Source: an uncultured Gellertiella sp.
Lineage (GTDB): Bacteria; Pseudomonadota; Alphaproteobacteria; Rhizobiales; Rhizobiaceae
Direction of reading: 5' to 3'
Assembly (NCBI RefSeq): GCF_963457605.1
Contig: NZ_OY735139.1
Location: 806,001-870,000, forward strand
DNA length: 64,000 nucleotides
The translations under genes and the position numbers were made by a program. A model generated the notes under the pieces. That model saw nothing but the letters and a program-made list of their open reading frames with translations, was not told the DNA's origin and ran no database searches. Shown here one piece after another: positions 1 to 64,000 of this stretch. Position 1 is the first letter of the stretch. Each line of letters begins with the position of its first letter.

Positions 1-1
1 C

Positions 2-958
2 TATGTCTGGGCGATCAACAATGAGGGGGCGCAGGACAGCACCAGGCAGGGCTATGGCCATGCCTTCGTGCTGCTCGCCGCCTCGTCCGCCAGCCTCATC
101 GGCCACCCCCTGGCGGGCAACATGCTGGCCGATGTCACCGAGGTGCTGGTGAGCCGTTTCTGGGAGGAACGCCACGGCGCGATTGCCGAGGAATTTACCG
201 CCGACTGGGGGCCGATGGGTCCCTATCGCGGCCAGAATTCCAACATGCACCTGACCGAGGCGCTGATGGCCGCCTTCGAGGCAACCGGCGAGCGGGACTA
301 TCTCGACAAGGCCGAGCGGATTGCCGAGCTGATCATCCGCTGCCACGCGGCGGCCTGCGGCTACCGGCTGCCGGAGCATTTCACCGAGGACTGGCAGGTC
401 GACGAGGCCTATTCCGGCCACGAGATGTTTCGCCCTTCCGGCACCACGCCCGGCCATTCGCTGGAATGGGCGCGGCTGCTGCTGCAGCTCTGGGCACTGT
501 CCGGCAAGAACCGCGACTGGATGGCCGAGGCCGCCCGCGCGCTGTTCTTCCAGGCGATGTCGCTTGGCTGGGACAAGGAGCACGGCGGCTTCCACTACAC
601 GCTCGACTGGGAAAACCGCCCGTCGCGTCCGGTCAAGCTCTGGTGGCCGCTCGCCGAAGGGGCAGGCGCCAGCGCCGTTCTCAACCGGCATTTTCCCGGC
701 GAGTTCCACGAACAGAGCTACCGCAAGATCTGGAACCGGATCGCCGCCTCCTTCATCGATACCGTCAATGGCGGCTGGCACGAGGAGCGCAGCGCCGACC
801 TCAAACCGTCAAACCACCTTTTCCATGGCAAGGCGGATATCTACCACGCGCTGCAGGCCTGCCTGATCCCGCTCTACCCCGCCGAAGGCAGCCTGACCAG
901 GATGATCATCGCCGAAAACGACGCGCTGGCGGCAGCTGCGGGCGAGCCCGCCCCGTGA
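2..958 (+). CDS. AGE-family sugar epimerase/isomerase, 5'-truncated by window edge
   Basis: The frame is open from base 2, so the N-terminus lies outside the window and about 318 residues remain of a family usually near 400. Family features visible are RQGYGHAFVLLA near the start, NMHLTEALMAAFEATG, PGHSLEWARLLLQLW, WWPLAEG and HLFHGKADIYHALQA. They are typical of the N-acylglucosamine 2-epimerase / mannose isomerase superfamily, an (alpha/alpha)6-barrel that interconverts aldose and ketose or epimerises N-acyl hexosamines in the cytoplasm. The conserved histidines in the GYGH and PGH segments are the kind used in catalysis in this family. Substrate cannot be fixed by eye; D-mannose isomerase (D-mannose to D-fructose) is a common rhizobial member. 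It converges on the next gene with only 9 bases between stops. Confidence 0.85.
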   Translation, partial: YVWAINNEGAQDSTRQGYGHAFVLLAASSASLIGHPLAGNMLADVTEVLVSRFWEERHGAIAEEFTADWGPMGPYRGQNSNMHLTEALMAAFEATGERDYLDKAERIAELIIRCHAAACGYRLPEHFTEDWQVDEAYSGHEMFRPSGTTPGHSLEWARLLLQLWALSGKNRDWMAEAARALFFQAMSLGWDKEHGGFHYTLDWENRPSRPVKLWWPLAEGAGASAVLNRHFPGEFHEQSYRKIWNRIAASFIDTVNGGWHEERSADLKPSNHLFHGKADIYHALQACLIPLYPAEGSLTRMIIAENDALAAAAGEPAP

Positions 959-967
959 CGGGGCCGA

Positions 968-1465
968 TCAGGCCTCCGGCAGGCGCAGGGCGATCGGATC
1001 CTGCTTGAGGAAGATCGCCAGCGCCTCCACCACCAGATTGTGGTCGTCGCGCTGCGGCAGTCCGGACACGGTGACGGCACCGATGCAGCCGGTGCCCTTG
1101 ACATGGATCGGGAAACTGCCGCCATGCGGGGCATAGTCGGCGCCGGGCAGGCCATATTTCTGCTCCACCGTCACCCCCTGGCGGGCAAGCTGCAATCCGA
1201 TGGCATAGCTGCTCTTCAGGAAGCGCAGCACCAGGTTCTGCTTGCGCCGGACCCAGTTGGCATTGTCGCGGGTCGAGCCCGGCAGCGCGGCATAGAAGGC
1301 GGGCATCGCATGCAGGGTGATGTCGATGACGACAGGCAGCTTGCGCGACGCCGCCATCTTGTGCAGCATCGAGCCCAGCTCGAAGGCCATGTCGAGATTG
1401 AAGCGGTCGAAGCACAGTTCCGCCTCCTGCCGCGCGATGCATTCGAGATCCCTGTCGATGGTCAT
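968..1465 (-). CDS. UPF0303 / heme-degrading-domain family protein
   Basis: A 165-residue cytoplasmic protein starting at MTIDRDLECIARQEAEL. The ATG at 1463-1465 is preceded by AGGGGGA at good distance, so I prefer it to longer upstream openings. Conserved stretches are FELGSMLHKMAA, LPVVIDITL, DNANWVRRKQN, YAPHGGSFPI, GTGCIGAVTVSGLPQRDDHNLVVEAL and LKQDP. They match the UPF0303 (COG4702) branch of the GlcG/HbpS-like fold, often annotated as heme-degrading domain-containing. Biochemical role is not established for most members. It follows ykgJ-like and selO on the same strand with a 73-base gap, so a loose operon is possible. Confidence 0.8.
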   Translation of the reverse strand: MTIDRDLECIARQEAELCFDRFNLDMAFELGSMLHKMAASRKLPVVIDITLHAMPAFYAALPGSTRDNANWVRRKQNLVLRFLKSSYAIGLQLARQGVTVEQKYGLPGADYAPHGGSFPIHVKGTGCIGAVTVSGLPQRDDHNLVVEALAIFLKQDPIALRLPEA

Positions 1466-1538
1466 GTCGCTGTTCCCCCTGTTCGGTGACCAGAATGGGC
1501 CATGGATCGCGCGCGGGAAAGCCCCCGGTGCGGACTTT

Positions 1539-1973
1539 TCACAGGCTTGGCGCGCCGGGTTCGATCTTGAACACGGCATCGCCGACAAAGACGATGATGT
1601 AGCCGCCGCTTTCTTCCGCCGCCGCTGCCCATTGCCGGAACTGGCCGGCATGCGGTTCCCTCGTCCAGGCATCGGGAAAGGCCGGGTCGACCAGCACCGT
1701 CATCTGCTGGCCCTGGCCGTAGATCATCATCCCGGCCTTTGCCGGTTCCCATTCCGGCCCCAGCTCCGGGCTGGTCTTCCACAGGCAGAGGAAATCTCGG
1801 CAAAGCTTTGGCCGGGTTGCATAAATGCGGCAACCCTCCCCCTCCACGCAATGCTGGCAGAAGACATTGGCGGGCTTGTCGAAGGCCTCGATCTCCGGCA
1901 GGTGGCAGCAGAGCGTGCAGCTGCCGCAGGCGCGATCCGGAATTGGGATTGGCGAAACATCATGGTCCGTCAT
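1539..1973 (-). CDS. YkgJ-family cysteine-cluster protein
   Basis: A 144-residue protein with clustered cysteines: CGSCTLCCHLPEI near the N-terminus, then CQHCVEGEGCRIYATRPKLCRDFLCLW. This CxxCxxCC...CxxC...C...C pattern is the signature of the YkgJ (UPF0153) putative zinc or iron-chelating family, whose function is unknown. The start MTDHDVSP at 1971-1973 is chosen because longer openings would run into selO. It lies only 7 bases after the selO stop, so both are probably one transcript. Confidence 0.8.
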   Translation of the reverse strand: MTDHDVSPIPIPDRACGSCTLCCHLPEIEAFDKPANVFCQHCVEGEGCRIYATRPKLCRDFLCLWKTSPELGPEWEPAKAGMMIYGQGQQMTVLVDPAFPDAWTREPHAGQFRQWAAAAEESGGYIIVFVGDAVFKIEPGAPSL

Positions 1974-1980
1974 GCCGGGC

Positions 1981-3486
1981 TCACGTGCCGCAGAAGGTGC
2001 GGTATTCGCCCCAGCCGCCGGGCGGGCCTGCGGCAAGATCTTCGCGGCCCGGCTGCGGTTCACAAGGGTATTTCAGCACCGTGCGCAGCGTGTTGAAAGG
2101 CTCGAAATCCCCCTCGTTTGCCGCCGCAAGCGTGGCCTCGACCAGATGGTTGCGCGGGATATAAAGCGGATTGGCCCGCGCCATAACCGCAACCCGCGCC
2201 TCTCCCTCGCCCGCCTCGCGCGACAGCCGTTCGCGAAATGCCCTGATCCAGCCGGCATAGGCGCTGGCATCGGAAAAATGCACCGACAGCGCCTCAAGGC
2301 TGGTCTGGTCGCGGGCGGCATCGGTGAGCCCCCGGAAGAACAGCGTATAATCGGCCCTGCCCGCCTGCATTGCCTTCAACAGGTCCCGGGCGAGCGCCGC
2401 ATCGCCCTCTTCCGCCGAAAGCAGCCCTAGCTTTGCCCGCATCACCGCGAGCAGGCGGGCGGCAAACAGCGGCGCGAAGCCGCGCAGCGCCGCAGTCGCG
2501 AGATCGACGGCCTTCTGTTCGTCGGGATCGATCACCGGCAGCAGCGCTTCGGCCAGTCGCGCCATGTTCCATTCCGCCACCGCGCCCTGATTGGCAAAGG
2601 CATAGCGGCTGCCGGTATCGATGGAGGAGAAGCGGGCTGCGGGATCATAGGCATCGACAAAGGCGCAAGGACCGTAATCGATGGTTTCGCCCGCAATCGA
2701 GACATTGTCGGTGTTCATCACCCCATGCACGAAACCGACCCGCATCCATTCCGCCACCAGAAAGGCCTGCCGCTCCAGCACGCCCTGAAGGAGCGCCAGC
2801 GCCGGAGGCGTGTCCGACCCTGCCCGGTCGGGATAATGCCGGGCGAGCGCATGTTCGGTGAGGAGATGCAGGGCATCCGTGTCCCGCCGGGCGGCAAAGA
2901 ACTGGAAGGTGCCGACCCGGATATGGCTTGCCGCCACCCGCGTCAGCACCGCGCCCTGCTCCACCCGCTCGCGATAGACAGGATCGCCAGTGAGGGTCGC
3001 CGCCAGCGCCCGGGTCGTGGGAATGCCGAGCGCGTGCATGGCCTCCGACACCAGGAATTCGCGCAGCACCGGCCCGAGGGCCGCCCGCCCGTCGCCGCCG
3101 CGTGAAAAGGGCGTGCGCCCCGCCCCCTTCAGCTGCATGTCGAACCGCTGGCCGGACGGCGTGACGATCTCGCCGAGAAGGATCGCCCGGCCATCGCCAA
3201 GCTGCGGCGAGAAGCCACCGAACTGATGGCCGGCATAGGCGGTGGCAATGGTCCGCGCATCCTCCGGCGGCCGGTTGCCGGAAAAGATCTGCGCCAGCCC
3301 GGCAGCATCGATGCCGTCGAGATCCAGCCCCATTTCGGCGGCAAGCGGCGTGTTCAGCGCCACCATCAGGGGCGCGGAGGCGATGGCGGGCACCGTTGCC
3401 GCATGAAAGCGCGCAGGCAAGCGGGCATAGGAATGGTCAAAGCCGAAGCGTGCTGCCGTTGCCTGTTGCAAATTCCCGCTCCCCAT
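1981..3486 (-). CDS. selO: Protein adenylyltransferase SelO (YdiU family)
   Basis: About 501 residues, the normal length for bacterial SelO pseudokinases, which transfer AMP to protein hydroxyls and act in the oxidative-stress response. Recognisable motifs are TAYAGHQFGGFSPQLGDGR near residue 80, LKGAGRTPFSR, GDGRAALGPVLREFLVSEAM, FVHGVMNTDN (catalytic-loop equivalent), IDYGPCAFVDAY (metal-binding DYG) and NPLYIPRNH near the C-terminus. The last residues are RTFCGT; the terminal Cys occupies the place of the redox Cys/Sec of the family. The start at 3484-3486 (MGSGN) is preferred because AGGGG lies 9 bases upstream; an ATG 24 bases further upstream is the alternative. Confidence 0.93.
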   Translation of the reverse strand: MGSGNLQQATAARFGFDHSYARLPARFHAATVPAIASAPLMVALNTPLAAEMGLDLDGIDAAGLAQIFSGNRPPEDARTIATAYAGHQFGGFSPQLGDGRAILLGEIVTPSGQRFDMQLKGAGRTPFSRGGDGRAALGPVLREFLVSEAMHALGIPTTRALAATLTGDPVYRERVEQGAVLTRVAASHIRVGTFQFFAARRDTDALHLLTEHALARHYPDRAGSDTPPALALLQGVLERQAFLVAEWMRVGFVHGVMNTDNVSIAGETIDYGPCAFVDAYDPAARFSSIDTGSRYAFANQGAVAEWNMARLAEALLPVIDPDEQKAVDLATAALRGFAPLFAARLLAVMRAKLGLLSAEEGDAALARDLLKAMQAGRADYTLFFRGLTDAARDQTSLEALSVHFSDASAYAGWIRAFRERLSREAGEGEARVAVMARANPLYIPRNHLVEATLAAANEGDFEPFNTLRTVLKYPCEPQPGREDLAAGPPGGWGEYRTFCGT

Positions 3487-3562
3487 ACCTGCCAACCCCT
3501 GGCTCAGCATGGATATAGGCACATCAGGGCCGTGCGGAAAGGCAAAAGCGAACGGCACCCCG

Positions 3563-3853
3563 TCAATCTGCCGCAACGAGCCGCATGCTGCGAATGAAGC
3601 GCTCGACCTTTTCGGCAGGCATCTCGCAGGGTTTGAGAAGTTCCCGCCCGTCTTCCAGCCGGTAGAGATTGAGGCTGACATGGTCGGTGCCGCCAAGCTC
3701 GGTCGCCTCGAATTTCAGGCTCCGCCCGCCCGCAAACCCGGCCTTCCCCGCCCGATACCGCCGCCCCTCGAAGATCACCTCGAAATAGCCTTCGGGAAAT
3801 TCTGCCAGAATGGAGCGGAGCGACATGGAGAGGGCCTCTGCCTGAAAACGCAC
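3563..3853 (-). CDS. Hypothetical protein, about 88-96 aa
   Basis: A small acidic protein of unknown function. It contains EFPEGYFEVIFEGRRYRAGK, LKFEATELGGTDHVSLNLYRLEDGRELLKPCEMP and ends EKVERFIRSMRLVAAD, which reads as a compact beta-rich domain with a C-terminal helix. No membrane segment or signal peptide is visible. The start may be the GTG at 3853 or the ATG at 3826 (MSLRSILAEF, GAGG 8 bases upstream); the latter seems more natural. It is upstream of selO on the same strand with a 76-base gap, so co-transcription is plausible. I do not recognise the family. Confidence 0.6.
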   Translation of the reverse strand: MRFQAEALSMSLRSILAEFPEGYFEVIFEGRRYRAGKAGFAGGRSLKFEATELGGTDHVSLNLYRLEDGRELLKPCEMPAEKVERFIRSMRLVAAD

Positions 3854-3943
3854 CTCACCTACCCCATCGCCCGCGCCGACGCCAATGAAAGCAATGTGAG
3901 AACACCGTGACTCAGTTTGCGAGCATTGGCCCGCAAGCCCCTG

Positions 3944-4480
3944 TCAGGATTCGGCAATCGGCGCGGGACGAAGATCGCGCCGCGCCGCCAGCAGGGCCTG
4001 AGACACCGGCGGATCTGCCGGATCGAAGCCCGCAAACACATAGATGACCGGCTGCCCTTCATAGAAGCGCCGGAACGCGGCCACCACCGGATGGGCGGAA
4101 AGCCAGGTGCAGAGCCGCTGCCGGAATTTCCAGGACTTGGCCTTGCCGGGCAGCCGCGACAGCCAATGGGTGACCGGCCGTCCAACCTTCCAGCCCGGCA
4201 CCAGACCGTGCCCTGACGGCAGCGGATTGCGCGACAGCACCGAAAGCACATGATCCAGCTCCTGCGGCGTCGAAAAGCACAGGGCAACGCCCGAAAATTC
4301 GATGCCGAGCTGGCACCAGAGGCGGCGCTGGGCGGAAAACGGATGCAGGGTCACCTGCGACCGCCGCCGCTGCCCGCCGTCCATGGGCGGCGACACCAGC
4401 ACATGCGACCGGGCCCCCACCCAGAAACTCACCGGCGTCTCGGGAAACTGCCGGTGACAGGAAAGCACCGCCCGCTTCAT
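3944..4480 (-). CDS. Hypothetical protein, 178 aa
   Basis: The start at 4478-4480 (MKRAVLSCHRQF) is backed by a strong GGAGGGAGGAG ribosome site. The protein is basic and tryptophan-rich (FWVGARSHVL, LWCQLGIEFSG, PGWKVGRPVTHWLSRLPGK, KSWKFRQRLCTWLSAHP) and ends YVFAGFDPADPPVSQALLAARRDLRPAPIAES. No transmembrane segment, signal peptide or catalytic motif is clear. It is the last apparent backbone gene before the defence island. Unrecognised family; the reading frame and ribosome site are the support. Confidence 0.6.
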   Translation of the reverse strand: MKRAVLSCHRQFPETPVSFWVGARSHVLVSPPMDGGQRRRSQVTLHPFSAQRRLWCQLGIEFSGVALCFSTPQELDHVLSVLSRNPLPSGHGLVPGWKVGRPVTHWLSRLPGKAKSWKFRQRLCTWLSAHPVVAAFRRFYEGQPVIYVFAGFDPADPPVSQALLAARRDLRPAPIAES

Positions 4481-4626
4481 CCCCGCTCCTCCCTCCGACA
4501 GGCTCGCGTGCCAAAGCACCATAGAGGCAAACTTGTTTCAGGGAATTCTTGTATTTCAGCAAGAGGTGAAAAGCAACGGCGCGGGCCTGCGGACCGGACA
4601 GCTGACGGATAGTGTCGATTGTGATC

Positions 4627-4691
4627 CGGCGCTGAACCTTGACCCCGGTCAGTCCGGCCAGCATGCTGCAGAAATTGACACTCTTGCGAGA
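4627..4691 (+). repeat. Left copy of an imperfect direct repeat flanking the defence island
   Basis: This ~65-bp stretch aligns in the same orientation with 22070-22133. Shared blocks are CGGCGCTGAA, CCCCGG, CGGCCAGC, TGC-GCA, ATTG and TTGCGA; I count roughly 46 identities. The two copies bracket the AAA ATPase, methylase, CRISPR-Cas and IS elements. Whether it is an attachment-site relic, a degraded mobile element or a degraded gene is unknown. Confidence 0.5.
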
Positions 4692-4761
4692 AGTGTGGGG
4701 TCAAAGGCTGGGCTGAAAGACAACCCGCGCTCCAAATGCCGCACAAGCGCGCTTCGTTCAA

Positions 4762-4785
4762 TCCACTTTTCCCTGACAAACTCTA
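4762..4785 (-). repeat. MITE fragment (terminal 24 bp)
   Basis: Read on the minus strand it begins TAGAGTTTGTCAGGGAAAAG, identical to the outer end of the complete MITE at 12801-12921, then diverges. It sits 6 bases beyond the stop of the AAA ATPase, so it marks an old insertion or recombination point at the island edge. Confidence 0.7.
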
Positions 4786-4791
4786 AAATCA

Positions 4792-5967
4792 TCAGTCGTC
4801 TATTTTTGCTCTGCGCATATGGTCTGCGAACAACGGAACAGTAAAATCCAAATAACCGTGGTCGGTGCTATAGATCATGCCTTTGTGAATGATGCTTGCT
4901 CTTGCTGGACCTAGCGATTGGACTTTTGTCCCCAGCTTGCTGGCGATATCGCCCATTTGATAAGGCCCCTCCCCCAATTCGGACATGGCTGCTACAAACT
5001 TAATTTCTGCTTTCGTAAGGCGGTCATAACGAACTTTGAAAAAACCTTCATCCAGGGATTCCAGCGCACGCGTATAGGCATTTTCAGCATCCTTCAACTC
5101 TATTGACGCGCCATCCTCTGTAATATTCCAGGCAATTGATGCCCATTCCTGAATGAAAAAGGGATATCCCTGCGTCAGTTCGACCATGTGATTAACCGCA
5201 GCGCCCGAGATACTTTCCCCCTCCTCGACTATGGGAGCGGTAACAGCACGAACTGCATCGGGCGAAGCCAAAGCTCCGATTTTTGGGTAATCAAATAGAC
5301 GTTCTGCATATGATTTTGCATCACCGGCCAGTCGAGCAACCTGGGGCAAACCAGCCCCGACAAATACAACCGGGAGGTTTTCTTGAGACATATGATGTAT
5401 TGCAACAATGATCGCTGACAGATCCTCCTCAGCAAGGTACTGGACTTCGTCAATCAGAAGCAGCCATCCCTTTCCTGCCGCTTGGGCAGCTAGCCCGAGA
5501 GTGCGGAACAGATCGGTCAAGTCGGCTTCAATATTGCCGCTGTCAGCAAGCCCAACCTCAGGCTCCACACCTAAACTCATTCCAGCGAACTCTACTTTGA
5601 ATACAGATACAAAGCTTCGGACCGCTCTTAGCCCGCGAAGGGCCATGTCTTTTGCATTCTCATGGGCTGACAGAATCCGGAGTGCACGCATCATCTCAGG
5701 AACGAGGAGCTTTGCCAGTCTGGTGTTTTCTGGCGACTCGATCTTGGTGGCTATTAACCCCTCGCTCTCTCCAATCTTTTTAATTTCGTTGAGCAAAACG
5801 GTCTTTCCCGTCCCTCGAAGTCCGAGAAGCATGAGCGACCTCACACTTCGTCCCCGAACCGCGCGGCCGCACGCAATTCGTGCCTTTTCTAAAACGTCAT
5901 CGCGCCCTGCCAATTCAGGGGGGCGGCTACCGGCGCCGGGCGCAAAAGGATTACGCAGTGGATCCAT
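4792..5967 (-). CDS. Orc1/Cdc6-like AAA+ ATPase
   Basis: A 391-residue AAA+ protein. Walker A is GLRGTGKT at residues 49-56 and Walker B is WLLLIDEVQYL around 168-178, followed by a sensor region near PVVFVGAGLPQVARLAGD. The C-terminal third (YDRLTKAEIKFVAAMSELG...DIASKLGTKVQSL...LIYS-like tail) looks like a winged-helix DNA-binding domain, giving the AAA-plus-wHTH plan of Orc1/Cdc6-type ATPases found singly on bacterial islands and prophages. Codon use is visibly more AT-rich than its neighbours, suggesting transfer. GGAG lies 6 bases before the ATG, and four 10-bp tandem repeats sit about 30 bases upstream, suggesting a DNA-binding or autoregulatory role. It is on the same strand as the methylase, 266 bases downstream of it. 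Function unknown; a defence or mobile-element role is inferred only from context. Confidence 0.8.
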   Translation of the reverse strand: MDPLRNPFAPGAGSRPPELAGRDDVLEKARIACGRAVRGRSVRSLMLLGLRGTGKTVLLNEIKKIGESEGLIATKIESPENTRLAKLLVPEMMRALRILSAHENAKDMALRGLRAVRSFVSVFKVEFAGMSLGVEPEVGLADSGNIEADLTDLFRTLGLAAQAAGKGWLLLIDEVQYLAEEDLSAIIVAIHHMSQENLPVVFVGAGLPQVARLAGDAKSYAERLFDYPKIGALASPDAVRAVTAPIVEEGESISGAAVNHMVELTQGYPFFIQEWASIAWNITEDGASIELKDAENAYTRALESLDEGFFKVRYDRLTKAEIKFVAAMSELGEGPYQMGDIASKLGTKVQSLGPARASIIHKGMIYSTDHGYLDFTVPLFADHMRRAKIDD

Positions 5968-5998
5968 GTCAATCTCCGGCCCAAAGCCTGTAACTAGG

Positions 5999-6038
5999 GA
6001 TATATAGCGATATATAGCGATATATAGGCGTATATAGC
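5999..6038. promoter_or_regulatory. Four tandem 10-bp repeats upstream of the AAA ATPase
   Basis: Consecutive units GATATATAGC, GATATATAGC, GATATATAGG and CGTATATAGC have a period of one helical turn. They overlap the expected promoter of the AAA ATPase gene, whose ATG is at 5967. Helically phased tandem repeats are typical of an operator or iteron bound cooperatively on one DNA face. The binding protein is unknown; the ATPase itself (winged helix) is a candidate. Confidence 0.65.
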
Positions 6039-6233
6039 AAAATTCCTTAGTTTCCGCTATACATATTTATCTTTCTTCGAAAACGGAATTCGTGCCGCAT
6101 GCGCGCGGTATCGCCGTTGCTGTTCACGAGATTGCCGGTTTCCATGCGGAACTGGCCGGACCGGAGGCGGATCCTGTGCCTTTCATCGGACCGGTTCCGC
6201 GAAAACCGCAATCCGCGTTTCGGTGGCTGACGC

Positions 6234-9200
6234 TTACGCGGCGCGGCGGAAGGTGTAGGTGCGGCGGTTGTCGCTGGTGACGATGCCCATGCGGTGGAGT
6301 GCGGCGAGCACCGCCTCGACGGATTTGCGCGCCTTCTGGCCCTGCCTGAACCGGGCGGCAATCAGGCTGGCGTCGAGCGGTTCTTCCGCCGCCATCAGCT
6401 GATGCAGCACCACGGGTGTCTGCTCGCGCTCGTCGCTCGGGAAGCTCGGCTTTGGTCCGGATTTTTCCACGGGCGCATCGCCGAGGTCATATTCCAGCTG
6501 CTCGGCCTTTTCGCGCTCGGAGCCGAAACGCGGGATCTGGTAATCCGGGCGCAGCCAGCGCACCAGCCCGCGCCCTTCCTCCTTCGCCCGTGCCCGGTTG
6601 AGCGCCACGAGCCGGGCCAGAACCTCCTCCTCCGGCAGATCGGCGGGCCAGCCATAGGCATCGGCAACCGCGACATCCAGCCGGTCATGCAGTTCCTTCA
6701 TAATCAGCACCAGCCCGTCATCGAAAATCCGCCGCTCCCTGGGTGCCAGCCCCTCCGGCTTCACCCCCGCCCGCAGGTGTTCGAGCACATTGTAAAGCCC
6801 GGTCAGCGTCAGATGTTCATGCGCCGCCAGCACCCGCTTGCGATGGGAATCAAGCTCCTCGGCAAGACTGCCGATGCGGTCTTTTTGCGCGTCGGTGGCG
6901 GCAGGGAACGGGAAGGGATCGAAGCAGCGGGATTTTACATAGACGGGATCATTACCGACCCCCAACCAGCCGCCAGCGCGAATTGACCATGAAACATGAA
7001 TGGATGACGACAAAACGCCCAAGGCAAAACCATCGCTCACGCCAATTGCCACCAGCTTATTGTCCGGCAAAATGGAAATATCCAGAAACTGGAAAACCCG
7101 GTGTTTTGCCGTTTCCACGGTTGCGATGTAGCGGGGCAGGTTGGCGAGGGCTGGCCGCAAATCCTTTCGTGGCTCGCCGAATATCCACCAGTTATCGCGA
7201 TAGGAGGCCCGGTTATTCGCATCCCTTTCAGGCTTCACCGCAACCATAACGTGCTGATACACAGCCGGATATCGCGCCCTCACCTCGTCTGCCGACAGGC
7301 CGAACAGGTCGATGACCATCACCCCGCGCGGCCGATCCATCAGGTCGCGGCCATTCCGGTAGGTTCGGATATGCTGGTCCAGTCCCGCAATGTGGCCCAG
7401 CCCCAGACCTTCTGCCTCTTCGGGACTGACGATGAAACCGGCACCATGTAACTTCACGCCCGGTGAACACACGCCAGAATTGGCGGTCAGTTCAACAGCA
7501 CTGGTCACATCCACCCCAACCGTCAGATCCGCATTGATCCTGCCGCGCTTCTCCGCAAACTGGATCACCGGGCTGTCGGTTTCCACGCCCGTTTCCGAGG
7601 TCACCTCGAACATGAGCCCGTCCGCCTTGCCCGCTTCAGCCACGGTCATGGCAATGCGCACGGCGGCGGCGTCGCGGGTGAGTTTGGTCCAGGGATGATC
7701 GGCAATCGCCATCACCAGCGACAGCGGCTTTTTCGCATTCAGATGCGGCTCCATCACCCGGCGCTGAAACACCTGGCTGATCGAATTGGTGGTGACGAAG
7801 CCGAAGCGCTTCAGCCGGCTTTTCGGCTTCAGCAGGATTTCCGCCGAACGGTCCCACCAGTACATGACGAAATCGGCGCTGTCGTTCAGGTGCCGGTGCG
7901 CCGTCCACAGCGCCTGCGTATAGGCCGAACCCATGCGGGCCCGCAGATCCTTGCCGCCAATGAACGGCGGATTGCCGACGATATAATCCGCCTCCGGCCA
8001 TTTCGGCCGCCGGGGATTGGGATAGACCTCGCGGCCGTCCTCGACCCTGGGCACCGGATAGCCATCCCACAGCAGCACCGCATCCCGGCATTCGATATTG
8101 CGGAAAGCCTTCAGGATCGGCTCCGACGGTGCCACGCCCCGGTTGCGGAAATGCCATTGCAGATGGCCGATCCACAGCACCAGCTCGGCAATCGCCGCCG
8201 CGCGCGGATTGAGCTCCAGCCCGAGAAACTGGTGCGGATCGACCGTATGGCTGTCGAGCGACAGCGCCTCCTGCCCGCCCAGGTCGTTCAGCGCCTCCAG
8301 CACCTCGCCTTCCAGCCGCTTCATCAGCTCCAGCGACACGTAGAGGAAATTGCCGGTGCCGCAGGCGGGATCGAGCACCCTCGTCTCGCAGAGCCGGTCG
8401 TGAAAGGCCTGCACGGTGCGGATCGCCGCCTCGCCCTTGCCCTCGGATTTCTGCCGGTCGGCGGTGGACCGCGCCACATCCCACTCGGCGCGCAGCGGAT
8501 CGATGACAGTGGCAATCACCAGCCGTTCCACATAGGCGCGCGGCGTGTAATGCGCGCCCAGCTTGCGCCGGTCATCGGGATCAAGCGCCTGTTCCAGAAA
8601 GGTGCCGAAGATCGCCGGTTCCACATCCTTCCAGTCGTGGGCGGCCGCCGCCGCGAGTTCGCCGATCTCTTCGCGCGCCAGCGGCAAGGCGCGGCGGTTC
8701 TTGAAGAATTCGCCGTTGAATTTCTTGACTCTCGTCTGGATCGCGGCGGCGAAACTGCCCTCGTCCATCGCCCGCCACAGGTCCTCCATCATGCCCGGAA
8801 AGATCTCCGGCTTGCCCGCGCAAAGCGCCAGCACCGCGCTGAAACTGTCCTTCGGCAATAGCTCGACATCTTCGGCAAACATCGTGAACAGCACCCGCAT
8901 CAGGAACATCGCCACCTCTTCGGTGGGGTGGCCGGCCTTTTCCAGCGCCTGGCTGACCCTGGCAATCCGCGCCGCAATCTCGCGCGTCACCTTGGCCGCA
9001 TGGCGGGAGGGATCGAGCGACAGCGGATCGCTCCAGATCGCCTTCAGCAGGGCGCGGGTGGCGGGCTCGCGCAGGTCTTCCAGATAGATGCGGAACGAGC
9101 GGCGATCCGGAAACTGGTCATAGGCCTTGCCGTCGCGGCGGAAATTCGCATAGACCTCGATGCAATGGCCGACATCGCAGATCAGCACGAAGGGCGGCGG

Positions 9201-9641
9201 CTCATGGGCGGCGGGAAGCAGCCGCACATAGTTTTCCGCCTGGGTGCGGGCATTCATCATCAGCACGTCCCAGGAACGGTTGGCCGCGACCCTGCGGCCC
9301 CGCTGCCCCGTTGCCTCGCCGCCAGGCTGCGGCGTCTCCAGCAGCTTCTTGTCGCCGGAAAGCCGGCTCTGCTTGGCTTCCAGCACGAAGCAATCGCGCT
9401 TGTAGAGATCGATCCGCTTCTGCGACACCGTGCCATCACGCCCGGTCTCGCGCACCACCCGCTCGAAGGCATAGTCATTCGTCTCATGCGACGCATTGGC
9501 CGCATCGGGATGGGCAAGCTCCAGCACATCGCAAAGCTCCAGCAGGAACATGCCATAATTGGCCCGCTCCTGCCCGCCTTCCTGCCCCTGCCACCTCGTG
9601 ATGAACTGTTCGATTCGCCCCTGCATGCCGCCCGCCCCCAT
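6234..9641 (-). CDS. MmeI-like type IIG restriction endonuclease / N6-adenine DNA methyltransferase
   Basis: A single 1135-residue protein. Near the N-terminus is a PD-(D/E)XK-type nuclease motif, D78, E88 and K90 (spacing D-X9-E-X-K as in MmeI). A helical spacer follows, then an N6-adenine methylase with SAM motif I DPACGTG at 424-430, [24 protein letters not shown], and catalytic NPPF at 557-560. The second half should carry target recognition (around [36 protein letters not shown]) and a C-terminal helical domain ending in a winged-helix-like tail. This is the whole plan of MmeI-family enzymes, which cut and modify DNA with one polypeptide. Both catalytic centres look intact. The start at 9641 is uncertain; an in-frame ATG five codons later is possible. 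It lies between the AAA ATPase and the CRISPR array on the same strand as both, consistent with a defence island. A methylase-only role cannot be excluded. Confidence 0.85.
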   Translation of the reverse strand: [1135 protein letters not shown]

Positions 9642-9991
9642 GTGAGACCTGTTTTAGATTGCAAGGCGGATGATGCAAGGGGGATATTGGGGGGATGAAG
9701 GAGGCATCATGGAAGGACGCAAGTTCGGGCAGGCCCGGTGCGCCTGCCGAATGCGAAGCAAATCAACAGCCTCCCCGGGGGGGGCAAAGCGCCACCCGGG
9801 GCAACGCGCCACCCGTTGATAAACATCAATGGCCTCGAAATACCGCCGTCTTCGCCCCTCCCTTCTCCGCCCGCATCATGACCGCAGCAAGGCGCATGCA
9901 CACAACGACACCACCCCGGCACGCGCTCCGCTCCACACCCTCCCGCAAGGCAGGCGATAATATTCCACCGCCCATCCATGGCTTCGCAGGC
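9642..9991. other. Gene-free stretch between the methylase and the CRISPR array
   Basis: GC-rich sequence with homopolymer-like runs around 9776-9835. No frame resembles a protein. It contains the methylase promoter region and the trailer beyond the leader-distal CRISPR repeat. Confidence 0.5.
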
Positions 9992-10285
9992 GCTTCAATC
10001 CACGCCCCCCGTGAAGGAGGGGACTATCCTCGCCGTGGTCGCTGACGATCTGGTCTAGGTTTCAATCCACGCCCCCGTGAAGGAGGCGACCAGGCCCAGC
10101 GCCGCCGTCACACCGATGTCCTGGTTTCAATCCACGCCCCCGTGAAGGAGGCGACATGCCTATTCGCTGCAGCGTGACACTGCCTATCTGTTTCAATCCA
10201 CGCCCCCGTGAAGGAGGCGACTCAACTGCCGGTGCCGGATGGTGCCGGTACTGGTTTCAATCCACGCCCCCGTGAAGGAGGCGAC
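9992..10285 (-). CRISPR. Type I-C CRISPR array, 5 repeats and 4 spacers, leaderless
   Basis: On the + strand the 32-bp repeat starts GTTTCAATCC and ends GGAGGCGAC. On the minus strand it ends ATTGAAAC, the usual type I-C orientation, so transcription would run from high to low coordinates. Repeats lie at 9992-10024 (degenerate, 33 nt, leader-distal), 10059-10090, 10124-10155, 10190-10221 and 10254-10285. Spacers are 34, 33, 34 and 32 nt. The repeat folds as a hairpin (CGCCTCC pairing with GGGGGCG), as needed for Cas5c processing. Only 10 bases separate the leader-side repeat from the IS21-family element. The leader that should lie toward cas2 is absent. Confidence 0.97.
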
Positions 10286-10408
10286 GACATCCGCGTGTTG
10301 ATTTCCACGCAGAACTGAGCCGGTTAGGCGCATAATTTCCATTGAGAACTGAGCCATGTGAACCTTCCCCCCAACGCGGTGAGCGACGGGGGCAACGGAG
10401 TGATCCAC

Positions 10409-11941
10409 ATGGGACTTTTAAACATCATCCGTCGGATGGCGCTGCGCGAGAAGCAGTCGATCCGCGAGATCAGCCGACGCACTGGGCTGTCGCGTAACAC
10501 GATCGCGAAGTATTTGAGCGCTGGTACGATCGAGCCGACGTTCACGGTACCGGAACGACCAAGCAAGCTCGATCCTTTTGCCGACAAACTGGCTGGCTGG
10601 CTGAAGACCGAGGCCGGGAAGTCGCGCAAGCAGCGCCGAACGCTGAAGCAGGTTCATGCCGATCTGGTGGCTCTCGGCTTTACCGGCTCCTATGGTCGGG
10701 TCGCCGCCTTCGCCCGTGAGTGGCGAGTTGATCGGCAACGTGAGCAGCAGACGACGGGCCGTGGCATATTCGTTCCGCTGTCATTCCGCCCAGGCGAAGC
10801 ATTCCAATTCGATTGGAGTGAAGATTATGCCGTGATCGGCGGCGAGCGCACGAAGCTTCAGGTCGCACATATCAAGCTATCGCACAGTCGGGCTTTTCTG
10901 GTCAGGGCATACCTGCTGCAAACGCACGAGATGCTCTTCGATGCCCATTGGCACGGATTCCGCGTGTTCGGCGGTGTGCCATCGCGGGGAATCTATGACA
11001 ACATGAAGACGGCGGTCGATCGCGTCGGCCGCGGCAAGGAGCGACAGGTCAATATCCGTTTCCTCGCGATGACGAACCATTACGTCTTCGCGCCTGAGTT
11101 CTGCAATCCCGCTGCGGGCTGGGAGAAGGGGCAGGTCGAGAAGAACGTCCAGGATGCCCGACCACGCCTGTGGCAACAGATGCCAAGCTTCCCTGATCTG
11201 GCAGCGCTGAACGCCTGGCTGGAACAGCATTGCCAGGATCTGTGGCGCGAGACTGCACACAACACATTACCCGGTTCGATCGCCGACGTCTGGGTCGCAG
11301 AACAGGCCGCGTTGATGGCACTGCCTCCCGCTTTTGATGGCTTCGTCGAGCAGAGCAAGCGCGTCTCGCCGACATGCCTGATCACCTTTGAACGTAATCG
11401 TTACAGCGTGCCAGCATCGTTTGCGAACCGGCCCGTCAGCCTGCGGATATATCCCGAGAGACTGGTGGTTGCGGCCGAGGGCAATATCCTATGCGAACAT
11501 GTGCGGATCATTGAGCGCAGCCACGACAAGCCGCCGCGAACGTTTTACGACTGGCGACATTACCTTGCCGTCATCCAGCGCAAACCCGGTGCCCTGCGCA
11601 ATGGTGCACCCTTCCTGGAATTGCCGCTGGCCTTCAGACAGTTGCAAGATCAGATGCTTCGCCGCCCCGGCGGTGATCGTGAGATGGCCGATATCCTTGC
11701 CCTTGTCCTTCATCACGACGAACAGGTCGTCCTCAGGGCTGTGGAACTGGCGTTGGATGCGGGGGTGGCGACCAAGACGCATGTGCTGAACCTGCTGCAT
11801 CGGCTGATCGACGGCAAGACAATCGATGGTCCCGACATCGATACGCCACAGGCTCTGATCTTGCTGCGTGAACCCAAAGCAAATGTCGAACGCTATGATG
11901 ACCTACGCGCCCGGATCGCAGGAGGCCGCCATGCGTCATGA
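10409..11941 (+). CDS. istA: IS21-family transposase IstA
   Basis: About 510 residues from [22 protein letters not shown], chosen because GGAG lies 9 bases upstream; the frame stays open further upstream. An N-terminal helix-turn-helix ([18 protein letters not shown]) is followed by a DDE integrase core: [19 protein letters not shown] and [10 protein letters not shown] supply the acidic residues, then a beta-barrel-like C-terminal part ([28 protein letters not shown]). IstA cuts and joins the element ends with IstB as ATP-dependent target selector. The gene looks intact and overlaps istB by 11 bases. Confidence 0.93.
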
Positions 11942-12725
11942 TCCCGCCAGCGCCGCCGTCGTCATCATGCTGCGGAGCCTGAAGATGTATGGCATGGCCC
12001 AAGCCGTCACGGATCTGATCGAGCAAGGTGCTCCGGCTTTTGATGCGGCCGTGCCCATCCTGTCCCAGTTGCTGAAGGCCGAATTGGCCGAGCGCGAGGT
12101 ACGCTCTATTGCCTACCACATGAAGGCTGCCCGCTTTCCTGCGTACAAAGACATCTCCGGCTTCGACTTCACCGCCAGCGAGATCAACGAGGCCACCGTG
12201 CGCCAACTGTACCGATGCGAGTTCATGGATGGGGCGCAGAACGTTGTCCTTATCGGTGGCCCTGGCACTGGCAAAACGCATGTCGCGACCGCTCTCGGAA
12301 TCCAGGCCATCGAGCATCATCGCCGAAAGGTCCGCTTCTTCTCGACCATCGAACTGGTCAATGCTCTCGAACAGGAGAAGGCCAAAGGCAAGGCAGGCCA
12401 GATCGCCGAGACGCTGGTTCGCCTCGATCTGCTGATCCTGGACGAACTGGGATATCTTCCCTTCAGCGCGTCCGGCGGAGCGCTGCTCTTCCACCTGTTG
12501 AGCAAGCTCTACGAGCGGACCAGCGTGGTGATCACCACCAACCTCAGCTTCAGCGAATGGGCAACCGTCTTCGGCGACGCCAAGATGACGACCGCCCTGC
12601 TCGATCGTTTGACCCATCGTTGCCATATCCTGGAAACCGGGAACGACAGCTTCCGCTTTAAAGCCAGCTCGGCTGCCGCAGCACACAAGAGAGGAGAAAA
12701 AGCCAATCCCTTGACCAAACCCTGA
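11931..12725 (+). CDS. istB: IS21-family helper ATPase IstB
   Basis: 264 residues from [23 protein letters not shown]; the ATG at 11931 follows GGAGG by 5 bases and overlaps the istA end, normal for translational coupling in this family. DnaC-like AAA+ features are Walker [10 protein letters not shown], Walker [13 protein letters not shown] and [18 protein letters not shown], ending in [22 protein letters not shown]. IstB remodels target DNA and directs insertion. No damage is seen. Confidence 0.93.
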
Positions 12726-12800
12726 TCAGAAAACCATACTCAGAGGTGGCTCATTTCTCGGTGGAAAAACCGGCTCAGTTCCGCGTGAAAACCAACACAC

Positions 12801-12921
12801 TAGAGTTTGTCAGGGAAAAGTGGAATCCGGTTTTCCCGCTCAAACTCGTTTGAGCGAAAAGACAAACGAAAACAAATTTGCTTGGAGTCTGTCAGGTTCT
12901 ATCTGAACCTGACAGACTCTA
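12801..12921 (+). mobile_element. MITE, short form (121 bp including flanking TA)
   Basis: Begins TAGAGTTTGTCAGGGAAAAG and ends CCTGACAGACTCTA. The ends match each other and the ends of the adjacent IS630-family element (TAGAGTCTGTCAG). Internally it has a short hairpin (CTCAAACTCGTTTGAG) and a right-hand palindrome (GAGTCTGTCAGGTTC...GAACCTGACAGACTC). Compared with the 160-bp copies it lacks one hairpin arm and one copy of the CTCAAAC...GTTTGAG unit. It abuts the IS630 element, sharing the TA at 12920-12921. Confidence 0.8.
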
Positions 12922-12934
12922 GAGTCTGTCAGTT

Positions 12935-13880
12935 TTAGATAGAAGCATATCCTGCATGCGTGATGTATCGCGAGCATTCTTCAGGGGTAAATTCTTTGAG
13001 GAGTTCTCCGATGCGACGCCAAGTCGTTTCAATGGTTCGCTCCTCGGCTTTGCGGACGAGCGTTTTCAGCTTTGAGAACATCATTTCGATTGGATTGAGG
13101 TCTGGTGAATAGGGCGGCAGAAAGAACATGCGAGCCCCTTGTGCCCGCACCGCCTCGCTGGCGGCCTTGCATTTGTGGCTGCCCAGGTTGTCGAGGACGA
13201 CAATGTCACCGGCTTTCAGCACGGGGACAAGACATTGCTGAACCCATGCTGTAAAGGCGATACTGTTGATGGGGCCGTCGAGCACGAAAGGCGCAACGAT
13301 GCCGTTGCGCCGCAGCCCGGCCAAAAAGGTCAGTGTTTTCCAGTGGCCATGCGGCACCTTCGCGATCAGGGGCTGACCGCGCGGGCACCAGCCGCAGGTC
13401 CGCGTCATGTTGGTCTTGACCCAGGTCTCATCAATGAAAACAAGCCGTTCCGGATCAATCCGGTGCTGATGGGCCTTCCAACGCGCTCTGAACCTTGCCA
13501 CTTTCGGCCTGTCCTGCTCACTGGCTACCAGCGTTTTTTTTAAAGGTATTTCCCTGGCTGCGCAGGAACCGCCACACCGTATCGTGTGATACATGGATGC
13601 CAAACGACTGAAGATCGGCGGCAAGGGCTCTGACCGTCCAGTCAGACTTTGCGGCCAGCCGCTGGCGCACCTTCTCTGCCAGGTCACCGCTCAGAATGGG
13701 CTTGACATGGCCGCCAATTTTCGATGGCAGCAGCCCTTTGCCCGAGCGCGAAAGCTGACCGATCCGAACCGCCGAGGCGACCGATATTCCAAACCGTTCC
13801 GCCGCCGCGCGAACAGTCATGCCACCCGTCAACGCATCCGCCACCCGGGCCCGCAAATCAAGAGAAAGAGGCTTCACCAT
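12935..13880 (-). CDS. IS630-family transposase, two frames joined by -1 frameshift
   Basis: The upstream frame (13518-13880, from MVKPLSLDLRARVADALTGG) encodes the helix-turn-helix half: MTVRAAAERFGISVASAVR and WTVRALAADLQSFGIHVSHDTVWRFLR. The downstream frame (stop at 12935) encodes the DDE catalytic half: LVFIDETWVKTNM, IVVLDNLGSHK and SPDLNPIEMMFSKLK carry the D, D and E. The frames overlap at a run of eight A (13534-13541 on the minus strand, TTTAAAAAAAAC); a -1 slip there joins ...TFKK to KTLVASEQ. Both halves are otherwise clean, so this reads as programmed frameshifting rather than decay. GGGAGG precedes the ATG. Confidence 0.88.
13534..13541 (-). promoter_or_regulatory. A8 slippery site for -1 ribosomal frameshift
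   Basis: Eight consecutive A on the coding strand, preceded by TTT, exactly where the two transposase frames must be joined. Homopolymeric A runs are classic -1 slippage sites in insertion sequences. Confidence 0.65.
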
Positions 13881-13970
13881 CCTTGCTGGCCTCCCTTCCA
13901 GCAAGATGCTTGAATCAGAAAAAACACAAAATTGGAATCCCTCCAGATTCAATTTGTCACTGACAGACTC

Positions 13971-14047
13971 TAGTGGAATTTACGAATTTGACATTCGATC
14001 CTCGAGATCGCGGCGAATGGGCATCGAATGTCAAATTCATTCCACTA
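13971..14047. repeat. 77-bp near-perfect palindrome between cas2 and the IS630 element
   Basis: Starts TAGTGGAAT and ends ATTCCACTA. The inner arms GAATTTGACATTCGAT and ATCGAATGTCAAATTC pair, leaving a ~27-base loop. Its right end supplies the TAG stop of cas2. CTAG occurs at both outer edges (13970-13973 and 14045-14048). It may be a small MITE of a different family or a terminator-like hairpin of the cas operon. Confidence 0.7.
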
Positions 14048-14335
14048 GATGATCAGCGGTGCGTTGAGGTCGGTGGCGGGTTTGGCACCGACATGCTCCA
14101 CCCGCCTTTGCCAGTTGGCACCGAGATAGTAATAGCGCAGGCTGTCGAGATCAGGATTGATGATGCCTTCCAGCCGGGCCTTGAGCTTGACCCACTGGGC
14201 CGGGTCCACCTCGATCTCGAAGACGGAAAACTGCACCCGCTGGCCGAAATCGCGGCAGGCTTTTGCCACCCTGCGCAGGCGGGCCGGGCCATTTCCGTCA
14301 AGCGTGTGGACATCATAGGTCACCAGAACCAGCAT
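14045..14335 (-). CDS. cas2: CRISPR-associated endoribonuclease/integration factor Cas2 (type I-C)
   Basis: 96 residues, ferredoxin-like Cas2: [31 protein letters not shown] with catalytic-position Asp in TYDV, then [15 protein letters not shown] and [20 protein letters not shown], typical of type I-C Cas2. With Cas1 it forms the spacer-integration complex. It lies 9 bases after cas1. The stop codon overlaps the outer end of a palindrome, but the protein length is normal, so it does not look truncated. Confidence 0.95.
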
Positions 14336-14344
14336 GGCTTTGCC

Positions 14345-15379
14345 TCACTTCCAGAACCAGGGCGGATAGGCGTCGAGATCGCCACGCAGGTGGCGGGCAA
14401 GCATTTGCGCCTGCAGATAGGGCACGAGGCCCAGCGGTGCCTTTTCCTCGAGAAACACATGCAGCCGTTCTTCCCGCTTTCGCTCCTGCCAGGCGGTCAG
14501 CACGGTTTTGCGCGCCTCCTCGCTGAGCAGCACCGCCCCGCCCTCCTGGCGTTCGAAATCGCCTGCGCGCAGCTGGCGGCGGTTGAGGAGCGACAGGGCC
14601 AGACGGTCCGCCAGCACCGGGCGAAGCTCCTCCATCAGGTCGAGGGCAAGGCTTGGCCGGCCCGGCCTGTCTCGGTGCAGAAAGCCTGCCGCCGGGTCGA
14701 GGCCGACGCTTTCCAGCGCCGAACGGCAATCGTGGGTCAGCAAAGTATAGAGGAAGGACAGAACCGCGTTGACGGGGTCGAGAGGCGGGCGGCGGGAGCG
14801 CGCCGTCCATCGCAAACCGGCGTCGGGCGAGCGGATCAGCGTGTCGAATACCGAGAAATAGAGATTGGCGGCCTCCCCTTCCGAGCCGCGCAGCTGGTCC
14901 AGCGCCATATCGGACAGCTCGACCCGGCGCAGGATCCGGGCGAGCCGGTCGGTCACCTCTTCCACTCTGGCCCGGTCTTGCGGCAACAGGTCTGTGCCAT
15001 GGTCGCGCAGCGACCGCATCAGCACTGCGCGCTGATTGGCGATCTTGCCGATCAGGAAGGAGCGGACCACCTCCTCCGGCTGGTCGCAGACCCGGTATTG
15101 CGCCCGCCGCAGCAGGATATTGCCACTGACCGGCCCTTCCAGCCGCGCCAGAAACCGGCCGTTGCGGTCAAGGAAGGTGAGCGTGATGCCCGCCGTGGCC
15201 AGAGCCCCCATCAGCGGCGGCGAGACATAACTGGCCCCGAACACCACCACAGCCGACAGCATGTGCAGCGGCACCCGGCTGCGCTCGGTGCCGTCGATCT
15301 CCGCCACCAGATTTTCGCCATCCTTGCGAAGCGCCGCACCCTCGGTGGTGACATAGATGGTGTTGAGCAGCTTCTTCAC
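14345..15379 (-). CDS. cas1: CRISPR-associated integrase Cas1 (type I-C)
   Basis: 344 residues from a GTG start (VKKLLNTIYVTTEGA), which overlaps the cas4 stop as GTGA; longer upstream openings would run into cas4. The N-terminal beta domain (LHMLSAVVVFGASYVSPPLMGALATAGITLTFLDRNGRFLARLEGP) precedes the all-alpha catalytic domain with GSEGEAANLYFSVFD (metal-binding Glu), PLDPVNAVLSFLYTLL, LDPAAGFLHRDRPGRPSLALDLMEELRP (His and Glu ligands). All catalytic positions appear present. It inserts new spacers at the leader end of an array, which here is missing nearby. Confidence 0.96.
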   Translation of the reverse strand: MKKLLNTIYVTTEGAALRKDGENLVAEIDGTERSRVPLHMLSAVVVFGASYVSPPLMGALATAGITLTFLDRNGRFLARLEGPVSGNILLRRAQYRVCDQPEEVVRSFLIGKIANQRAVLMRSLRDHGTDLLPQDRARVEEVTDRLARILRRVELSDMALDQLRGSEGEAANLYFSVFDTLIRSPDAGLRWTARSRRPPLDPVNAVLSFLYTLLTHDCRSALESVGLDPAAGFLHRDRPGRPSLALDLMEELRPVLADRLALSLLNRRQLRAGDFERQEGGAVLLSEEARKTVLTAWQERKREERLHVFLEEKAPLGLVPYLQAQMLARHLRGDLDAYPPWFWK

Positions 15380-16044
15380 GGGGCGATGTCTCCGGCAAGA
15401 TTTTGCGCGATCATCCGGGCACGCCAGGCCTGAACGGGCCGGGCGATGGCATCGGGGCGGCAAAGGTCGATGAGCGAGCAGGCACGGCAGCGGGCGCGAT
15501 GCGGGGTGGGTGGCGGGGTGCGTCCGGTTTCAAGAATTGCGGCCAGCGCCGCCACGGTCTCCTCCGTCAGGCGGCGCAGGTCCTCATCGAAGGGCACGAC
15601 GAGCCGCCGCTTCGTTTCGGCATAAAACAGCGCGCCTTCCGGCACCGGCCGCCCCGTCATCTCCTCAAGGCAGAGCGCCTGGGCGCAGAGCTGCACCTCA
15701 TCGGCCCGGTGCAGCTTGGGCTTGCCGCGCTTGTATTCCAGCGGCCAGGCGGTGCTGCCATCCGGACCATCGCGAAACTCCACCACATCGGCAATGCCCG
15801 ACAGGTTCAGCCGGGTGGAGGCGAGCGGCAGGGCCATCACCCGGCGAATGCCGCGCAGCTTGCGATGGCCGCCCTTGTCGGCGACCGCGTGCAGCACATT
15901 GCCCTCTGCCGTGAAACGATTGTCGGCCCAGGCCCGCTCGACATGGATCAGCGCCGCCTGCCGCAGGCAATAGACGGCGTGCTGCAGGGCGGAGAGCGGA
16001 ATGGGCTCCCGCTCCTCCCCGGCCGCAATGACGCCGCCCGTCAC
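15376..16044 (-). CDS. cas4: CRISPR-associated exonuclease Cas4
   Basis: 222 residues of the RecB-like Cas4 family. A first cysteine in HAVYCLRQAAL and a C-terminal cluster CRACSLIDLC supply the four iron-sulfur ligands. Nuclease residues lie in GIADVVEF (Asp), WPLEYKRGKPK (E-x-K) and DEVQLCAQALCLEE (QxxxY-like motif with C). Cas4 trims prespacers and selects PAM-containing ends before Cas1-Cas2 integration. It begins 3 bases after the cas7 stop and overlaps cas1 by 4 bases. Confidence 0.94.
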   Translation of the reverse strand: MTGGVIAAGEEREPIPLSALQHAVYCLRQAALIHVERAWADNRFTAEGNVLHAVADKGGHRKLRGIRRVMALPLASTRLNLSGIADVVEFRDGPDGSTAWPLEYKRGKPKLHRADEVQLCAQALCLEEMTGRPVPEGALFYAETKRRLVVPFDEDLRRLTEETVAALAAILETGRTPPPTPHRARCRACSLIDLCRPDAIARPVQAWRARMIAQNLAGDIAP

Positions 16045-16047
16045 CGG

Positions 16048-16998
16048 CTACAGCCTTTCGATGATCTCGACACCTGACGGCAGGGTCTCCCTGTCGATGG
16101 TGATGATATAGTCGGAAAAGGCCCGGGCAGGCGGCAGGTTGTCGAGACGTCTGTCGATGGTGCGAAATTCGCCATCGACATTGCGGCCAATGCGGATCCG
16201 GTCAAACAGGCTGTGGGCCGGGGCATTGCCCAGCGCATTGTCGTGCTTGAAGATGATCAGCCGCCGTGTTGCCATTTCGCCGCGCGCCGCCGATCTGTCA
16301 TGCTCGAACATCGACCCGAGCGCCTCGAACAGCAATTCCAGATCCGCTTCCGAAAAGCCGGTGCGCCCGGCAAACCTGGCGGAAATGAAGCCATGCGCCA
16401 CATAGAGGCCATAGGGCACGATATGCTTGCGGCCCATGGTGCGGTTATCGGTGCGATCGCTGGAATCGTCGCCCTCCGCCTTCTGCTTCTTTTCGCTTTC
16501 ATTGGTGGCTGCCATGCGGGTGATGGAAATTTCAAGCGGCATGATCGGCTCGACGGAATGGGCAAAGGCGATCTGCACGGGACCCTTGACCTGCCCGCAA
16601 TTGACGCCGGTGGACATCACCGCCCCGAAGGTGCGCACATCGAAGAAATTGTCGCACATGAACTTCTTCAGTTCCCCGGCCTCGGTATCGTCGCGCGGGT
16701 TCAGCTTGGCATCCTTGTCGACTTTCGGATCGTCGCGGCGGATCGACCGGTAGGCCTTGCGGTGCTGGTCATTGAGGATCGCCCCTTCCTCGACATAGAT
16801 GTGAAACCCGTCCTGGCCATGGCGGGCGAGATCGACGTAATTGCGGATCTTCCGCTTCAGGCTGACATCCGTCACCAGACCCCGGTTGGTCTCCGGGTCG
16901 AGCCGCGGCAGGTTGCCGGCATCGGGATCGCCATTCGGGTTGCCATTGGTGACTTCGAAAATCAGGGCAAAGTCATAGCGGTTGGTGATCGTGGTCAT
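16048..16998 (-). CDS. cas7: Cascade backbone protein Cas7 (Csd2, type I-C)
   Basis: 316 residues, normal for Csd2. It starts MTTITNRYDFALIFEVTNGNPNGDPD, the diagnostic type I-C Cas7 opening, and contains DVSLKRKIRNYV, FFDVRTFGAVMSTG, GQVKGPVQIAFAHSVEPIMPLEISITRMA and GRKHIVPYGLYVAHGFISA. It coats the crRNA spacer within Cascade. The ATG overlaps the cas8c stop as ATGA, indicating translational coupling. Confidence 0.96.
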   Translation of the reverse strand: MTTITNRYDFALIFEVTNGNPNGDPDAGNLPRLDPETNRGLVTDVSLKRKIRNYVDLARHGQDGFHIYVEEGAILNDQHRKAYRSIRRDDPKVDKDAKLNPRDDTEAGELKKFMCDNFFDVRTFGAVMSTGVNCGQVKGPVQIAFAHSVEPIMPLEISITRMAATNESEKKQKAEGDDSSDRTDNRTMGRKHIVPYGLYVAHGFISARFAGRTGFSEADLELLFEALGSMFEHDRSAARGEMATRRLIIFKHDNALGNAPAHSLFDRIRIGRNVDGEFRTIDRRLDNLPPARAFSDYIITIDRETLPSGVEIIERL

Positions 16999-18764
16999 TC
17001 TGCGTCCCCCTCGGATACGGTGCTGGTTGTCTTTTTGAAGAATTCGCTGCGCTGGTGGTAGTAGCCAAGGCCGAACAGGGCCTGTTCCTCGGCTGACAGC
17101 GATGCCGGGAACGGGTCTTTGCCCGGCTGCATCATGTCCATGACGGCCGCCACCTGCTTTTCCAGCACCACCCTGTAGCCGGGCTTCTGCTTGCCGATTT
17201 TCGACAGGTGGTTGACCGAACCGCTGTCGAGGGCCCGGAACACCTTGCGCGGCTGCGCCGAGGCCGCGCCATAAAACTTGTCCTTGATGGTGGAATTCAC
17301 CTTGCTGCCAAGCGCTGCCGACTGGATCTGCTCGTAAGTGGCGAAAAGCCTGCCAAGCAGATAGCCTTTGTTGCTGTTGTCCGGGTCGAGTGCCACGGGT
17401 GCCTCCCTTTTGAAATTTCGGATCAGGACTGCTTTGAGAATTCCGGCCCGCAGCGCATTGACGTCCCCGTCGGCGCGGATGCGGGTAAGGACGGACGACA
17501 TCAGTGTCAGGGGAAAGGCGCCGCCGGCGAGAATGGCGCGCATCCATTCCCCGGCCAGATTGGCCGTGACATTTTCCCGCTTGCCGAGCACCGCCGTTTC
17601 CAGCAAATAGCGCCAGACGGGCGGCGTGCCGCCGCGCGGCGGCGGCTCGATCCGCATGTCGCTGACAAACTTTTGATAGCGTTCCGTCAATTGGCCGAAA
17701 TCGTCTTCGTGATAGAAACGCACCGACAGGCGGGCGGCATTGGGCGCAAGTCCGAGGATGAAAAAGCGCACGCCCCTGTCCAGCCCGGGCGCGACATCGG
17801 CAAGCGGCAGGCCCTGGCGAATTTGCTCCAGCTTGATGGCAATCTTTCGGGTGGCTGCCTTTTCTGCCGATGCCTGCACCGCTTCGGCTCCATCGTCCTG
17901 GTCGAAATAGCCCGAAAACAGCCACTCCGCCTCTTCCGCCGCTTCGAAATCCTCCGCATCCGCCCAGAATACGGTCGTGGCATCGCCAATCTGGATGCGA
18001 TGCCCACTGTCGCGCTCCAGAAAGCGGTTCAGCGCGGTGGTATAGGCAAAGGCCGCGGCTTCGGAGACGGGCGCGTTGTCGCCCTGTTCGTGACCGTAGG
18101 AGGTGAAGGCATCCAGATTGAACGAGACAAGGGCTGCCCCGGAGGATTGTGCGCCCCAGACACCCTTGATCGAGGGGTGAAGCCGGGCGATGGCCGCTGT
18201 CTGTCCCGAGACAAGGCAGATTTCGCTCTGCCCCTCGGCACCCCCGGCAACATCAGACCACAGGGCTTTCGCCGCCGGCCTGTCATGCAACAGGACGTGG
18301 CGCAATCTTTCGCTTTCGAGCGCGAAAACCACATTCTGGTCCTTCATCTCGTCCGGCCAGGCAGGCGGCACGAACTGCTCAGGCTTCCAGCCCTGCAAGA
18401 ACAGAAGCAGTGCGCGAAGGCCCGCATCCTGCGTGCCCTCAATCGCGTCAAGATGCTTTTTCACGAAGGCGTCGTGTTCCTCCGCCGTGCGCGTTGCCTT
18501 GCCAGCGGTGACCCCCAGCACATAGGAGGTCTTGTCCCAGAGAAAATTCGGCGCAATGCCTGCGGTCCGCTTCACAGGTTGCGGCACCAGCACCGGTCTC
18601 GGCCTTGCCTTCCTGCCCTCGCCCTCACGCCAGTCGATCACCGTCGCCACGGTTCCGTCGTCGTGCAGGGAAATGATAAACCCGATCTTTTCAGAGGAAT
18701 AGCCATAGGGCGGAGCATCGGGCAGCCGGTCATAGGCCCGGGCGAGGGAGGAGAGTATGGTCAT
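16995..18764 (-). CDS. cas8c: Cascade large subunit Cas8c (Csd1, type I-C)
   Basis: 589 residues, the usual size of Csd1. It opens MTILSSLARAYDRLPDAPPYGYSSEKIGFIISLHDDG and contains RTAGIAPNFLWDKTSYVLGV, GVWGAQSSGAALVSFNLDAFTSYGHEQGDNAPVS, WADAEDFEAA, FFILGLAPNAARLSVRFYHEDDFGQL and SAEEQALFGLGYYHQRSEFF, all characteristic. It recognises the PAM and, through an internal start, often supplies the small subunit as well. It overlaps cas5c by 4 bases and cas7 by 4 bases. Intact. Confidence 0.96.
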   Translation of the reverse strand: MTILSSLARAYDRLPDAPPYGYSSEKIGFIISLHDDGTVATVIDWREGEGRKARPRPVLVPQPVKRTAGIAPNFLWDKTSYVLGVTAGKATRTAEEHDAFVKKHLDAIEGTQDAGLRALLLFLQGWKPEQFVPPAWPDEMKDQNVVFALESERLRHVLLHDRPAAKALWSDVAGGAEGQSEICLVSGQTAAIARLHPSIKGVWGAQSSGAALVSFNLDAFTSYGHEQGDNAPVSEAAAFAYTTALNRFLERDSGHRIQIGDATTVFWADAEDFEAAEEAEWLFSGYFDQDDGAEAVQASAEKAATRKIAIKLEQIRQGLPLADVAPGLDRGVRFFILGLAPNAARLSVRFYHEDDFGQLTERYQKFVSDMRIEPPPRGGTPPVWRYLLETAVLGKRENVTANLAGEWMRAILAGGAFPLTLMSSVLTRIRADGDVNALRAGILKAVLIRNFKREAPVALDPDNSNKGYLLGRLFATYEQIQSAALGSKVNSTIKDKFYGAASAQPRKVFRALDSGSVNHLSKIGKQKPGYRVVLEKQVAAVMDMMQPGKDPFPASLSAEEQALFGLGYYHQRSEFFKKTTSTVSEGDAE

Positions 18765-19429
18765 CGCAGCACCTCGCGCGAGCCGGGATGCGGCACCGGC
18801 ATCACGCCCTTTTCAAGCTTCGCCCGGAAGAACAGCGACGGCCTGCCCTTCGCCTGATGGTCGATGTCAAACAGCATGAAGCCGAGATCGCGGCTGTCCC
18901 CGATGGCGGCAGGCAGGGGGGCATCCGGGGGCACAAGCGCGAATCGCGCGGCAAATTCACGGGTGCCGAGACAGGGCTGGTGAAAGCACTGGCCGCGTTC
19001 TGCACGACGGTTGAAAATATCGAGATGCTTGCCCTCGCTGTCATCAGGGCCGGCCTTGCCGGTCATCTCGAAATGCGCCTCGATCAGATAGGCGGGCCTG
19101 ACCAGAACCAGCGATGCCCGCTGCTGCCGGTCCTCGTCGACCAGCAGGTTCAGGCCTTCCAGATCACCCCGCTTCAGGGCAGACCTGATCTTGCCCGCCG
19201 GTGCCTTGTGGCCAACCTCGTTGCGGCGGATCGACTGGAAACGGATCGGTTCCAGCACATGGATGGCGTCCACCACCCAGCGGATGGCCGGCTTCCAGTG
19301 CACCGCCTCCAGTATCCCGCGCGCCGCAGACGGCGTCATCACATCATAAGAGACCCGCTCCACCTTGGTTTCAGGCCTGGTAAAACAGCCATAGTCCCCC
19401 GACACCCTGAGACGAATTCCGTAGGTCAT
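18761..19429 (-). CDS. cas5c: CRISPR-associated Cas5c (Cas5d) pre-crRNA endoribonuclease
   Basis: 222 residues beginning MTYGIRLRVSGDYGCFTRPETKVERVSYDVMTPSAARGILEAVHWKP, the standard Cas5d N-terminus with the RAMP ferredoxin fold. Later segments are RFQSIRRNEVGHK, YLIEAHFEMTG, FNRRAERGQCFHQPCLGTREFAA and DLGFMLFDIDH. In type I-C, which lacks Cas6, this protein cuts the repeat hairpin and stays on the 5' handle. It starts 163 bases after the end of cas3. Confidence 0.95.
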   Translation of the reverse strand: MTYGIRLRVSGDYGCFTRPETKVERVSYDVMTPSAARGILEAVHWKPAIRWVVDAIHVLEPIRFQSIRRNEVGHKAPAGKIRSALKRGDLEGLNLLVDEDRQQRASLVLVRPAYLIEAHFEMTGKAGPDDSEGKHLDIFNRRAERGQCFHQPCLGTREFAARFALVPPDAPLPAAIGDSRDLGFMLFDIDHQAKGRPSLFFRAKLEKGVMPVPHPGSREVLR

Positions 19430-19592
19430 CTCCCCTCCTTGCTGCTTGCGATTTCAAATGCTTGCGCAGTTCCGCACACCTGCCTAAAACCGATATCGTC
19501 GCGGACATCCCCGCGTGGATCGAAACCACATCGCGCCATCTCCACCCGTATCGTCATCGTCCATGAAGCTGCGCCTAAAGGCGCGGCTTCGA

Positions 19593-21878
19593 TCACCAGA
19601 TCAAATCCTCAGTCGCCAGATACTCCGCATCCTCCCAGATCAAGCCCAGTTGCGGATCATAGAGGCTGGGTTTCTGCAGCACGGCGAACTGGTCTCCCCG
19701 CAGCTCCGGCGCAACGAAGGCGACGTGGCCGCAGGCGACAAGCCGCGCCCGGGCTTTCGGCGGCACCTGCACGGTGAAGGATTGCAGCTTGCGGGCCAGA
19801 AGCCCGCCTGGCACATCCGGCAAGGAGAGTTTCCTCACCCAGTCCTGCGCCTCCGCCTCGATGGCGATGATGACCGGCACCAGCCCGCTTTCGATCATGC
19901 GGAAATCATCCCCGGCCTTGCGATAGCAAAAATCGGTTCCTGACGGCGCGAGGCTGAAATTGTCGAGGACCGATTTTGCATCCAGCCCCGACTCGCGCAC
20001 CCGCCAGTAGACCTCGGCGTAATAGTCCGCCATGGCAGCCGGTGCGGTCAGATCCGGATGCCTGTCGATGATCCGTTTCATGTCGCCGATCAGGCCGGCG
20101 ATCTCGCGCGGCGGCTTGTGTTCCGCCGGGGTGAAAACCGCAAGGATACTGTCCCCGCGCGCCTGCCGTCCCTCGCGGTTGACCCGGCCCGCCGCCTGGA
20201 TGATCTGGTCGAGCCCCGCCTCCGCCCGAAGGCCGGCGGGAAAATCCACATCCACGCCCGCTTCGATCAGGCTGGTGGCGATCAGCCGGCAAGCGGCCCC
20301 GGTGGCCAGCCGATGCCGCACTCCTTCCAGAATCCGGCGGCGATCCGTGGCATGGTGCCGTGTGGTGAGATGCACCAGTCCGTCCAGCCCGGCCTCCCTC
20401 GCCGCGTTGAAGAGGTCCATCGCATGGCGACGGCTGTTGACGATCACCAGCATCTGGTGAGCCGCACCAAGCCTGTCCACCAGCGCCGCATCGTCCAGCG
20501 TGCCCGCGTGGCGGATATGGGTGCGGGCGAGTTGCCGCGCCAGCCCTTCGGGATCGGGGGCGAGTTCCCGGTCCGCCTGAAGGGGCAAGCCCTGGGGAAA
20601 TTCCGGCCGCACGCCCAGCATCGGCTGGGTTGCCGTGCAGAGCACCACGCTGCAGCCATAGCGCGCCACCAGTTCCTCCAGCGCCCGCATCACCGGCAGC
20701 AGCAGCGGGCGCGGCAAGGTCTGCGCCTCATCCAGGATGAGGATGGAATTGGCGATATTGTGCAATTTGCGGGCGCGCGATGGGCGGGCCGAAAACAGGC
20801 TTTCGAACAGCTGGACGGTGGTGGTGACGATGACCGGCGCGGCCCAGTCTTCCATGGCGAGCTTCAGCTTGTCGCGGTGCTCCCGCTTCCTGATGTCCTC
20901 CTCATCGATATTGGAATGGTGCTCCAGCACATGTTCGTCGCCCAGCACGTCGCGGAAAATCGCGGCGGTCTGGTCGATGATCGAGGTGAAGGGGATGGCA
21001 TAGATGATGCGCGACTTGCCATGCTGACGGGCGTGATCGATGGCAAAGCCCAGTGACGCCAGCGTCTTGCCGCCGCCGGTGGGAACAGTCAGGCTGAACA
21101 GGCCGGGCTCACGGCTGGCCCCTGCCCGCACCTGCGCCAATATATCGGCCCTGAGCGCCGCAATCCCGGTTTCCGGCCTGCCGAAAGCCGCAATCCTTGC
21201 CTCGAACCGCGCCAGAAAACCGGGCAGCAAGGCCGGCAGTTCCGGCCAGCACCGGTCTTTCGCGGCCTCACCGAGCGAGACATAGTAGCTTTCGGTGTCC
21301 TTGAAATCGGCATCCACCAGGCAGGAAAAAATCATCCGCCCGACAAAGGACAGCGCAAAGGCCCGCTTGCCGGCATCCCTGAGCACAAAGGGCTTAAGCT
21401 CCGCAACTGTTCCCTCAAGGCAGCGCGTGCCATCAGGCGCCAGTTCCGTCTGCCAGGTCTCATCCACCCGCAACGGCTTTGCCATCCTGGTATCGAGACA
21501 GGCATTGGTTTCATTCTGGCGATCCGGCAAACCGGCGTGATGGCCGAGGATGGCATAGGCGATGATCTCGGCGACCAGCCTTTCCGGCCCCCTGGCAAGG
21601 TCGCGCAGCACCTGCGCACCGGCGGTGGAATGGTCGACGGAAGCCCCCTGCCCGCCAATATAGGCCTGAAAGGCCGGGTCATATTTGCCAAGATCATGAA
21701 ACAGGCCCGCCGCAAAGGCGATGCGGCCAAGGCCAAAAGCTGCGGCATGGCTTTCTGCCCGGCGGGCAACCGCCAGAAGATGGTCAGCCAGCCGCTGCCA
21801 GTCCGCCCGCCCTTCAGCTTTGCCACTATGGGCGTGAAATAATCTGCAAGGCACTGAAAAACACTTATCCGCCACCAT
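19593..21878 (-). CDS. cas3: CRISPR-associated helicase/nuclease Cas3 (type I)
   Basis: 761 residues with an N-terminal HD nuclease and an SF2 helicase. HD features are HAHSGK at 15-20, GLFHDLGKYDPAFQAY (H61, D62) and GHHAGLPD near 112-119. The helicase has Walker A VPTGGGKT at 265-272, DEAQ at 383-386 in place of DEAH, CTATQPM near 414-420, and motif VI QAAGRVNREG at 561-570. Cas3 unwinds and degrades DNA marked by Cascade. It is the first gene of the operon; no catalytic defect is visible. The ATG at 21876-21878 follows a weak AAGGG. Confidence 0.96.
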   Translation of the reverse strand: MVADKCFSVPCRLFHAHSGKAEGRADWQRLADHLLAVARRAESHAAAFGLGRIAFAAGLFHDLGKYDPAFQAYIGGQGASVDHSTAGAQVLRDLARGPERLVAEIIAYAILGHHAGLPDRQNETNACLDTRMAKPLRVDETWQTELAPDGTRCLEGTVAELKPFVLRDAGKRAFALSFVGRMIFSCLVDADFKDTESYYVSLGEAAKDRCWPELPALLPGFLARFEARIAAFGRPETGIAALRADILAQVRAGASREPGLFSLTVPTGGGKTLASLGFAIDHARQHGKSRIIYAIPFTSIIDQTAAIFRDVLGDEHVLEHHSNIDEEDIRKREHRDKLKLAMEDWAAPVIVTTTVQLFESLFSARPSRARKLHNIANSILILDEAQTLPRPLLLPVMRALEELVARYGCSVVLCTATQPMLGVRPEFPQGLPLQADRELAPDPEGLARQLARTHIRHAGTLDDAALVDRLGAAHQMLVIVNSRRHAMDLFNAAREAGLDGLVHLTTRHHATDRRRILEGVRHRLATGAACRLIATSLIEAGVDVDFPAGLRAEAGLDQIIQAAGRVNREGRQARGDSILAVFTPAEHKPPREIAGLIGDMKRIIDRHPDLTAPAAMADYYAEVYWRVRESGLDAKSVLDNFSLAPSGTDFCYRKAGDDFRMIESGLVPVIIAIEAEAQDWVRKLSLPDVPGGLLARKLQSFTVQVPPKARARLVACGHVAFVAPELRGDQFAVLQKPSLYDPQLGLIWEDAEYLATEDLIW

Positions 21879-22322
21879 CGAAATCGACGACCCTTAATTG
21901 AGCTGGAATCGATCTACCAATGGCTTAAAGTTTAACACGACTATCTCTAAAACAAGCAAGACATAAATTTTCGCCCGCCCCGAAAGCCGCCCTCCATCTC
22001 CCTCAACCCCAGCATGATCCGCCGTTCCACCTGAGGGGTCATGATCTGCCGCGGAACCTTGCCCCCTCCCGGCGCTGAAGAACGGCCCCGGCCGGTTCGG
22101 CCAGCCTGCCGCAAGAATTGGCGTTGTTGCGAAACCGGCAGGGGTTGGCGCTCGACACCCGTGGCGGGGTCAAGGAGGGTGCCGAAACAAAGCAAACCGG
22201 CGACGGATGCCGTAGCCTTGTTTCAGCCCCTTTCCTTGCGGGGTATTTGGCGCAACAGTAGCCGAAACCCGAGGGGACGGGTCATAAACCGCACCGGGTT
22301 CGCCGGAGGCTCCAGTTTTTGA
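21879..22322. other. Promoter-side region upstream of cas3; no gene seen
   Basis: The first ~80 bases upstream of cas3 (21890-21970) are AT-rich, as expected for the operon promoter on the minus strand. The rest is GC-rich and holds the right copy of the island-flanking direct repeat at 22070-22133. Short open frames lack recognisable homology. Confidence 0.45.
22070..22133 (+). repeat. Right copy of the imperfect direct repeat flanking the defence island
   Basis: Aligns with 4627-4691 in the same orientation: CGGCGCTGAA, CCCCGG, CGGCCAGC, TGC-GCA, ATTG and TTGCGA are shared. It lies between cas3 and the integrase remnant. Confidence 0.5.
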
Positions 22323-22616
22323 GAACGTGGAAGCCCTTCGCTCTCCACAGGCGGCGGCGTGTTCGGCCCGCAGAAAGGCTCCGGCAAGTATGCGCAGTCC
22401 CTCAGCTTGCCGATCACCGAAGAACGACGTCAGGCGTTGGACGCGATTTCGCATGATCAGCCAACTTTCCTTGTCATGGCGATATCTGGCTGGCCTGATT
22501 CAAAGATGGCGCAGCACCACACGAAAGCCGCCCAATCCAGGCGGATCACTGATGCAGGTTCCGAGCGTCGGAAACCTGCGTGGCCCGCAAAAATGTCCCA
22601 CTTTCACCGAGGTTGA
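22323..22616 (+). pseudogene. Tyrosine recombinase/integrase remnant with internal deletion
   Basis: The frame contains YAQSLSLPITEERRQALDAI followed by TFLV, matching the beta-strand region of tyrosine integrases (typically S-I-P-L-HPEL-x-x-A-I-D...TFLV). It then jumps directly to MAISGWPDSKMAQHHTKAAQ, matching their C-terminal end (G-W/H...K-x-A-x-x-YTKAA). The intervening ~40-60 residues with catalytic R and HxxR are missing, and the Tyr position appears replaced by His. The N-terminal half is also absent. It points at the 3' end of the tRNA gene 59 bases away, the normal arrangement of an island integrase and its attachment site. Confidence 0.7.
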
Positions 22617-22674
22617 ATTTTGGTGAGACAAACAAGGGAAAGACGATGGAAAAACAATGGTGTGAATGAAAAAA

Positions 22675-22750
22675 TGGTAGGCCCGGAGGGACTCGAACCC
22701 CCAACCAAGCGGTTATGAGCCGCCGGCTCTAACCATTGAGCTACAGGCCC
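22675..22750 (-). tRNA. tRNA with anticodon CAU, probably tRNA-Ile2
   Basis: Read on the minus strand it begins GGGCCTGTAGCTCAATGG and ends CCTCCGGGCCTACCA; the acceptor stem pairs GGGCCTG with CGGGCCT (with one G-C/T mismatch position) and the T-arm has GGTTCGAGTCC. The anticodon loop CTCATAA puts CAU at 22715-22717. The D and anticodon arms (GGTTAGAGC, GGCGGCTCATAACCGC) resemble tRNA-Ile(CAU), the lysidine-modified AUA reader, more than elongator Met. CCA is encoded. It sits beside the integrase remnant. Confidence 0.85.
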
Positions 22751-23130
22751 TTCAGGCGCATCGGCCCGATGACTGCCCGCAATGGTTACCGGGCAGCGGC
22801 TTTGCTCTAGCGGAAATTCCGCACGCCTACAAGCCATTGCCGCAATGGCTTCACAATCGCGCGCAACAGTGGCGGCAGACTGTGTAGCGGGCTTGTCCAG
22901 GGCTCGAAATCCGGCTCTCCGGCTGATGGGGAACGGCGGCGGATTGCGGGATGCGGGCAGCGGACGGGAGGGTGCGCTGACATCTTGAGGCTTCCGCTAC
23001 CGGGCTTTTGCAGGCATGCTTTGCAGGACGCCGATGGGGAGGATTTATCCCCGTCCGCTTTTCAACCGGCCCCGCGCCTGACGGTGAGACGTCGTGGCGG
23101 GGTCAAACCAGAAAGATGAGGTCTCGCCTG
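22751..23130. other. Intergenic region upstream of the SIMPL gene
   Basis: Contains the tRNA promoter region (minus strand) and the leader of the SIMPL gene. No coding sequence, RNA gene or repeat is recognised. Confidence 0.4.
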
Positions 23131-23898
23131 ATGCCACGTTCTGCTGCCCGCCCCTTTGCCGCTCCCCTTGCCCGCCGCTTTGCACTTGTGCTCGCTGGCT
23201 CCCTGCTGCTGGCGCTGCCGTTTGCGGCAAGGGCTGCCGATGCCCCCGCCGCGCGGGAAGCCACCATCACCGTTTCCGGCAGCGGCGATGCCCATGCCAC
23301 GCCGGATATGGCGATCATCACGCTCAGCGTCACCAAACAGGAGGCTTCGGCGCGCGCCTCGCTCGATGCCAACAATGCGGCGATGGGCAAGGTGCTGGAG
23401 GCGCTGAAGGCCGATGGCATTGCGGCTCGTGATCTCCAGACCTCCGGCTTTTCCATCCAGCCGGTCTATGTCTATCCGCAATCGACCGACGGCACCGCCA
23501 GGCCGCCGGAACTCTCCGGCTACCAGACCACGAATTCGCTGACCATCCGCCTGCGCGACCTCGCCAGGGCAGGCGCGGTGATCGACAAATCCGTGACCCT
23601 CGGCATCAACCAGGGCGGCGATATCCGCTTCACCAACGAGGACATCAAACCGGTGCTGAAGGCGGCGCGTGAAAATGCCGTGAAGGATGCGATGGAAAAG
23701 GCAAGGGACCTGACCGCCGCTGCCGGTGTCAATCTCGGCCGGATCATCGAGATCAACGAGAGCACCGCCCCTGCCCCGGTTCCCCTGCCGATGATGGCGA
23801 TGGCCAAGGATTCCGAAGCCGGACGATCCGTACCGATGGCCCCCGGCGAAAACACCTATTCCGCCTCGGTCACCATCACCTTCGCGCTGAACCAGTAA
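23131..23898 (+). CDS. SIMPL (DUF541) domain periplasmic protein
   Basis: About 255 residues. An N-terminal signal peptide (basic RRF then ALVLAGSLLLALPFAARA, cleavage likely after ARA) is followed by ITVSGSGDAHATPDMAIITLSVTKQEASA, VLEALKADGIAARDLQTSGFSIQPVY, GYQTTNSLTIRLRDL, INQGGDIRFTNED and a C-terminal YSASVTITFAL. This is the SIMPL/DUF541 family (YggE, BP26), periplasmic or outer-membrane-associated proteins of unclear function, some linked to oxidative stress. The ATG at 23131 has GAGG nine bases upstream; an in-frame ATG at 23116 is the alternative. A strong terminator follows. Confidence 0.9.
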   Translation: MPRSAARPFAAPLARRFALVLAGSLLLALPFAARAADAPAAREATITVSGSGDAHATPDMAIITLSVTKQEASARASLDANNAAMGKVLEALKADGIAARDLQTSGFSIQPVYVYPQSTDGTARPPELSGYQTTNSLTIRLRDLARAGAVIDKSVTLGINQGGDIRFTNEDIKPVLKAARENAVKDAMEKARDLTAAAGVNLGRIIEINESTAPAPVPLPMMAMAKDSEAGRSVPMAPGENTYSASVTITFALNQ

Positions 23899-23904
23899 CA
23901 AGAA

Positions 23905-23936
23905 GCCTCCCGCACGGTTGGATGCGGGAGGCTTTT
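23905..23936 (+). terminator. Rho-independent terminator of the SIMPL gene
   Basis: Stem GCCTCCCGCA pairs with TGCGGGAGGC around an 8-base loop, followed by TTTT; it starts 7 bases after the stop codon. Confidence 0.9.
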
Positions 23937-23953
23937 CTCGGTCAGGTCTGCGC

Positions 23954-23992
23954 CAGAGTCTGTCAGGTTCAAAGTGAGCCTGACAGGCTCCA
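23954..23992. repeat. MITE palindrome fragment
   Basis: AGAGTCTGTCAGGTTC followed, after a short loop, by GAGCCTGACAGGCTC is the right-hand palindrome of the MITE family standing alone, with terminal TA degraded to CA. Confidence 0.7.
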
Positions 23993-24001
23993 GGCGACGG
24001 C

Positions 24002-24370
24002 TCAGTTTTCCAGCACCGGGCAGCCCGGGACATTGGCAAACACCATGCGCTGCCAGCCATAGGGACCACGGCCCTGCACGACCACCACGCGGGGCGTGAT
24101 GCGGGCGATGCGGGCGTGACGCAGGCCCTCGTAACGGGCGGCATCCACCGCCTCGTCCGGACGGCAGCCGCGACGTTGCTCGCCACCCCAGCCGTCATTG
24201 TCCCAATGATGATGGCGATGCCTGCGGCCGATGAAGGCCCCATCGTCCCCGCCACCGCCGAACTGGAACTGGACGCCGAAATCATCGGCCCGCGCCATCG
24301 GGGCAAGGGCGGAAAGGCTGCCGGCCGCAATCAGGGCCGCAAGGCCGATCCGGGCAATAAGATGGGTCAT
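24002..24370 (-). CDS. Small secreted hypothetical protein, 122 aa
   Basis: Starts MTHLIARIGLAALIAAGSLSALAPMARADDF, a clear signal peptide with probable cleavage after ARA. GGAG sits 7 bases before this ATG, which decides it over the upstream one two codons away. The mature part has a glycine- and histidine-rich segment (GGGGDDGAFIGRRHRHHHWDNDGWGG) and then CRPDEAVDAARYEGLRHARIARITPRVVVVQGRG with two cysteines that could form a disulfide (CRPDEA and GCPVLEN). The C-terminal part resembles the small antioxidant-like or PepSY-sized rhizobial exported proteins, but I do not recognise a named family. Confidence 0.7.
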   Translation of the reverse strand: MTHLIARIGLAALIAAGSLSALAPMARADDFGVQFQFGGGGDDGAFIGRRHRHHHWDNDGWGGEQRRGCRPDEAVDAARYEGLRHARIARITPRVVVVQGRGPYGWQRMVFANVPGCPVLEN

Positions 24371-24681
24371 GGTCATTCTCCGTCCTGGCTTCGAGTGCTT
24401 GTCTCGCTTGATGTCGATGATGCAGACTAAGCCCGGCAAGCTGAATGGTGTCGGAACCCGCCGTTCATCCGGGGTTAATCCCGCTGTTGCACCGGGTTTG
24501 GCGTGATAACGCGGAACACCCTGCACAAGGTCCGTTGAGATGCAACATAATCCTGAAAAAGGCGGCAGCAAGGCCGGCAAGCCCCTCCGACGGCGGGGGA
24601 GTGGCGACCCAAAACGCAAGAGAACCGCGATCATCTCGCGGTTCCCGTTTCTGCCGTTCCGGCTGGCTCTGCGCAGGCGCG
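24371..24681. other. Intergenic region between the secreted protein gene and rpoD
   Basis: Holds the promoter of the secreted protein gene (minus strand) and the rpoD terminator hairpin at 24622-24644. Nothing else is recognised. Confidence 0.5.
24622..24644 (-). terminator. Probable rpoD terminator
   Basis: GAACCGCGA and TCGCGGTTC pair around a 5-base loop. On the minus strand the stem is followed by TCTTGCGTTTT, 38 bases beyond the rpoD stop codon. Confidence 0.65.
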
Positions 24682-26739
<2,058 letters not shown>

Positions 26740-27389
26740 ATTCCGTCGCTTTCCCTGACGCCTTATTCATCGCTCGCGGTCAAACCCCACCGGACCCGGG
26801 CTCCGTTTCCAGGCTGCCCGCCGCGAATCACCATCCACCACCTAAAGGGAGGACAATTAATCTATGATTAACCACGACACCGGAGAGCCGTCTCCGGAAA
26901 CATTGCGCATCGGTCTTCCCGGTCATCATCATCCAAGATTTCTGGCCAGATCCACCAATGGCATTGCTGCATGGTGATTCCCAGAAAAATCGGCCCCGTC
27001 AAGCTTTTCCGGTATTATTTCGCCGGATTCGTAAAAAAACAGGTCCATGGCCTGAATTTAAAGGGCACGGGCACCTGCCTGCTCATTTAAGCAGCGCAGG
27101 CCGGAATACAAGGGTTTCGATCCGGAATGGCAGACTTTGTCATTCCTGGACCTCATGGTGGGCGGCGTGGCCAGTGGGGTGCGAGAGAAACGGCAAATTG
27201 CCCGGCTCGATCCGGCATGAATTGCGCCCTTGCTCCGCAAGCTGAAGATCCGCAAAAATAAAACTCCCAATTGAAGTGCTGTATTAAATATGTAATTGAC
27301 ACTTTTAATGTATTAATCTTCTATTTATTTTATTTTGCCTTCATTTAGGCCAACGTGTAGATGTATTATTTCGAACCAGAGGACGCTTT
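26740..27389. other. 650-bp intergenic region between rpoD and a phosphoethanolamine-transferase-like gene
   Basis: Divergent promoter region. The rpoD side is GC-rich; 27245-27389 is strikingly AT-rich (runs such as TATTAATCTTCTATTTATTTTATTTTG), consistent with the promoter of a horizontally acquired or silenced gene. Short frames in it have no recognisable product. Confidence 0.5.
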
Positions 27390-29009
27390 GTGATAAGATA
27401 TATTTTAAAGTATACTTCATTTACTATATTTATGTTTACAGAATATTATATTTGGCGCAGTAAATCCCTGGGCAGGATGAATGTGCTGAGCGCGATGACA
27501 TCTCGACATCCGTTGTTGGTCTATTACAGCATTGTTGCACTCGGTTTTTTGGGCGTTGCCGTCTGCGCCTGCCTTGCCAACAGAACCGCGAGGTTCCTGT
27601 TTGGCGTGGTCATCAGCGTCTCGCTTGCCACCGAATTCACCCTCTACATCATAACGGGCCATACGACTGAAATTCAGACCTATCAGGCACTGATGGAAGC
27701 ACGCGAACATGCAGGCGGGGCTGTCTTTGCCTATCTGCCATTCATCCTTCAGGGCGTGTCACTGTTGATCCTTGCGTTGCCGGGCCTTGTCCTGTCGCCC
27801 ATAAAACCGCTGCAATTGCACTGGCGATGGTCGATCGTGCCTCTCTCGGCCTTTGCGGTGACCTATAGCGGGCTGCATGACTATGCGGACAAAATGGCCT
27901 ATATCCCGGCACCTTTCGCCACGATCCCAAAGCTTGTCCTCGCCGTCACGGGATCGCAGCTCTATTTTGGCCCCCGCGAGGAAGTGCATGATCATACCGT
28001 GCGGCCAGGTGCCTTTGAAAAAATTGTGTTTATCGTCGACGAAAGCGTTCGGGGCGACTATCTCCAAATTAACAATCCGGCAATGGACAACACCCCGTTC
28101 CTGGCATCCGAAACGGACCGTTTCGCCAATTTTGGCCTGGCCGTCAGCTATGCCGATTGTTCGGCGGCCTCCCGGCTGGCCCTGCGCGCGGGCACGCATC
28201 TGGAGGATCTTCCCGATCTGAAACAGGTCTCGATGCATCAGCCGACATTCTGGCAATATGCGAAAAAGGCGGGATACCAGTCCATCTACCTCAACGGGTT
28301 CGGCAGTTCCCGGGTGCTTCACAGCTTTCAGAGCTTTGCAGAACTGGCAGAGGTGGACAGGCGGGAAAACGCGGATCTGTCCGATATGCCGGAGGCCGAC
28401 AACAAAATTGCGGACCGGCTGGCCACCCTTCTGAAACAACCCGGAAAGGCATTCATTTTCGTGGAAAAATTGGGCACGCATGCCAAATATTCCACCAATT
28501 TCCCCAAAACTGTTCCCTACAGCCCCCGCCATTTCGCCAGGCCACTGGATAAACTGCCCGCTGACCAGGCCAGTGATATCATGGACTATTCAAAATCCAC
28601 CTGGTGGCGCGTCGACGAATTCTTTCGCAGACTGCTGCCCGCGCTCGAAGAACCCGATGTCCTGACCATTTACACCAGTGATCACGGCCAATCCATGTAC
28701 GAAGGCGGCTATCCCGCAACCCATTGTACAGTCATCGATCCCGTGAGTGGCGAAGGCATTGTCCCTCTGCTGGTCTTTACCGGAAACGCTCCGGTCCTCA
28801 AGCAGTTCAGGGACGCGGCTGGGCGATACAAGGATCGCGCCATGCATGCCGACATACCAGGCACACTCTATACGCTGATGGGCTTCGATCCCCTGCATTT
28901 TGCAAGGCCGTACACGACTTCCCTGTTGCAGGTCCCCCTGAACCGGCATCGCCGTTTCTTCGGGGGAACATTTTACTCCGCAGACATTCACTGGCATCAG
29001 GTCGACTGA
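27390..29009 (+). CDS. Sulfatase-fold phosphoethanolamine-transferase-like membrane enzyme
   Basis: 539 residues from GTG with AGAGGA 7 bases upstream. Several N-terminal membrane helices (around 10-25, 43-65, 68-92, 113-135, 145-160) precede a periplasmic alkaline-phosphatase-fold domain. Metal-site segments resemble EptA: IVFIVDESVRGDYLQI (Glu), KLGTHAKYSTNFP (His) and YTSDHGQSMYEGG (Asp-His). The nucleophile segment, SCGT in EptA, reads DCSAASR here, so the usual Thr is Ala and a neighbouring Ser would have to serve. The family transfers phosphoethanolamine from phosphatidylethanolamine to lipid A or other glycans, altering charge. The 5' end is AT-rich compared with the flanks. It stands alone between rpoD and tdh. 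Substrate unknown. Confidence 0.8.
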   Translation: MIRYILKYTSFTIFMFTEYYIWRSKSLGRMNVLSAMTSRHPLLVYYSIVALGFLGVAVCACLANRTARFLFGVVISVSLATEFTLYIITGHTTEIQTYQALMEAREHAGGAVFAYLPFILQGVSLLILALPGLVLSPIKPLQLHWRWSIVPLSAFAVTYSGLHDYADKMAYIPAPFATIPKLVLAVTGSQLYFGPREEVHDHTVRPGAFEKIVFIVDESVRGDYLQINNPAMDNTPFLASETDRFANFGLAVSYADCSAASRLALRAGTHLEDLPDLKQVSMHQPTFWQYAKKAGYQSIYLNGFGSSRVLHSFQSFAELAEVDRRENADLSDMPEADNKIADRLATLLKQPGKAFIFVEKLGTHAKYSTNFPKTVPYSPRHFARPLDKLPADQASDIMDYSKSTWWRVDEFFRRLLPALEEPDVLTIYTSDHGQSMYEGGYPATHCTVIDPVSGEGIVPLLVFTGNAPVLKQFRDAAGRYKDRAMHADIPGTLYTLMGFDPLHFARPYTTSLLQVPLNRHRRFFGGTFYSADIHWHQVD

Positions 29010-29033
29010 CCGAAGGAGAGGTCAGGGTGCTTT

Positions 29034-30068
29034 TCACCAGTCCATCACCACCTTGCCGGAATTGCCCGAGCGCATGGCCTCGAAGCCGTCGCGGAAGCCG
29101 GAGATCGGGATGCGGTGGGTGATCAGGGGCGAGAGGTCGAGGCCGCCTTGCACGAAGGCGATCATCTTGTACCAGGTCTCGAACATTTCCCGTCCATAGA
29201 TGCCCTTCAGCGTCAGCATCTTGAAGATCACCCTGTTCCAGTCGATGCCGAAGCCTTCGGGGGCGATGCCGAGAATGGCGATCTTGCCGCCATTGTTCAT
29301 CGTCTCGATCATCGAGCGGAAGGCCGGTGGCGCGCCCGACATTTCGAGCCCGACATCGAACCCCTCCTTCATACCGATTTCGCCCATCACCTCCTGCAGG
29401 GTTTGCCGCGAGGCGTCGACCACGTGTTCGATGCCGCAGCGGCGGGCAAGCTCGAGGCGCACCGGGTTGATGTCGGTGATGACAACCTTGCGCGCCCCCG
29501 CCCGCCTGGCCACCATTGCCCCCATGATGCCGATCGGCCCCGCACCCGTCACCAGCACATCCTCGCCGACCAGATCGAAGGAGAGCGCGGTATGGACCGC
29601 ATTGCCGAAGGGATCGAAGATGGCGGCGATTTCATCGGGCACGTCTTCGGGGATCGGAACGACATTCGCCTCCGGAATGCAGACGAATTCGCCGAAGGAG
29701 CCCGGCCGGTTGACCCCGACGCCGAGCGTGTTGCGGCAGAGATGGCCGCGCCCGGCCCGGCAGTTCCGGCACTTGCCGCAGACGATATGGCCTTCTCCGG
29801 ACACCCGCTCGCCGACACGGTATTTGCTGACGGAGGAACCGGTCTCCGCAATCTCGCCGCAGAATTCATGGCCGACGACCATCGGCACCGGAATGGTCTT
29901 CTGTGCCCACTGATCCCAGTTCCAGATATGCACATCCGTGCCGCAGATCGCCGATTTCTTCACCCGGATCAGCACATCATTCGGCCCCACCTCGGGAACC
30001 GGCACCCGTTCCATCCACAGGCCCTGCTCGGGTCTTGCCTTGACGAGGGCGCGCATCATGTTGGTCAT
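29034..30068 (-). CDS. tdh: L-threonine 3-dehydrogenase
   Basis: 344 residues, matching the ~341 of E. coli Tdh. Zinc-dependent medium-chain dehydrogenase with catalytic-zinc ligands in [12 protein letters not shown] and [10 protein letters not shown], the structural-zinc four-cysteine lobe [15 protein letters not shown], and the NAD-binding motif [12 protein letters not shown]. It oxidises threonine to 2-amino-3-ketobutyrate. The start [34 protein letters not shown] is chosen over longer openings because the ortholog starts here and AAGG lies close. kbl, which acts next, is immediately upstream on the same strand (142-base gap). Confidence 0.96.
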
Positions 30069-30099
30069 GCCTTTATTCCTTTGTCCTGTCCTGCCACCT

Positions 30100-30210
30100 T
30101 GACTTGCCGCGCAGGGGTCATCGTCGCAAACCTGCCCCTCATCCGGCCTGCCCCTCATCGCGGCTGCCTGTCCCCTTCACCCCGTCTGCTGGGGAGAACG
30201 GCATTCGTGG
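30100..30210. repeat. RIME-like intergenic mosaic repeat between kbl and tdh
   Basis: Contains two GCCCCTCATC blocks and a CCCCG-TCTG-CTGGGG mini-hairpin within about 80 bases. This resembles the rhizobial intergenic mosaic elements (typically ...CCCCTCATCCG...CTTCTCCCC...GGGGAGAA...). It lies in the transcribed spacer of the kbl-tdh operon. Confidence 0.45.
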
Positions 30211-31404
30211 TCACCCGATCACGCCCAGTTCCCGGCCGACCTCGGCAAAGGCTGCGATGGTGCGGTCGATGTCGGCGGTCGTGTGGGCGGCGGACATCTG
30301 GGTGCGGATGCGGGCCTGGCCCTTTGGCACCACGGGAAAGAAGAAGCCGACCACATAGATGCCCCTGTCCAGCATCCGCGCCGCCATTTCCTGGGCCAGC
30401 CTGGCGTCACCCAGCATGACCGGGATGATCGGATGCCCCTCGCCTGCCAGCGTGAAGCCGAGCTTGGTCATCTCCCGGCGAAAATGCGCGGCATTGTCCA
30501 TGAGCCGGGCGCGCAGCGCGTCGCCTGCATCGACGATGTCGAACACCTTCAGCGAGGCCGCCGTGATCACCGGGGCAAGCGTGTTGGAAAACAGATAGGG
30601 GCGCGAGCGCTGGCGCAGCCAGTCGATCACCTCGCGCCGACCTGACGTATAGCCGCCCGAAGCGCCGCCAAGCGCCTTGCCGAGCGTGCCGGTGATGATG
30701 TCGACCCTGCCCTCGACGCCGCAATATTCGGCAGAGCCGCGCCCGTGCGCGCCGACGAAGCCGACGGCATGGCTGTCATCGACCATCACCATCGCGCCAT
30801 GGCGGTCGGCAAGATCGCAGACCCCCCTGAGATTGGCGATGATGCCGTCCATCGAAAACACGCCATCGGTGGCAATCAGCTTGAAGCGGCAGCCCTCTGC
30901 CTTCTTCAGCTCCTCCTCCAGCGCCGCCATGTCATTGTTGGCATAGCGGAACCGTTTGGCCCTGGAGAGCCGCACGCCGTCGATGATCGAGGCATGGTTC
31001 AGCGCATCGGAGATGATTGCATCCTCCTCGCCGAGCAGCGTTTCGAACAGCCCGCCATTGGCATCGAAACAGGAGGAATAGAGGATCGTGTCCTCCATCC
31101 CGAGAAAACCCGAAATCCGCGCCTCCAGCGCCTTGTGCTCCTCCTGCGTGCCGCAGATGAAGCGGACGGAGGCCATGCCATAGCCGTAACGGTCAAGCGC
31201 CTGCTTGGCGGCCTCGGCGATCTCGCCATTGTCGGCAAGGCCGAGATAATTGTTGGCGCAGAAATTGAGAACGCTGCGGCCGTCTGCCGTGCGGATTTCG
31301 CCCGCCTGTTTCGAGGTGATCACCCGTTCCTGCTTATAAAGACCGGTGGATTTCAGGGTCTCGATTTCACGCGTGAGGTGGCTGAGAAAGGACGGATCGG
31401 GCAT
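30211..31404 (-). CDS. kbl: 2-amino-3-ketobutyrate CoA ligase (glycine C-acetyltransferase)
   Basis: 397 residues, as in E. coli Kbl (398). A PLP-dependent alpha-oxoamine synthase: [71 protein letters not shown] (PLP-binding Asp/His) and [16 protein letters not shown] with the Schiff-base Lys. It converts 2-amino-3-ketobutyrate plus CoA to glycine and acetyl-CoA, completing the threonine degradation begun by Tdh. The start [15 protein letters not shown] matches family length; the ribosome site is weak. Confidence 0.96.
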
Positions 31405-31611
31405 GGCGGGAAGAAGCCTTTCGGAAGGAAACCGGAAACCAGAATAATCTGCCACGGTCGGGCCGGGACGGCTCCACCCGCTGCGCCGGGGCGATGGCCC
31501 CATATGCCGCAATCAGGATGATATCGGCAGACTTTGCGACGCCAGACTGTCGCACGGGATTTCGGGTTCATCAAGGCGGAGGATGGTGCAAATCCGCACT
31601 GCAAAGCAAAT

Positions 31612-31640
31612 CCCCCGGAGGCAGCACATGCCTCCGGGGG
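31612..31640 (-). terminator. Terminator downstream of the chemoreceptor gene
   Basis: A perfect 12-bp stem, CCCCCGGAGGCA with TGCCTCCGGGGG, around a 5-base loop. On the minus strand it is followed by ATTTGCTTT, about 60 bases after the chemoreceptor stop. The rest of 31405-31701 shows no gene. Confidence 0.75.
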
Positions 31641-31701
31641 ACAGGTTGGCAAATCAGCGGCGAGCGGGGCGGCATCACTCCGCCCCAGCCTTTCGTGCGG
31701 C

Positions 31702-33681
31702 TCAGAATTCCGACCAGCCCTCCTGGGCGACCGCCAGGTTGCCTTGCGCGGGTGCGGGCCGGGGTGATGTCCTGGCAGCATTCAGGGTCCTGCCAGCCGG
31801 TTGCGGCGCGGACGGTTTTGCGGCCCTTTGCATGGCCTGGGCGGCACCTTTCAGCGCCGTCGCCTGACCGCTGCTCCTGATATCGCAGCCCGGCTGGGCG
31901 CCCAGTTCGAAGTGGCCGATCGTCTGGCGAAGCTGGCTGCTCTGTTCGGCAAGCGTCGCACTGGCCGCATTGGTTTCCTCCACCATGGCGGCATTCTGCT
32001 GGGTCATCTGGTCCATTTGGTTGACGGCGGTATTGACCTCGCTGAGGCCGACGGCCTGTTCGCGCGACGAGGTGGCAATCGAATCCATGTGGGCGTTGAT
32101 GGTGACGATGAAGCCCTCGATGGTTTTCAGCGCCTCGCCGGTATCGCGCACCAGCTTCACGCCATTGCCGACCTCCTGCGAGGAATGGCTGATCAGTTCC
32201 TTGATCTCCTTGGCCGCCTTGGCCGAACGCTGGGCAAGTTCGCGCACTTCCTGGGCGACGACCGCAAAACCCTTGCCCGCTTCGCCGGCCCGGGCCGCCT
32301 CGACGCCGGCATTCAGCGCCAGCAGGTTGGTCTGGAAGGCAATTTCGTCGATGACACCGATGATGCTCGAAATCTGCGCCGAGGATTCCTCGATCCGCCG
32401 CATCGCGTTTTCGGCGGAGGAAACGACGAGGGCGGATTTTTCGGCGCTGGCGTTGGCCTCGCCCGCCACCATTCGCGCCTCTTCGGCCCGCTTCGAGGAA
32501 TTGGCGACATTGACGGTGATTTCGTCGAGGGCTGCGGCAGTTTCTTCGAGCGAAGCGGCCTGCTGTTCGGTACGCTGCGAGAGATTGTTGGCGCTGGTGC
32601 TGATTTCCCGTGCCCCGCCATCGATGGCAACGGTGCTTTCGGCAACGATCAGCAGTGTTTCCCTGAGCCTTGCGACGGCGCTGTTGAGGTCATGGCGCAA
32701 CATTTCGAATTCGGGAGAAAAGGCATCGCGCAGTTCGAACGACAGGTCGCCCGCCGCCAGGCGGCGCAGGCCGGTCGCAAGGCCGCTGGTCGCCTGTTCC
32801 AGCCGGATGCGGGCCGATTCCTCCGCCTCCTCGGCCACCCGCCGCTGTTCGAGACCGGCCAGTTGCCGCGCGGCCTCGGCATCCATCTCCATCTGCCGGT
32901 TGTGGATGACGGCGTTGCGAAACACCTCGACGGCTCCGGCCATGACACCGATTTCATCGCTGCGGCCCCTATAGGGAATCTCCGAGGCCGTATTGCCGGA
33001 AGCCAGGTCGCGCATGGCAGCCGATATCCGGGTAATGGCGCGCGACACTTCCCGGACTGCGTAGCTGACCGCCGCCACGGTGACGAGAAGTCCGATGACC
33101 AGCGCGACAATCGCCCGGTCGCGCGCGGATTCGTAAGTCTGGTTGGCGGTGTCGCTGGCCAGCCGGGCCGATTCCAGGTTCATCTTGACCAGCGCCGAAA
33201 CACCGTCCATCACCTTTGCCCCGATGGGCACCATGACTTCGTTGAACTGCCTGGCCGCTTCCGCCTTGTGGTTGCCGCTGGACAGGGCCAGCATGTCCCC
33301 GGCTGCCGTATCGAAAGCAAGCACATTGGTCTTGATGTCGGAGAAGATCTTTTGCTGCGCATCGGACGACACGAAACGTCCGTAGGCATCGATGGCGGCA
33401 TTCGCCGCGGTCTTGGCGTCTTCCGCCTTGGCCGTCGCCTTCGCCAGTTCGTCGGGGCTGGAGGCGGCAACATGGGCAATGAAGGCGAGGCGCTTCTGCA
33501 TCAGCTTGACCTGTGCATCCTTGATTGCCTCGACAGCAGGAAGCTGGACCTGCGAAATGGCCAGGGTGGACCCGTTGATGACCTGCATGCCGCTCAAGGC
33601 GACATAGCCGAAGGCGGCAAATAACACGGCAACCAGGGCAAATGCCGAGGTCACGAAAACCTTGATGCTGGGACGGGACAT
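31702..33681 (-). CDS. Methyl-accepting chemotaxis protein
   Basis: 659 residues. A transmembrane helix (VFVTSAFALVAVLFAAFGYVA, about 8-28), a periplasmic four-helix-type sensor of ~160 residues, a second helix (AIVALVIGLLVTVAAVSYAV, about 190-210), a HAMP domain (REVSRAITRISAAMRDLASGNTASEIPYRGRSDEIGVMAGAVEVFRN), a second HAMP-like stretch (GLRRLAAGDLSFELRD), and the cytoplasmic signalling domain with hairpin tip IIGVIDEIAFQTNLLALNAGVEAARAGEAGKGFAVVAQEVRELAQRSA. It ends EGWSEF, close to the WxxF-type pentapeptide that tethers CheR/CheB. It signals through CheA/CheW to the flagellar motor; the ligand is unknown. Confidence 0.95.
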   Translation of the reverse strand: MSRPSIKVFVTSAFALVAVLFAAFGYVALSGMQVINGSTLAISQVQLPAVEAIKDAQVKLMQKRLAFIAHVAASSPDELAKATAKAEDAKTAANAAIDAYGRFVSSDAQQKIFSDIKTNVLAFDTAAGDMLALSSGNHKAEAARQFNEVMVPIGAKVMDGVSALVKMNLESARLASDTANQTYESARDRAIVALVIGLLVTVAAVSYAVREVSRAITRISAAMRDLASGNTASEIPYRGRSDEIGVMAGAVEVFRNAVIHNRQMEMDAEAARQLAGLEQRRVAEEAEESARIRLEQATSGLATGLRRLAAGDLSFELRDAFSPEFEMLRHDLNSAVARLRETLLIVAESTVAIDGGAREISTSANNLSQRTEQQAASLEETAAALDEITVNVANSSKRAEEARMVAGEANASAEKSALVVSSAENAMRRIEESSAQISSIIGVIDEIAFQTNLLALNAGVEAARAGEAGKGFAVVAQEVRELAQRSAKAAKEIKELISHSSQEVGNGVKLVRDTGEALKTIEGFIVTINAHMDSIATSSREQAVGLSEVNTAVNQMDQMTQQNAAMVEETNAASATLAEQSSQLRQTIGHFELGAQPGCDIRSSGQATALKGAAQAMQRAAKPSAPQPAGRTLNAARTSPRPAPAQGNLAVAQEGWSEF

Positions 33682-33846
33682 GATGGCTCCTGAACGGCTG
33701 AAATCCGGTGATCAGGTTCCGATGGTCATAACAAAATGTAAAATAAAAGTAATCAATCATAACATAATAAAGAAAAAACAGCGGAAAAGGCGCGAAAAAC
33801 GCAAATCACCGGGTGGGATCTACACGGAAAAGCCATTTCTGGCCGA

Positions 33847-35841
33847 TCAATGCCCCGTGCTGGTTGCGGCTCCCTTGATTCGGCCCGACAGGATGCCGAA
33901 GCCGTCGATGATGGCTTCCTGGCTGTCGAGGCGCAGGCCCTCGAGATGGACCTCCTGCAGGGTGTTCATCAGGTGCTGGACGCGTTCGGCATCGTCGGCC
34001 TCGGTCGCCTCGGCGATTTCCCGTTCCAGCTCGATCTTCTGCCAGCGCAGCGCCTTGGTGCGCTTGTGCAGGGCCATCGACTGGTAATAGCTTTCGCGCG
34101 CATCTTCGGGTGCCGCGTCCGATGTGGCTGTCCACAGCCGGGCATTGCGGATCTGCTGGTCGAGCGCCTTCAGCAGCGCTGCGAAACCCAGCGCCTCCAG
34201 CCGCTCACAGAGATAGTCGCGGGAAAAATGCTTGCCCGCATCCGCTGCCTCGCCGATCAGCGCCGACCACAGCCGTTGCAGTTCGCGACTGCCAAAATCG
34301 ATGCGGGATATGTCGTCATAGTCTTCGCGCAACAATTGCGGATGGTTGACGACGGTCAGTGCCAGCACCGCCTCGCGCAGTTTCGGCTGGTCGATATGAC
34401 CGCGCACCATGCCGGAACTGGTCAGCCGGTCGGAGACAAGGCCGGTGCCGGCAGCGGCAGGCCCGAGCGTCGTCTGGCCGGGGCCGGTGCGCTTGCCGCG
34501 CTCGCCGCGCTGGAATTTCCCCTGCCCCGGTTCGCGTCCTCCCGATGCCCCCTGAAAGAACCGGTTCAGCCGGTCACGCATGTCCTGCTGGTAATGGCGC
34601 CGGACATTTTCATCGGCAATCACCATGACGATCTGCTTCAGCCGCGCCTCAAGCTCGGCGCGCTTTTCCGGCGTCTCGAAACTGCCGCTCTGGGCCTCGC
34701 GGGTCCAGAGCATTTCGGCCAACGGCTTTGCCTGGTCGATCACCCGGTCGAAGGGCTGGCGTCCGTCGTGGCGCACCAGATCGTCCGGGTCCTTGCCATC
34801 CGGCAGCAGCGCAAAGCGCACGGAACGGCCGGGTTTGAGATGCGGCAGGGCGAGATCGACGGCGCGGCTGGCGGCGCGAATGCCCGCCCCGTCGCCATCG
34901 AAACACAGGATCGGCTGCGGCGTCATCCGCCACAACAGCTCCAGCTGGTTTTCGGTAAGCGCCGTGCCGAGGGGCGCGACGGCATTCTGGACGCCCGCCT
35001 GGTGCAGGGCGATCACGTCCATGTAGCCTTCGACCGCGATGATCATGCCCGCGCCATCGGCCCCCTGCGCCGCCTTGCGGGCCCGGGTGAAATTGTAGAG
35101 CACATTGCCCTTGTGGAACAGTTCGGTCTCGTTGGAATTCAGGTATTTGGCCGGCGCATCCGGCGACATCGCCCGGCCACCGAAGGCGATCACCTTCTCG
35201 CGCGCCGAGAGAATCGGGAACATGATGCGGTCGCGGAACCGGTCATAGGAAACGGGGATCTCCGGCCCGTGCACCACCAGCCCGCAGGCCTCGATCTGCT
35301 CTTTCGGCACGCCCTTGCCCGCCAGATGTTCCTTCAGCGCATTGCGGCTGTCGGGGGCAAAGCCGAGCCGGAAGGTCTCGATGGTCCGGCCGGTCAGGCC
35401 GCGCTCGCGCAGATAGGCCCGCGCCCGCGCGCCGGTTGCCGTCTGCAACTGGTCCTCGAAAAAGGCGGTCGCCAGTTCCATCACGTCCTGAAGGGTTGTG
35501 CGTTCCTGCTCGCGGCGCTCGGCCTGCGGGTCGGGCTGCGGCAGGGAAATCCCCGCCATGTCGGCAATCTGCTGCACCGCCTCGGGAAAGTTCAGGCCTT
35601 CAAGCTCGGTCAGGAAGCGGAAATGATCGCCGGTCACCCCGCAGCCGAAGCAGTGGTAACGACCCTTGCGGTCCTCGCAGTGGAAGCTTGGCGATTTCTC
35701 GCCATGGAACGGGCAGCAGGCCCAGAAATCACCCTTCGAGGTATTGGATTTCTTGCGGTCCCAGGTCACGCGACGGCCGATCACGTCCGATATCGGCACG
35801 CGGTCGCGGATCTCGTCGAGAAATGTGCTGGAAAAACGCAA
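33847..35841 (-). CDS. dnaG: DNA primase DnaG
   Basis: 664 residues. The N-terminal CHC2 zinc-binding domain shows CCPFHGEKSPSFHCEDRKGRYHCFGCGVTGDHFRF around residues 40-75. The RNA polymerase core follows with YLRERGLTGRTIETFRLGFAP, GRAMSPDAPAKYLNSNETELFHKGNVLYN, and the TOPRIM catalytic segment IAVEGYMDVIALHQAGVQNAVAPLGTALTENQ plus CFDGDGAGIRAASRA. The C-terminal helicase-binding domain is more variable. It makes RNA primers for the replication fork with DnaB. Start MRFSSTFLDEIRDRVPISDVIGRRV is the family consensus start. Confidence 0.98.
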   Translation of the reverse strand: MRFSSTFLDEIRDRVPISDVIGRRVTWDRKKSNTSKGDFWACCPFHGEKSPSFHCEDRKGRYHCFGCGVTGDHFRFLTELEGLNFPEAVQQIADMAGISLPQPDPQAERREQERTTLQDVMELATAFFEDQLQTATGARARAYLRERGLTGRTIETFRLGFAPDSRNALKEHLAGKGVPKEQIEACGLVVHGPEIPVSYDRFRDRIMFPILSAREKVIAFGGRAMSPDAPAKYLNSNETELFHKGNVLYNFTRARKAAQGADGAGMIIAVEGYMDVIALHQAGVQNAVAPLGTALTENQLELLWRMTPQPILCFDGDGAGIRAASRAVDLALPHLKPGRSVRFALLPDGKDPDDLVRHDGRQPFDRVIDQAKPLAEMLWTREAQSGSFETPEKRAELEARLKQIVMVIADENVRRHYQQDMRDRLNRFFQGASGGREPGQGKFQRGERGKRTGPGQTTLGPAAAGTGLVSDRLTSSGMVRGHIDQPKLREAVLALTVVNHPQLLREDYDDISRIDFGSRELQRLWSALIGEAADAGKHFSRDYLCERLEALGFAALLKALDQQIRNARLWTATSDAAPEDARESYYQSMALHKRTKALRWQKIELEREIAEATEADDAERVQHLMNTLQEVHLEGLRLDSQEAIIDGFGILSGRIKGAATSTGH

Positions 35842-36035
35842 AAAATGGTCCCCTCGGGTTCAAAAGCAGTGGGGAGGTAGCGGTTTCCCGTCCTTTCGCC
35901 CCTGCTCCAGACCTTCATATAGGCGGCACCCGGGTCAAGCGCCAGCAGGCCCGGTGCGCCTGTACCCGCTATTCACATGGCAGGAACACATGTGTGGCGC
36001 GCCGGGTCACTCAAGCCTTCTCGCGATGTCCCCGC

Positions 36036-36485
36036 CTATTTCAGCAGGTCCTTGACGATGGCAGAGGCCCGGGCGAAGTCCATCTGGCCGGCGTAACTGG
36101 CCCTGAGTGCCGCAATCACCTTGCCCATGTCCTTGATGCCGGATGCGCCGAGTTCGCCGATCAGGCCCTCTATGATGGCGCGGATCTTTTCGTCCGACAG
36201 TTGCTCCGGCATGAAGGAGGCGATCGCGGCGATTTCCTGGCGCTCCTTGCCGGCAAGTTCCGGCCGGGCATTGGTCTCGTAGATCTTTGCCGATTCCTCG
36301 CGCTGCTTGATGAGCTTGGCCATCAGTTGCAGGATGTCGCCATCGGCCAGCTGGTCCTTGCCGGCGGTGCGCTGGGCGATATCCTGGTCCTTGATGGCGG
36401 ACTGGATGAGCCGGATCGTCGACAGCCGCGCGCTGTCGCGGGCCTTCATGGCGTCCTTCATGGCAGCTGCCAGCTTGTCACGCAT
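36036..36485 (-). CDS. GatB/YqeY-domain protein
   Basis: 149 residues from MRDKLAAAMKDAMKARDSARLSTIRLIQSAIKD, with AAGGAG 8 bases upstream. The body (EILQ-type LQLMAKLIKQREESAKIYETNARPELAGKERQEIAAIASFMPEQLSDEKIRAIIEGLI...MGKVIAALRASYAGQMDFARASAIVKDLL) is the YqeY family, which resembles the tail of the GatB amidotransferase subunit and binds tRNA-like substrates in theory; cellular role is unproven. It is divergent from carA and upstream of dnaG on the same strand. Confidence 0.92.
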   Translation of the reverse strand: MRDKLAAAMKDAMKARDSARLSTIRLIQSAIKDQDIAQRTAGKDQLADGDILQLMAKLIKQREESAKIYETNARPELAGKERQEIAAIASFMPEQLSDEKIRAIIEGLIGELGASGIKDMGKVIAALRASYAGQMDFARASAIVKDLLK

Positions 36486-36815
36486 TGTCTTCTCCTTCTG
36501 CGGGGCCGGACGAATGCCGCCCGCCATACTTCTTCCGTCCCCCTCAATAGCGCCCTCGCCCCCGTTCCGGCAAGCCGGAGCGCGTGGCGCGCAGACAGGC
36601 ATCCGTGCAGAAGGGCGATATTTCGTGGTATCGATGATTGACCCGGACCGGCGTTCTGACTATGTACCATCACCTGCACGAAAATCGGTATCAGGCATCC
36701 TGCGCGGGCGATTTCCCGCGTCTGCCTCCATGCGAATTTTCCTGCGATCACGAGCAAGGGCTTGCCGCATCCCGCATCCCGAGACGGGTGCCGCGAGGCC
36801 GGAAAAGGGAAAAAG
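36486..36815. other. Divergent promoter region between the yqeY-like gene and carA
   Basis: No gene or attenuator-like hairpin is evident. Contains the AAGGAG site of the yqeY-like gene on the left and the carA leader with AAAGGGAAAAAG on the right. Confidence 0.4.
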
Positions 36816-38021
36816 ATGACCGCGACCGCCCCCTGGACAACTCCGAAGCATACCGCAATGCTGGTTCTGGCCGATGGCACCGTCATCAAGGGCATGGGCA
36901 TCGGCGCAACCGGCAAGGTGCAGGCGGAAGTCTGCTTCAATACCGCGCTGACCGGTTACGAGGAAATCCTCACCGACCCCTCCTATCTCGGCCAGATCGT
37001 CACCTTCACCTTCCCGCATATCGGCAATGTCGGGGCCAATGACGAGGATATCGAAGACCTGACGCCTGCCGCCCGGCATGGCGCGGTCGGAGTCATCTTC
37101 AAGGCCGACATTACCGAACCCTCCAATTACCGCGCCGCACAGCATCTCGATGCCTGGCTGAAGGCCCGGGGCGTGATCGGCCTTTGCGGTGTCGATACCC
37201 GCGCGCTCACCGCCTGGATCCGCGAAAACGGCATGCCGAATGCCGTCATCGCCCATGACCCCTCCGGCGTCTTCGATATCGACACGCTGAAGGCGGAAGC
37301 AAGCGCCTGGAGCGGGCTGGAAGGGCTTGATCTCGCCAAAGTCGCGACCTCCGGCCAGTCGTCGAGCTGGACGGAAACACCCTGGGTCTGGAACGAAGGC
37401 ACCGGCACGCTTGCCGGGGGCGATGCGACCTCGCATGTGGTGGCGCTGGATTTCGGCGTGAAGCGCAACATTCTCCGCCTCTTCACCGGCCTTGGCTGCA
37501 AGGTCACCGTGGTTCCGGCCACCACTTCGGCGGAAGACGTGCTGGCGCTGAAGCCGGATGGCATCTTCCTGTCGAACGGCCCCGGCGACCCCGCCGCAAC
37601 CGGCGTCTACGCGGTTCCGGTCATCCGCAAGCTGATCGACAGCGGCATTCCGCTGTTCGGCATCTGCCTCGGCCACCAGATGCTCGGCATCGCGCTCGGC
37701 GCAAAGACCACCAAGATGCACCAGGGCCACCATGGCGCCAACCACCCGGTCAAGGACCACACCACCGGCAAGGTGGAGATCGTGTCGATGAACCACGGCT
37801 TTGCGGTGGATGCATCGACCCTGCCAGACGGCGTCGAGGAAACCCATGTGTCGCTGTTTGACGGCACCAATTGCGGGCTGCGCCTCACCGGCAAGCCGGT
37901 CTTCTCCGTCCAGCACCACCCGGAAGCCTCCCCAGGCCCGCAGGACAGCCACTACCTCTTCCGCCGCTTCCTCAACATGGTGCGGGAGCGCAAGGGCGAA
38001 GCGGCGCTTGCCGAACGCTGA
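36816..38021 (+). CDS. carA: Carbamoyl-phosphate synthase small subunit
   Basis: 401 residues from [21 protein letters not shown]; the ATG follows GGGAAAAAG. The N-terminal small-subunit domain ([40 protein letters not shown]...[21 protein letters not shown]) precedes a class I glutamine amidotransferase with nucleophile Cys in [17 protein letters not shown] and catalytic His/Glu in [20 protein letters not shown]. It releases ammonia from glutamine for CarB, feeding arginine and pyrimidine synthesis. carB lies 4.5 kb away, the usual split in rhizobia. Confidence 0.98.
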
Positions 38022-38059
38022 GCAGAAGGGAAAGCAGCGGCGCTTGGCGAACGCTGAGC
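38001..38059 (+). repeat. Short direct duplication of the carA 3' end
   Basis: A 23-bp segment starting GCGGCGCTTGCC and ending in the carA stop region (38001-38023) is repeated with one mismatch at 38037-38059, offset 36 bases. The second copy lies outside the reading frame, so the gene end is duplicated without affecting the protein. Confidence 0.75.
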
Positions 38060-38080
38060 CTGAACACCGGTACCCGTCTG

Positions 38081-38106
38081 AAAAGCCCGCTTCATGCGGG
38101 CTTTTC
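38081..38106 (+). terminator. Bidirectional terminator between carA and the MATE gene
   Basis: AAAAGCCCGC pairs with GCGGGCTTTT around a 5-base loop. The flanking A and T runs let it serve both carA (+) and the converging MATE gene (-). Confidence 0.9.
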
Positions 38107-38118
38107 GTTGCGCATCGT

Positions 38119-39513
38119 TCAGGCCTGCAAGGCCCGTTCCCGCCGCAGCAGGATATAGTAGCGGCTGCAGAGAAAGAGGCAGGAGGCACCGAGCCCGACC
38201 ATGAAGCCGAACCAGACGCCGAGTTCGCGGTAGCCGAGCGGGAAGGCGAAGACCCAGGCGAGGCCGAAGCCGATGGGCCAGTAGGCAATCAGCGCCAGCA
38301 CCATCGGCACGCTGGCATCCTTGAGCCCGCGCAGCAAGCCGCTGGCAATTGCCTGCATGCCGTCGACCAGCTGGAAGATGCCCGCGACGATGATCAGGTT
38401 GGTGGCGATCCGCAGCAGTGCCGGGGTTTCCGGGCTGGCGCTGTTGACATAGAAGCTGGCGAAATAGACCGGATGGAGGATCAGCAGCGCACCCCCGATG
38501 ATGGCGATGATCGCCGCGATGCCGAGAACCGTGATCGAGGCCCTGACCACGCCCTGGTAATCGCCGCGCCCGTGCGCTGTGCCGACCCGGACGGTTGCCG
38601 CCTGCGACAGGCCGAGCGGGATCATGAAGGCAATCGAGGCCAGTTGCAGGCTGATGCCATGGGCGGCAAGTTCCAGCGTGCCAATCGAGCCGACCATCAG
38701 CGAGGCGGCGGTAAACAGGCTCACCTCCGCCAGCACCGTGATGCCGATCGGCAGGCCGAGCTTGATCACCTCCAGCAATGCATGCCAGTCCGGCCGCCAG
38801 AAGCGCACGAAAATCTCGTAGTCGCGGGTCTCGATCAGCTGGATATAGGCAATCAGGAACAGGAGGCCCGAGACCTGCACGGTGACCGAGGCAATCGCCG
38901 CCCCGGTCATCCCCAGCGCCGGAAAGCCGAAATGGCCGAGCACCAGCCCATAGGCAAGCACCCCGTTCAGCACCAGGGTCGCAAGCGTTGCCCAGAGGAT
39001 CACCCCTGCCCGGCCGACGGCGCTGACCAGGCTTCGAAGCACCAGGAACAGCAGGCCCGGCAGCATGGCAAAGGCGGCGATACGGATATAGCCACCGGCA
39101 AGGGCCGCGATTTCGGGTTTCTGGTTTAGCAGCAGCAGGATCCGTTCACCATGGAAATAGATCGGCAGCGCCACCAGCCAGTAGCCGATGGAGGCCCAGA
39201 GCGCCATGCGCATCGACCGGCGTATGGCCCGGACATCGCCCGCGCCAAAGGCCTGCGCCACCATCGGCATGGCGGCAATCGAAATGCCGGAGCCAAGAAT
39301 GAAGACGGTGAACAGGAACTGGCCCGCCAGCACCATGGCCGCCAGCTTCTCCGCCCCGAGCTGGCCGACGATGACAACATCGGTTGTGTGGATGCCGAGC
39401 TGGGCAAGCTGCGCGCCGATCAGCGGAATGCCAAGCGCCAGCGTCGCCCGGATATGGGCACCCCAGGAATTGTCGTGGTCGTCTGGGACGCGGGCGTCCA
39501 GGGGCGCATGCAT
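38119..39513 (-). CDS. MATE-family multidrug/cation antiporter (NorM-like)
   Basis: 464 residues and about 12 membrane helices. Family features: LGIPLIGAQLAQLGIHTTDVVIVGQLGAEKLAAMVLAG near the N-terminus with the conserved helix-1/2 pattern, the second-half repeat LIKLGLPIGITVLAEVSLFTAASLMVGSIGTLELAAHGISLQLASIAFMIPLGLSQAATVRVGTAHGRGD, and late GIFQLVDGMQAIASGLLRGLKDASVP. This is the NorM group, exporting cationic drugs or metabolites in exchange for Na+ or H+. Substrate unknown. It converges on carA. Confidence 0.93.
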   Translation of the reverse strand: MHAPLDARVPDDHDNSWGAHIRATLALGIPLIGAQLAQLGIHTTDVVIVGQLGAEKLAAMVLAGQFLFTVFILGSGISIAAMPMVAQAFGAGDVRAIRRSMRMALWASIGYWLVALPIYFHGERILLLLNQKPEIAALAGGYIRIAAFAMLPGLLFLVLRSLVSAVGRAGVILWATLATLVLNGVLAYGLVLGHFGFPALGMTGAAIASVTVQVSGLLFLIAYIQLIETRDYEIFVRFWRPDWHALLEVIKLGLPIGITVLAEVSLFTAASLMVGSIGTLELAAHGISLQLASIAFMIPLGLSQAATVRVGTAHGRGDYQGVVRASITVLGIAAIIAIIGGALLILHPVYFASFYVNSASPETPALLRIATNLIIVAGIFQLVDGMQAIASGLLRGLKDASVPMVLALIAYWPIGFGLAWVFAFPLGYRELGVWFGFMVGLGASCLFLCSRYYILLRRERALQA

Positions 39514-39646
39514 TGCCTGTTCCTCGTCAAAACAATTCGAATACCGTCAGAATTCGCGGGAAGCCTGCCGGGATATGCGAAAAATCGTCGCAGGAAAAGC
39601 GAAATCCGGGATTGTTTCATCGAATTCATCGACAGATGAATCCGCC

Positions 39647-40882
39647 TTATATCGCGTTTTGCTCAGCAGGTTCGCGGCGGCTGGCAAACAGCAGGAAGGC
39701 CCCCAGCGCCATGAAATGGAACAGCGCCGAGACGGCAAAGGGGGCAGCGGGAAACTGGAAGGGCGCCGACGGACCGGTGAAATAGCCAAACAGCTGGGTA
39801 AAGAGCAGCGGCCCGATGATGGTGGTGAGCGAGTAGAGGCTGGACAGCCCGCCCTGCAACTCCCCCTGTTCGGAGGCCGGAACGCGAACGGAGGCAAGGC
39901 TTCGCAGCGACGGATCGGAAATGCTCTCCAGAACGGTTGCCAGAATGATCGCATAGATCATCCAGCCCTGGGTTGCCATCGCATGGCCGGCAAGGGCGGC
40001 ACCGGCAAAGAACAGCCCGATCACCGCCATTCTCCACTCACCGAGCCTCGGGGCCATGCGCGGCAGGATCAGGGCGCTGACAAAGACGCTGCCAATGCCG
40101 AAAGCGGCAAGCGAGGCCCCGATTTCCGCCTCGTTCCAGCCATAGCGCGCCGCCACCACGAAGGACCAGGCGGACGGATAGACCTCATGGCCGAGCCAGT
40201 GCAGGAACAGCACCGCGCCAATGGCGGAAATGCCGTGATATTTGCTGAGGTTCTTCAGCGCCCCGAAAGCATGGGCCCGCCGCCAGTCGAAAGCTCGCCG
40301 GTTCTCGGGTTTCAGTGTTTCCGGCAGGAAGAACCAGGCCACGGTGAAATTGGCCAGCGCCAGAGCCGCCGCCCCATAGAAGGGAATACGCGGGCCGAAG
40401 GTGCCAAGCAGGCCGCCGATCAGCGGCCCCAGGATCAGCCCCGCCCCGAAGGCAACGCCGATCAGCCCGAAATTCTTCGCCCGGTTCTCGTCGGTGCTGA
40501 TATCGGAAATAAAGGCCGAGCAGGTGGAATAGCTTGACCCGCTGATGCCGGCGAGCAGCCGCCCGACGAAAAGCACCGCATAGGATCCCGCCAGCGCACA
40601 GATCAGATTGTCGATGGCAAAGGTGAAGACCGAGGCAAGCAGCAGCGGCCGCCTGCCGAACCGGTCGGAGAGATTGCCCATCACGGGGGCAAAGACGAAT
40701 TGCATCAGCGCATAGACCAGCAACAGCCAGCCGCCGTCGCGCGCCGCATCACTCAGCGTGCCACCGGTCAGTTGCTGCAGGAAGGACGGCAGCACCGGCA
40801 TGATGATGGCAATGCCGATCACATCCAGGAACAGGATGACGAATACCAGGGCGAGCCCGCGCCGCGCCAGCGATGTCTGCAC
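39647..40882 (-). CDS. MFS transporter, TCR/Tet family
   Basis: 411 residues with 12 predicted helices. The GTG start (VQTSLARRGLALVFVILFLD) has a strong GGGGGAGG six bases upstream, so I prefer it over an ATG 12 codons earlier. TetA-like features are FVILFLDVIGIAIIMPVLPSFLQQL, motif A MGNLSDRFGRRPLLLAS, GRLLAGISGSSYSTCSAFISDIS and FGLIGVAFGAGLILGPLIGGLLG (motif C). The family exports tetracyclines or other small molecules by proton antiport, but many chromosomal members have unknown substrates. No tetR-type gene adjoins it. Confidence 0.9.
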   Translation of the reverse strand: MQTSLARRGLALVFVILFLDVIGIAIIMPVLPSFLQQLTGGTLSDAARDGGWLLLVYALMQFVFAPVMGNLSDRFGRRPLLLASVFTFAIDNLICALAGSYAVLFVGRLLAGISGSSYSTCSAFISDISTDENRAKNFGLIGVAFGAGLILGPLIGGLLGTFGPRIPFYGAAALALANFTVAWFFLPETLKPENRRAFDWRRAHAFGALKNLSKYHGISAIGAVLFLHWLGHEVYPSAWSFVVAARYGWNEAEIGASLAAFGIGSVFVSALILPRMAPRLGEWRMAVIGLFFAGAALAGHAMATQGWMIYAIILATVLESISDPSLRSLASVRVPASEQGELQGGLSSLYSLTTIIGPLLFTQLFGYFTGPSAPFQFPAAPFAVSALFHFMALGAFLLFASRREPAEQNAI

Positions 40883-41283
40883 GGCAACCTCCCCCGTTAC
40901 AAGCCTCACCCCAAGCATTGCAAATTATTGAATGTCCGTACAGACAAAATCAATTTTACGAACGGAATTAGTTGGATGAGAGATAAAAGTGCTGAAACAG
41001 ACGGTTCTCGGCGCGAAAGGCCGGGGGTGTCATCGCTAGAGTTTGTCAGGGAAAACACGCAAACGACGTTTTGCGTGTGGAATCCGGTTTTCCCGCTCAA
41101 ACAAGTTTGAGCGCTCAAACTTGTTTGAGCGAAAAGACAAACGACAACAAGGGGGCCTAGAGTCTGGCTGGTTCAATATGAACCTGACAGACTCTAGGCC
41201 CCCTCAACTTGCGCAAACCCGTGGTTCACCCAGGATGAAGGGCAGACACCCGAAGGTGGGAAAAAACGAGTGTCCCGGGAAAA
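40883..41283. other. Intergenic region with a full-length MITE
   Basis: Contains the MFS promoter region (AT-rich around 40918-40990), the MITE at 41037-41196 and a short gap before the zinc-peptidase gene end. No gene is seen. Confidence 0.5.
41037..41196 (+). mobile_element. MITE, long form (160 bp)
   Basis: Begins TAGAGTTTGTCAGGGAAAAC and ends CCTGACAGACTCTA. From left to right: terminal repeat, an ACGCAAACGACG...TTTTGCGTGT hairpin, two tandem CTCAAACAAGTTTGAG-type palindromes, and a right palindrome ending in the terminal repeat. Same modular order as 57802-57961 (reverse orientation) and the degraded 58462-58619. Confidence 0.8.
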
Positions 41284-42213
41284 TCAGATCTTTCCCGAAA
41301 ACGTATCGCACTGGTTGAGGTCGCCGGTGTCGTAGCCGCGTTTCAGCCAGCGCATCCGCTGGGCGGAGGTGCCGTGGTTGAAGCTGTCGGGCACGACATA
41401 GCCCTGCGAACGCTTCTGCAGCGTATCGTCGCCGATCTGCTTTGCGGCATTCAGCGCCGATTCCATGTCGCCGGGCTCGACGATGCCGCGTCCCTCAGCA
41501 TATTTCGCCCAGATGCCGGCAAAGCAATCGGCCTGCAATTCGACGCGCACCGACATCCGGTTGGAATCGACCTCGCTCATCGACTGGCGCAGTTTGTTGA
41601 ATTTCGGCAGGATGCCGAGCAGGTTCTGGACGTGGTGGCCGACCTCGTGGGCAATCACATAGGCATCGGCAAATTCGCCGGACGCGCCGAAGCGGTCGGA
41701 AAGCTCCTGGAAGAAATCCGTGTCGAGAAACACCTTGCGGTCTCCCGGGCAATAGAAGGGACCGGTGGCGGCGGAGGCAAAGCCGCAGGCGCTTTGCGTC
41801 TGGCCGCTGAACAGCACCAGTTTCGGCCTTTCATAGGTGCCGCCGCTGGCCTTGAAGATCCCCGTCCAGGCATCCTCGGTGGTACCGAGCACGGTGCGCA
41901 CGAAGGAGGTCATTTCATCCGCGGCAATCCCGCCGCTTGCAGACGAGCTTTGCGACTGGGTAATACCCGGCCCCCGCGGGCTGCCGCCATCCAGCAGCTG
42001 GCCCGCATCGATGCCCATCATCTTAAGCACGAAATAGACGACGACGAGCAGCAGCATCATCTTCCAGCTGCCGCCGGCAAGCCGGATGCCGCCAAGCGGA
42101 CCGCCGCCGAAACCGCCACCGCCAAGCCCGCCGCCAAAGCCACCGCCGCCGAGACCGCCGTCACTGCGGCGATCCTCGATGTTGTCCGACTCGCGCTCTC
42201 CCCGCCATTTCAT
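41284..42213 (-). CDS. ypfJ: YpfJ-type neutral zinc metallopeptidase
   Basis: 309 residues from MKWRGERESDNIEDRRS, with GGAGG 9 bases before the ATG. A glycine-rich linker (GGLGGGGFGGGLGGGGFGGGP) leads to one membrane helix (MMLLLVVVYFVLKMMGI), then a peptidase domain with FVRTVLGTTEDAWTGIF, GFASAATGPFYCPGDRKVFLDTDFF, the zinc motif AHEVGHHVQNLLG and RVELQADCFAGIWAKYAE. This is the YpfJ/UPF0042-neighbouring zinc peptidase family (PF04228), probably periplasmic-facing; its substrate is unknown. Confidence 0.92.
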   Translation of the reverse strand: MKWRGERESDNIEDRRSDGGLGGGGFGGGLGGGGFGGGPLGGIRLAGGSWKMMLLLVVVYFVLKMMGIDAGQLLDGGSPRGPGITQSQSSSASGGIAADEMTSFVRTVLGTTEDAWTGIFKASGGTYERPKLVLFSGQTQSACGFASAATGPFYCPGDRKVFLDTDFFQELSDRFGASGEFADAYVIAHEVGHHVQNLLGILPKFNKLRQSMSEVDSNRMSVRVELQADCFAGIWAKYAEGRGIVEPGDMESALNAAKQIGDDTLQKRSQGYVVPDSFNHGTSAQRMRWLKRGYDTGDLNQCDTFSGKI

Positions 42214-42523
42214 CTCTTTGTCCTCCCCCGGGCGCGCGCGCCTCATTATGCATCAAACATATCGCATCTATCTCGGAAACAAAGAGCGGTTTGGCAAGGG
42301 TGCCGGGATTGCGAAAGCCGGTATCAAACCCCATCACCTTAAGGCCCGGGCGGGGCCGCCATCACTTTCCTGCGGAATCCGGAAAATAGAGGGTTCCGTT
42401 CGCGGGCACATTTGCCTATAAGCCCGGTCTAGCCTTTTATCGCCCATCAGACGCACGCCCGGCCCGGTGACCTCCCACCCTGGCCGGTTTTTCGCGCACG
42501 CCAGACACGACAGGACTAAACCC
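42214..42523. other. Divergent intergenic region upstream of carB
   Basis: Carries the ypfJ ribosome site on the left and the carB leader on the right. No regulatory element is recognised. Confidence 0.4.
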
Positions 42524-46021
<3,498 letters not shown>

Positions 46022-46037
46022 TGGAAAGGTGGAAGCC

Positions 46038-47732
46038 CTATCGCAGGGCTTCCACCAACTCATCCAGTGCGGTCACGACTTCTGGCGAAATCTCGCTTCT
46101 CTTCGCGAAACCCACGAGCACATGATAGTCTGTCTTTTGCATCCTGTTTGAGCGGCCCAGACGCTCGAAGTAATTGATGAATATATTATCCAGCGTATGA
46201 TCAGACACTTTGGTGTCATCGCCCCAGGGATCTTGTCGCAGTATTTTGCTGGCACCCTCTACCTCTTCAATAGAAGATTTCATCGCCGCAATGTTCTGGT
46301 CAATCTGGGCCCTCTCAAGCAGATCATCCTTGTTTCCGCTGTCCGCATAGCGGAAGAGCACATCGGGCAGCGGCAGATAATTTTCAATTTCACGCTTGCT
46401 CCAGATGTGATGTTTTATATCAAATCCGTCAGGCAGAGGCCGATGAAGCCTGTCAAACAACGCAAACGCTTTCAGTCTGGGGCACGCATGCTTCAAGCCG
46501 AAAAAATGTGCCTGAGCACTGGTTGGCTGATTGGCGACGTAGTGAACGAAGGGCTCGGAAAGGATCTCCTGCGCCGGGTGGTTCAGGAGTTTGGCAAAGC
46601 TCCTCAGAAACTGCAGGTCCGTCGACCCTTCCAGATACAAAACATAGCCTTTGCGCTCAGCCTGATAATAATCATCAGCCCGAATGTCCTTCAGTGATTT
46701 TGCAATCTGCGAACTGGCTCCCCGGTCGTCAATTCTGCGCGGAAGCCCCAGAAAGCCGATCAAGACGTCACGATCCATGGCCTCCTGCATCACCACTTCC
46801 GAGTGGCTCGCAATGATGATCTGACTTCCTGATCGCTGGGCAATATCGGCCAGCACACCATAAACCTGTCTCTGTTTCAAAACTTCGAGATGCGCGTCTG
46901 GTTCATCCAGCAACAGGGTTGAGCCGGGGTTGCCCTCCATATAGGACAGCAGCAAGAGGACTTGCTTCAGCCCGCTACCCGCAGACGTCAACGGGAATTC
47001 AACGCCGTTCTCGGAATAGGTGAGGTTGATAATGCCGCGTGCGGGGTCGCGCTGCGGCTTGTGCATTTTCACGCCGAAGATGGCCCGAACCCCTTTGGTG
47101 ACACGATCCCAGCTTTCCTCGCCGTTTTGCCAGGCCGCCAGACACAGGTTGCGCAGGACTTCACCAGACCGGCCCTCCCCGAGCAGGACATTTACCCTCC
47201 CCGACTGCAATTCGGGTTCATCCGTCAGGATGCCGGAAAGCGGTGGAAGCAGGTTTATCCTTTCGGATTTGGCTTCTTCCGGAACAGGCATTCGACCAGC
47301 ACCATCCGCCGTTGCCAGGGGTCGGCAATAGAAGCTCTCCGGATTTGCGTAATCGAATTCCAGACCACATGACCAGGGCTTTCCGCCGGTTTCACCCCAG
47401 GCTGTCGTTTCAATCAGAATATTTTCAGTATGTTGCTTCCCGGCTTCGTTGCGGCTGACGTTTCTCACCCGCAACTTTTGCCAAAGATGCTTTGCATCAC
47501 TTACCGGAACCTGCGTGAGTCCCAGCCGGGGTATCGTCACGCCCGGCCTTTTTTCTGCATTCTTCTTTCGCTCCGATGTCCAAATCTGCAGACCGGCGTT
47601 CCAGAGCAACAGGGCTTGCAAGGCAGAGGATTTGCCACCGTTATTCGGCCCAATGAACACCACAACATCACCAAGCTCGACTTCGAATTCCTCGAATCGC
47701 TTGAAATTGCGAGCCTTAAATTTGGTCAGCAC
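46038..47732 (-). CDS. OLD-like AAA ATPase (SMC-type ATPase with TOPRIM-like C-terminal domain)
   Basis: 564 residues. N-terminal ABC/SMC ATPase: FKARNFKRFEEFEVELGDVVVFIGPNNGGKSSALQALLLW (Walker A), signature-like TSAGSGLKQVLLLLSYM, and Walker B STLLLDEPDAHLE. The C-terminal part has LYLEGSTDLQFLRSFAKLL and FALFDRLHRPLP, which look like the EGxTD and D-x-D-like motifs of OLD-family TOPRIM nucleases, and SKREIENYL. OLD proteins act in phage defence in several systems, but none is proven here. Composition is more AT-rich than carB, and the gene sits alone, converging on carB with 16 bases between stops. No helicase partner is adjacent, so it would be a class 1 type. Confidence 0.8.
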   Translation of the reverse strand: MLTKFKARNFKRFEEFEVELGDVVVFIGPNNGGKSSALQALLLWNAGLQIWTSERKKNAEKRPGVTIPRLGLTQVPVSDAKHLWQKLRVRNVSRNEAGKQHTENILIETTAWGETGGKPWSCGLEFDYANPESFYCRPLATADGAGRMPVPEEAKSERINLLPPLSGILTDEPELQSGRVNVLLGEGRSGEVLRNLCLAAWQNGEESWDRVTKGVRAIFGVKMHKPQRDPARGIINLTYSENGVEFPLTSAGSGLKQVLLLLSYMEGNPGSTLLLDEPDAHLEVLKQRQVYGVLADIAQRSGSQIIIASHSEVVMQEAMDRDVLIGFLGLPRRIDDRGASSQIAKSLKDIRADDYYQAERKGYVLYLEGSTDLQFLRSFAKLLNHPAQEILSEPFVHYVANQPTSAQAHFFGLKHACPRLKAFALFDRLHRPLPDGFDIKHHIWSKREIENYLPLPDVLFRYADSGNKDDLLERAQIDQNIAAMKSSIEEVEGASKILRQDPWGDDTKVSDHTLDNIFINYFERLGRSNRMQKTDYHVLVGFAKRSEISPEVVTALDELVEALR

Positions 47733-47828
47733 TTGGCAACGTCCCCTGAAGCGATCTTGACGATCACCTTTGATGCCTTCCTCGCAGGAATCAAGAGATA
47801 GCTCTTTACAAACAGGGCAGCCTTCTAT

Positions 47829-47860
47829 ATTTAACCACTAGGATAATTAACCAATCGGAT
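47829..47860. promoter_or_regulatory. Tandem 16-bp direct repeat, candidate ArsR operator
   Basis: Two abutting 16-bp units, each of the form A-N-TTAACCA...GGAT (13 of 16 positions identical), end two bases before the ArsR-family ATG. Position and symmetry fit an autoregulatory operator. Confidence 0.6.
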
Positions 47861-47862
47861 TA

Positions 47863-48219
47863 ATGACCATGCCAGATCCGCTTTCCGATACCCTGTTTGC
47901 GTTGGCCGATCCGACGCGGCGGGCTATTCTGGCGCGGTTGTCGCGGGGTGAGGCGACGGTCAACGAGCTGGCTGAACCCTTTGCGATGAGCCTGCCTGCG
48001 GTCTCCAGGCATCTGAAGGTGCTGGAGCGTGCGCATCTGATCTCGCGCAGCCGCAGCGCCCAGTGGCGGCCGTGCAAGCTGGAGCCGGAGCCGCTGAAGG
48101 CGCTTGATGGCTGGCTTCAGGCGTACCGGGACCTCTGGGAAAACAGGTTCGACCGGCTGGAGGCCTATCTCGACAATTTGCAGGTCAAAGAGCGCAGGGA
48201 GCCAAGCGATGACACCTGA
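47863..48219 (+). CDS. ArsR-family transcriptional regulator
   Basis: 118 residues: FALADPTRRAILARLSRGEATVNELAEPFAMSLPAVSRHLKVLERAHLISRSRSAQWRPCKLE is a classic ArsR winged helix, of the SRPBCC-linked subgroup rather than a metal sensor, since no CVC metal box is present. It overlaps the following SRPBCC gene by 11 bases, and a third gene follows, so the three form one operon. It probably represses its own operon through the 16-bp repeats just upstream. The inducer is unknown. Confidence 0.92.
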   Translation: MTMPDPLSDTLFALADPTRRAILARLSRGEATVNELAEPFAMSLPAVSRHLKVLERAHLISRSRSAQWRPCKLEPEPLKALDGWLQAYRDLWENRFDRLEAYLDNLQVKERREPSDDT

Positions 48220-48658
48220 CCGGATGGAAATTCTGACCAGCCGGGTGTTCGACACCACGGTCGGGCGGCTCTATGGCTGCTTTGCCGATGCCGCGATCTT
48301 GCCGCTCTGGTGGGGGCCGGATGGCTTTACCAACACGATTTCCCGCTTCGACCTTGTCCCCGGTGGCGAATGGCATGTGACCATGCATAATTCGAATGGC
48401 GAGGATTTCCACAATCGCTTCACCTTTCAGGAGATCGTGCCGGGCGAGCGGATCGTGATGCTGCATCACGAGCCCATCCATGTCTTCACGCTGGAAATGA
48501 CCTTCAGTCCGTCTTCCGACGGCGCGCGGCTGGTCTGGCGGATGCATTTTGACAGGAATGCGGAAAATCTGGCGCTGAAGAAATTCATCGCCGCCGCCAA
48601 CGAACAGAATTTCGACCGGCTGGCAGCCGTGCTTGCCGCCCCTGACGGAGACAGATGA
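48209..48658 (+). CDS. SRPBCC (AHSA1-like) domain protein 1
   Basis: 149 residues from MTPDRMEILTSRVFDTTVGRLYGCFADAAILPLWWGPDGFTNTISRFDLVPGGEWHVTMHNSNG. This is the START-like SRPBCC fold used to bind hydrophobic ligands; the AHSA1 subgroup is typically encoded beside ArsR regulators. GGGAG precedes the ATG by 8 bases. Ligand unknown. It is translationally coupled to the ArsR gene. Confidence 0.88.
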   Translation: MTPDRMEILTSRVFDTTVGRLYGCFADAAILPLWWGPDGFTNTISRFDLVPGGEWHVTMHNSNGEDFHNRFTFQEIVPGERIVMLHHEPIHVFTLEMTFSPSSDGARLVWRMHFDRNAENLALKKFIAAANEQNFDRLAAVLAAPDGDR

Positions 48659-48659
48659 G

Positions 48660-49136
48660 ATGAACGCGAACCTGATCGACCCGGAAAGAACCATCGAAAT
48701 CACCCGCCTCGTCCGGGCACCGCGCGAGCTGGTTTTCGCCGCCTTCACCGATCCCGCCCATATCGACCAGTGGTGGGGGCCGGACGGTTTTCGCAATGAA
48801 ACCCATGAGATGGATTTTTCCGAGGGCGGGCTCTGGCGCTACACGATGCATGGTCCGGATGGCAAGGCCTGGCCGAACTGGATCCGCTACACCACCATCC
48901 GCAGGCCGGAACGGATCGAATATGACCATGGCGGCGAGATCGGCGAGCCCGCGCATTTCAAGGGATCGACCACGTTCGAGGTGAAAGGTGACAGCACGCT
49001 TGTCACGCTCCGGCTGATCTTCGCCACCGCCGAGGCCCGCAATGCGACGCTGAAATATGGGGCCGTCGAAGGCGGCCAGCAGACGCTTGCCCGTCTTGCC
49101 GCCCATGTCACGATGCTTTCGGCCTCGCGGATATAG
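48660..49136 (+). CDS. SRPBCC (AHSA1-like) domain protein 2
   Basis: 158 residues from MNANLIDPERTIEITRLVRAPRELVFAAFTDPAHIDQWWGPDGFRNETHEMDFSEGGLWRYTMHGPDG, the same fold as the preceding gene and clearly a paralog (shared WWGPDGF). The ATG lies one base after the previous stop, so the two are in one transcript. Tandem AHSA1 proteins under one ArsR gene are common in rhizobia; ligand unknown. Confidence 0.88.
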   Translation: MNANLIDPERTIEITRLVRAPRELVFAAFTDPAHIDQWWGPDGFRNETHEMDFSEGGLWRYTMHGPDGKAWPNWIRYTTIRRPERIEYDHGGEIGEPAHFKGSTTFEVKGDSTLVTLRLIFATAEARNATLKYGAVEGGQQTLARLAAHVTMLSASRI

Positions 49137-49290
49137 ACCATCCCGCCCGCCCCGGCGGCCTGTTGCAGCCATGCACAGTTTTTATGGCGCTTCGTGATGA
49201 TTTGCTGAAACAGGCTTTGTGATCCGTCGCCTGATTTGCTATCCTAGATGGTGATCTCAGATAGCAATTGCCATGAGGGCCCGGAGGAGC

Positions 49291-50835
49291 ATGCCGTCAA
49301 GACGCGCCGGACAGCGGGAATGGATCGGGCTGGGCGTTTTGTCCATCGCCTGCCTGATCTATTCCATGGATCACTCGGTCCTGTACCTGATCCTCCCTGC
49401 AGTTGTGGCAGACCTGCATCCGCACGCCGCCGAGATCCTGTGGATCAACGATATCTATGGCTTCATGGTGGCCGGCTTTCTGGTGACCATGGGCACGCTG
49501 GGCGACCGCTATGGCCGGCGGCGGGTGCTGTTGCTCGGCGCGGCGGGCTTCGGGGCGGCATCGGTGCTGGCGGCCTGGTCGACGACGCCTGCCATGCTGA
49601 TTGTGGCGCGCGCCCTGCTTGGCATTGCGGGAGCCACCATTGCCCCCTCCACGCTGTCGCTGGTGGCCAATCTCTTTCCCGATGCACGGGATCGAAACCG
49701 GGCGATCGGCATCTGGGGCATGGCCTTTGCCATCGGCGGGCTGATCGGCCCTGTTATCGGTGGTTTTCTGCTGCGCTATTTCGGCTGGGGTTCGGTCTTC
49801 CTGATCAATGTGCCCGCCATGCTGGTGCTGCTCACTGCAGGCCCCTTCCTGCTGCCGGAATTCACCACCCGTGCAGCGGGCAGGCTCGATCTGCCCAGTG
49901 TGGTCCTGTCGCTGGTCGCGGTCCTCACCTGCATCTACGGCATCAAGCAGGTCGCGGCGGACGGGGTCTCGCTGCCGGGCGGGGTGGCGATCCTTGCCGG
50001 GCTTGCCCTCGGCGTCATCTTTGTCCAGCGCCAGTCATGGCTTGCCGATCCGATGATCGACCTTGCCTTTTTCCGCCTGCCGCAGTTTTCGGCCGCATTG
50101 GCGGTCAACATGCTGGGCGTGCTCTTCGTCTTTGGCCTCAGCCTGTTCCAGAGCCAGTATCTGCAACTGGTGCTGGGCCTCACGCCGCTGGAAGCAGGCC
50201 TCTGGACGTCAGCACCGTCGATGGTCTTCATCCTGATGTCGTTGCAATCCCACCGGATTGCCAGCCGGTTCGGGCCGGTGCCGACCGTGATCGGCGGTCT
50301 CGTGCTCAACGCCCTCGGCGATCTCCTGATGGGTGTCTCCGCCATCCATCACAGCCTGTTTGGGCTGCTGGCCGGGCATATGGTTGTTGCCATCGGTTTT
50401 GTGCCGGTGGTTCTGACCACCACCAGCCTGATCGTTGGCTCCGTCCCCGCCGCGCGCTCCGGCAGCGCCTCCGCCCTGTCGGAAACCGGGGCGGAATTCG
50501 GCGGGGCGCTCGGCATTGCACTGCTCGGCAGTTTCGGGGCCTTCTTCTATCGCAAGTACATGCGCGCGGTCGATACCGGCACCGTACCGGCCAATCATGT
50601 TCCGATTGTCAGGGGATCGCTGGCAGGCGCCGTCCATACCGCGCAGCACGTGCTGAAGGGCTTGCCGACGCCGTGGCTCACAGAGGCGCGCGGGGCTTTC
50701 ACCCAGGCCTATTTCCTGACAACCGTGATCGCCGCCGCATGCCTGCTCTTGCTGGCGGTTCTGGCAGGGCGGGCACTCGGCCAGCAACCGGCCTGTGATG
50801 TCACCGGCGAGGATCCGCAAGCCCTCTGTGGCTGA
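49291..50835 (+). CDS. MFS drug efflux pump, DHA2 (EmrB/QacA) family
   Basis: 514 residues with about 14 helices. Start MPSRRAGQREWIGLGVL has GGAGG a few bases upstream, preferred over an in-frame ATG six codons earlier. Family features are YSMDHSVLYLILPAVVADL, LWINDIYGFMVAGFLVTMGTLGDRYGRRRVLLLG (motif A), ARALLGIAGATIAPSTLSLVANLFPDARDRNRAIGIWGMAFAIGGLIGPVIGGFLL (motifs B and C), close to SmvA/QacA. It exports cationic biocides or similar by proton antiport. Its stop directly abuts the stop of the next, converging gene. Confidence 0.93.
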   Translation: MPSRRAGQREWIGLGVLSIACLIYSMDHSVLYLILPAVVADLHPHAAEILWINDIYGFMVAGFLVTMGTLGDRYGRRRVLLLGAAGFGAASVLAAWSTTPAMLIVARALLGIAGATIAPSTLSLVANLFPDARDRNRAIGIWGMAFAIGGLIGPVIGGFLLRYFGWGSVFLINVPAMLVLLTAGPFLLPEFTTRAAGRLDLPSVVLSLVAVLTCIYGIKQVAADGVSLPGGVAILAGLALGVIFVQRQSWLADPMIDLAFFRLPQFSAALAVNMLGVLFVFGLSLFQSQYLQLVLGLTPLEAGLWTSAPSMVFILMSLQSHRIASRFGPVPTVIGGLVLNALGDLLMGVSAIHHSLFGLLAGHMVVAIGFVPVVLTTTSLIVGSVPAARSGSASALSETGAEFGGALGIALLGSFGAFFYRKYMRAVDTGTVPANHVPIVRGSLAGAVHTAQHVLKGLPTPWLTEARGAFTQAYFLTTVIAAACLLLLAVLAGRALGQQPACDVTGEDPQALCG

Positions 50836-51375
50836 TCAGCTTTTCTCGGCTTCCGCCTTCATCGCCACCAGCCCCTTGTCGAAATCACCTCCGACCATCC
50901 GGTCGATATCGAGAAATATCCCGACGATCTTGCCGAAATAGGGCTGCTTGCCGGTCATGGTCCATTCGACATCCGTCGTCTCTCCCTTCGGCGTCAGGGT
51001 GAAAACGGCACTGTTGCTGGCCTCGATCGGTGCCTTGAAGTCGAGCGCGATGGCGATCCGGGAAAAGGGTACCGATTCCCGGATTTCCATGCGCCCGGAG
51101 CCGACATCGCGGTTGCCAGTCCACTCATAGACGGCACCGACCCCGTCGGCAGGCCCGCTATGCTTGCGCACCAGGTTGGGATCGATCTTCTCCCATGGCG
51201 ACCAGCGGCTCCAGGCGGTGAAATCATTGATCAGGGGAAAGATCTTTTCCGCCGGTGCCTTGATGGAAACGCTACGGGTAATGGCAAATGTGTCCGGCCG
51301 CGTCGCCGCATATCCGAGGATGCCGACAAGGGCCAGCACAAGAATGATGATCAGATATTTGAAAAAGCGCAGCAT
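50836..51375 (-). CDS. Membrane-anchored SRPBCC family protein
   Basis: 179 residues: one N-terminal helix (FFKYLIIILVLALVGILGYAATRP) anchors a START-like domain with RSVSIKAPAEKIFPLINDFTAWSRWSPWEKIDPN, GAVYEWTGNRDVGSGRMEIRES and VEWTMTGKQPYFGKIVGIFLDIDRMVGGDFDKGL. This is the polyketide-cyclase/dehydrase (SRPBCC) group often fused to a membrane anchor, function unknown. Its stop TCA shares no base with, but touches, the TGA of the MFS gene. Confidence 0.88.
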   Translation of the reverse strand: MLRFFKYLIIILVLALVGILGYAATRPDTFAITRSVSIKAPAEKIFPLINDFTAWSRWSPWEKIDPNLVRKHSGPADGVGAVYEWTGNRDVGSGRMEIRESVPFSRIAIALDFKAPIEASNSAVFTLTPKGETTDVEWTMTGKQPYFGKIVGIFLDIDRMVGGDFDKGLVAMKAEAEKS

Positions 51376-51754
51376 CAGCGTCCCCCCGGTCCGATTGCGA
51401 TCAGGCCCCGATAGTCACGTATTCCTGACCAGTTTGTCAAATCACGGGCCCGGCGGATGAGGAGATATGGATCAGGGGTTGTGCCCTGCCGTTTCAGCCC
51501 CATGCAGGCCACCCGCCCGCCGCACAGGCTTCGGGCTGATCCCGCGGCCCCGGGTGCGGGTGATGCCTCCTCCTTGCAGGACGGGCAGTGTTGAGGCACG
51601 CGGCAATCTGCCGGATGTAAATTGTCTGGATATTCCGGCCGCGCTTCTGCTATAAGCATTGCTTCGTGATTATGGCATGGTTCCGAGGTAACGCTTCGGG
51701 ACCTGTTTTCTTTTGTGTCTGCGCGACCGCGACATAAGGCTGAAGGACAAGGAA
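51376..51754. other. 379-bp intergenic region upstream of greA
   Basis: Divergent region between the SRPBCC gene and greA. GCTATAAG at about 51649-51656 resembles a -10 box, but no well-spaced -35 is certain. No gene or RNA is recognised. Confidence 0.4.
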
Positions 51755-52231
51755 ATGGTCGAAAAAGTACCGATGACGCAGTCTGGCTTCACCAAGCTTC
51801 AGGAAGAACTGCGCTGGCGCCAGCAGGAAGAGCGTCCGCGCATCATTGAAGCCATTGCCGAGGCCCGCGCCCATGGCGATCTTTCCGAAAATGCGGAATA
51901 TCATGCGGCCAAGGAGGCCCAGAGCCACAATGAGGGCCGCATCGGCGAGCTGGAGGATTACATCGCCCGCGCCGAGGTGATCGACCTCTCCAAGATGTCC
52001 GGCTCCAAGATCAAGTTCGGTGCCCGCGTCAAGCTGGTCGACGAGGATACGGACGAGGAAAAGAACTACCAGATCGTCGGCGATCAGGAAGCCGACGTGA
52101 AGGCGGGCCGGATTTCCATCTCCTCGCCCATCGCCCGCGCGCTGATCGGCAAGGAAGTCGGCGACAGTATCGAAGTCGTGGCTCCCGGCGGCTCCAGGGC
52201 CTATGAAGTCCTCGCCGTCAGCTGGGGCTGA
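51755..52231 (+). CDS. greA: Transcription elongation factor GreA
   Basis: 158 residues from [67 protein letters not shown], an antiparallel coiled coil with the acidic tip that enters the RNA polymerase secondary channel ([13 protein letters not shown]), then the C-terminal FKBP-like domain ([36 protein letters not shown]-type). AAGGACAAGGAA precedes the ATG. It rescues backtracked polymerase by stimulating transcript cleavage. It heads the LPS-core locus, as in Sinorhizobium meliloti. Confidence 0.97.
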
Positions 52232-52248
52232 ACAGCGCCACAGGCCGC

Positions 52249-53340
52249 ATGGAACGCACGGCAAGACCATCAACAGATACGGGAAATTCGGGCGTGACTG
52301 ACTTTCATTCCATCAAGGTCATCGCGCCCAATTTCAAACGTCGGCTGTCCGGCGTGACCTCGACCATCGTCCAGCTGGTGCCGGTGCAAAACCGGCTCGG
52401 CCAGGGTGTCACCACCATCGGCCCGGGCCTTCCCGACAACCTGCCCAGCATGTCATTTTTCAGCCTCTGGCGGCTTTGGGGCAAACCGCGCGGGGCCAGC
52501 TTTCGCGTCTGGCACGCCCGGCGCAATAATGAAATGTTGTTCGGCCTGTTCCTCAGGCATGTGTTGCGGATGCGGCTGAAGCTGCTCTTCACCTCGGCAG
52601 CCCAGCGCCATCACAAGCCCTTTACCCGCTGGATGATCCGCCGGATGGATGCGGTGGTGGCAACCAGCGCCGGCTCGGCCCATTACCTGAAGGTGCCCTT
52701 CACGGTGATCCGCCACGGCGTCGATCTCGAGCTGTTTCATCCGCCGGAAAACCCGGACGACCGCATGGCCGCATCCGGCCTGCCGGGCCAATACCTGATC
52801 GGCTGCTTCGGACGCATTCGCCACCAGAAGGGCACGGACCTGTTCGTGCAGGCGATGATCGACCTGTTGCCGCGCCATCCCGGCTGGACCGCCATTGTCT
52901 GTGGCCGGGTGACGGCGGAACACCGGGCTTTCGGCGAGGAATTGCACACCCTTGTCGACCGGGCCGGGCTGAAGGACCGCATCCTGTTTCCGGGCGAAGT
53001 CCCCGACATCAAGCTCTGGTACCGCCGCCTGTCGCTCTATGTCGCCCCCTCCCGCAATGAAGGCTTCGGCCTTACCCCGCTGGAAGCCATGGCGTCGCAA
53101 ACCGCCGTGGTCGCCAGCACGGCGGGAGCCTATGCGGAAATGATCCTGCCCGGCGTGACCGGTGACGTCGTTCCGGCAGGCGATGGTGCGGCGCTGACGG
53201 CAGCCATCGAACCCTATCTCGCCGACCCCGGACTGACCGCCCGCGCCGCCGCGGCAGCCCTTGCCCATGTCCGCTCCACCTTCGCGCTGGAAAACGAGGC
53301 CAATGCGCTGGCAGAGGTCTACCGAAAGCTGATCGGCTGA
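52249..53340 (+). CDS. lpcC: LPS core glycosyltransferase, LpcC/LpsB family
   Basis: 363 residues if started at 52249; a GTG 15 codons later (VTDFHSIKVIAPNFKRR) is a good alternative because rhizobial orthologs begin near there. GT-B fold: IKVIAPNFKRRLSGVTSTIVQLVPVQN at the start is diagnostic of LpcC/LpsB, VIRHGVDLELFHP, IGCFGRIRHQKGTDLFVQAM, and the nucleotide-sugar EX7E-like APSRNEGFGLTPLEAMASQTAVVAS. It transfers mannose to the inner LPS core at the inner membrane. Position directly after greA matches lpsB in S. meliloti (recalled, not searched). Confidence 0.85.
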   Translation: MERTARPSTDTGNSGVTDFHSIKVIAPNFKRRLSGVTSTIVQLVPVQNRLGQGVTTIGPGLPDNLPSMSFFSLWRLWGKPRGASFRVWHARRNNEMLFGLFLRHVLRMRLKLLFTSAAQRHHKPFTRWMIRRMDAVVATSAGSAHYLKVPFTVIRHGVDLELFHPPENPDDRMAASGLPGQYLIGCFGRIRHQKGTDLFVQAMIDLLPRHPGWTAIVCGRVTAEHRAFGEELHTLVDRAGLKDRILFPGEVPDIKLWYRRLSLYVAPSRNEGFGLTPLEAMASQTAVVASTAGAYAEMILPGVTGDVVPAGDGAALTAAIEPYLADPGLTARAAAAALAHVRSTFALENEANALAEVYRKLIG

Positions 53341-53361
53341 AGATGCGCGCCGCTGTCCGGC

Positions 53362-55023
53362 CTATTGTCCGACCACGTCGGGATTGCCATCCGTCGGCCG
53401 GTTGCTCTTGCCGGGCACATAGGCAATGCCCGCAATCATCCGCTGCCAGGGACGATAATCCGGTCCCAGGATGTCATAGTGCGGCTGGTCGCGGTTGGTC
53501 CTGACCGACAGCATCGACAGCAGCGTCCAGTCGAGATGATCGGTCTGGTAGGGGCGGTTTTCCAGCGCGGCTGCACCGGGGCCGGGAAATCCCGGATCGG
53601 ACTTCCAGTAGATCATCGGGACGGTAAAGCCGGATTCCAGCGAGAACTGGTGCCCGAAGGACGAGGTGAGGTGGCCGACATCCTGTCCGTGGTCGGACAC
53701 ATAGAGCAGGCTCGCCTCGCCGTTCAGCCGGGCTTTCACCAGTTTGACTGCCCGCGCGACAAGGTCATCGGTATAGAGGATGGAATTGTCGTAGCGGTTG
53801 CGGGCATTGCGCACCCACCACCAGCGTGATGCCATCCCGGCCGTGACTGCGTCCGGCACCTTGCCGAACCGGTCGAACGCTTCGGGATAGCGCGCGCCAT
53901 AATCCTCGTGCGAGCCGAGCGTGTGCAGCACGATGAATTTCAGCGGCGCGGGGTCCTGAAGCGCCTGGTCGAGCTCCGGCAGCAGCCGTTCGTCGAAGCT
54001 TGCATCGTGGCGGCCCAGCCGGCCGGCATATACCTGGCGCGCCACGTCCGCTTCCCCGCCGAACACTTCGTTGGAATAGACGTCGCTCTGGTTTGACAGC
54101 CAGAACAGCTTGAAGCCTGCGCCCTTTGCCAGACCGAGGACGCTCGGCTGGCCTTTCCACTTTTCGTCATCGCCGTGGTCGGCAGGCGTCAGCATGCGGG
54201 TGAGTTCGATGACGGTGCTGCCCCAGGAGGAGACAACATCCTGGAACACCAGGAGATGATCACGCATCGCCTCAAGCTGCGGATTGGTCTTGCGGCGATA
54301 ACCGTAAAGCGACCAGTCCCAGCGATTGGAACTCTCGCCGAGAACCAGCACGAAGGTGTTGCGGGCCGGGCCTGTATAGACGGGCTGCCAGTCCCGCACA
54401 CGGGCATCGGCCCGCTTGCGCGAGGCAGCAAGGTTTGCCTGCTCGCTTTGCATCTCCTGCCCCTCTGCGGCGACCGACGGCCAGAAGGCAAGCGGATCGC
54501 CCCTTTGAATGACGACATTGGCGTGGGCGGCAAGGGGCAGGATGATCATGGCGATGGCGGCGACCAGCCAGCCGCGATGGGCCTGCGCCCGGTCGCCGCC
54601 GAACCGGACAGGTAGCCGGCGGGCATTGACGATGAACAGCAGGGCGGCGGCAGCACTTGCCAGCAGCGCCAGGGCAATCGGCAGCCGCCAGACCTCGACA
54701 TATTCGCGCATTTCCCCAGCCGGCGCATTGGCCAGCGACTGCAGCACCTGACGCGATTGCGGCACGAGATGATAGCGATATTGCAGGAAGACCTCGGCCA
54801 GCGCACCGATGAACCATGTCACATACCAGATCCCGTAGAGAACCCAGCGCAAGGGGCTGCGGCGGGGCCGCAGGATCTCCAGCCCGGCGACCGGCAGCAG
54901 CATCATCCACGGCATTGCCGCCAGCACAAGGGCACGGCCTGGCAATATGCCGGAAAAGCAAAACAACAAGAAGTAAAGCAATACGGGCGCGACTATCCGC
55001 AGCCCCGCAATAAAAAATGGCAT
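53362..55023 (-). CDS. Phosphoethanolamine transferase (EptA/CptA-like)
   Basis: 553 residues. Hydrophobic N-terminus with helices near 8-30, 35-50, 65-85, 110-130 and 150-170, then a periplasmic sulfatase-fold domain. Catalytic features are TFVLVLGESSNRWDWSLYGYRRKTNP (metal Glu), VVSSWGSTVIELTRML (nucleophile Thr in GST), FIVLHTLGSHEDYGARYP (His) and LLYVSDHGQDVGH (Asp-His) with FGHQFS. All metal and nucleophile positions appear canonical. It modifies LPS or other envelope glycolipids with phosphoethanolamine. It lies 50 bases downstream of the lrp-family gene on the same strand, so they are probably an operon. Confidence 0.9.
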   Translation of the reverse strand: MPFFIAGLRIVAPVLLYFLLFCFSGILPGRALVLAAMPWMMLLPVAGLEILRPRRSPLRWVLYGIWYVTWFIGALAEVFLQYRYHLVPQSRQVLQSLANAPAGEMREYVEVWRLPIALALLASAAAALLFIVNARRLPVRFGGDRAQAHRGWLVAAIAMIILPLAAHANVVIQRGDPLAFWPSVAAEGQEMQSEQANLAASRKRADARVRDWQPVYTGPARNTFVLVLGESSNRWDWSLYGYRRKTNPQLEAMRDHLLVFQDVVSSWGSTVIELTRMLTPADHGDDEKWKGQPSVLGLAKGAGFKLFWLSNQSDVYSNEVFGGEADVARQVYAGRLGRHDASFDERLLPELDQALQDPAPLKFIVLHTLGSHEDYGARYPEAFDRFGKVPDAVTAGMASRWWWVRNARNRYDNSILYTDDLVARAVKLVKARLNGEASLLYVSDHGQDVGHLTSSFGHQFSLESGFTVPMIYWKSDPGFPGPGAAALENRPYQTDHLDWTLLSMLSVRTNRDQPHYDILGPDYRPWQRMIAGIAYVPGKSNRPTDGNPDVVGQ

Positions 55024-55073
55024 GGCGACCTGCGTTATAAAATATAAATGATATTAATGATGCGTATAGTCTG

Positions 55074-55541
55074 TCAGACTTCCGCCAGACCAAGCCTCTT
55101 GACCTGTCGGATCGTCAGCATTGTTCGCACCGTATCAACTTGTTCGTTGGCTGTCAGCACTTCTATGACGAAATCCTGAAATTGCGTGAGGTTTTCGGCA
55201 ACGCAATGCAGCAGGAAATCGCTGTCTCCCGAGACCATCCAGGCCTGGCGCACCAGCGGCCATTGCGCCGTGGCGCCGGCAAAGGCCTTGAGATTGGTTT
55301 CCGACTGGTGCTTCAGCCCGACCATGCAGAAGGCGACCAGGTCAAGGCCGAGTTTCGGTCCGTTGAGCGCAGCATGGTAGCCTTCGATGACGCCCGCCTG
55401 CTCCAGCTTGCGCACCCGCCGCAGGCAGGGCGGCGCGGAAATGCCGACACGATCCGCCAGCTCGACATTGGTCATCCGTCCGTCGCGCTGCAATTCGCGC
55501 AATATCTTGATGTCGATGGCATCCAGTTCGGCACGCAACAC
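55074..55541 (-). CDS. Lrp/AsnC-family transcriptional regulator
   Basis: 155 residues. N-terminal helix-turn-helix DIKILRELQRDGRMTNVELADRVGISAPPCLRRVRKLEQAGVIEGYHAALNGPKLG and a C-terminal RAM ligand-binding domain (CMVGLKHQSETNLKAFAGATAQWPLVRQAWMVSGDSDFLLHCV). Divergent from trxB. In S. meliloti the equivalent position is held by lrp3, activated by LsrB and co-transcribed with lpsCDE (recalled from the literature); here the downstream gene is a phosphoethanolamine transferase. Confidence 0.92.
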   Translation of the reverse strand: MLRAELDAIDIKILRELQRDGRMTNVELADRVGISAPPCLRRVRKLEQAGVIEGYHAALNGPKLGLDLVAFCMVGLKHQSETNLKAFAGATAQWPLVRQAWMVSGDSDFLLHCVAENLTQFQDFVIEVLTANEQVDTVRTMLTIRQVKRLGLAEV

Positions 55542-55806
55542 TTGGGGTCAATCTCCGCTGATTCAGGATTTTATCTTTAAACCAAATGCCCCGTGGCGCA
55601 AGATTGTGTCGGGAAAAGGCATAATTCTGTCCCCCGTTAAAGTTTGTGCTGTTGGAAACACCCCGCCCGCCCTTGAACTTGCGGTCGATGACCTCCTAAA
55701 TGCAGTCCATGAACAGGGTGGCCCTTCAGCCAGGGCTCGCCAGACGAGGTGCCGGGCAACCGGACACGAATGGCGCGAGACGAACCGCGCCTGGAAAGGG
55801 CAACCA

Positions 55807-56781
55807 ATGACGACCCGACATACCAAAGTGCTGATCATCGGCTCGGGGCCTGCGGGCTATACCGCCGCCATCTATGCCGCCCGCGCCATGCTGAACCCGG
55901 TGCTGATCGCCGGGATGGAACAGGGCGGCCAGTTGATGATCACCACCGACGTGGAGAATTATCCGGGCTTTGCCCAGCCGGTGATGGGCCCTGCCCTGAT
56001 GCAGGAAATGCTCGCCCAGGCCGAACATGTCGGTGCCGAGATCGTCAACGATCTCGTGACAGAGGTCGAGTTTACCCGCCGCCCCTTCACCATCCGCACC
56101 GACAGCGGCACCGTGTGGACCGCCGATACCGTGGTGATTGCCACCGGTGCCAAGGCAAAATGGCTGGAGATCGACAGCGAACGGACCTTCAAGGGGTTTG
56201 GCGTCTCGGCCTGCGCCACCTGCGACGGCTTCTTCTACCGCAACAAGGATGTGATCGTCGTCGGCGGCGGCAATTCTGCGGTCGAGGAAGCGCTCTATCT
56301 CTCCAATATCGCGAAATCGGTGACCGTCGTGCACCGCCGCGACAGTTTCCGCTCGGAAAAGATCCTGCAGGAGCGGCTGTTTGCCAAGGCGAATGTCAGG
56401 GTGATCTGGAACAGCGAAGTGATCGAATATACCGGCGAGCCCGCCAGGCCGCCGATGCCCGCATCCGTCAGCGGCGTGCGCCTGCGTGATGTCAGGTCGG
56501 GTGCCGTCACCGCCATGCCGATCGACGGCGTCTTCGTCGCCATCGGCCATGCGCCCGCCGTGGAACTGTTCCGGGACAAGCTTCGCCACAAGCCCAACGG
56601 CTATCTCTGGACCGCACCGGATTCGACGGCAACCGACATTCCGGGCGTCTTTGCCGCCGGTGACGTCACCGACGACATTTTCCGCCAGGCAATCACCGCC
56701 GCCGGCATGGGCTGCATGGCGGCGCTCGAAGCCGAACGCTACCTCGCCGGCCATATGCCTGCCGCGATTGCAGCGGAATAG
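55807..56781 (+). CDS. trxB: Thioredoxin-disulfide reductase
   Basis: 324 residues from MTTRHTKVLIIGSGPAGYTAAIYAARA (FAD-binding GxGxxG), redox centre SACATCDGFF, NADPH-binding VVGGGNSAVEEALYLSNIAKSVTVVHRRD, and the C-terminal FAD contact PGVFAAGDVTDDIFRQAITAAGMGCMAALEAERYL. It reduces thioredoxin with NADPH. AAGGG precedes the ATG. It lies between lrp and lsrB, a conserved rhizobial arrangement. Confidence 0.97.
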   Translation: MTTRHTKVLIIGSGPAGYTAAIYAARAMLNPVLIAGMEQGGQLMITTDVENYPGFAQPVMGPALMQEMLAQAEHVGAEIVNDLVTEVEFTRRPFTIRTDSGTVWTADTVVIATGAKAKWLEIDSERTFKGFGVSACATCDGFFYRNKDVIVVGGGNSAVEEALYLSNIAKSVTVVHRRDSFRSEKILQERLFAKANVRVIWNSEVIEYTGEPARPPMPASVSGVRLRDVRSGAVTAMPIDGVFVAIGHAPAVELFRDKLRHKPNGYLWTAPDSTATDIPGVFAAGDVTDDIFRQAITAAGMGCMAALEAERYLAGHMPAAIAAE

Positions 56782-56817
56782 ACCGGCTCGGGAGACATCG
56801 CAATGAGGGGATCGGCC

Positions 56818-57714
56818 ATGCCGCTGGACTGGGACAAGCTACGCATTTTCCACGCCGCCGCAGAGGCCGGGTCCTTCACCCATGCCGCCGATACCCTGCA
56901 TCTCTCGCAATCGGCCATCAGCCGCCAGGTGAGCGCGCTGGAACAGGATGTGGGGGTGAAACTGTTTCACCGCCACGCCCGCGGCCTGATCCTCACCGAA
57001 CAGGGTGAACTCCTCTACCGCACCGCCCATGACGTGCTGCTGAAGCTCGAAACCGTCAAGATGCAGCTGACCGAGACGACGGAGACGGCAACCGGCAAGC
57101 TGCGCGTCACCACCACCGTTGGCCTCGGCCAGGGCTGGCTGACCGACAAGATCCAGGAATTCCTGCAACTGCATCCCGATGTGCAGATCCAGCTGCTGCT
57201 CGACAATGAAGAACTGGATGTGCGCATGCGTGAGGCCGATTGCGCGATCAGGCTGCGCCAGCCGCAGCAATCGGACCTGATCCAGCGCAAGCTGTTCACC
57301 GTGCACATGCATGTCTATGCCGCCCCCTCCTACATCAACCGCCATGGCGAGCCGCAGTCGCTGGAAGATCTCGACAAGCACCGGATCATCTCCTTCGGCG
57401 AGCCCGCCCCGAGCTATCTCCTCGATGTCAACTGGCTGGAAACCGCAGGCCGGGCCCCGGATGATCCGCGCACCCCGATCCTGCAGATCAACAGCCTGAC
57501 CTCGATCAAGCGCGCCTGCCTGCTCGGCATCGGCATTGCCATGCTGCCGGATTATATCGTCGGGCGCGATCCCGGGCTGGTGCAACTCGTCACCAATGCC
57601 GACGTGCCCTCCTTCGATACCTATTTCTGCTATCCCGACGAGATGAAGAACGCCGCCAAGCTGAAAGCTTTCCGCGATTTCATCGTCGCCAAGGCCCGCA
57701 ACTGGAGTTTCTGA
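56818..57714 (+). CDS. lsrB: LysR-family regulator LsrB/VtlR
   Basis: 298 residues from MPLDWDKLRIFHAAAEAGSFTHAADTLHLSQSAISRQVSALEQDVGVKLFHRHARGLILTEQGELLY, the standard LysR helix-turn-helix, followed by a type 2 periplasmic-binding-like domain with GWLTDKIQEFLQLHPDVQIQLLLDNEELDVRMREADCAIRLR. The ATG at 56818 is preferred because known orthologs begin MPLDWDKL; one at 56803 is possible. In Rhizobiaceae this gene next to trxB is lsrB (vtlR in Brucella/Agrobacterium). It controls LPS genes, redox genes and the AbcR small RNAs; an AbcR-like RNA gene lies just downstream here. Confidence 0.92.
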   Translation: MPLDWDKLRIFHAAAEAGSFTHAADTLHLSQSAISRQVSALEQDVGVKLFHRHARGLILTEQGELLYRTAHDVLLKLETVKMQLTETTETATGKLRVTTTVGLGQGWLTDKIQEFLQLHPDVQIQLLLDNEELDVRMREADCAIRLRQPQQSDLIQRKLFTVHMHVYAAPSYINRHGEPQSLEDLDKHRIISFGEPAPSYLLDVNWLETAGRAPDDPRTPILQINSLTSIKRACLLGIGIAMLPDYIVGRDPGLVQLVTNADVPSFDTYFCYPDEMKNAAKLKAFRDFIVAKARNWSF

Positions 57715-57801
57715 GCCCGCCTGGCCACAGGCATTTTCGGGCTGCCGACGGCTGCACGCGCGGCGCGCGGCCCCCGCAGGCGACGTTTTTCGTCTTTTCT
57801 T

Positions 57802-57961
57802 TAGAGTCTGTCAGGTTCAGATAGAACCTGACAGACTCCAAGCAAAATTGTTTTCGTTTGTCCTTTCGCTCAAACGAGTTTGAGCGCTCAAACGAGTTTG
57901 AGCGGGAAAACCGGATTCCAAACGCAAAACGTCGTTTGCGTGTTTTCCCTGACAAACTCTA
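57802..57961 (-). mobile_element. MITE, long form (160 bp), reverse orientation
   Basis: Same element as 41037-41196 read on the other strand: minus-strand start TAGAGTTTGTCAGGGAAAAC, two CTCAAACTCGTTTGAG-type palindromes, right palindrome ending CCTGACAGACTCTA. TA bounds both ends. Confidence 0.8.
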
Positions 57962-58210
57962 AAAAGTATCGGGCAAATGTCGACACGGCGCGCGGCAGCC
58001 GGAAGGCCTATCTCGCACCTGCGAAAGGACCTCGCCTGCGGCAAAGAGCCTTATTGCACAATCGGATAACTTAAATGTTGAATCGGTCCAGCAGGAGATT
58101 TTTTGACTGTTTTTAGATGAAATTGCTGTCAAATAGAGCAAGCTATGCCTAATTGCATGGCAGGCATGCGCAAACGCCTATTGTTCACTGCACAAAAAAA
58201 GCCCATATCC

Positions 58211-58336
58211 GCATCAGTTGATGCACACGGTGGTTTTTTCCTCCCAGTGCCACCGCATCAGCTGTTCCCCTCTGGAGGTTTTTTTAGACCTTCAAAACTA
58301 TATGGGCCTCGGAGCAATCCTGAGGCCCTTTTTTTT
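58211..58336 (+). ncRNA. AbcR-like trans-acting small RNA (alpha-r15 family)
   Basis: About 126 nt. A short 5' hairpin (GCATCA...TGATGC) precedes a stem CGGTGG/CCACCG whose loop carries CCTCCCAG, an anti-Shine-Dalgarno motif typical of AbcR RNAs. A second CCTC...GGAGG hairpin follows, then a strong terminator GGGCCTC...GAGGCCC with eight T. AbcR RNAs, with Hfq, repress many ABC-transporter mRNAs and are activated by LsrB/VtlR, whose gene ends ~500 bases upstream. The 5' end is estimated. Usually two tandem copies occur in Rhizobiaceae; only one is seen here. Confidence 0.65.
58304..58336 (+). terminator. Terminator of the AbcR-like sRNA
   Basis: Stem GGGCCTCGGA/TCC(T)GAGGCCC with GCAA loop, then a T8 run. 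Confidence 0.85.
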
Positions 58337-58399
58337 CGTTTTTTTCAAGAGCCTCTATGCCTGGCGCTTCAAGCCGCCAGCTTCCGGAACGGTCGGCGT

Positions 58400-58455
58400 G
58401 CCGGCAATTGCCCCTCACGGCCCCTCGGGCCTCTCTCCCCGCCTGTGGGAGAGAT
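58400..58455. repeat. RIME-like intergenic repeat
   Basis: GCCCCTCACG...CCTCTCTCCCCGCC-TGTGGGAGAG resembles the rhizobial RIME core (CCCCTCA...CTCTCCCC...GGGGAGAG). Lies between the sRNA terminator and a degraded MITE. Confidence 0.4.
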
Positions 58456-58461
58456 ACCTCA

Positions 58462-58619
58462 CGCGTTTGTCAGGGAAAACACGCAAACGACGTCTTGCAT
58501 TTGCAATCCGGTTTTCCCGCCCAAACGAGTTTGAGCACTCAAACGAGTTTGAGCGAAAAGACAAACGAAAACAAAGGGTATGAGAGTCTGTCTGGTCAGT
58601 ATGAACCAGACAGACTCCG
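58462..58619 (+). mobile_element. Degraded long-form MITE
   Basis: Follows the 160-bp copies through GTTTGTCAGGGAAAACACGC, two palindromic CAAACGAGTTTGAG units and a right palindrome ending CCAGACAGACTCCG. Both terminal TAs and several inner positions are mutated. Confidence 0.7.
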
Positions 58620-58651
58620 GAGCAACGGAGGGGCCTTGTGGGCCCCCGCCC

Positions 58652-58694
58652 CCGGGGGGAGCGGAAACCCGCACCGGGGGGAGCGGAAACCCGC
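58652..58694. repeat. 22-bp tandem repeat downstream of the adhesin gene
   Basis: Two identical 21-base copies (CCGGGGGGAGCGG then AAACCCGC) with a period of 22 bases lie just beyond the adhesin stop codon. A local slippage duplication; no function is apparent. Confidence 0.6.
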
Positions 58695-58705
58695 CCCCGG
58701 CCCTG

Positions 58706-61700
58706 TCAGAACTGCTTGCCGACGGTGGCCTTGGCGCCGGTGGCGAGGGTGCCGTCGGCGGAGAGGTCGAGGAGCAGGCCGGCGTAGAATTGCCAGTCGT
58801 CCGGCGTATCGGCTTCCAGACCCGCCGTCAGCGCGCCGAAGGCACCGCCGCCGTCGAGGCCGGCAAAGCCTGCCTCCGCATCCAGCGACGGTGTCAGCAC
58901 CACGCCGTTTGCCAGCTCGTACTGCTTGCGGATTTCGGCCCCGATGCTGAGCCTGATCTGCTTTTCGGTGAAGGCATCGAGCGGATAGGCATTGCCGTCC
59001 TTGTCTTCGGCGCTGTAGGCACCCGCCTTTTCCTCGAGATAGACCGCCTTCAGCCTCGGTGTCAGCGACACGCCATTGTCGAATGCCATGTCACCCTTCA
59101 GCGTGCCGCTCCACAGCCAGCGTGTCGTGTCGAAATCGCCCTTGAGCGAGGTCGAGGTGAAGCTGTTGGCGCTCTGGCCATAGAGCAGGCTGGTGTCGAA
59201 AAACACATGCGGGGCCAGTTGCAGCGAGGCATAGGGACCGGCCAGCCAGCCATTGCCGGTGATCAGCGTGCCCTGGTCGAGCGGATCGCTCTCATGGTCA
59301 TAATGGACGGAGAAGCCGACCAGCAGCCGGTCGGAGACCAGATAATCGACGCCGGCGGAAAACAGCGCGAATGTGCCCCATTTTTCCCCGTCAGACCCCG
59401 TGCCCGAGCCCGGAACCGGCGCATTGGCCGGGCCGGAATCCCTTTCCGTGCCCGTCGCCCCCCGGGTCAGCAACACCTTGCCGCTGCTCCAGAAATCCAG
59501 CGGGGCAAGCGTTTCGGGCGTGCCGTCTCCACCCGCGCCCGCCTTGTCCGCCGCCTCGATCTGGCTGAGGCTGGTGGAATAGGCAAGCGTCACGCCTGAA
59601 TCCGACGGGGTCATGGTGGTGGTGACGGGCCCGTCGGACTGCGCCCGCTGGCGGCGTTCCAGCAGGCCGGGCAGGTCGATATTCTCGGCCAGCAGCCCCA
59701 GCCGCGCCTGCACGAAGCCATGCACCTGCTGCTCGACCCGCGAGACTTCCTCGGAGGACACGGACGGCTTGGCGTTGAACCTGTAGGTGACCACGCCCTC
59801 ACCCGATATGCCCGCCGCCGAGGTGAGGCGATAGGTGACCTTCGCCTCCTTGCCCGCGAAGGCCGGATCGGGCTTGAAGACCAGCGTGAAGCTGTGAACC
59901 CCGGCAAACGGGCTCGCATGCGAAACCGGCTTTTGCGGCGGCACGTCGGACATGATCGTCGCCGTGCCGGCCTGTGGCGGCGTGATGGAGACGATGTCCG
60001 CCGCCGTGAAGGGTCCACCGGAGGCGCCATTGGTGAGATCGACCGGCGGCGGCGCCTGGCCCTTGACCACCGCGACTGTCTTGCCCGGCACCGTCACGGG
60101 GGCATCGGCGACCTTCAGCGTATAGCTCACGGTCTGGGTCATCCCCCCGGCATCGATGCCTTCGATGTCGAAACTATAGTCGCCGACCGACGCCGCCGTC
60201 GGCGTGCCCGACAGAAGCCCGGTCTTGTCATTGAACGTCACGCCATCCGGCAATTTGCCGCCCTCATCAAATGTATAGGGTGCCATGCCGCCCGACACGC
60301 TGATCTGCTGGCTATAGGCCTTGTTCTTGAAGGCGACCGGCAGGGCACCGCCCGGAGGCGTGAAGGTCAGCGTTCCGGGATCCGTAATATAGGAAAAGCC
60401 GTTCGTTTTGGTATCATACTGGGTGGCGCTTGCCACGATGACATTGACCGCACCCAGCCCGTGCTGCGGTGCCGTGACGGTGAGCGAGCCCGCGCTCTGC
60501 AGGCTGATCGCCCCGGCATCAACACCGCCGAAGGTGACGTGCTGCACGGTGTCCATCGCATCGCCGGTGATCACCACGGACTGGCCGACCGGGCCGCTGG
60601 ACGGGGTGATCGAGGCAATATGCAGCACCGCTGCTGCCGGATTGACGCGGATCGAATACTGCACGGTCGCCGTCTGCTGGCTGGCATCCGTGCCCTTGAT
60701 GGAGAACTGGAAGTCGCCCGCCTGCGTTGGTATCCCTGTCAGTTTGCCATTTGCCAGATTGCCATTTGCGTCAAGTGTCAGGCCGGGTGGCAGGAATGTG
60801 CCATTGGCGAGCTGATAATGGACCGGGCCAGTGGCTCCCATCAGGATGAACTGCAGGTTGTAGCCCTTCCCGAGCGTCGCATCCGGCAATGGACCGGCGG
60901 GATAGTTGAAGGTCAGCGTCGGGGCATCGAATCCATAGGTTACGGCATTCGACTGGCCAGACTGGGTGTGGACCGCGAGATCCACGTTTCCTGCCGCATG
61001 CTGCGGCGAGGTCACGGTGACATGCGTGCCGGTGCCGTCGACCTGAAGGTTCGTCACGTCAACCGTGCCAAACGAGACCCTGTCGGCACCGGTGAAATTC
61101 ATGCCGGTCAGCACAAGCTGCGTGCCACCAGCCGCCGGGCCATGGTCCACCGAAAGGGCGGTGATCACAGGCGCGGGCTGCGCCTGCGCCTTGACCGTGA
61201 TGGTGTAATTCATGCTCGCGGTCTGCCCGAGCGTGTCGGTGCCCCGGATGGTGAACGTGCGGTCGCCGATCGCAGCATTCATCGAGAGCGTGCCGGAGAT
61301 CAGGCCGGTGGCGCTGAGGGTGAGACCGGAGGGAAGCCCTGCCGGACCGGTGATGCTGTAGGTCACCGTCCCCAGGCCGCCATTCAGCGTCACCTGCTGG
61401 CTGTAGGCCTGCCCGACCGTCGCATCCGGCAATTTGCCTGCGGCAGGGGTGAAGGAGAGTACCGGTGCCACATAGGTGAAGAATTTGCCCGCCCCGGCGC
61501 TGCCGTCGGCATTGTCCACCGCTACGGTAACCGTCTCCGCCTTCGCATGCGGCGGGGTGGTCACGTGGATCTCGGTATCGCTGGAGCCGGCACCGGGCGC
61601 AACGTCGGTTCCGTCGAAACTGACCTTCGCGCCGGTAAAGCCGGTTCCGGTGATGACAATCGCATCGCCGCCATTGGTCAGGCCCTGGTTTGGCGTGATC

Positions 61701-64000
61701 GAGGTGATGGTGACGATCGCAGTGTTCACCTTCAGCGTGTAGGCCACGGACGCCGTCTGGCCAAGACTGTCCGTGCCGGTCACGGTGAAGCTGGCATTCT
61801 GGACGCTTGCCGTCGGCGTGCCGGAGATCAGGCCGGTCGCCGGGTCAAGCGTCAGCCCGGCGGGAAGCGCTGTTCCGCCGTCGAGGCTGTACGTCACCGT
61901 CCCCAGGCCGCCCTTCATCGTCACCTGCTGGCTGTAGGCCTCCCCGACCCTCGCATTCGGCAATAATTGACCGGCAGGGGGGGTGAAGCTGAGCACCGCA
62001 TCGACATAGGTGAATTTTGTTGTCGCCGACCAGGCACCGCTGGCAGCTTTGTCCACGGATACGGTAACCGTCTCTGCCTTCGCATGCGACGGTGTGGTCA
62101 GGTGGATCTCGGTATCGCTGGAGCCGGCACCGGGGATAACGTCGGTCCCGTCGAAACTGACCGTCGCGCCGGTGAAGTGCGATCCGGTGATGGTGACCTG
62201 CGTGCCGCCATTGGTCACGCCCTGTGCGGGATCGATCTTGCTGATGCTGGGCGCGGAAGCAAAAACCGTGAAATGAGTGTAAGTCACGGACGCCGTCTGG
62301 CCGAGCGCATCCGTGCCGGTCACCGTGAAGCTGGTGTTCTGGACGCTTGCGGTCGGCGTGCCGGAGATCACCCCGTCGCCATCCAGCATCAGCCCGTCGG
62401 GAAGCGCCGGCGACCCGGACGCGAGACTGTAGGTCACGTTTCCAGAGCCGCCCTTCATCGTCACCTGCTGGCTGTAGGCCTCCCCGACCCTCGCATTCTG
62501 CAAAGTCGCGGGATCGAAGCTGAGCACCGGTGCCTCATAGGTGAACGTGGTTGGAGCCGTCACCGTGACGCCTCCGGCCGTCACGGTGACGTCAACCGGG
62601 CCAGGCGTGCCGTTGGCCGGGGTTGTCACAACGATCTTGGTGTCGCTGGACGATGTCACCGTACCTGCCTTCAGCCCGAAAGCAACGGTCGCCGGATTGG
62701 CAAGACCTGTGCCGGTGAGGGTGACCGTGTCGCCGCCATTGGTCAGGCCGTGGTCCGGCGTGATCGAGGTGATGGTGGGCGTTACATCCTTCACGTTGAT
62801 CGTATAGGCCACGGTCGCCGTCTGCTGGCTGGCATCCGTGCCCCGGATGGTGAAGGCCTTGGTTCCGGTCGCCGTCGGCGTGCCGGAGATCAAGCCGGTC
62901 GCCGGGTCAAGCGTCAGCCCGGCGGGAAGCGCTGTTCCGCCGTCGAGGCTGTAGGTGACGGCACCCGTGCCGCCATTCAGCGTCACCTGCTGGCTGTAGG
63001 GCACACCCACCGTCGCATCCGGCAATTGACCGGCAGCGGGGGTGAAACTGAGCACCGGAGAAACATAGGTGAAGCCGCTTGTCTTGACCGCCGTGCCGCC
63101 GGGGCTGGTGACAACAACAGCCACCGCACCCGCCGCATGGACAGGTGTCGTCACGGTGAGGCCGGTCGTGCCCTGGTGAGTCAGGTTCGTCCCAGCCGTG
63201 CCGCCGAAACTGACGGAATTGACCGTATCCAGACTGGTGCCGGTGATGCTGACGGTATCGCCGCCACTGGTGGAGCCCTGTGCGGGATCGATCTTGCTGA
63301 CGGTGGGCTGGGCGACATAGGTGAAGCCACTCGCACTCGTCGCCGTGCCGCCGGGGTAGGCAAGCTTGATATCCACCGCACCTGCCGGATGGGCCGGGGC
63401 CGTTACGGTGAGCGTCGATGAGTCCGGATGGGCGAGCGAGGTCCCATCCGTGCCGCCGAAACTGACGGAGGTGACGGCATCAAGATTGGTGCCGGTGATG
63501 GTGACGATATAGCCGCCAGTGGTCGTGCCCGCCATGGGCGAGACCGAAGCGATGTCGGGGACCGGAAGCTGATAGGTGAAGCCGCCGGTCTTGACCGCCG
63601 TGCCGCCGGGGGTCGTCACGGTGACATCGACCGCGCCTGCCGGATGGGCAGGCGTGTTGACGGTGAGCGAGGTACCCGCGCCATTGACCGTGACCGCCGT
63701 TCCCGCCGTGCCGCCGAAAGAAACAGCCGCGTCGGTGAGGTTCGTACCGGTGATCGTCACCTGCGTGCCGCCCTTGGCCGGGCCGGTGCCCGGCGAGACC
63801 AAGGCCAGGGTCGGGACGCCGGCCCTGACGGTGATGGTGTAATCCACACTCGCCGTCTGGCCGAGCGCATCCGTGCCGGTCACGGTGATGCTGGCATTCT
63901 GGACACTTGCCGTCGGTGTGCCGGAGATCTGGCCGCTTGCGGTGTCGAGCGACAGACCTGATGGCAGCGTGGTGGTGCCGAGGCTGTAGGTCACCGTCCC
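58706..64000 (-). CDS. Giant outer-membrane adhesin/autotransporter, 5' part beyond the window
   Basis: Over 1760 residues; the frame is open at the right edge. The passenger is a string of putative Ig (He_PIG) units, each with LSFTPAAGQLPDATVGVPYSQQVTLNGG and GLTLDPATGLISGTPTA-like segments (about seven in view), alternating with IPT/TIG units such as ITSITPDHGLTNGGDTVTLTGTGL (about eight). Then come a linker with VPGKTVAVVKGQAPPPVDL and a C-terminal beta-barrel of ~280 residues (GTFALFSAGVDYLVSDRLLVGFSVHYDHES...LLYGQSANSF...WQFYAGLLLDLSADGTLATGAKATVGKQF) ending in the terminal Phe of outer-membrane barrels. This is the autotransporter plan: surface repeats for adhesion or biofilm, barrel for export. 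Signal sequence lies outside the window. Confidence 0.85.
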   Translation of the reverse strand, partial: GTVTYSLGTTTLPSGLSLDTASGQISGTPTASVQNASITVTGTDALGQTASVDYTITVRAGVPTLALVSPGTGPAKGGTQVTITGTNLTDAAVSFGGTAGTAVTVNGAGTSLTVNTPAHPAGAVDVTVTTPGGTAVKTGGFTYQLPVPDIASVSPMAGTTTGGYIVTITGTNLDAVTSVSFGGTDGTSLAHPDSSTLTVTAPAHPAGAVDIKLAYPGGTATSASGFTYVAQPTVSKIDPAQGSTSGGDTVSITGTSLDTVNSVSFGGTAGTNLTHQGTTGLTVTTPVHAAGAVAVVVTSPGGTAVKTSGFTYVSPVLSFTPAAGQLPDATVGVPYSQQVTLNGGTGAVTYSLDGGTALPAGLTLDPATGLISGTPTATGTKAFTIRGTDASQQTATVAYTINVKDVTPTITSITPDHGLTNGGDTVTLTGTGLANPATVAFGLKAGTVTSSSDTKIVVTTPANGTPGPVDVTVTAGGVTVTAPTTFTYEAPVLSFDPATLQNARVGEAYSQQVTMKGGSGNVTYSLASGSPALPDGLMLDGDGVISGTPTASVQNTSFTVTGTDALGQTASVTYTHFTVFASAPSISKIDPAQGVTNGGTQVTITGSHFTGATVSFDGTDVIPGAGSSDTEIHLTTPSHAKAETVTVSVDKAASGAWSATTKFTYVDAVLSFTPPAGQLLPNARVGEAYSQQVTMKGGLGTVTYSLDGGTALPAGLTLDPATGLISGTPTASVQNASFTVTGTDSLGQTASVAYTLKVNTAIVTITSITPNQGLTNGGDAIVITGTGFTGAKVSFDGTDVAPGAGSSDTEIHVTTPPHAKAETVTVAVDNADGSAGAGKFFTYVAPVLSFTPAAGKLPDATVGQAYSQQVTLNGGLGTVTYSITGPAGLPSGLTLSATGLISGTLSMNAAIGDRTFTIRGTDTLGQTASMNYTITVKAQAQPAPVITALSVDHGPAAGGTQLVLTGMNFTGADRVSFGTVDVTNLQVDGTGTHVTVTSPQHAAGNVDLAVHTQSGQSNAVTYGFDAPTLTFNYPAGPLPDATLGKGYNLQFILMGATGPVHYQLANGTFLPPGLTLDANGNLANGKLTGIPTQAGDFQFSIKGTDASQQTATVQYSIRVNPAAAVLHIASITPSSGPVGQSVVITGDAMDTVQHVTFGGVDAGAISLQSAGSLTVTAPQHGLGAVNVIVASATQYDTKTNGFSYITDPGTLTFTPPGGALPVAFKNKAYSQQISVSGGMAPYTFDEGGKLPDGVTFNDKTGLLSGTPTAASVGDYSFDIEGIDAGGMTQTVSYTLKVADAPVTVPGKTVAVVKGQAPPPVDLTNGASGGPFTAADIVSITPPQAGTATIMSDVPPQKPVSHASPFAGVHSFTLVFKPDPAFAGKEAKVTYRLTSAAGISGEGVVTYRFNAKPSVSSEEVSRVEQQVHGFVQARLGLLAENIDLPGLLERRQRAQSDGPVTTTMTPSDSGVTLAYSTSLSQIEAADKAGAGGDGTPETLAPLDFWSSGKVLLTRGATGTERDSGPANAPVPGSGTGSDGEKWGTFALFSAGVDYLVSDRLLVGFSVHYDHESDPLDQGTLITGNGWLAGPYASLQLAPHVFFDTSLLYGQSANSFTSTSLKGDFDTTRWLWSGTLKGDMAFDNGVSLTPRLKAVYLEEKAGAYSAEDKDGNAYPLDAFTEKQIRLSIGAEIRKQYELANGVVLTPSLDAEAGFAGLDGGGAFGALTAGLEADTPDDWQFYAGLLLDLSADGTLATGAKATVGKQF

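Follow-up and report, generated by a model that had tools for sequence, protein, structure and literature searches.

Insertion sequences at CRISPR loci

The insertion of an IS21-family element into a CRISPR array and the IS-linked loss of CRISPR-cas DNA have both been published already. An array of Xanthomonas citri pv. citri is described in which two IS21-family (ISRso19-like) elements have inserted, of which one interrupts a repeat and the other a spacer (PMC6889575), and from the csd1/cas8c gene named in that description the system is taken to be type I-C. For the Mycobacterium tuberculosis complex, deletions associated with IS6110 are reported in the CRISPR/DR and cas region (PMC5310062), and in Bacteroides fragilis transposase genes, one of them of IS21 type, are described directly beside cas genes or arrays (PMC5704556).

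The locus considered here lies in a 64,000-nt stretch of DNA from an uncultured Gellertiella sp. (hereafter the window). While the X. citri array, as described, keeps its leader and leader-proximal spacers, the window locus has lost its leader and the leader-side part of the array. As in the M. tuberculosis complex, an IS remains where CRISPR-cas DNA was deleted, but the IS family differs, and the four deleted-DR strains reported there lost at least cas2 and cas1, whereas the window keeps its cas genes and four spacers. Adjoining transposases are shared with the CRISPR loci of B. fragilis, for which the corresponding sections of the source describe no leader deletion (PMC5704556). The favoured reading, with a probability of about 0.8, is that mobile DNA froze a once ordinary type I-C locus, with loss of the leader, the left half of a mobile element and the leader-side array.

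A complete cas operon

The original prediction of a complete type I-C operon holds: the full complement of seven genes, matched to I-C families, is found at 14045-21878 on the minus strand in the order cas3-5-8c-7-4-1-2, all full length and with no internal stops.

14045..14335, minus strand: cas2 (generic NCBIfam model, PADLOC Cas2c, Pfam); stop codon at 14045-14047
14345..15379, minus strand: cas1 of type I-C (I-C-specific NCBIfam model, Pfam)
15376..16044, minus strand: cas4 (generic NCBIfam model, PADLOC Cas4c, Pfam)
16048..16998, minus strand: cas7 (csd2) (I-C-specific NCBIfam model; the only cas gene without a Pfam assignment)
16995..18764, minus strand: cas8c (csd1) (I-C-specific NCBIfam model, Pfam)
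18761..19429, minus strand: cas5c (I-C-specific NCBIfam model, Pfam)
19593..21878, minus strand: cas3 (generic NCBIfam model, PADLOC Cas3c, Pfam), with HD and helicase motifs

The motifs sought in Cas1, Cas2, Cas3 and Cas4 were all present. Mean dN/dS per gene was similar in pairs that include the window (0.06-0.20) and among relatives (0.05-0.19), with the window pairs slightly higher for all seven genes. This could reflect mild relaxation, although dS is close to or exceeds 1 for many pairs, and pairwise values do not assign such a change to a particular branch.

A short array with one recognizable target

The array at 9992-10285 contains four identical 32-mer repeats and four intact spacers. 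The 32-nt repeats and spacers within the 32-35-nt range are those of type I-C, and I-C relatives carry similar repeats.

9992..10024, minus strand: terminal (trailer-end) repeat, degenerate, 33 nt
10025..10058, minus strand: spacer 4, the oldest, 34 nt; no accepted protospacer
10059..10090, minus strand: perfect repeat between spacers 4 and 3
10091..10123, minus strand: spacer 3, 33 nt; match to the tape-measure gene of Rhizobium phage RHph_X3_2
10124..10155, minus strand: perfect repeat between spacers 3 and 2
10156..10189, minus strand: spacer 2, 34 nt; no matches found
10190..10221, minus strand: perfect repeat between spacers 2 and 1
10222..10253, minus strand: spacer 1, 32 nt, the newest one preserved whole; no accepted protospacer
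10254..10285, minus strand: leader-side repeat, perfect
10286..10295, minus strand: 10-nt stretch separating IS21 from the leader-side repeat, most likely a spacer remnant

Comparison of the spacers with phages and plasmids, proposed as a check, gave an accepted target for spacer 3 and none for spacers 1, 2 and 4. Four candidate protospacers were examined together with their sequence and flank. Spacer 3 matches the phage gene at 28 of 33 positions with a perfect 14-nt seed and a TTC PAM, the motif being read from a single protospacer. TTC or TTT, 5' of the protospacer, is given as the PAM of Neisseria I-C (PMC10865793), and TTC as that of Xanthomonas oryzae (PMC8406640). The other three places were rejected: a Pseudomonas amygdali plasmid for spacer 4 (26/34, TTC absent), a Sulfitobacter IS5 element for the same spacer (gapped, 19/34 ungapped) and Pseudomonas phage MP42 for spacer 1 (23/32, flank CTC). 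Among the weaker matches listed, judged from their rows alone, none was accepted for spacer 1 (105 phage and 6 plasmid records), spacer 3 (16 plasmid records) or spacer 4 (3 phage and 46 plasmid records), and spacer 2 had no match in the phage and plasmid search. Exact 20-nt seeds from the four spacers found nothing in IMG/VR. A comparison of the array DNA with 394 family genomes, limited to two scored places per genome, returned mostly arrays and was uninformative on spacers. A search for self-targeting that allowed up to three mismatches found spacers 1, 2 and 4 nowhere in the genome but in the array, and a degenerate tape-measure pattern (2 mismatches) finds only spacer 3 itself in its own genome.

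The cas genes had also been suggested to serve another array in trans. This fails for the present isolate, since no other I-C repeat was found in the two-contig, 99.63%-complete assembly at up to three mismatches to a degenerate I-C consensus, a search that a strongly decayed repeat would escape.

Mobile DNA between cas2 and the array

From low to high coordinates, the interval consists of IS21, 3 nt, a 121-bp MITE, IS630 and a palindrome, and the last three elements meet at shared TA dinucleotides.

10296..12797, plus strand: IS21-family element with terminal inverted repeats (istA 10358-11941, istB 11868-12725)
12801..12921, no strand: MITE, 121 bp, with IS630-type ends and TA on both sides
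12920..13972, minus strand: IS630-family element with TA on both sides (DDE_3 transposase 12935-13687; overlapping upstream frame 13518-13952)
13971..14047, no strand: right half only of a two-hairpin element, 77 bp of 167 bp; left half missing

That only mobile DNA lies between the cas2 stop and the leader-side repeat, as proposed, is borne out by other copies in the genome, which show the mobility of each element. Assignment to the IS21 family follows from istA, istB and the terminal inverted repeats, istA being called by its length, position and Mu-transposase C-terminal domain. At least five full copies exist elsewhere in the genome (40 of 104 candidates scored). The element at 12920..13972 has the DDE transposase and TA insertion of IS630 / Tc1-mariner elements; at least four further copies of IS630, over 20 that are MITE-like and at least 14 of the palindrome were found (40 of 259 candidates scored). 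The flanks of the window IS21 do not match and carry no target duplication. Such a duplication is missing at five of the six full IS21 copies compared, a 9-bp duplication being present at one (C2:3381703), so its absence at the array is not special to this site.

The palindrome is mobile DNA as predicted, but not a whole element: it is the right half of the 167-bp two-hairpin element, and the first base after its TA completes the cas2 stop codon TAG. Among the matches listed, 13 of the 14 further copies retain the left half, for which the best match in window positions 9001-15000 was only 30/63. One two-hairpin element, at C2:427600-428300, carries a MITE in its internal TA and still has its left half beyond that insertion, and the window IS630 and MITE occupy the equivalent site. 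The missing left half, with IS21 abutting, is independent evidence of deletion and upholds the proposal that insertion was accompanied by deletion.

Loss of the leader

A repeat starts ~177-318 nt after the cas2 stop in 69 of the 72 I-C relatives that could be evaluated (80 loci, less two without a cas2 match and six truncated or filled with N); for three of these 69, L006, L038 and L075, it was seen though the array finder made no call. Among the Rhizobiaceae, Xaviernesmea rhizosphaerae MH17 and Rhizobium oryzicola 05753 resemble the window locus in their Cas proteins (Cas1 91% identical), repeat family and array-cas2 orientation. They keep a 216-nt leader with 14 and 7 repeats, respectively, whereas the window locus has no leader; the window repeat ends ATTGAAAC and theirs ends ATCGAAAC. 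A sister with an intact junction was not found, the four other genomes of the genus giving no cas match among the seven candidate places scored in each.

Because a BLAST search with the MH17 leader, which came back empty, had no positive control, a leader-core profile was built from 18 I-C loci and applied to held-out ones. It found 21 of 23 author-picked controls (22-75 bits) and, at E <=0.1, 45 of the 62 held-out loci in total, the 17 misses being mostly distant relatives or early-cut contigs, plus L055 and L058. In the window it found nothing at default filters, and with the filters disabled no score in 9900-14400 was higher than 4.1 bits. The leader expected between cas2 and the first repeat of an adaptation-competent I-C locus is thus gone, as originally proposed. 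The accompanying claim that the newest spacers were lost is probably right: positions 10286-10295 agree with the leader tips of 10 relatives at 1-3 of 10 positions, with ~2.5 expected by chance, and being unlike leader tips they suggest that IS21 ends inside a spacer. A relocated leader was also sought. The best whole-genome match (16.8 bits, E 0.018, C2:1876009; 150 of 2478 candidates scored, without a whole-genome positive control) scores like the true leaders of distant relatives, but has no adjoining I-C repeat and was rejected.

Origin and state of the locus

The ancestral locus would have consisted of the cas operon, a leader of ~200 nt and the array. All DNA between the midpoint of the two-hairpin element and a point inside a spacer was then probably removed, either by a deletion tied to IS21 or through recombination of one IS21 copy with another, leaving IS21 to bridge the gap; flanks of the IS21 copies, compared by eye, showed no exchanged duplications. 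Cas1-Cas2 would thereby have been deprived of a cis site for integration, and the array of its own promoter. As new spacers presumably cannot be added without that site, leader-driven adaptation has most likely been lost in cis. The broader statement that adaptation is impossible here is, as far as sequence can tell, a fair inference for the leader-dependent kind only. Transcription of the array appears doubtful on the same grounds, and crRNAs from the four spacers would be weak or none unless read-through arrives from the cas operon or IS630. That the cas genes nevertheless look intact would follow from a recent change, as an IS21 copy elsewhere differs from that of the window at only 1 of 2502 bases.

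Perhaps the locus still interferes, its old spacers being transcribed by cas or IS630 read-through or from a promoter at the IS21 end and kept under selection as a fixed memory. This has a real, if minority, chance: every cas gene is intact and dN/dS is low, a phage protospacer with both PAM and seed corresponds to spacer 3, and the IS630 transposase frames run in the same direction as the cas genes. Recency, however, would also explain the intact genes, and ~3.7 kb of mobile DNA intervenes, including the 2.5 kb IS21 in opposite orientation. A scan of the minus strand over 9900-14400 gave no sigma-70-like promoter, which leaves the earlier idea of an IS promoter driving the array conceivable but without sequence support.

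Alternatively, IS21 could simply have inserted at the leader-repeat junction, with the 10 nt as leader tip and the leader lost separately or never present. A related IS21 in Hyphomonas polymorpha (L068) does start ~10 nt upstream of the expected first repeat, with the leader core kept. Such an insertion-only history is nonetheless unlikely here, given the poor agreement of the 10 nt with leader tips and the lost half-element, which marks a deletion at the opposite end of IS21. The near-identical copy mentioned above (C2:612616-615118), in opposite orientation, could also have allowed a misassembly or a real rearrangement that placed the leader elsewhere in the cell. This is very improbable, as the assembly holds no further I-C repeat, the flanks of the six full IS21 copies gave no leader match, and none of the genome candidates scored lies beside a repeat.

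Implications and other IS21 elements at type I-C arrays

The locus is a well-resolved natural case in which the memory-writing site is lost while all cas protein genes are intact, so that gene-based annotation would call it functional; a complete cas operon is a poor warrant for inferring active adaptation. Such a natural leader deletion offers a setting for testing crRNA production without a leader, and the leader-core profile helps to distinguish leaderless from intact loci among I-C systems close to Rhizobiaceae, distant ones being missed.

Among 66 loci with arrays, covering 2310 repeat-spacer steps, two gaps, one of 127 nt in L042 and one of 1129 nt containing N in L057, were longer than 85 nt, a count of array insertions that is too low because draft assemblies break at IS elements. 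It is conceivable, though quite improbable, that IS21-family elements meet type I-C arrays above chance and repeatedly freeze them, by choosing targets in spacers or at leader-repeat DNA, or through an advantage of losing adaptation. The cases behind this association are the window, H. polymorpha and the two published X. citri insertions, the H. polymorpha element being the only close relative of the window IS21 among the 80 I-C loci.

The cas operon and its array

The seven cas genes are full length, contain no internal stops and match families that are either I-C or generic Cas, confirming the intact seven-gene I-C operon of the original prediction. The expected motifs looked for are all there: Cas3 contains HD, GHH, Walker A, DEAQ and QxxGRxxR, Cas1 its E, H and D, Cas4 the cysteine cluster and ExK, and Cas2 two expected stretches. 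The dN/dS values of the cas genes are close to those among relatives, as expected with a recent event, but slightly higher in all seven genes, with dS often near saturation.

Features of the locus in plus-strand order (window coordinates; the window corresponds to C2:806001-870000)
9992-10285: CRISPR array; four identical repeats, one degenerate terminal repeat, four whole spacers
10 nt
10296-12797: IS21
3 nt
121-bp MITE
IS630
13971-14047: 77-bp palindrome, reaching the cas2 stop
21878 down to 14045, minus strand: cas3, cas5c, cas8c, cas7, cas4, cas1, cas2, in this order (family matches)

A type IIG restriction enzyme-methyltransferase of 1135 aa (6234-9641) is located about 350 nt past the trailer end of the array.

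Loss of the leader

As the array lies downstream of cas2 in relatives, the leader is expected at the high-coordinate end of the array. Among 80 type I-C loci of relatives, cas2 was matched in 78, and 72 were evaluable after removal of six that were cut short or N-filled. In 69 of these 72, a repeat begins about 177-318 nt past the cas2 stop. Of the three exceptions, L055 and L058 carry their array at another place in the locus, and L068 (Hyphomonas polymorpha PS728) has an IS21 at the junction. A leader-core profile (18 sequences, 80 positions) matched 21 of 23 held-out loci chosen as controls, and found no match in the window or in the sequences flanking six IS21 copies. Applied to the full set of 80 loci at E <=0.1, the profile matched 63, among them 45 of the 62 held-out loci; the 17 misses were mainly distant relatives or early-cut contigs. 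With filters off, the best leader-core score in 9900-14400 was only 4.1 bits, versus 74.8 in L006 (Rhizobium sp. SG_E_25_P2). Repeat spacing in relatives and the profile agree with the earlier claim of a missing leader: it is gone from this locus. Elsewhere in the genome the top score was 16.8 bits (E 0.018; 150 of 2478 candidates scored), with no I-C repeat at the match. As this score is in the range of true leaders of distant relatives, genome-wide absence of a leader rests mainly on the lack of further repeats.

The conserved alphaproteobacterial I-C leader core (L005-L084; alignment A1, profile R1) begins 2-143 nt after the cas2 stop and consists of two inverted arms, GCGAACC and GGTTCGC, with a spacing of about 25 nt, and then TTTGAAATCGTGAA. 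This core may serve as a binding site in adaptation or in transcription. L006 itself is a remnant I-C locus: cas1, cas2 and a truncated cas4 are present with a leader and one or two repeats in a decayed state; cas3, cas5, cas7 and cas8c had no match in its 17-kb locus.

Mobile DNA and deletion at the junction

At the sequence level, only mobile DNA separates the cas2 stop from the array, with gaps of 3 and 10 nt, as had been described. The elements are considered mobile because further copies occur in the genome: full copies of IS21 number at least six, counting that in the window, and one of the others differs from it at 1/2502 bases; IS630 is present in at least four more copies; and both MITE and palindrome are abundant (40 of 259 candidates scored). 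At their joints, IS630, MITE and palindrome share TA dinucleotides. Target duplications are absent from five of the six full IS21 copies (C2:612616, 1676011, 3049990, 138562, 816296), which suggests that IS21-linked deletion or rearrangement is frequent in this genome.

The palindrome was compared with 14 other copies read with flanks, five of them at greater length, and is half of a two-hairpin element, complete at C2:3268536 (167 bp, 15-nt linker between the hairpins). Thirteen of the 14 keep the left half (e.g. C2:3107753, left-half score 62/63), the exception being the copy L234. At C2:427600-428300 a MITE has inserted at the internal TA of the element and the left half persists on the far side; the window shows the same nesting, but on one side only. 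No left half was found in 9001-15000 (best score 30/63). Its retention elsewhere and loss here show that DNA was deleted on the cas2 side of IS21, in line with the proposal that insertion was accompanied by deletion. The palindrome RNA folds strongly (-28.5 kcal/mol, z -3.6), and a terminator was not accepted because no U-run follows the fold.

MITE-related repeats flank the cas operon on both sides (12880-12920 and 23955-23995), and another lies near 57.8 kb (57799-57920). By recombining with one another, such repeats could relocate or remove the operon.

Lost and retained spacers

Compared with leader tips from 10 relatives, the 10-nt stretch that separates IS21 from the repeat agrees at 1-3 of its 10 positions, approximately chance level, so IS21 probably ends inside a spacer. 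Of the predicted loss of the newest spacers, this comparison supports the probable loss of at least part of one.

For spacer 3, counted from the leader side, a match lies in the tail tape-measure gene of the Rhizobium phage RHph_X3_2: 28/33 positions agree, among them all of positions 1-14, and TTC stands immediately 5' of the match. Translated in the annotated reading frame of this phage gene, three of the five mismatches are, on our reading, synonymous and the other two exchange Leu and Met. The raw BLAST E-value is only 0.3, and the match was accepted on PAM, seed and reading frame instead. A degenerate spacer 3 pattern hit 71 IMG/VR contigs (best 29/33); as it included TTC, these are not independent support for the PAM. 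The suggested search of phage and plasmid sequences yielded an accepted match for spacer 3, and none for spacers 1, 2 and 4.

Remaining function and comparison with other loci

By what is established for type I systems, leader-dependent adaptation should be lost here in cis. Service to another array in trans, also envisaged originally, found no support, as the genome (4.17 Mb, two contigs, 99.63% complete) contains no further array with an I-C-type repeat for the Cas proteins to serve. A consensus scan of 9900-14400 revealed no minus-strand sigma-70-like promoter, which is weak evidence on crRNA production.

IS21-family insertions into a CRISPR array are described in X. citri pv. citri, where one interrupts a repeat and the other a spacer (PMC6889575), and CRISPR-cas DNA loss in the M. 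tuberculosis complex is linked to IS6110 (PMC5310062). Beside such IS-linked array damage, the present locus is a new, well-resolved example.

Among the 80 I-C loci, only L068 has a close relative of the window IS21 (IstB 79% identical); in a second, L052, IstB is only 35% identical. The L068 element (L068:9530-10662) starts about 10 nt upstream of the position expected for the first repeat, a curious coincidence, with too few cases to propose an IS21 target preference. Unlike the window, L068 retains the leader core, and its contig stops within the IS.
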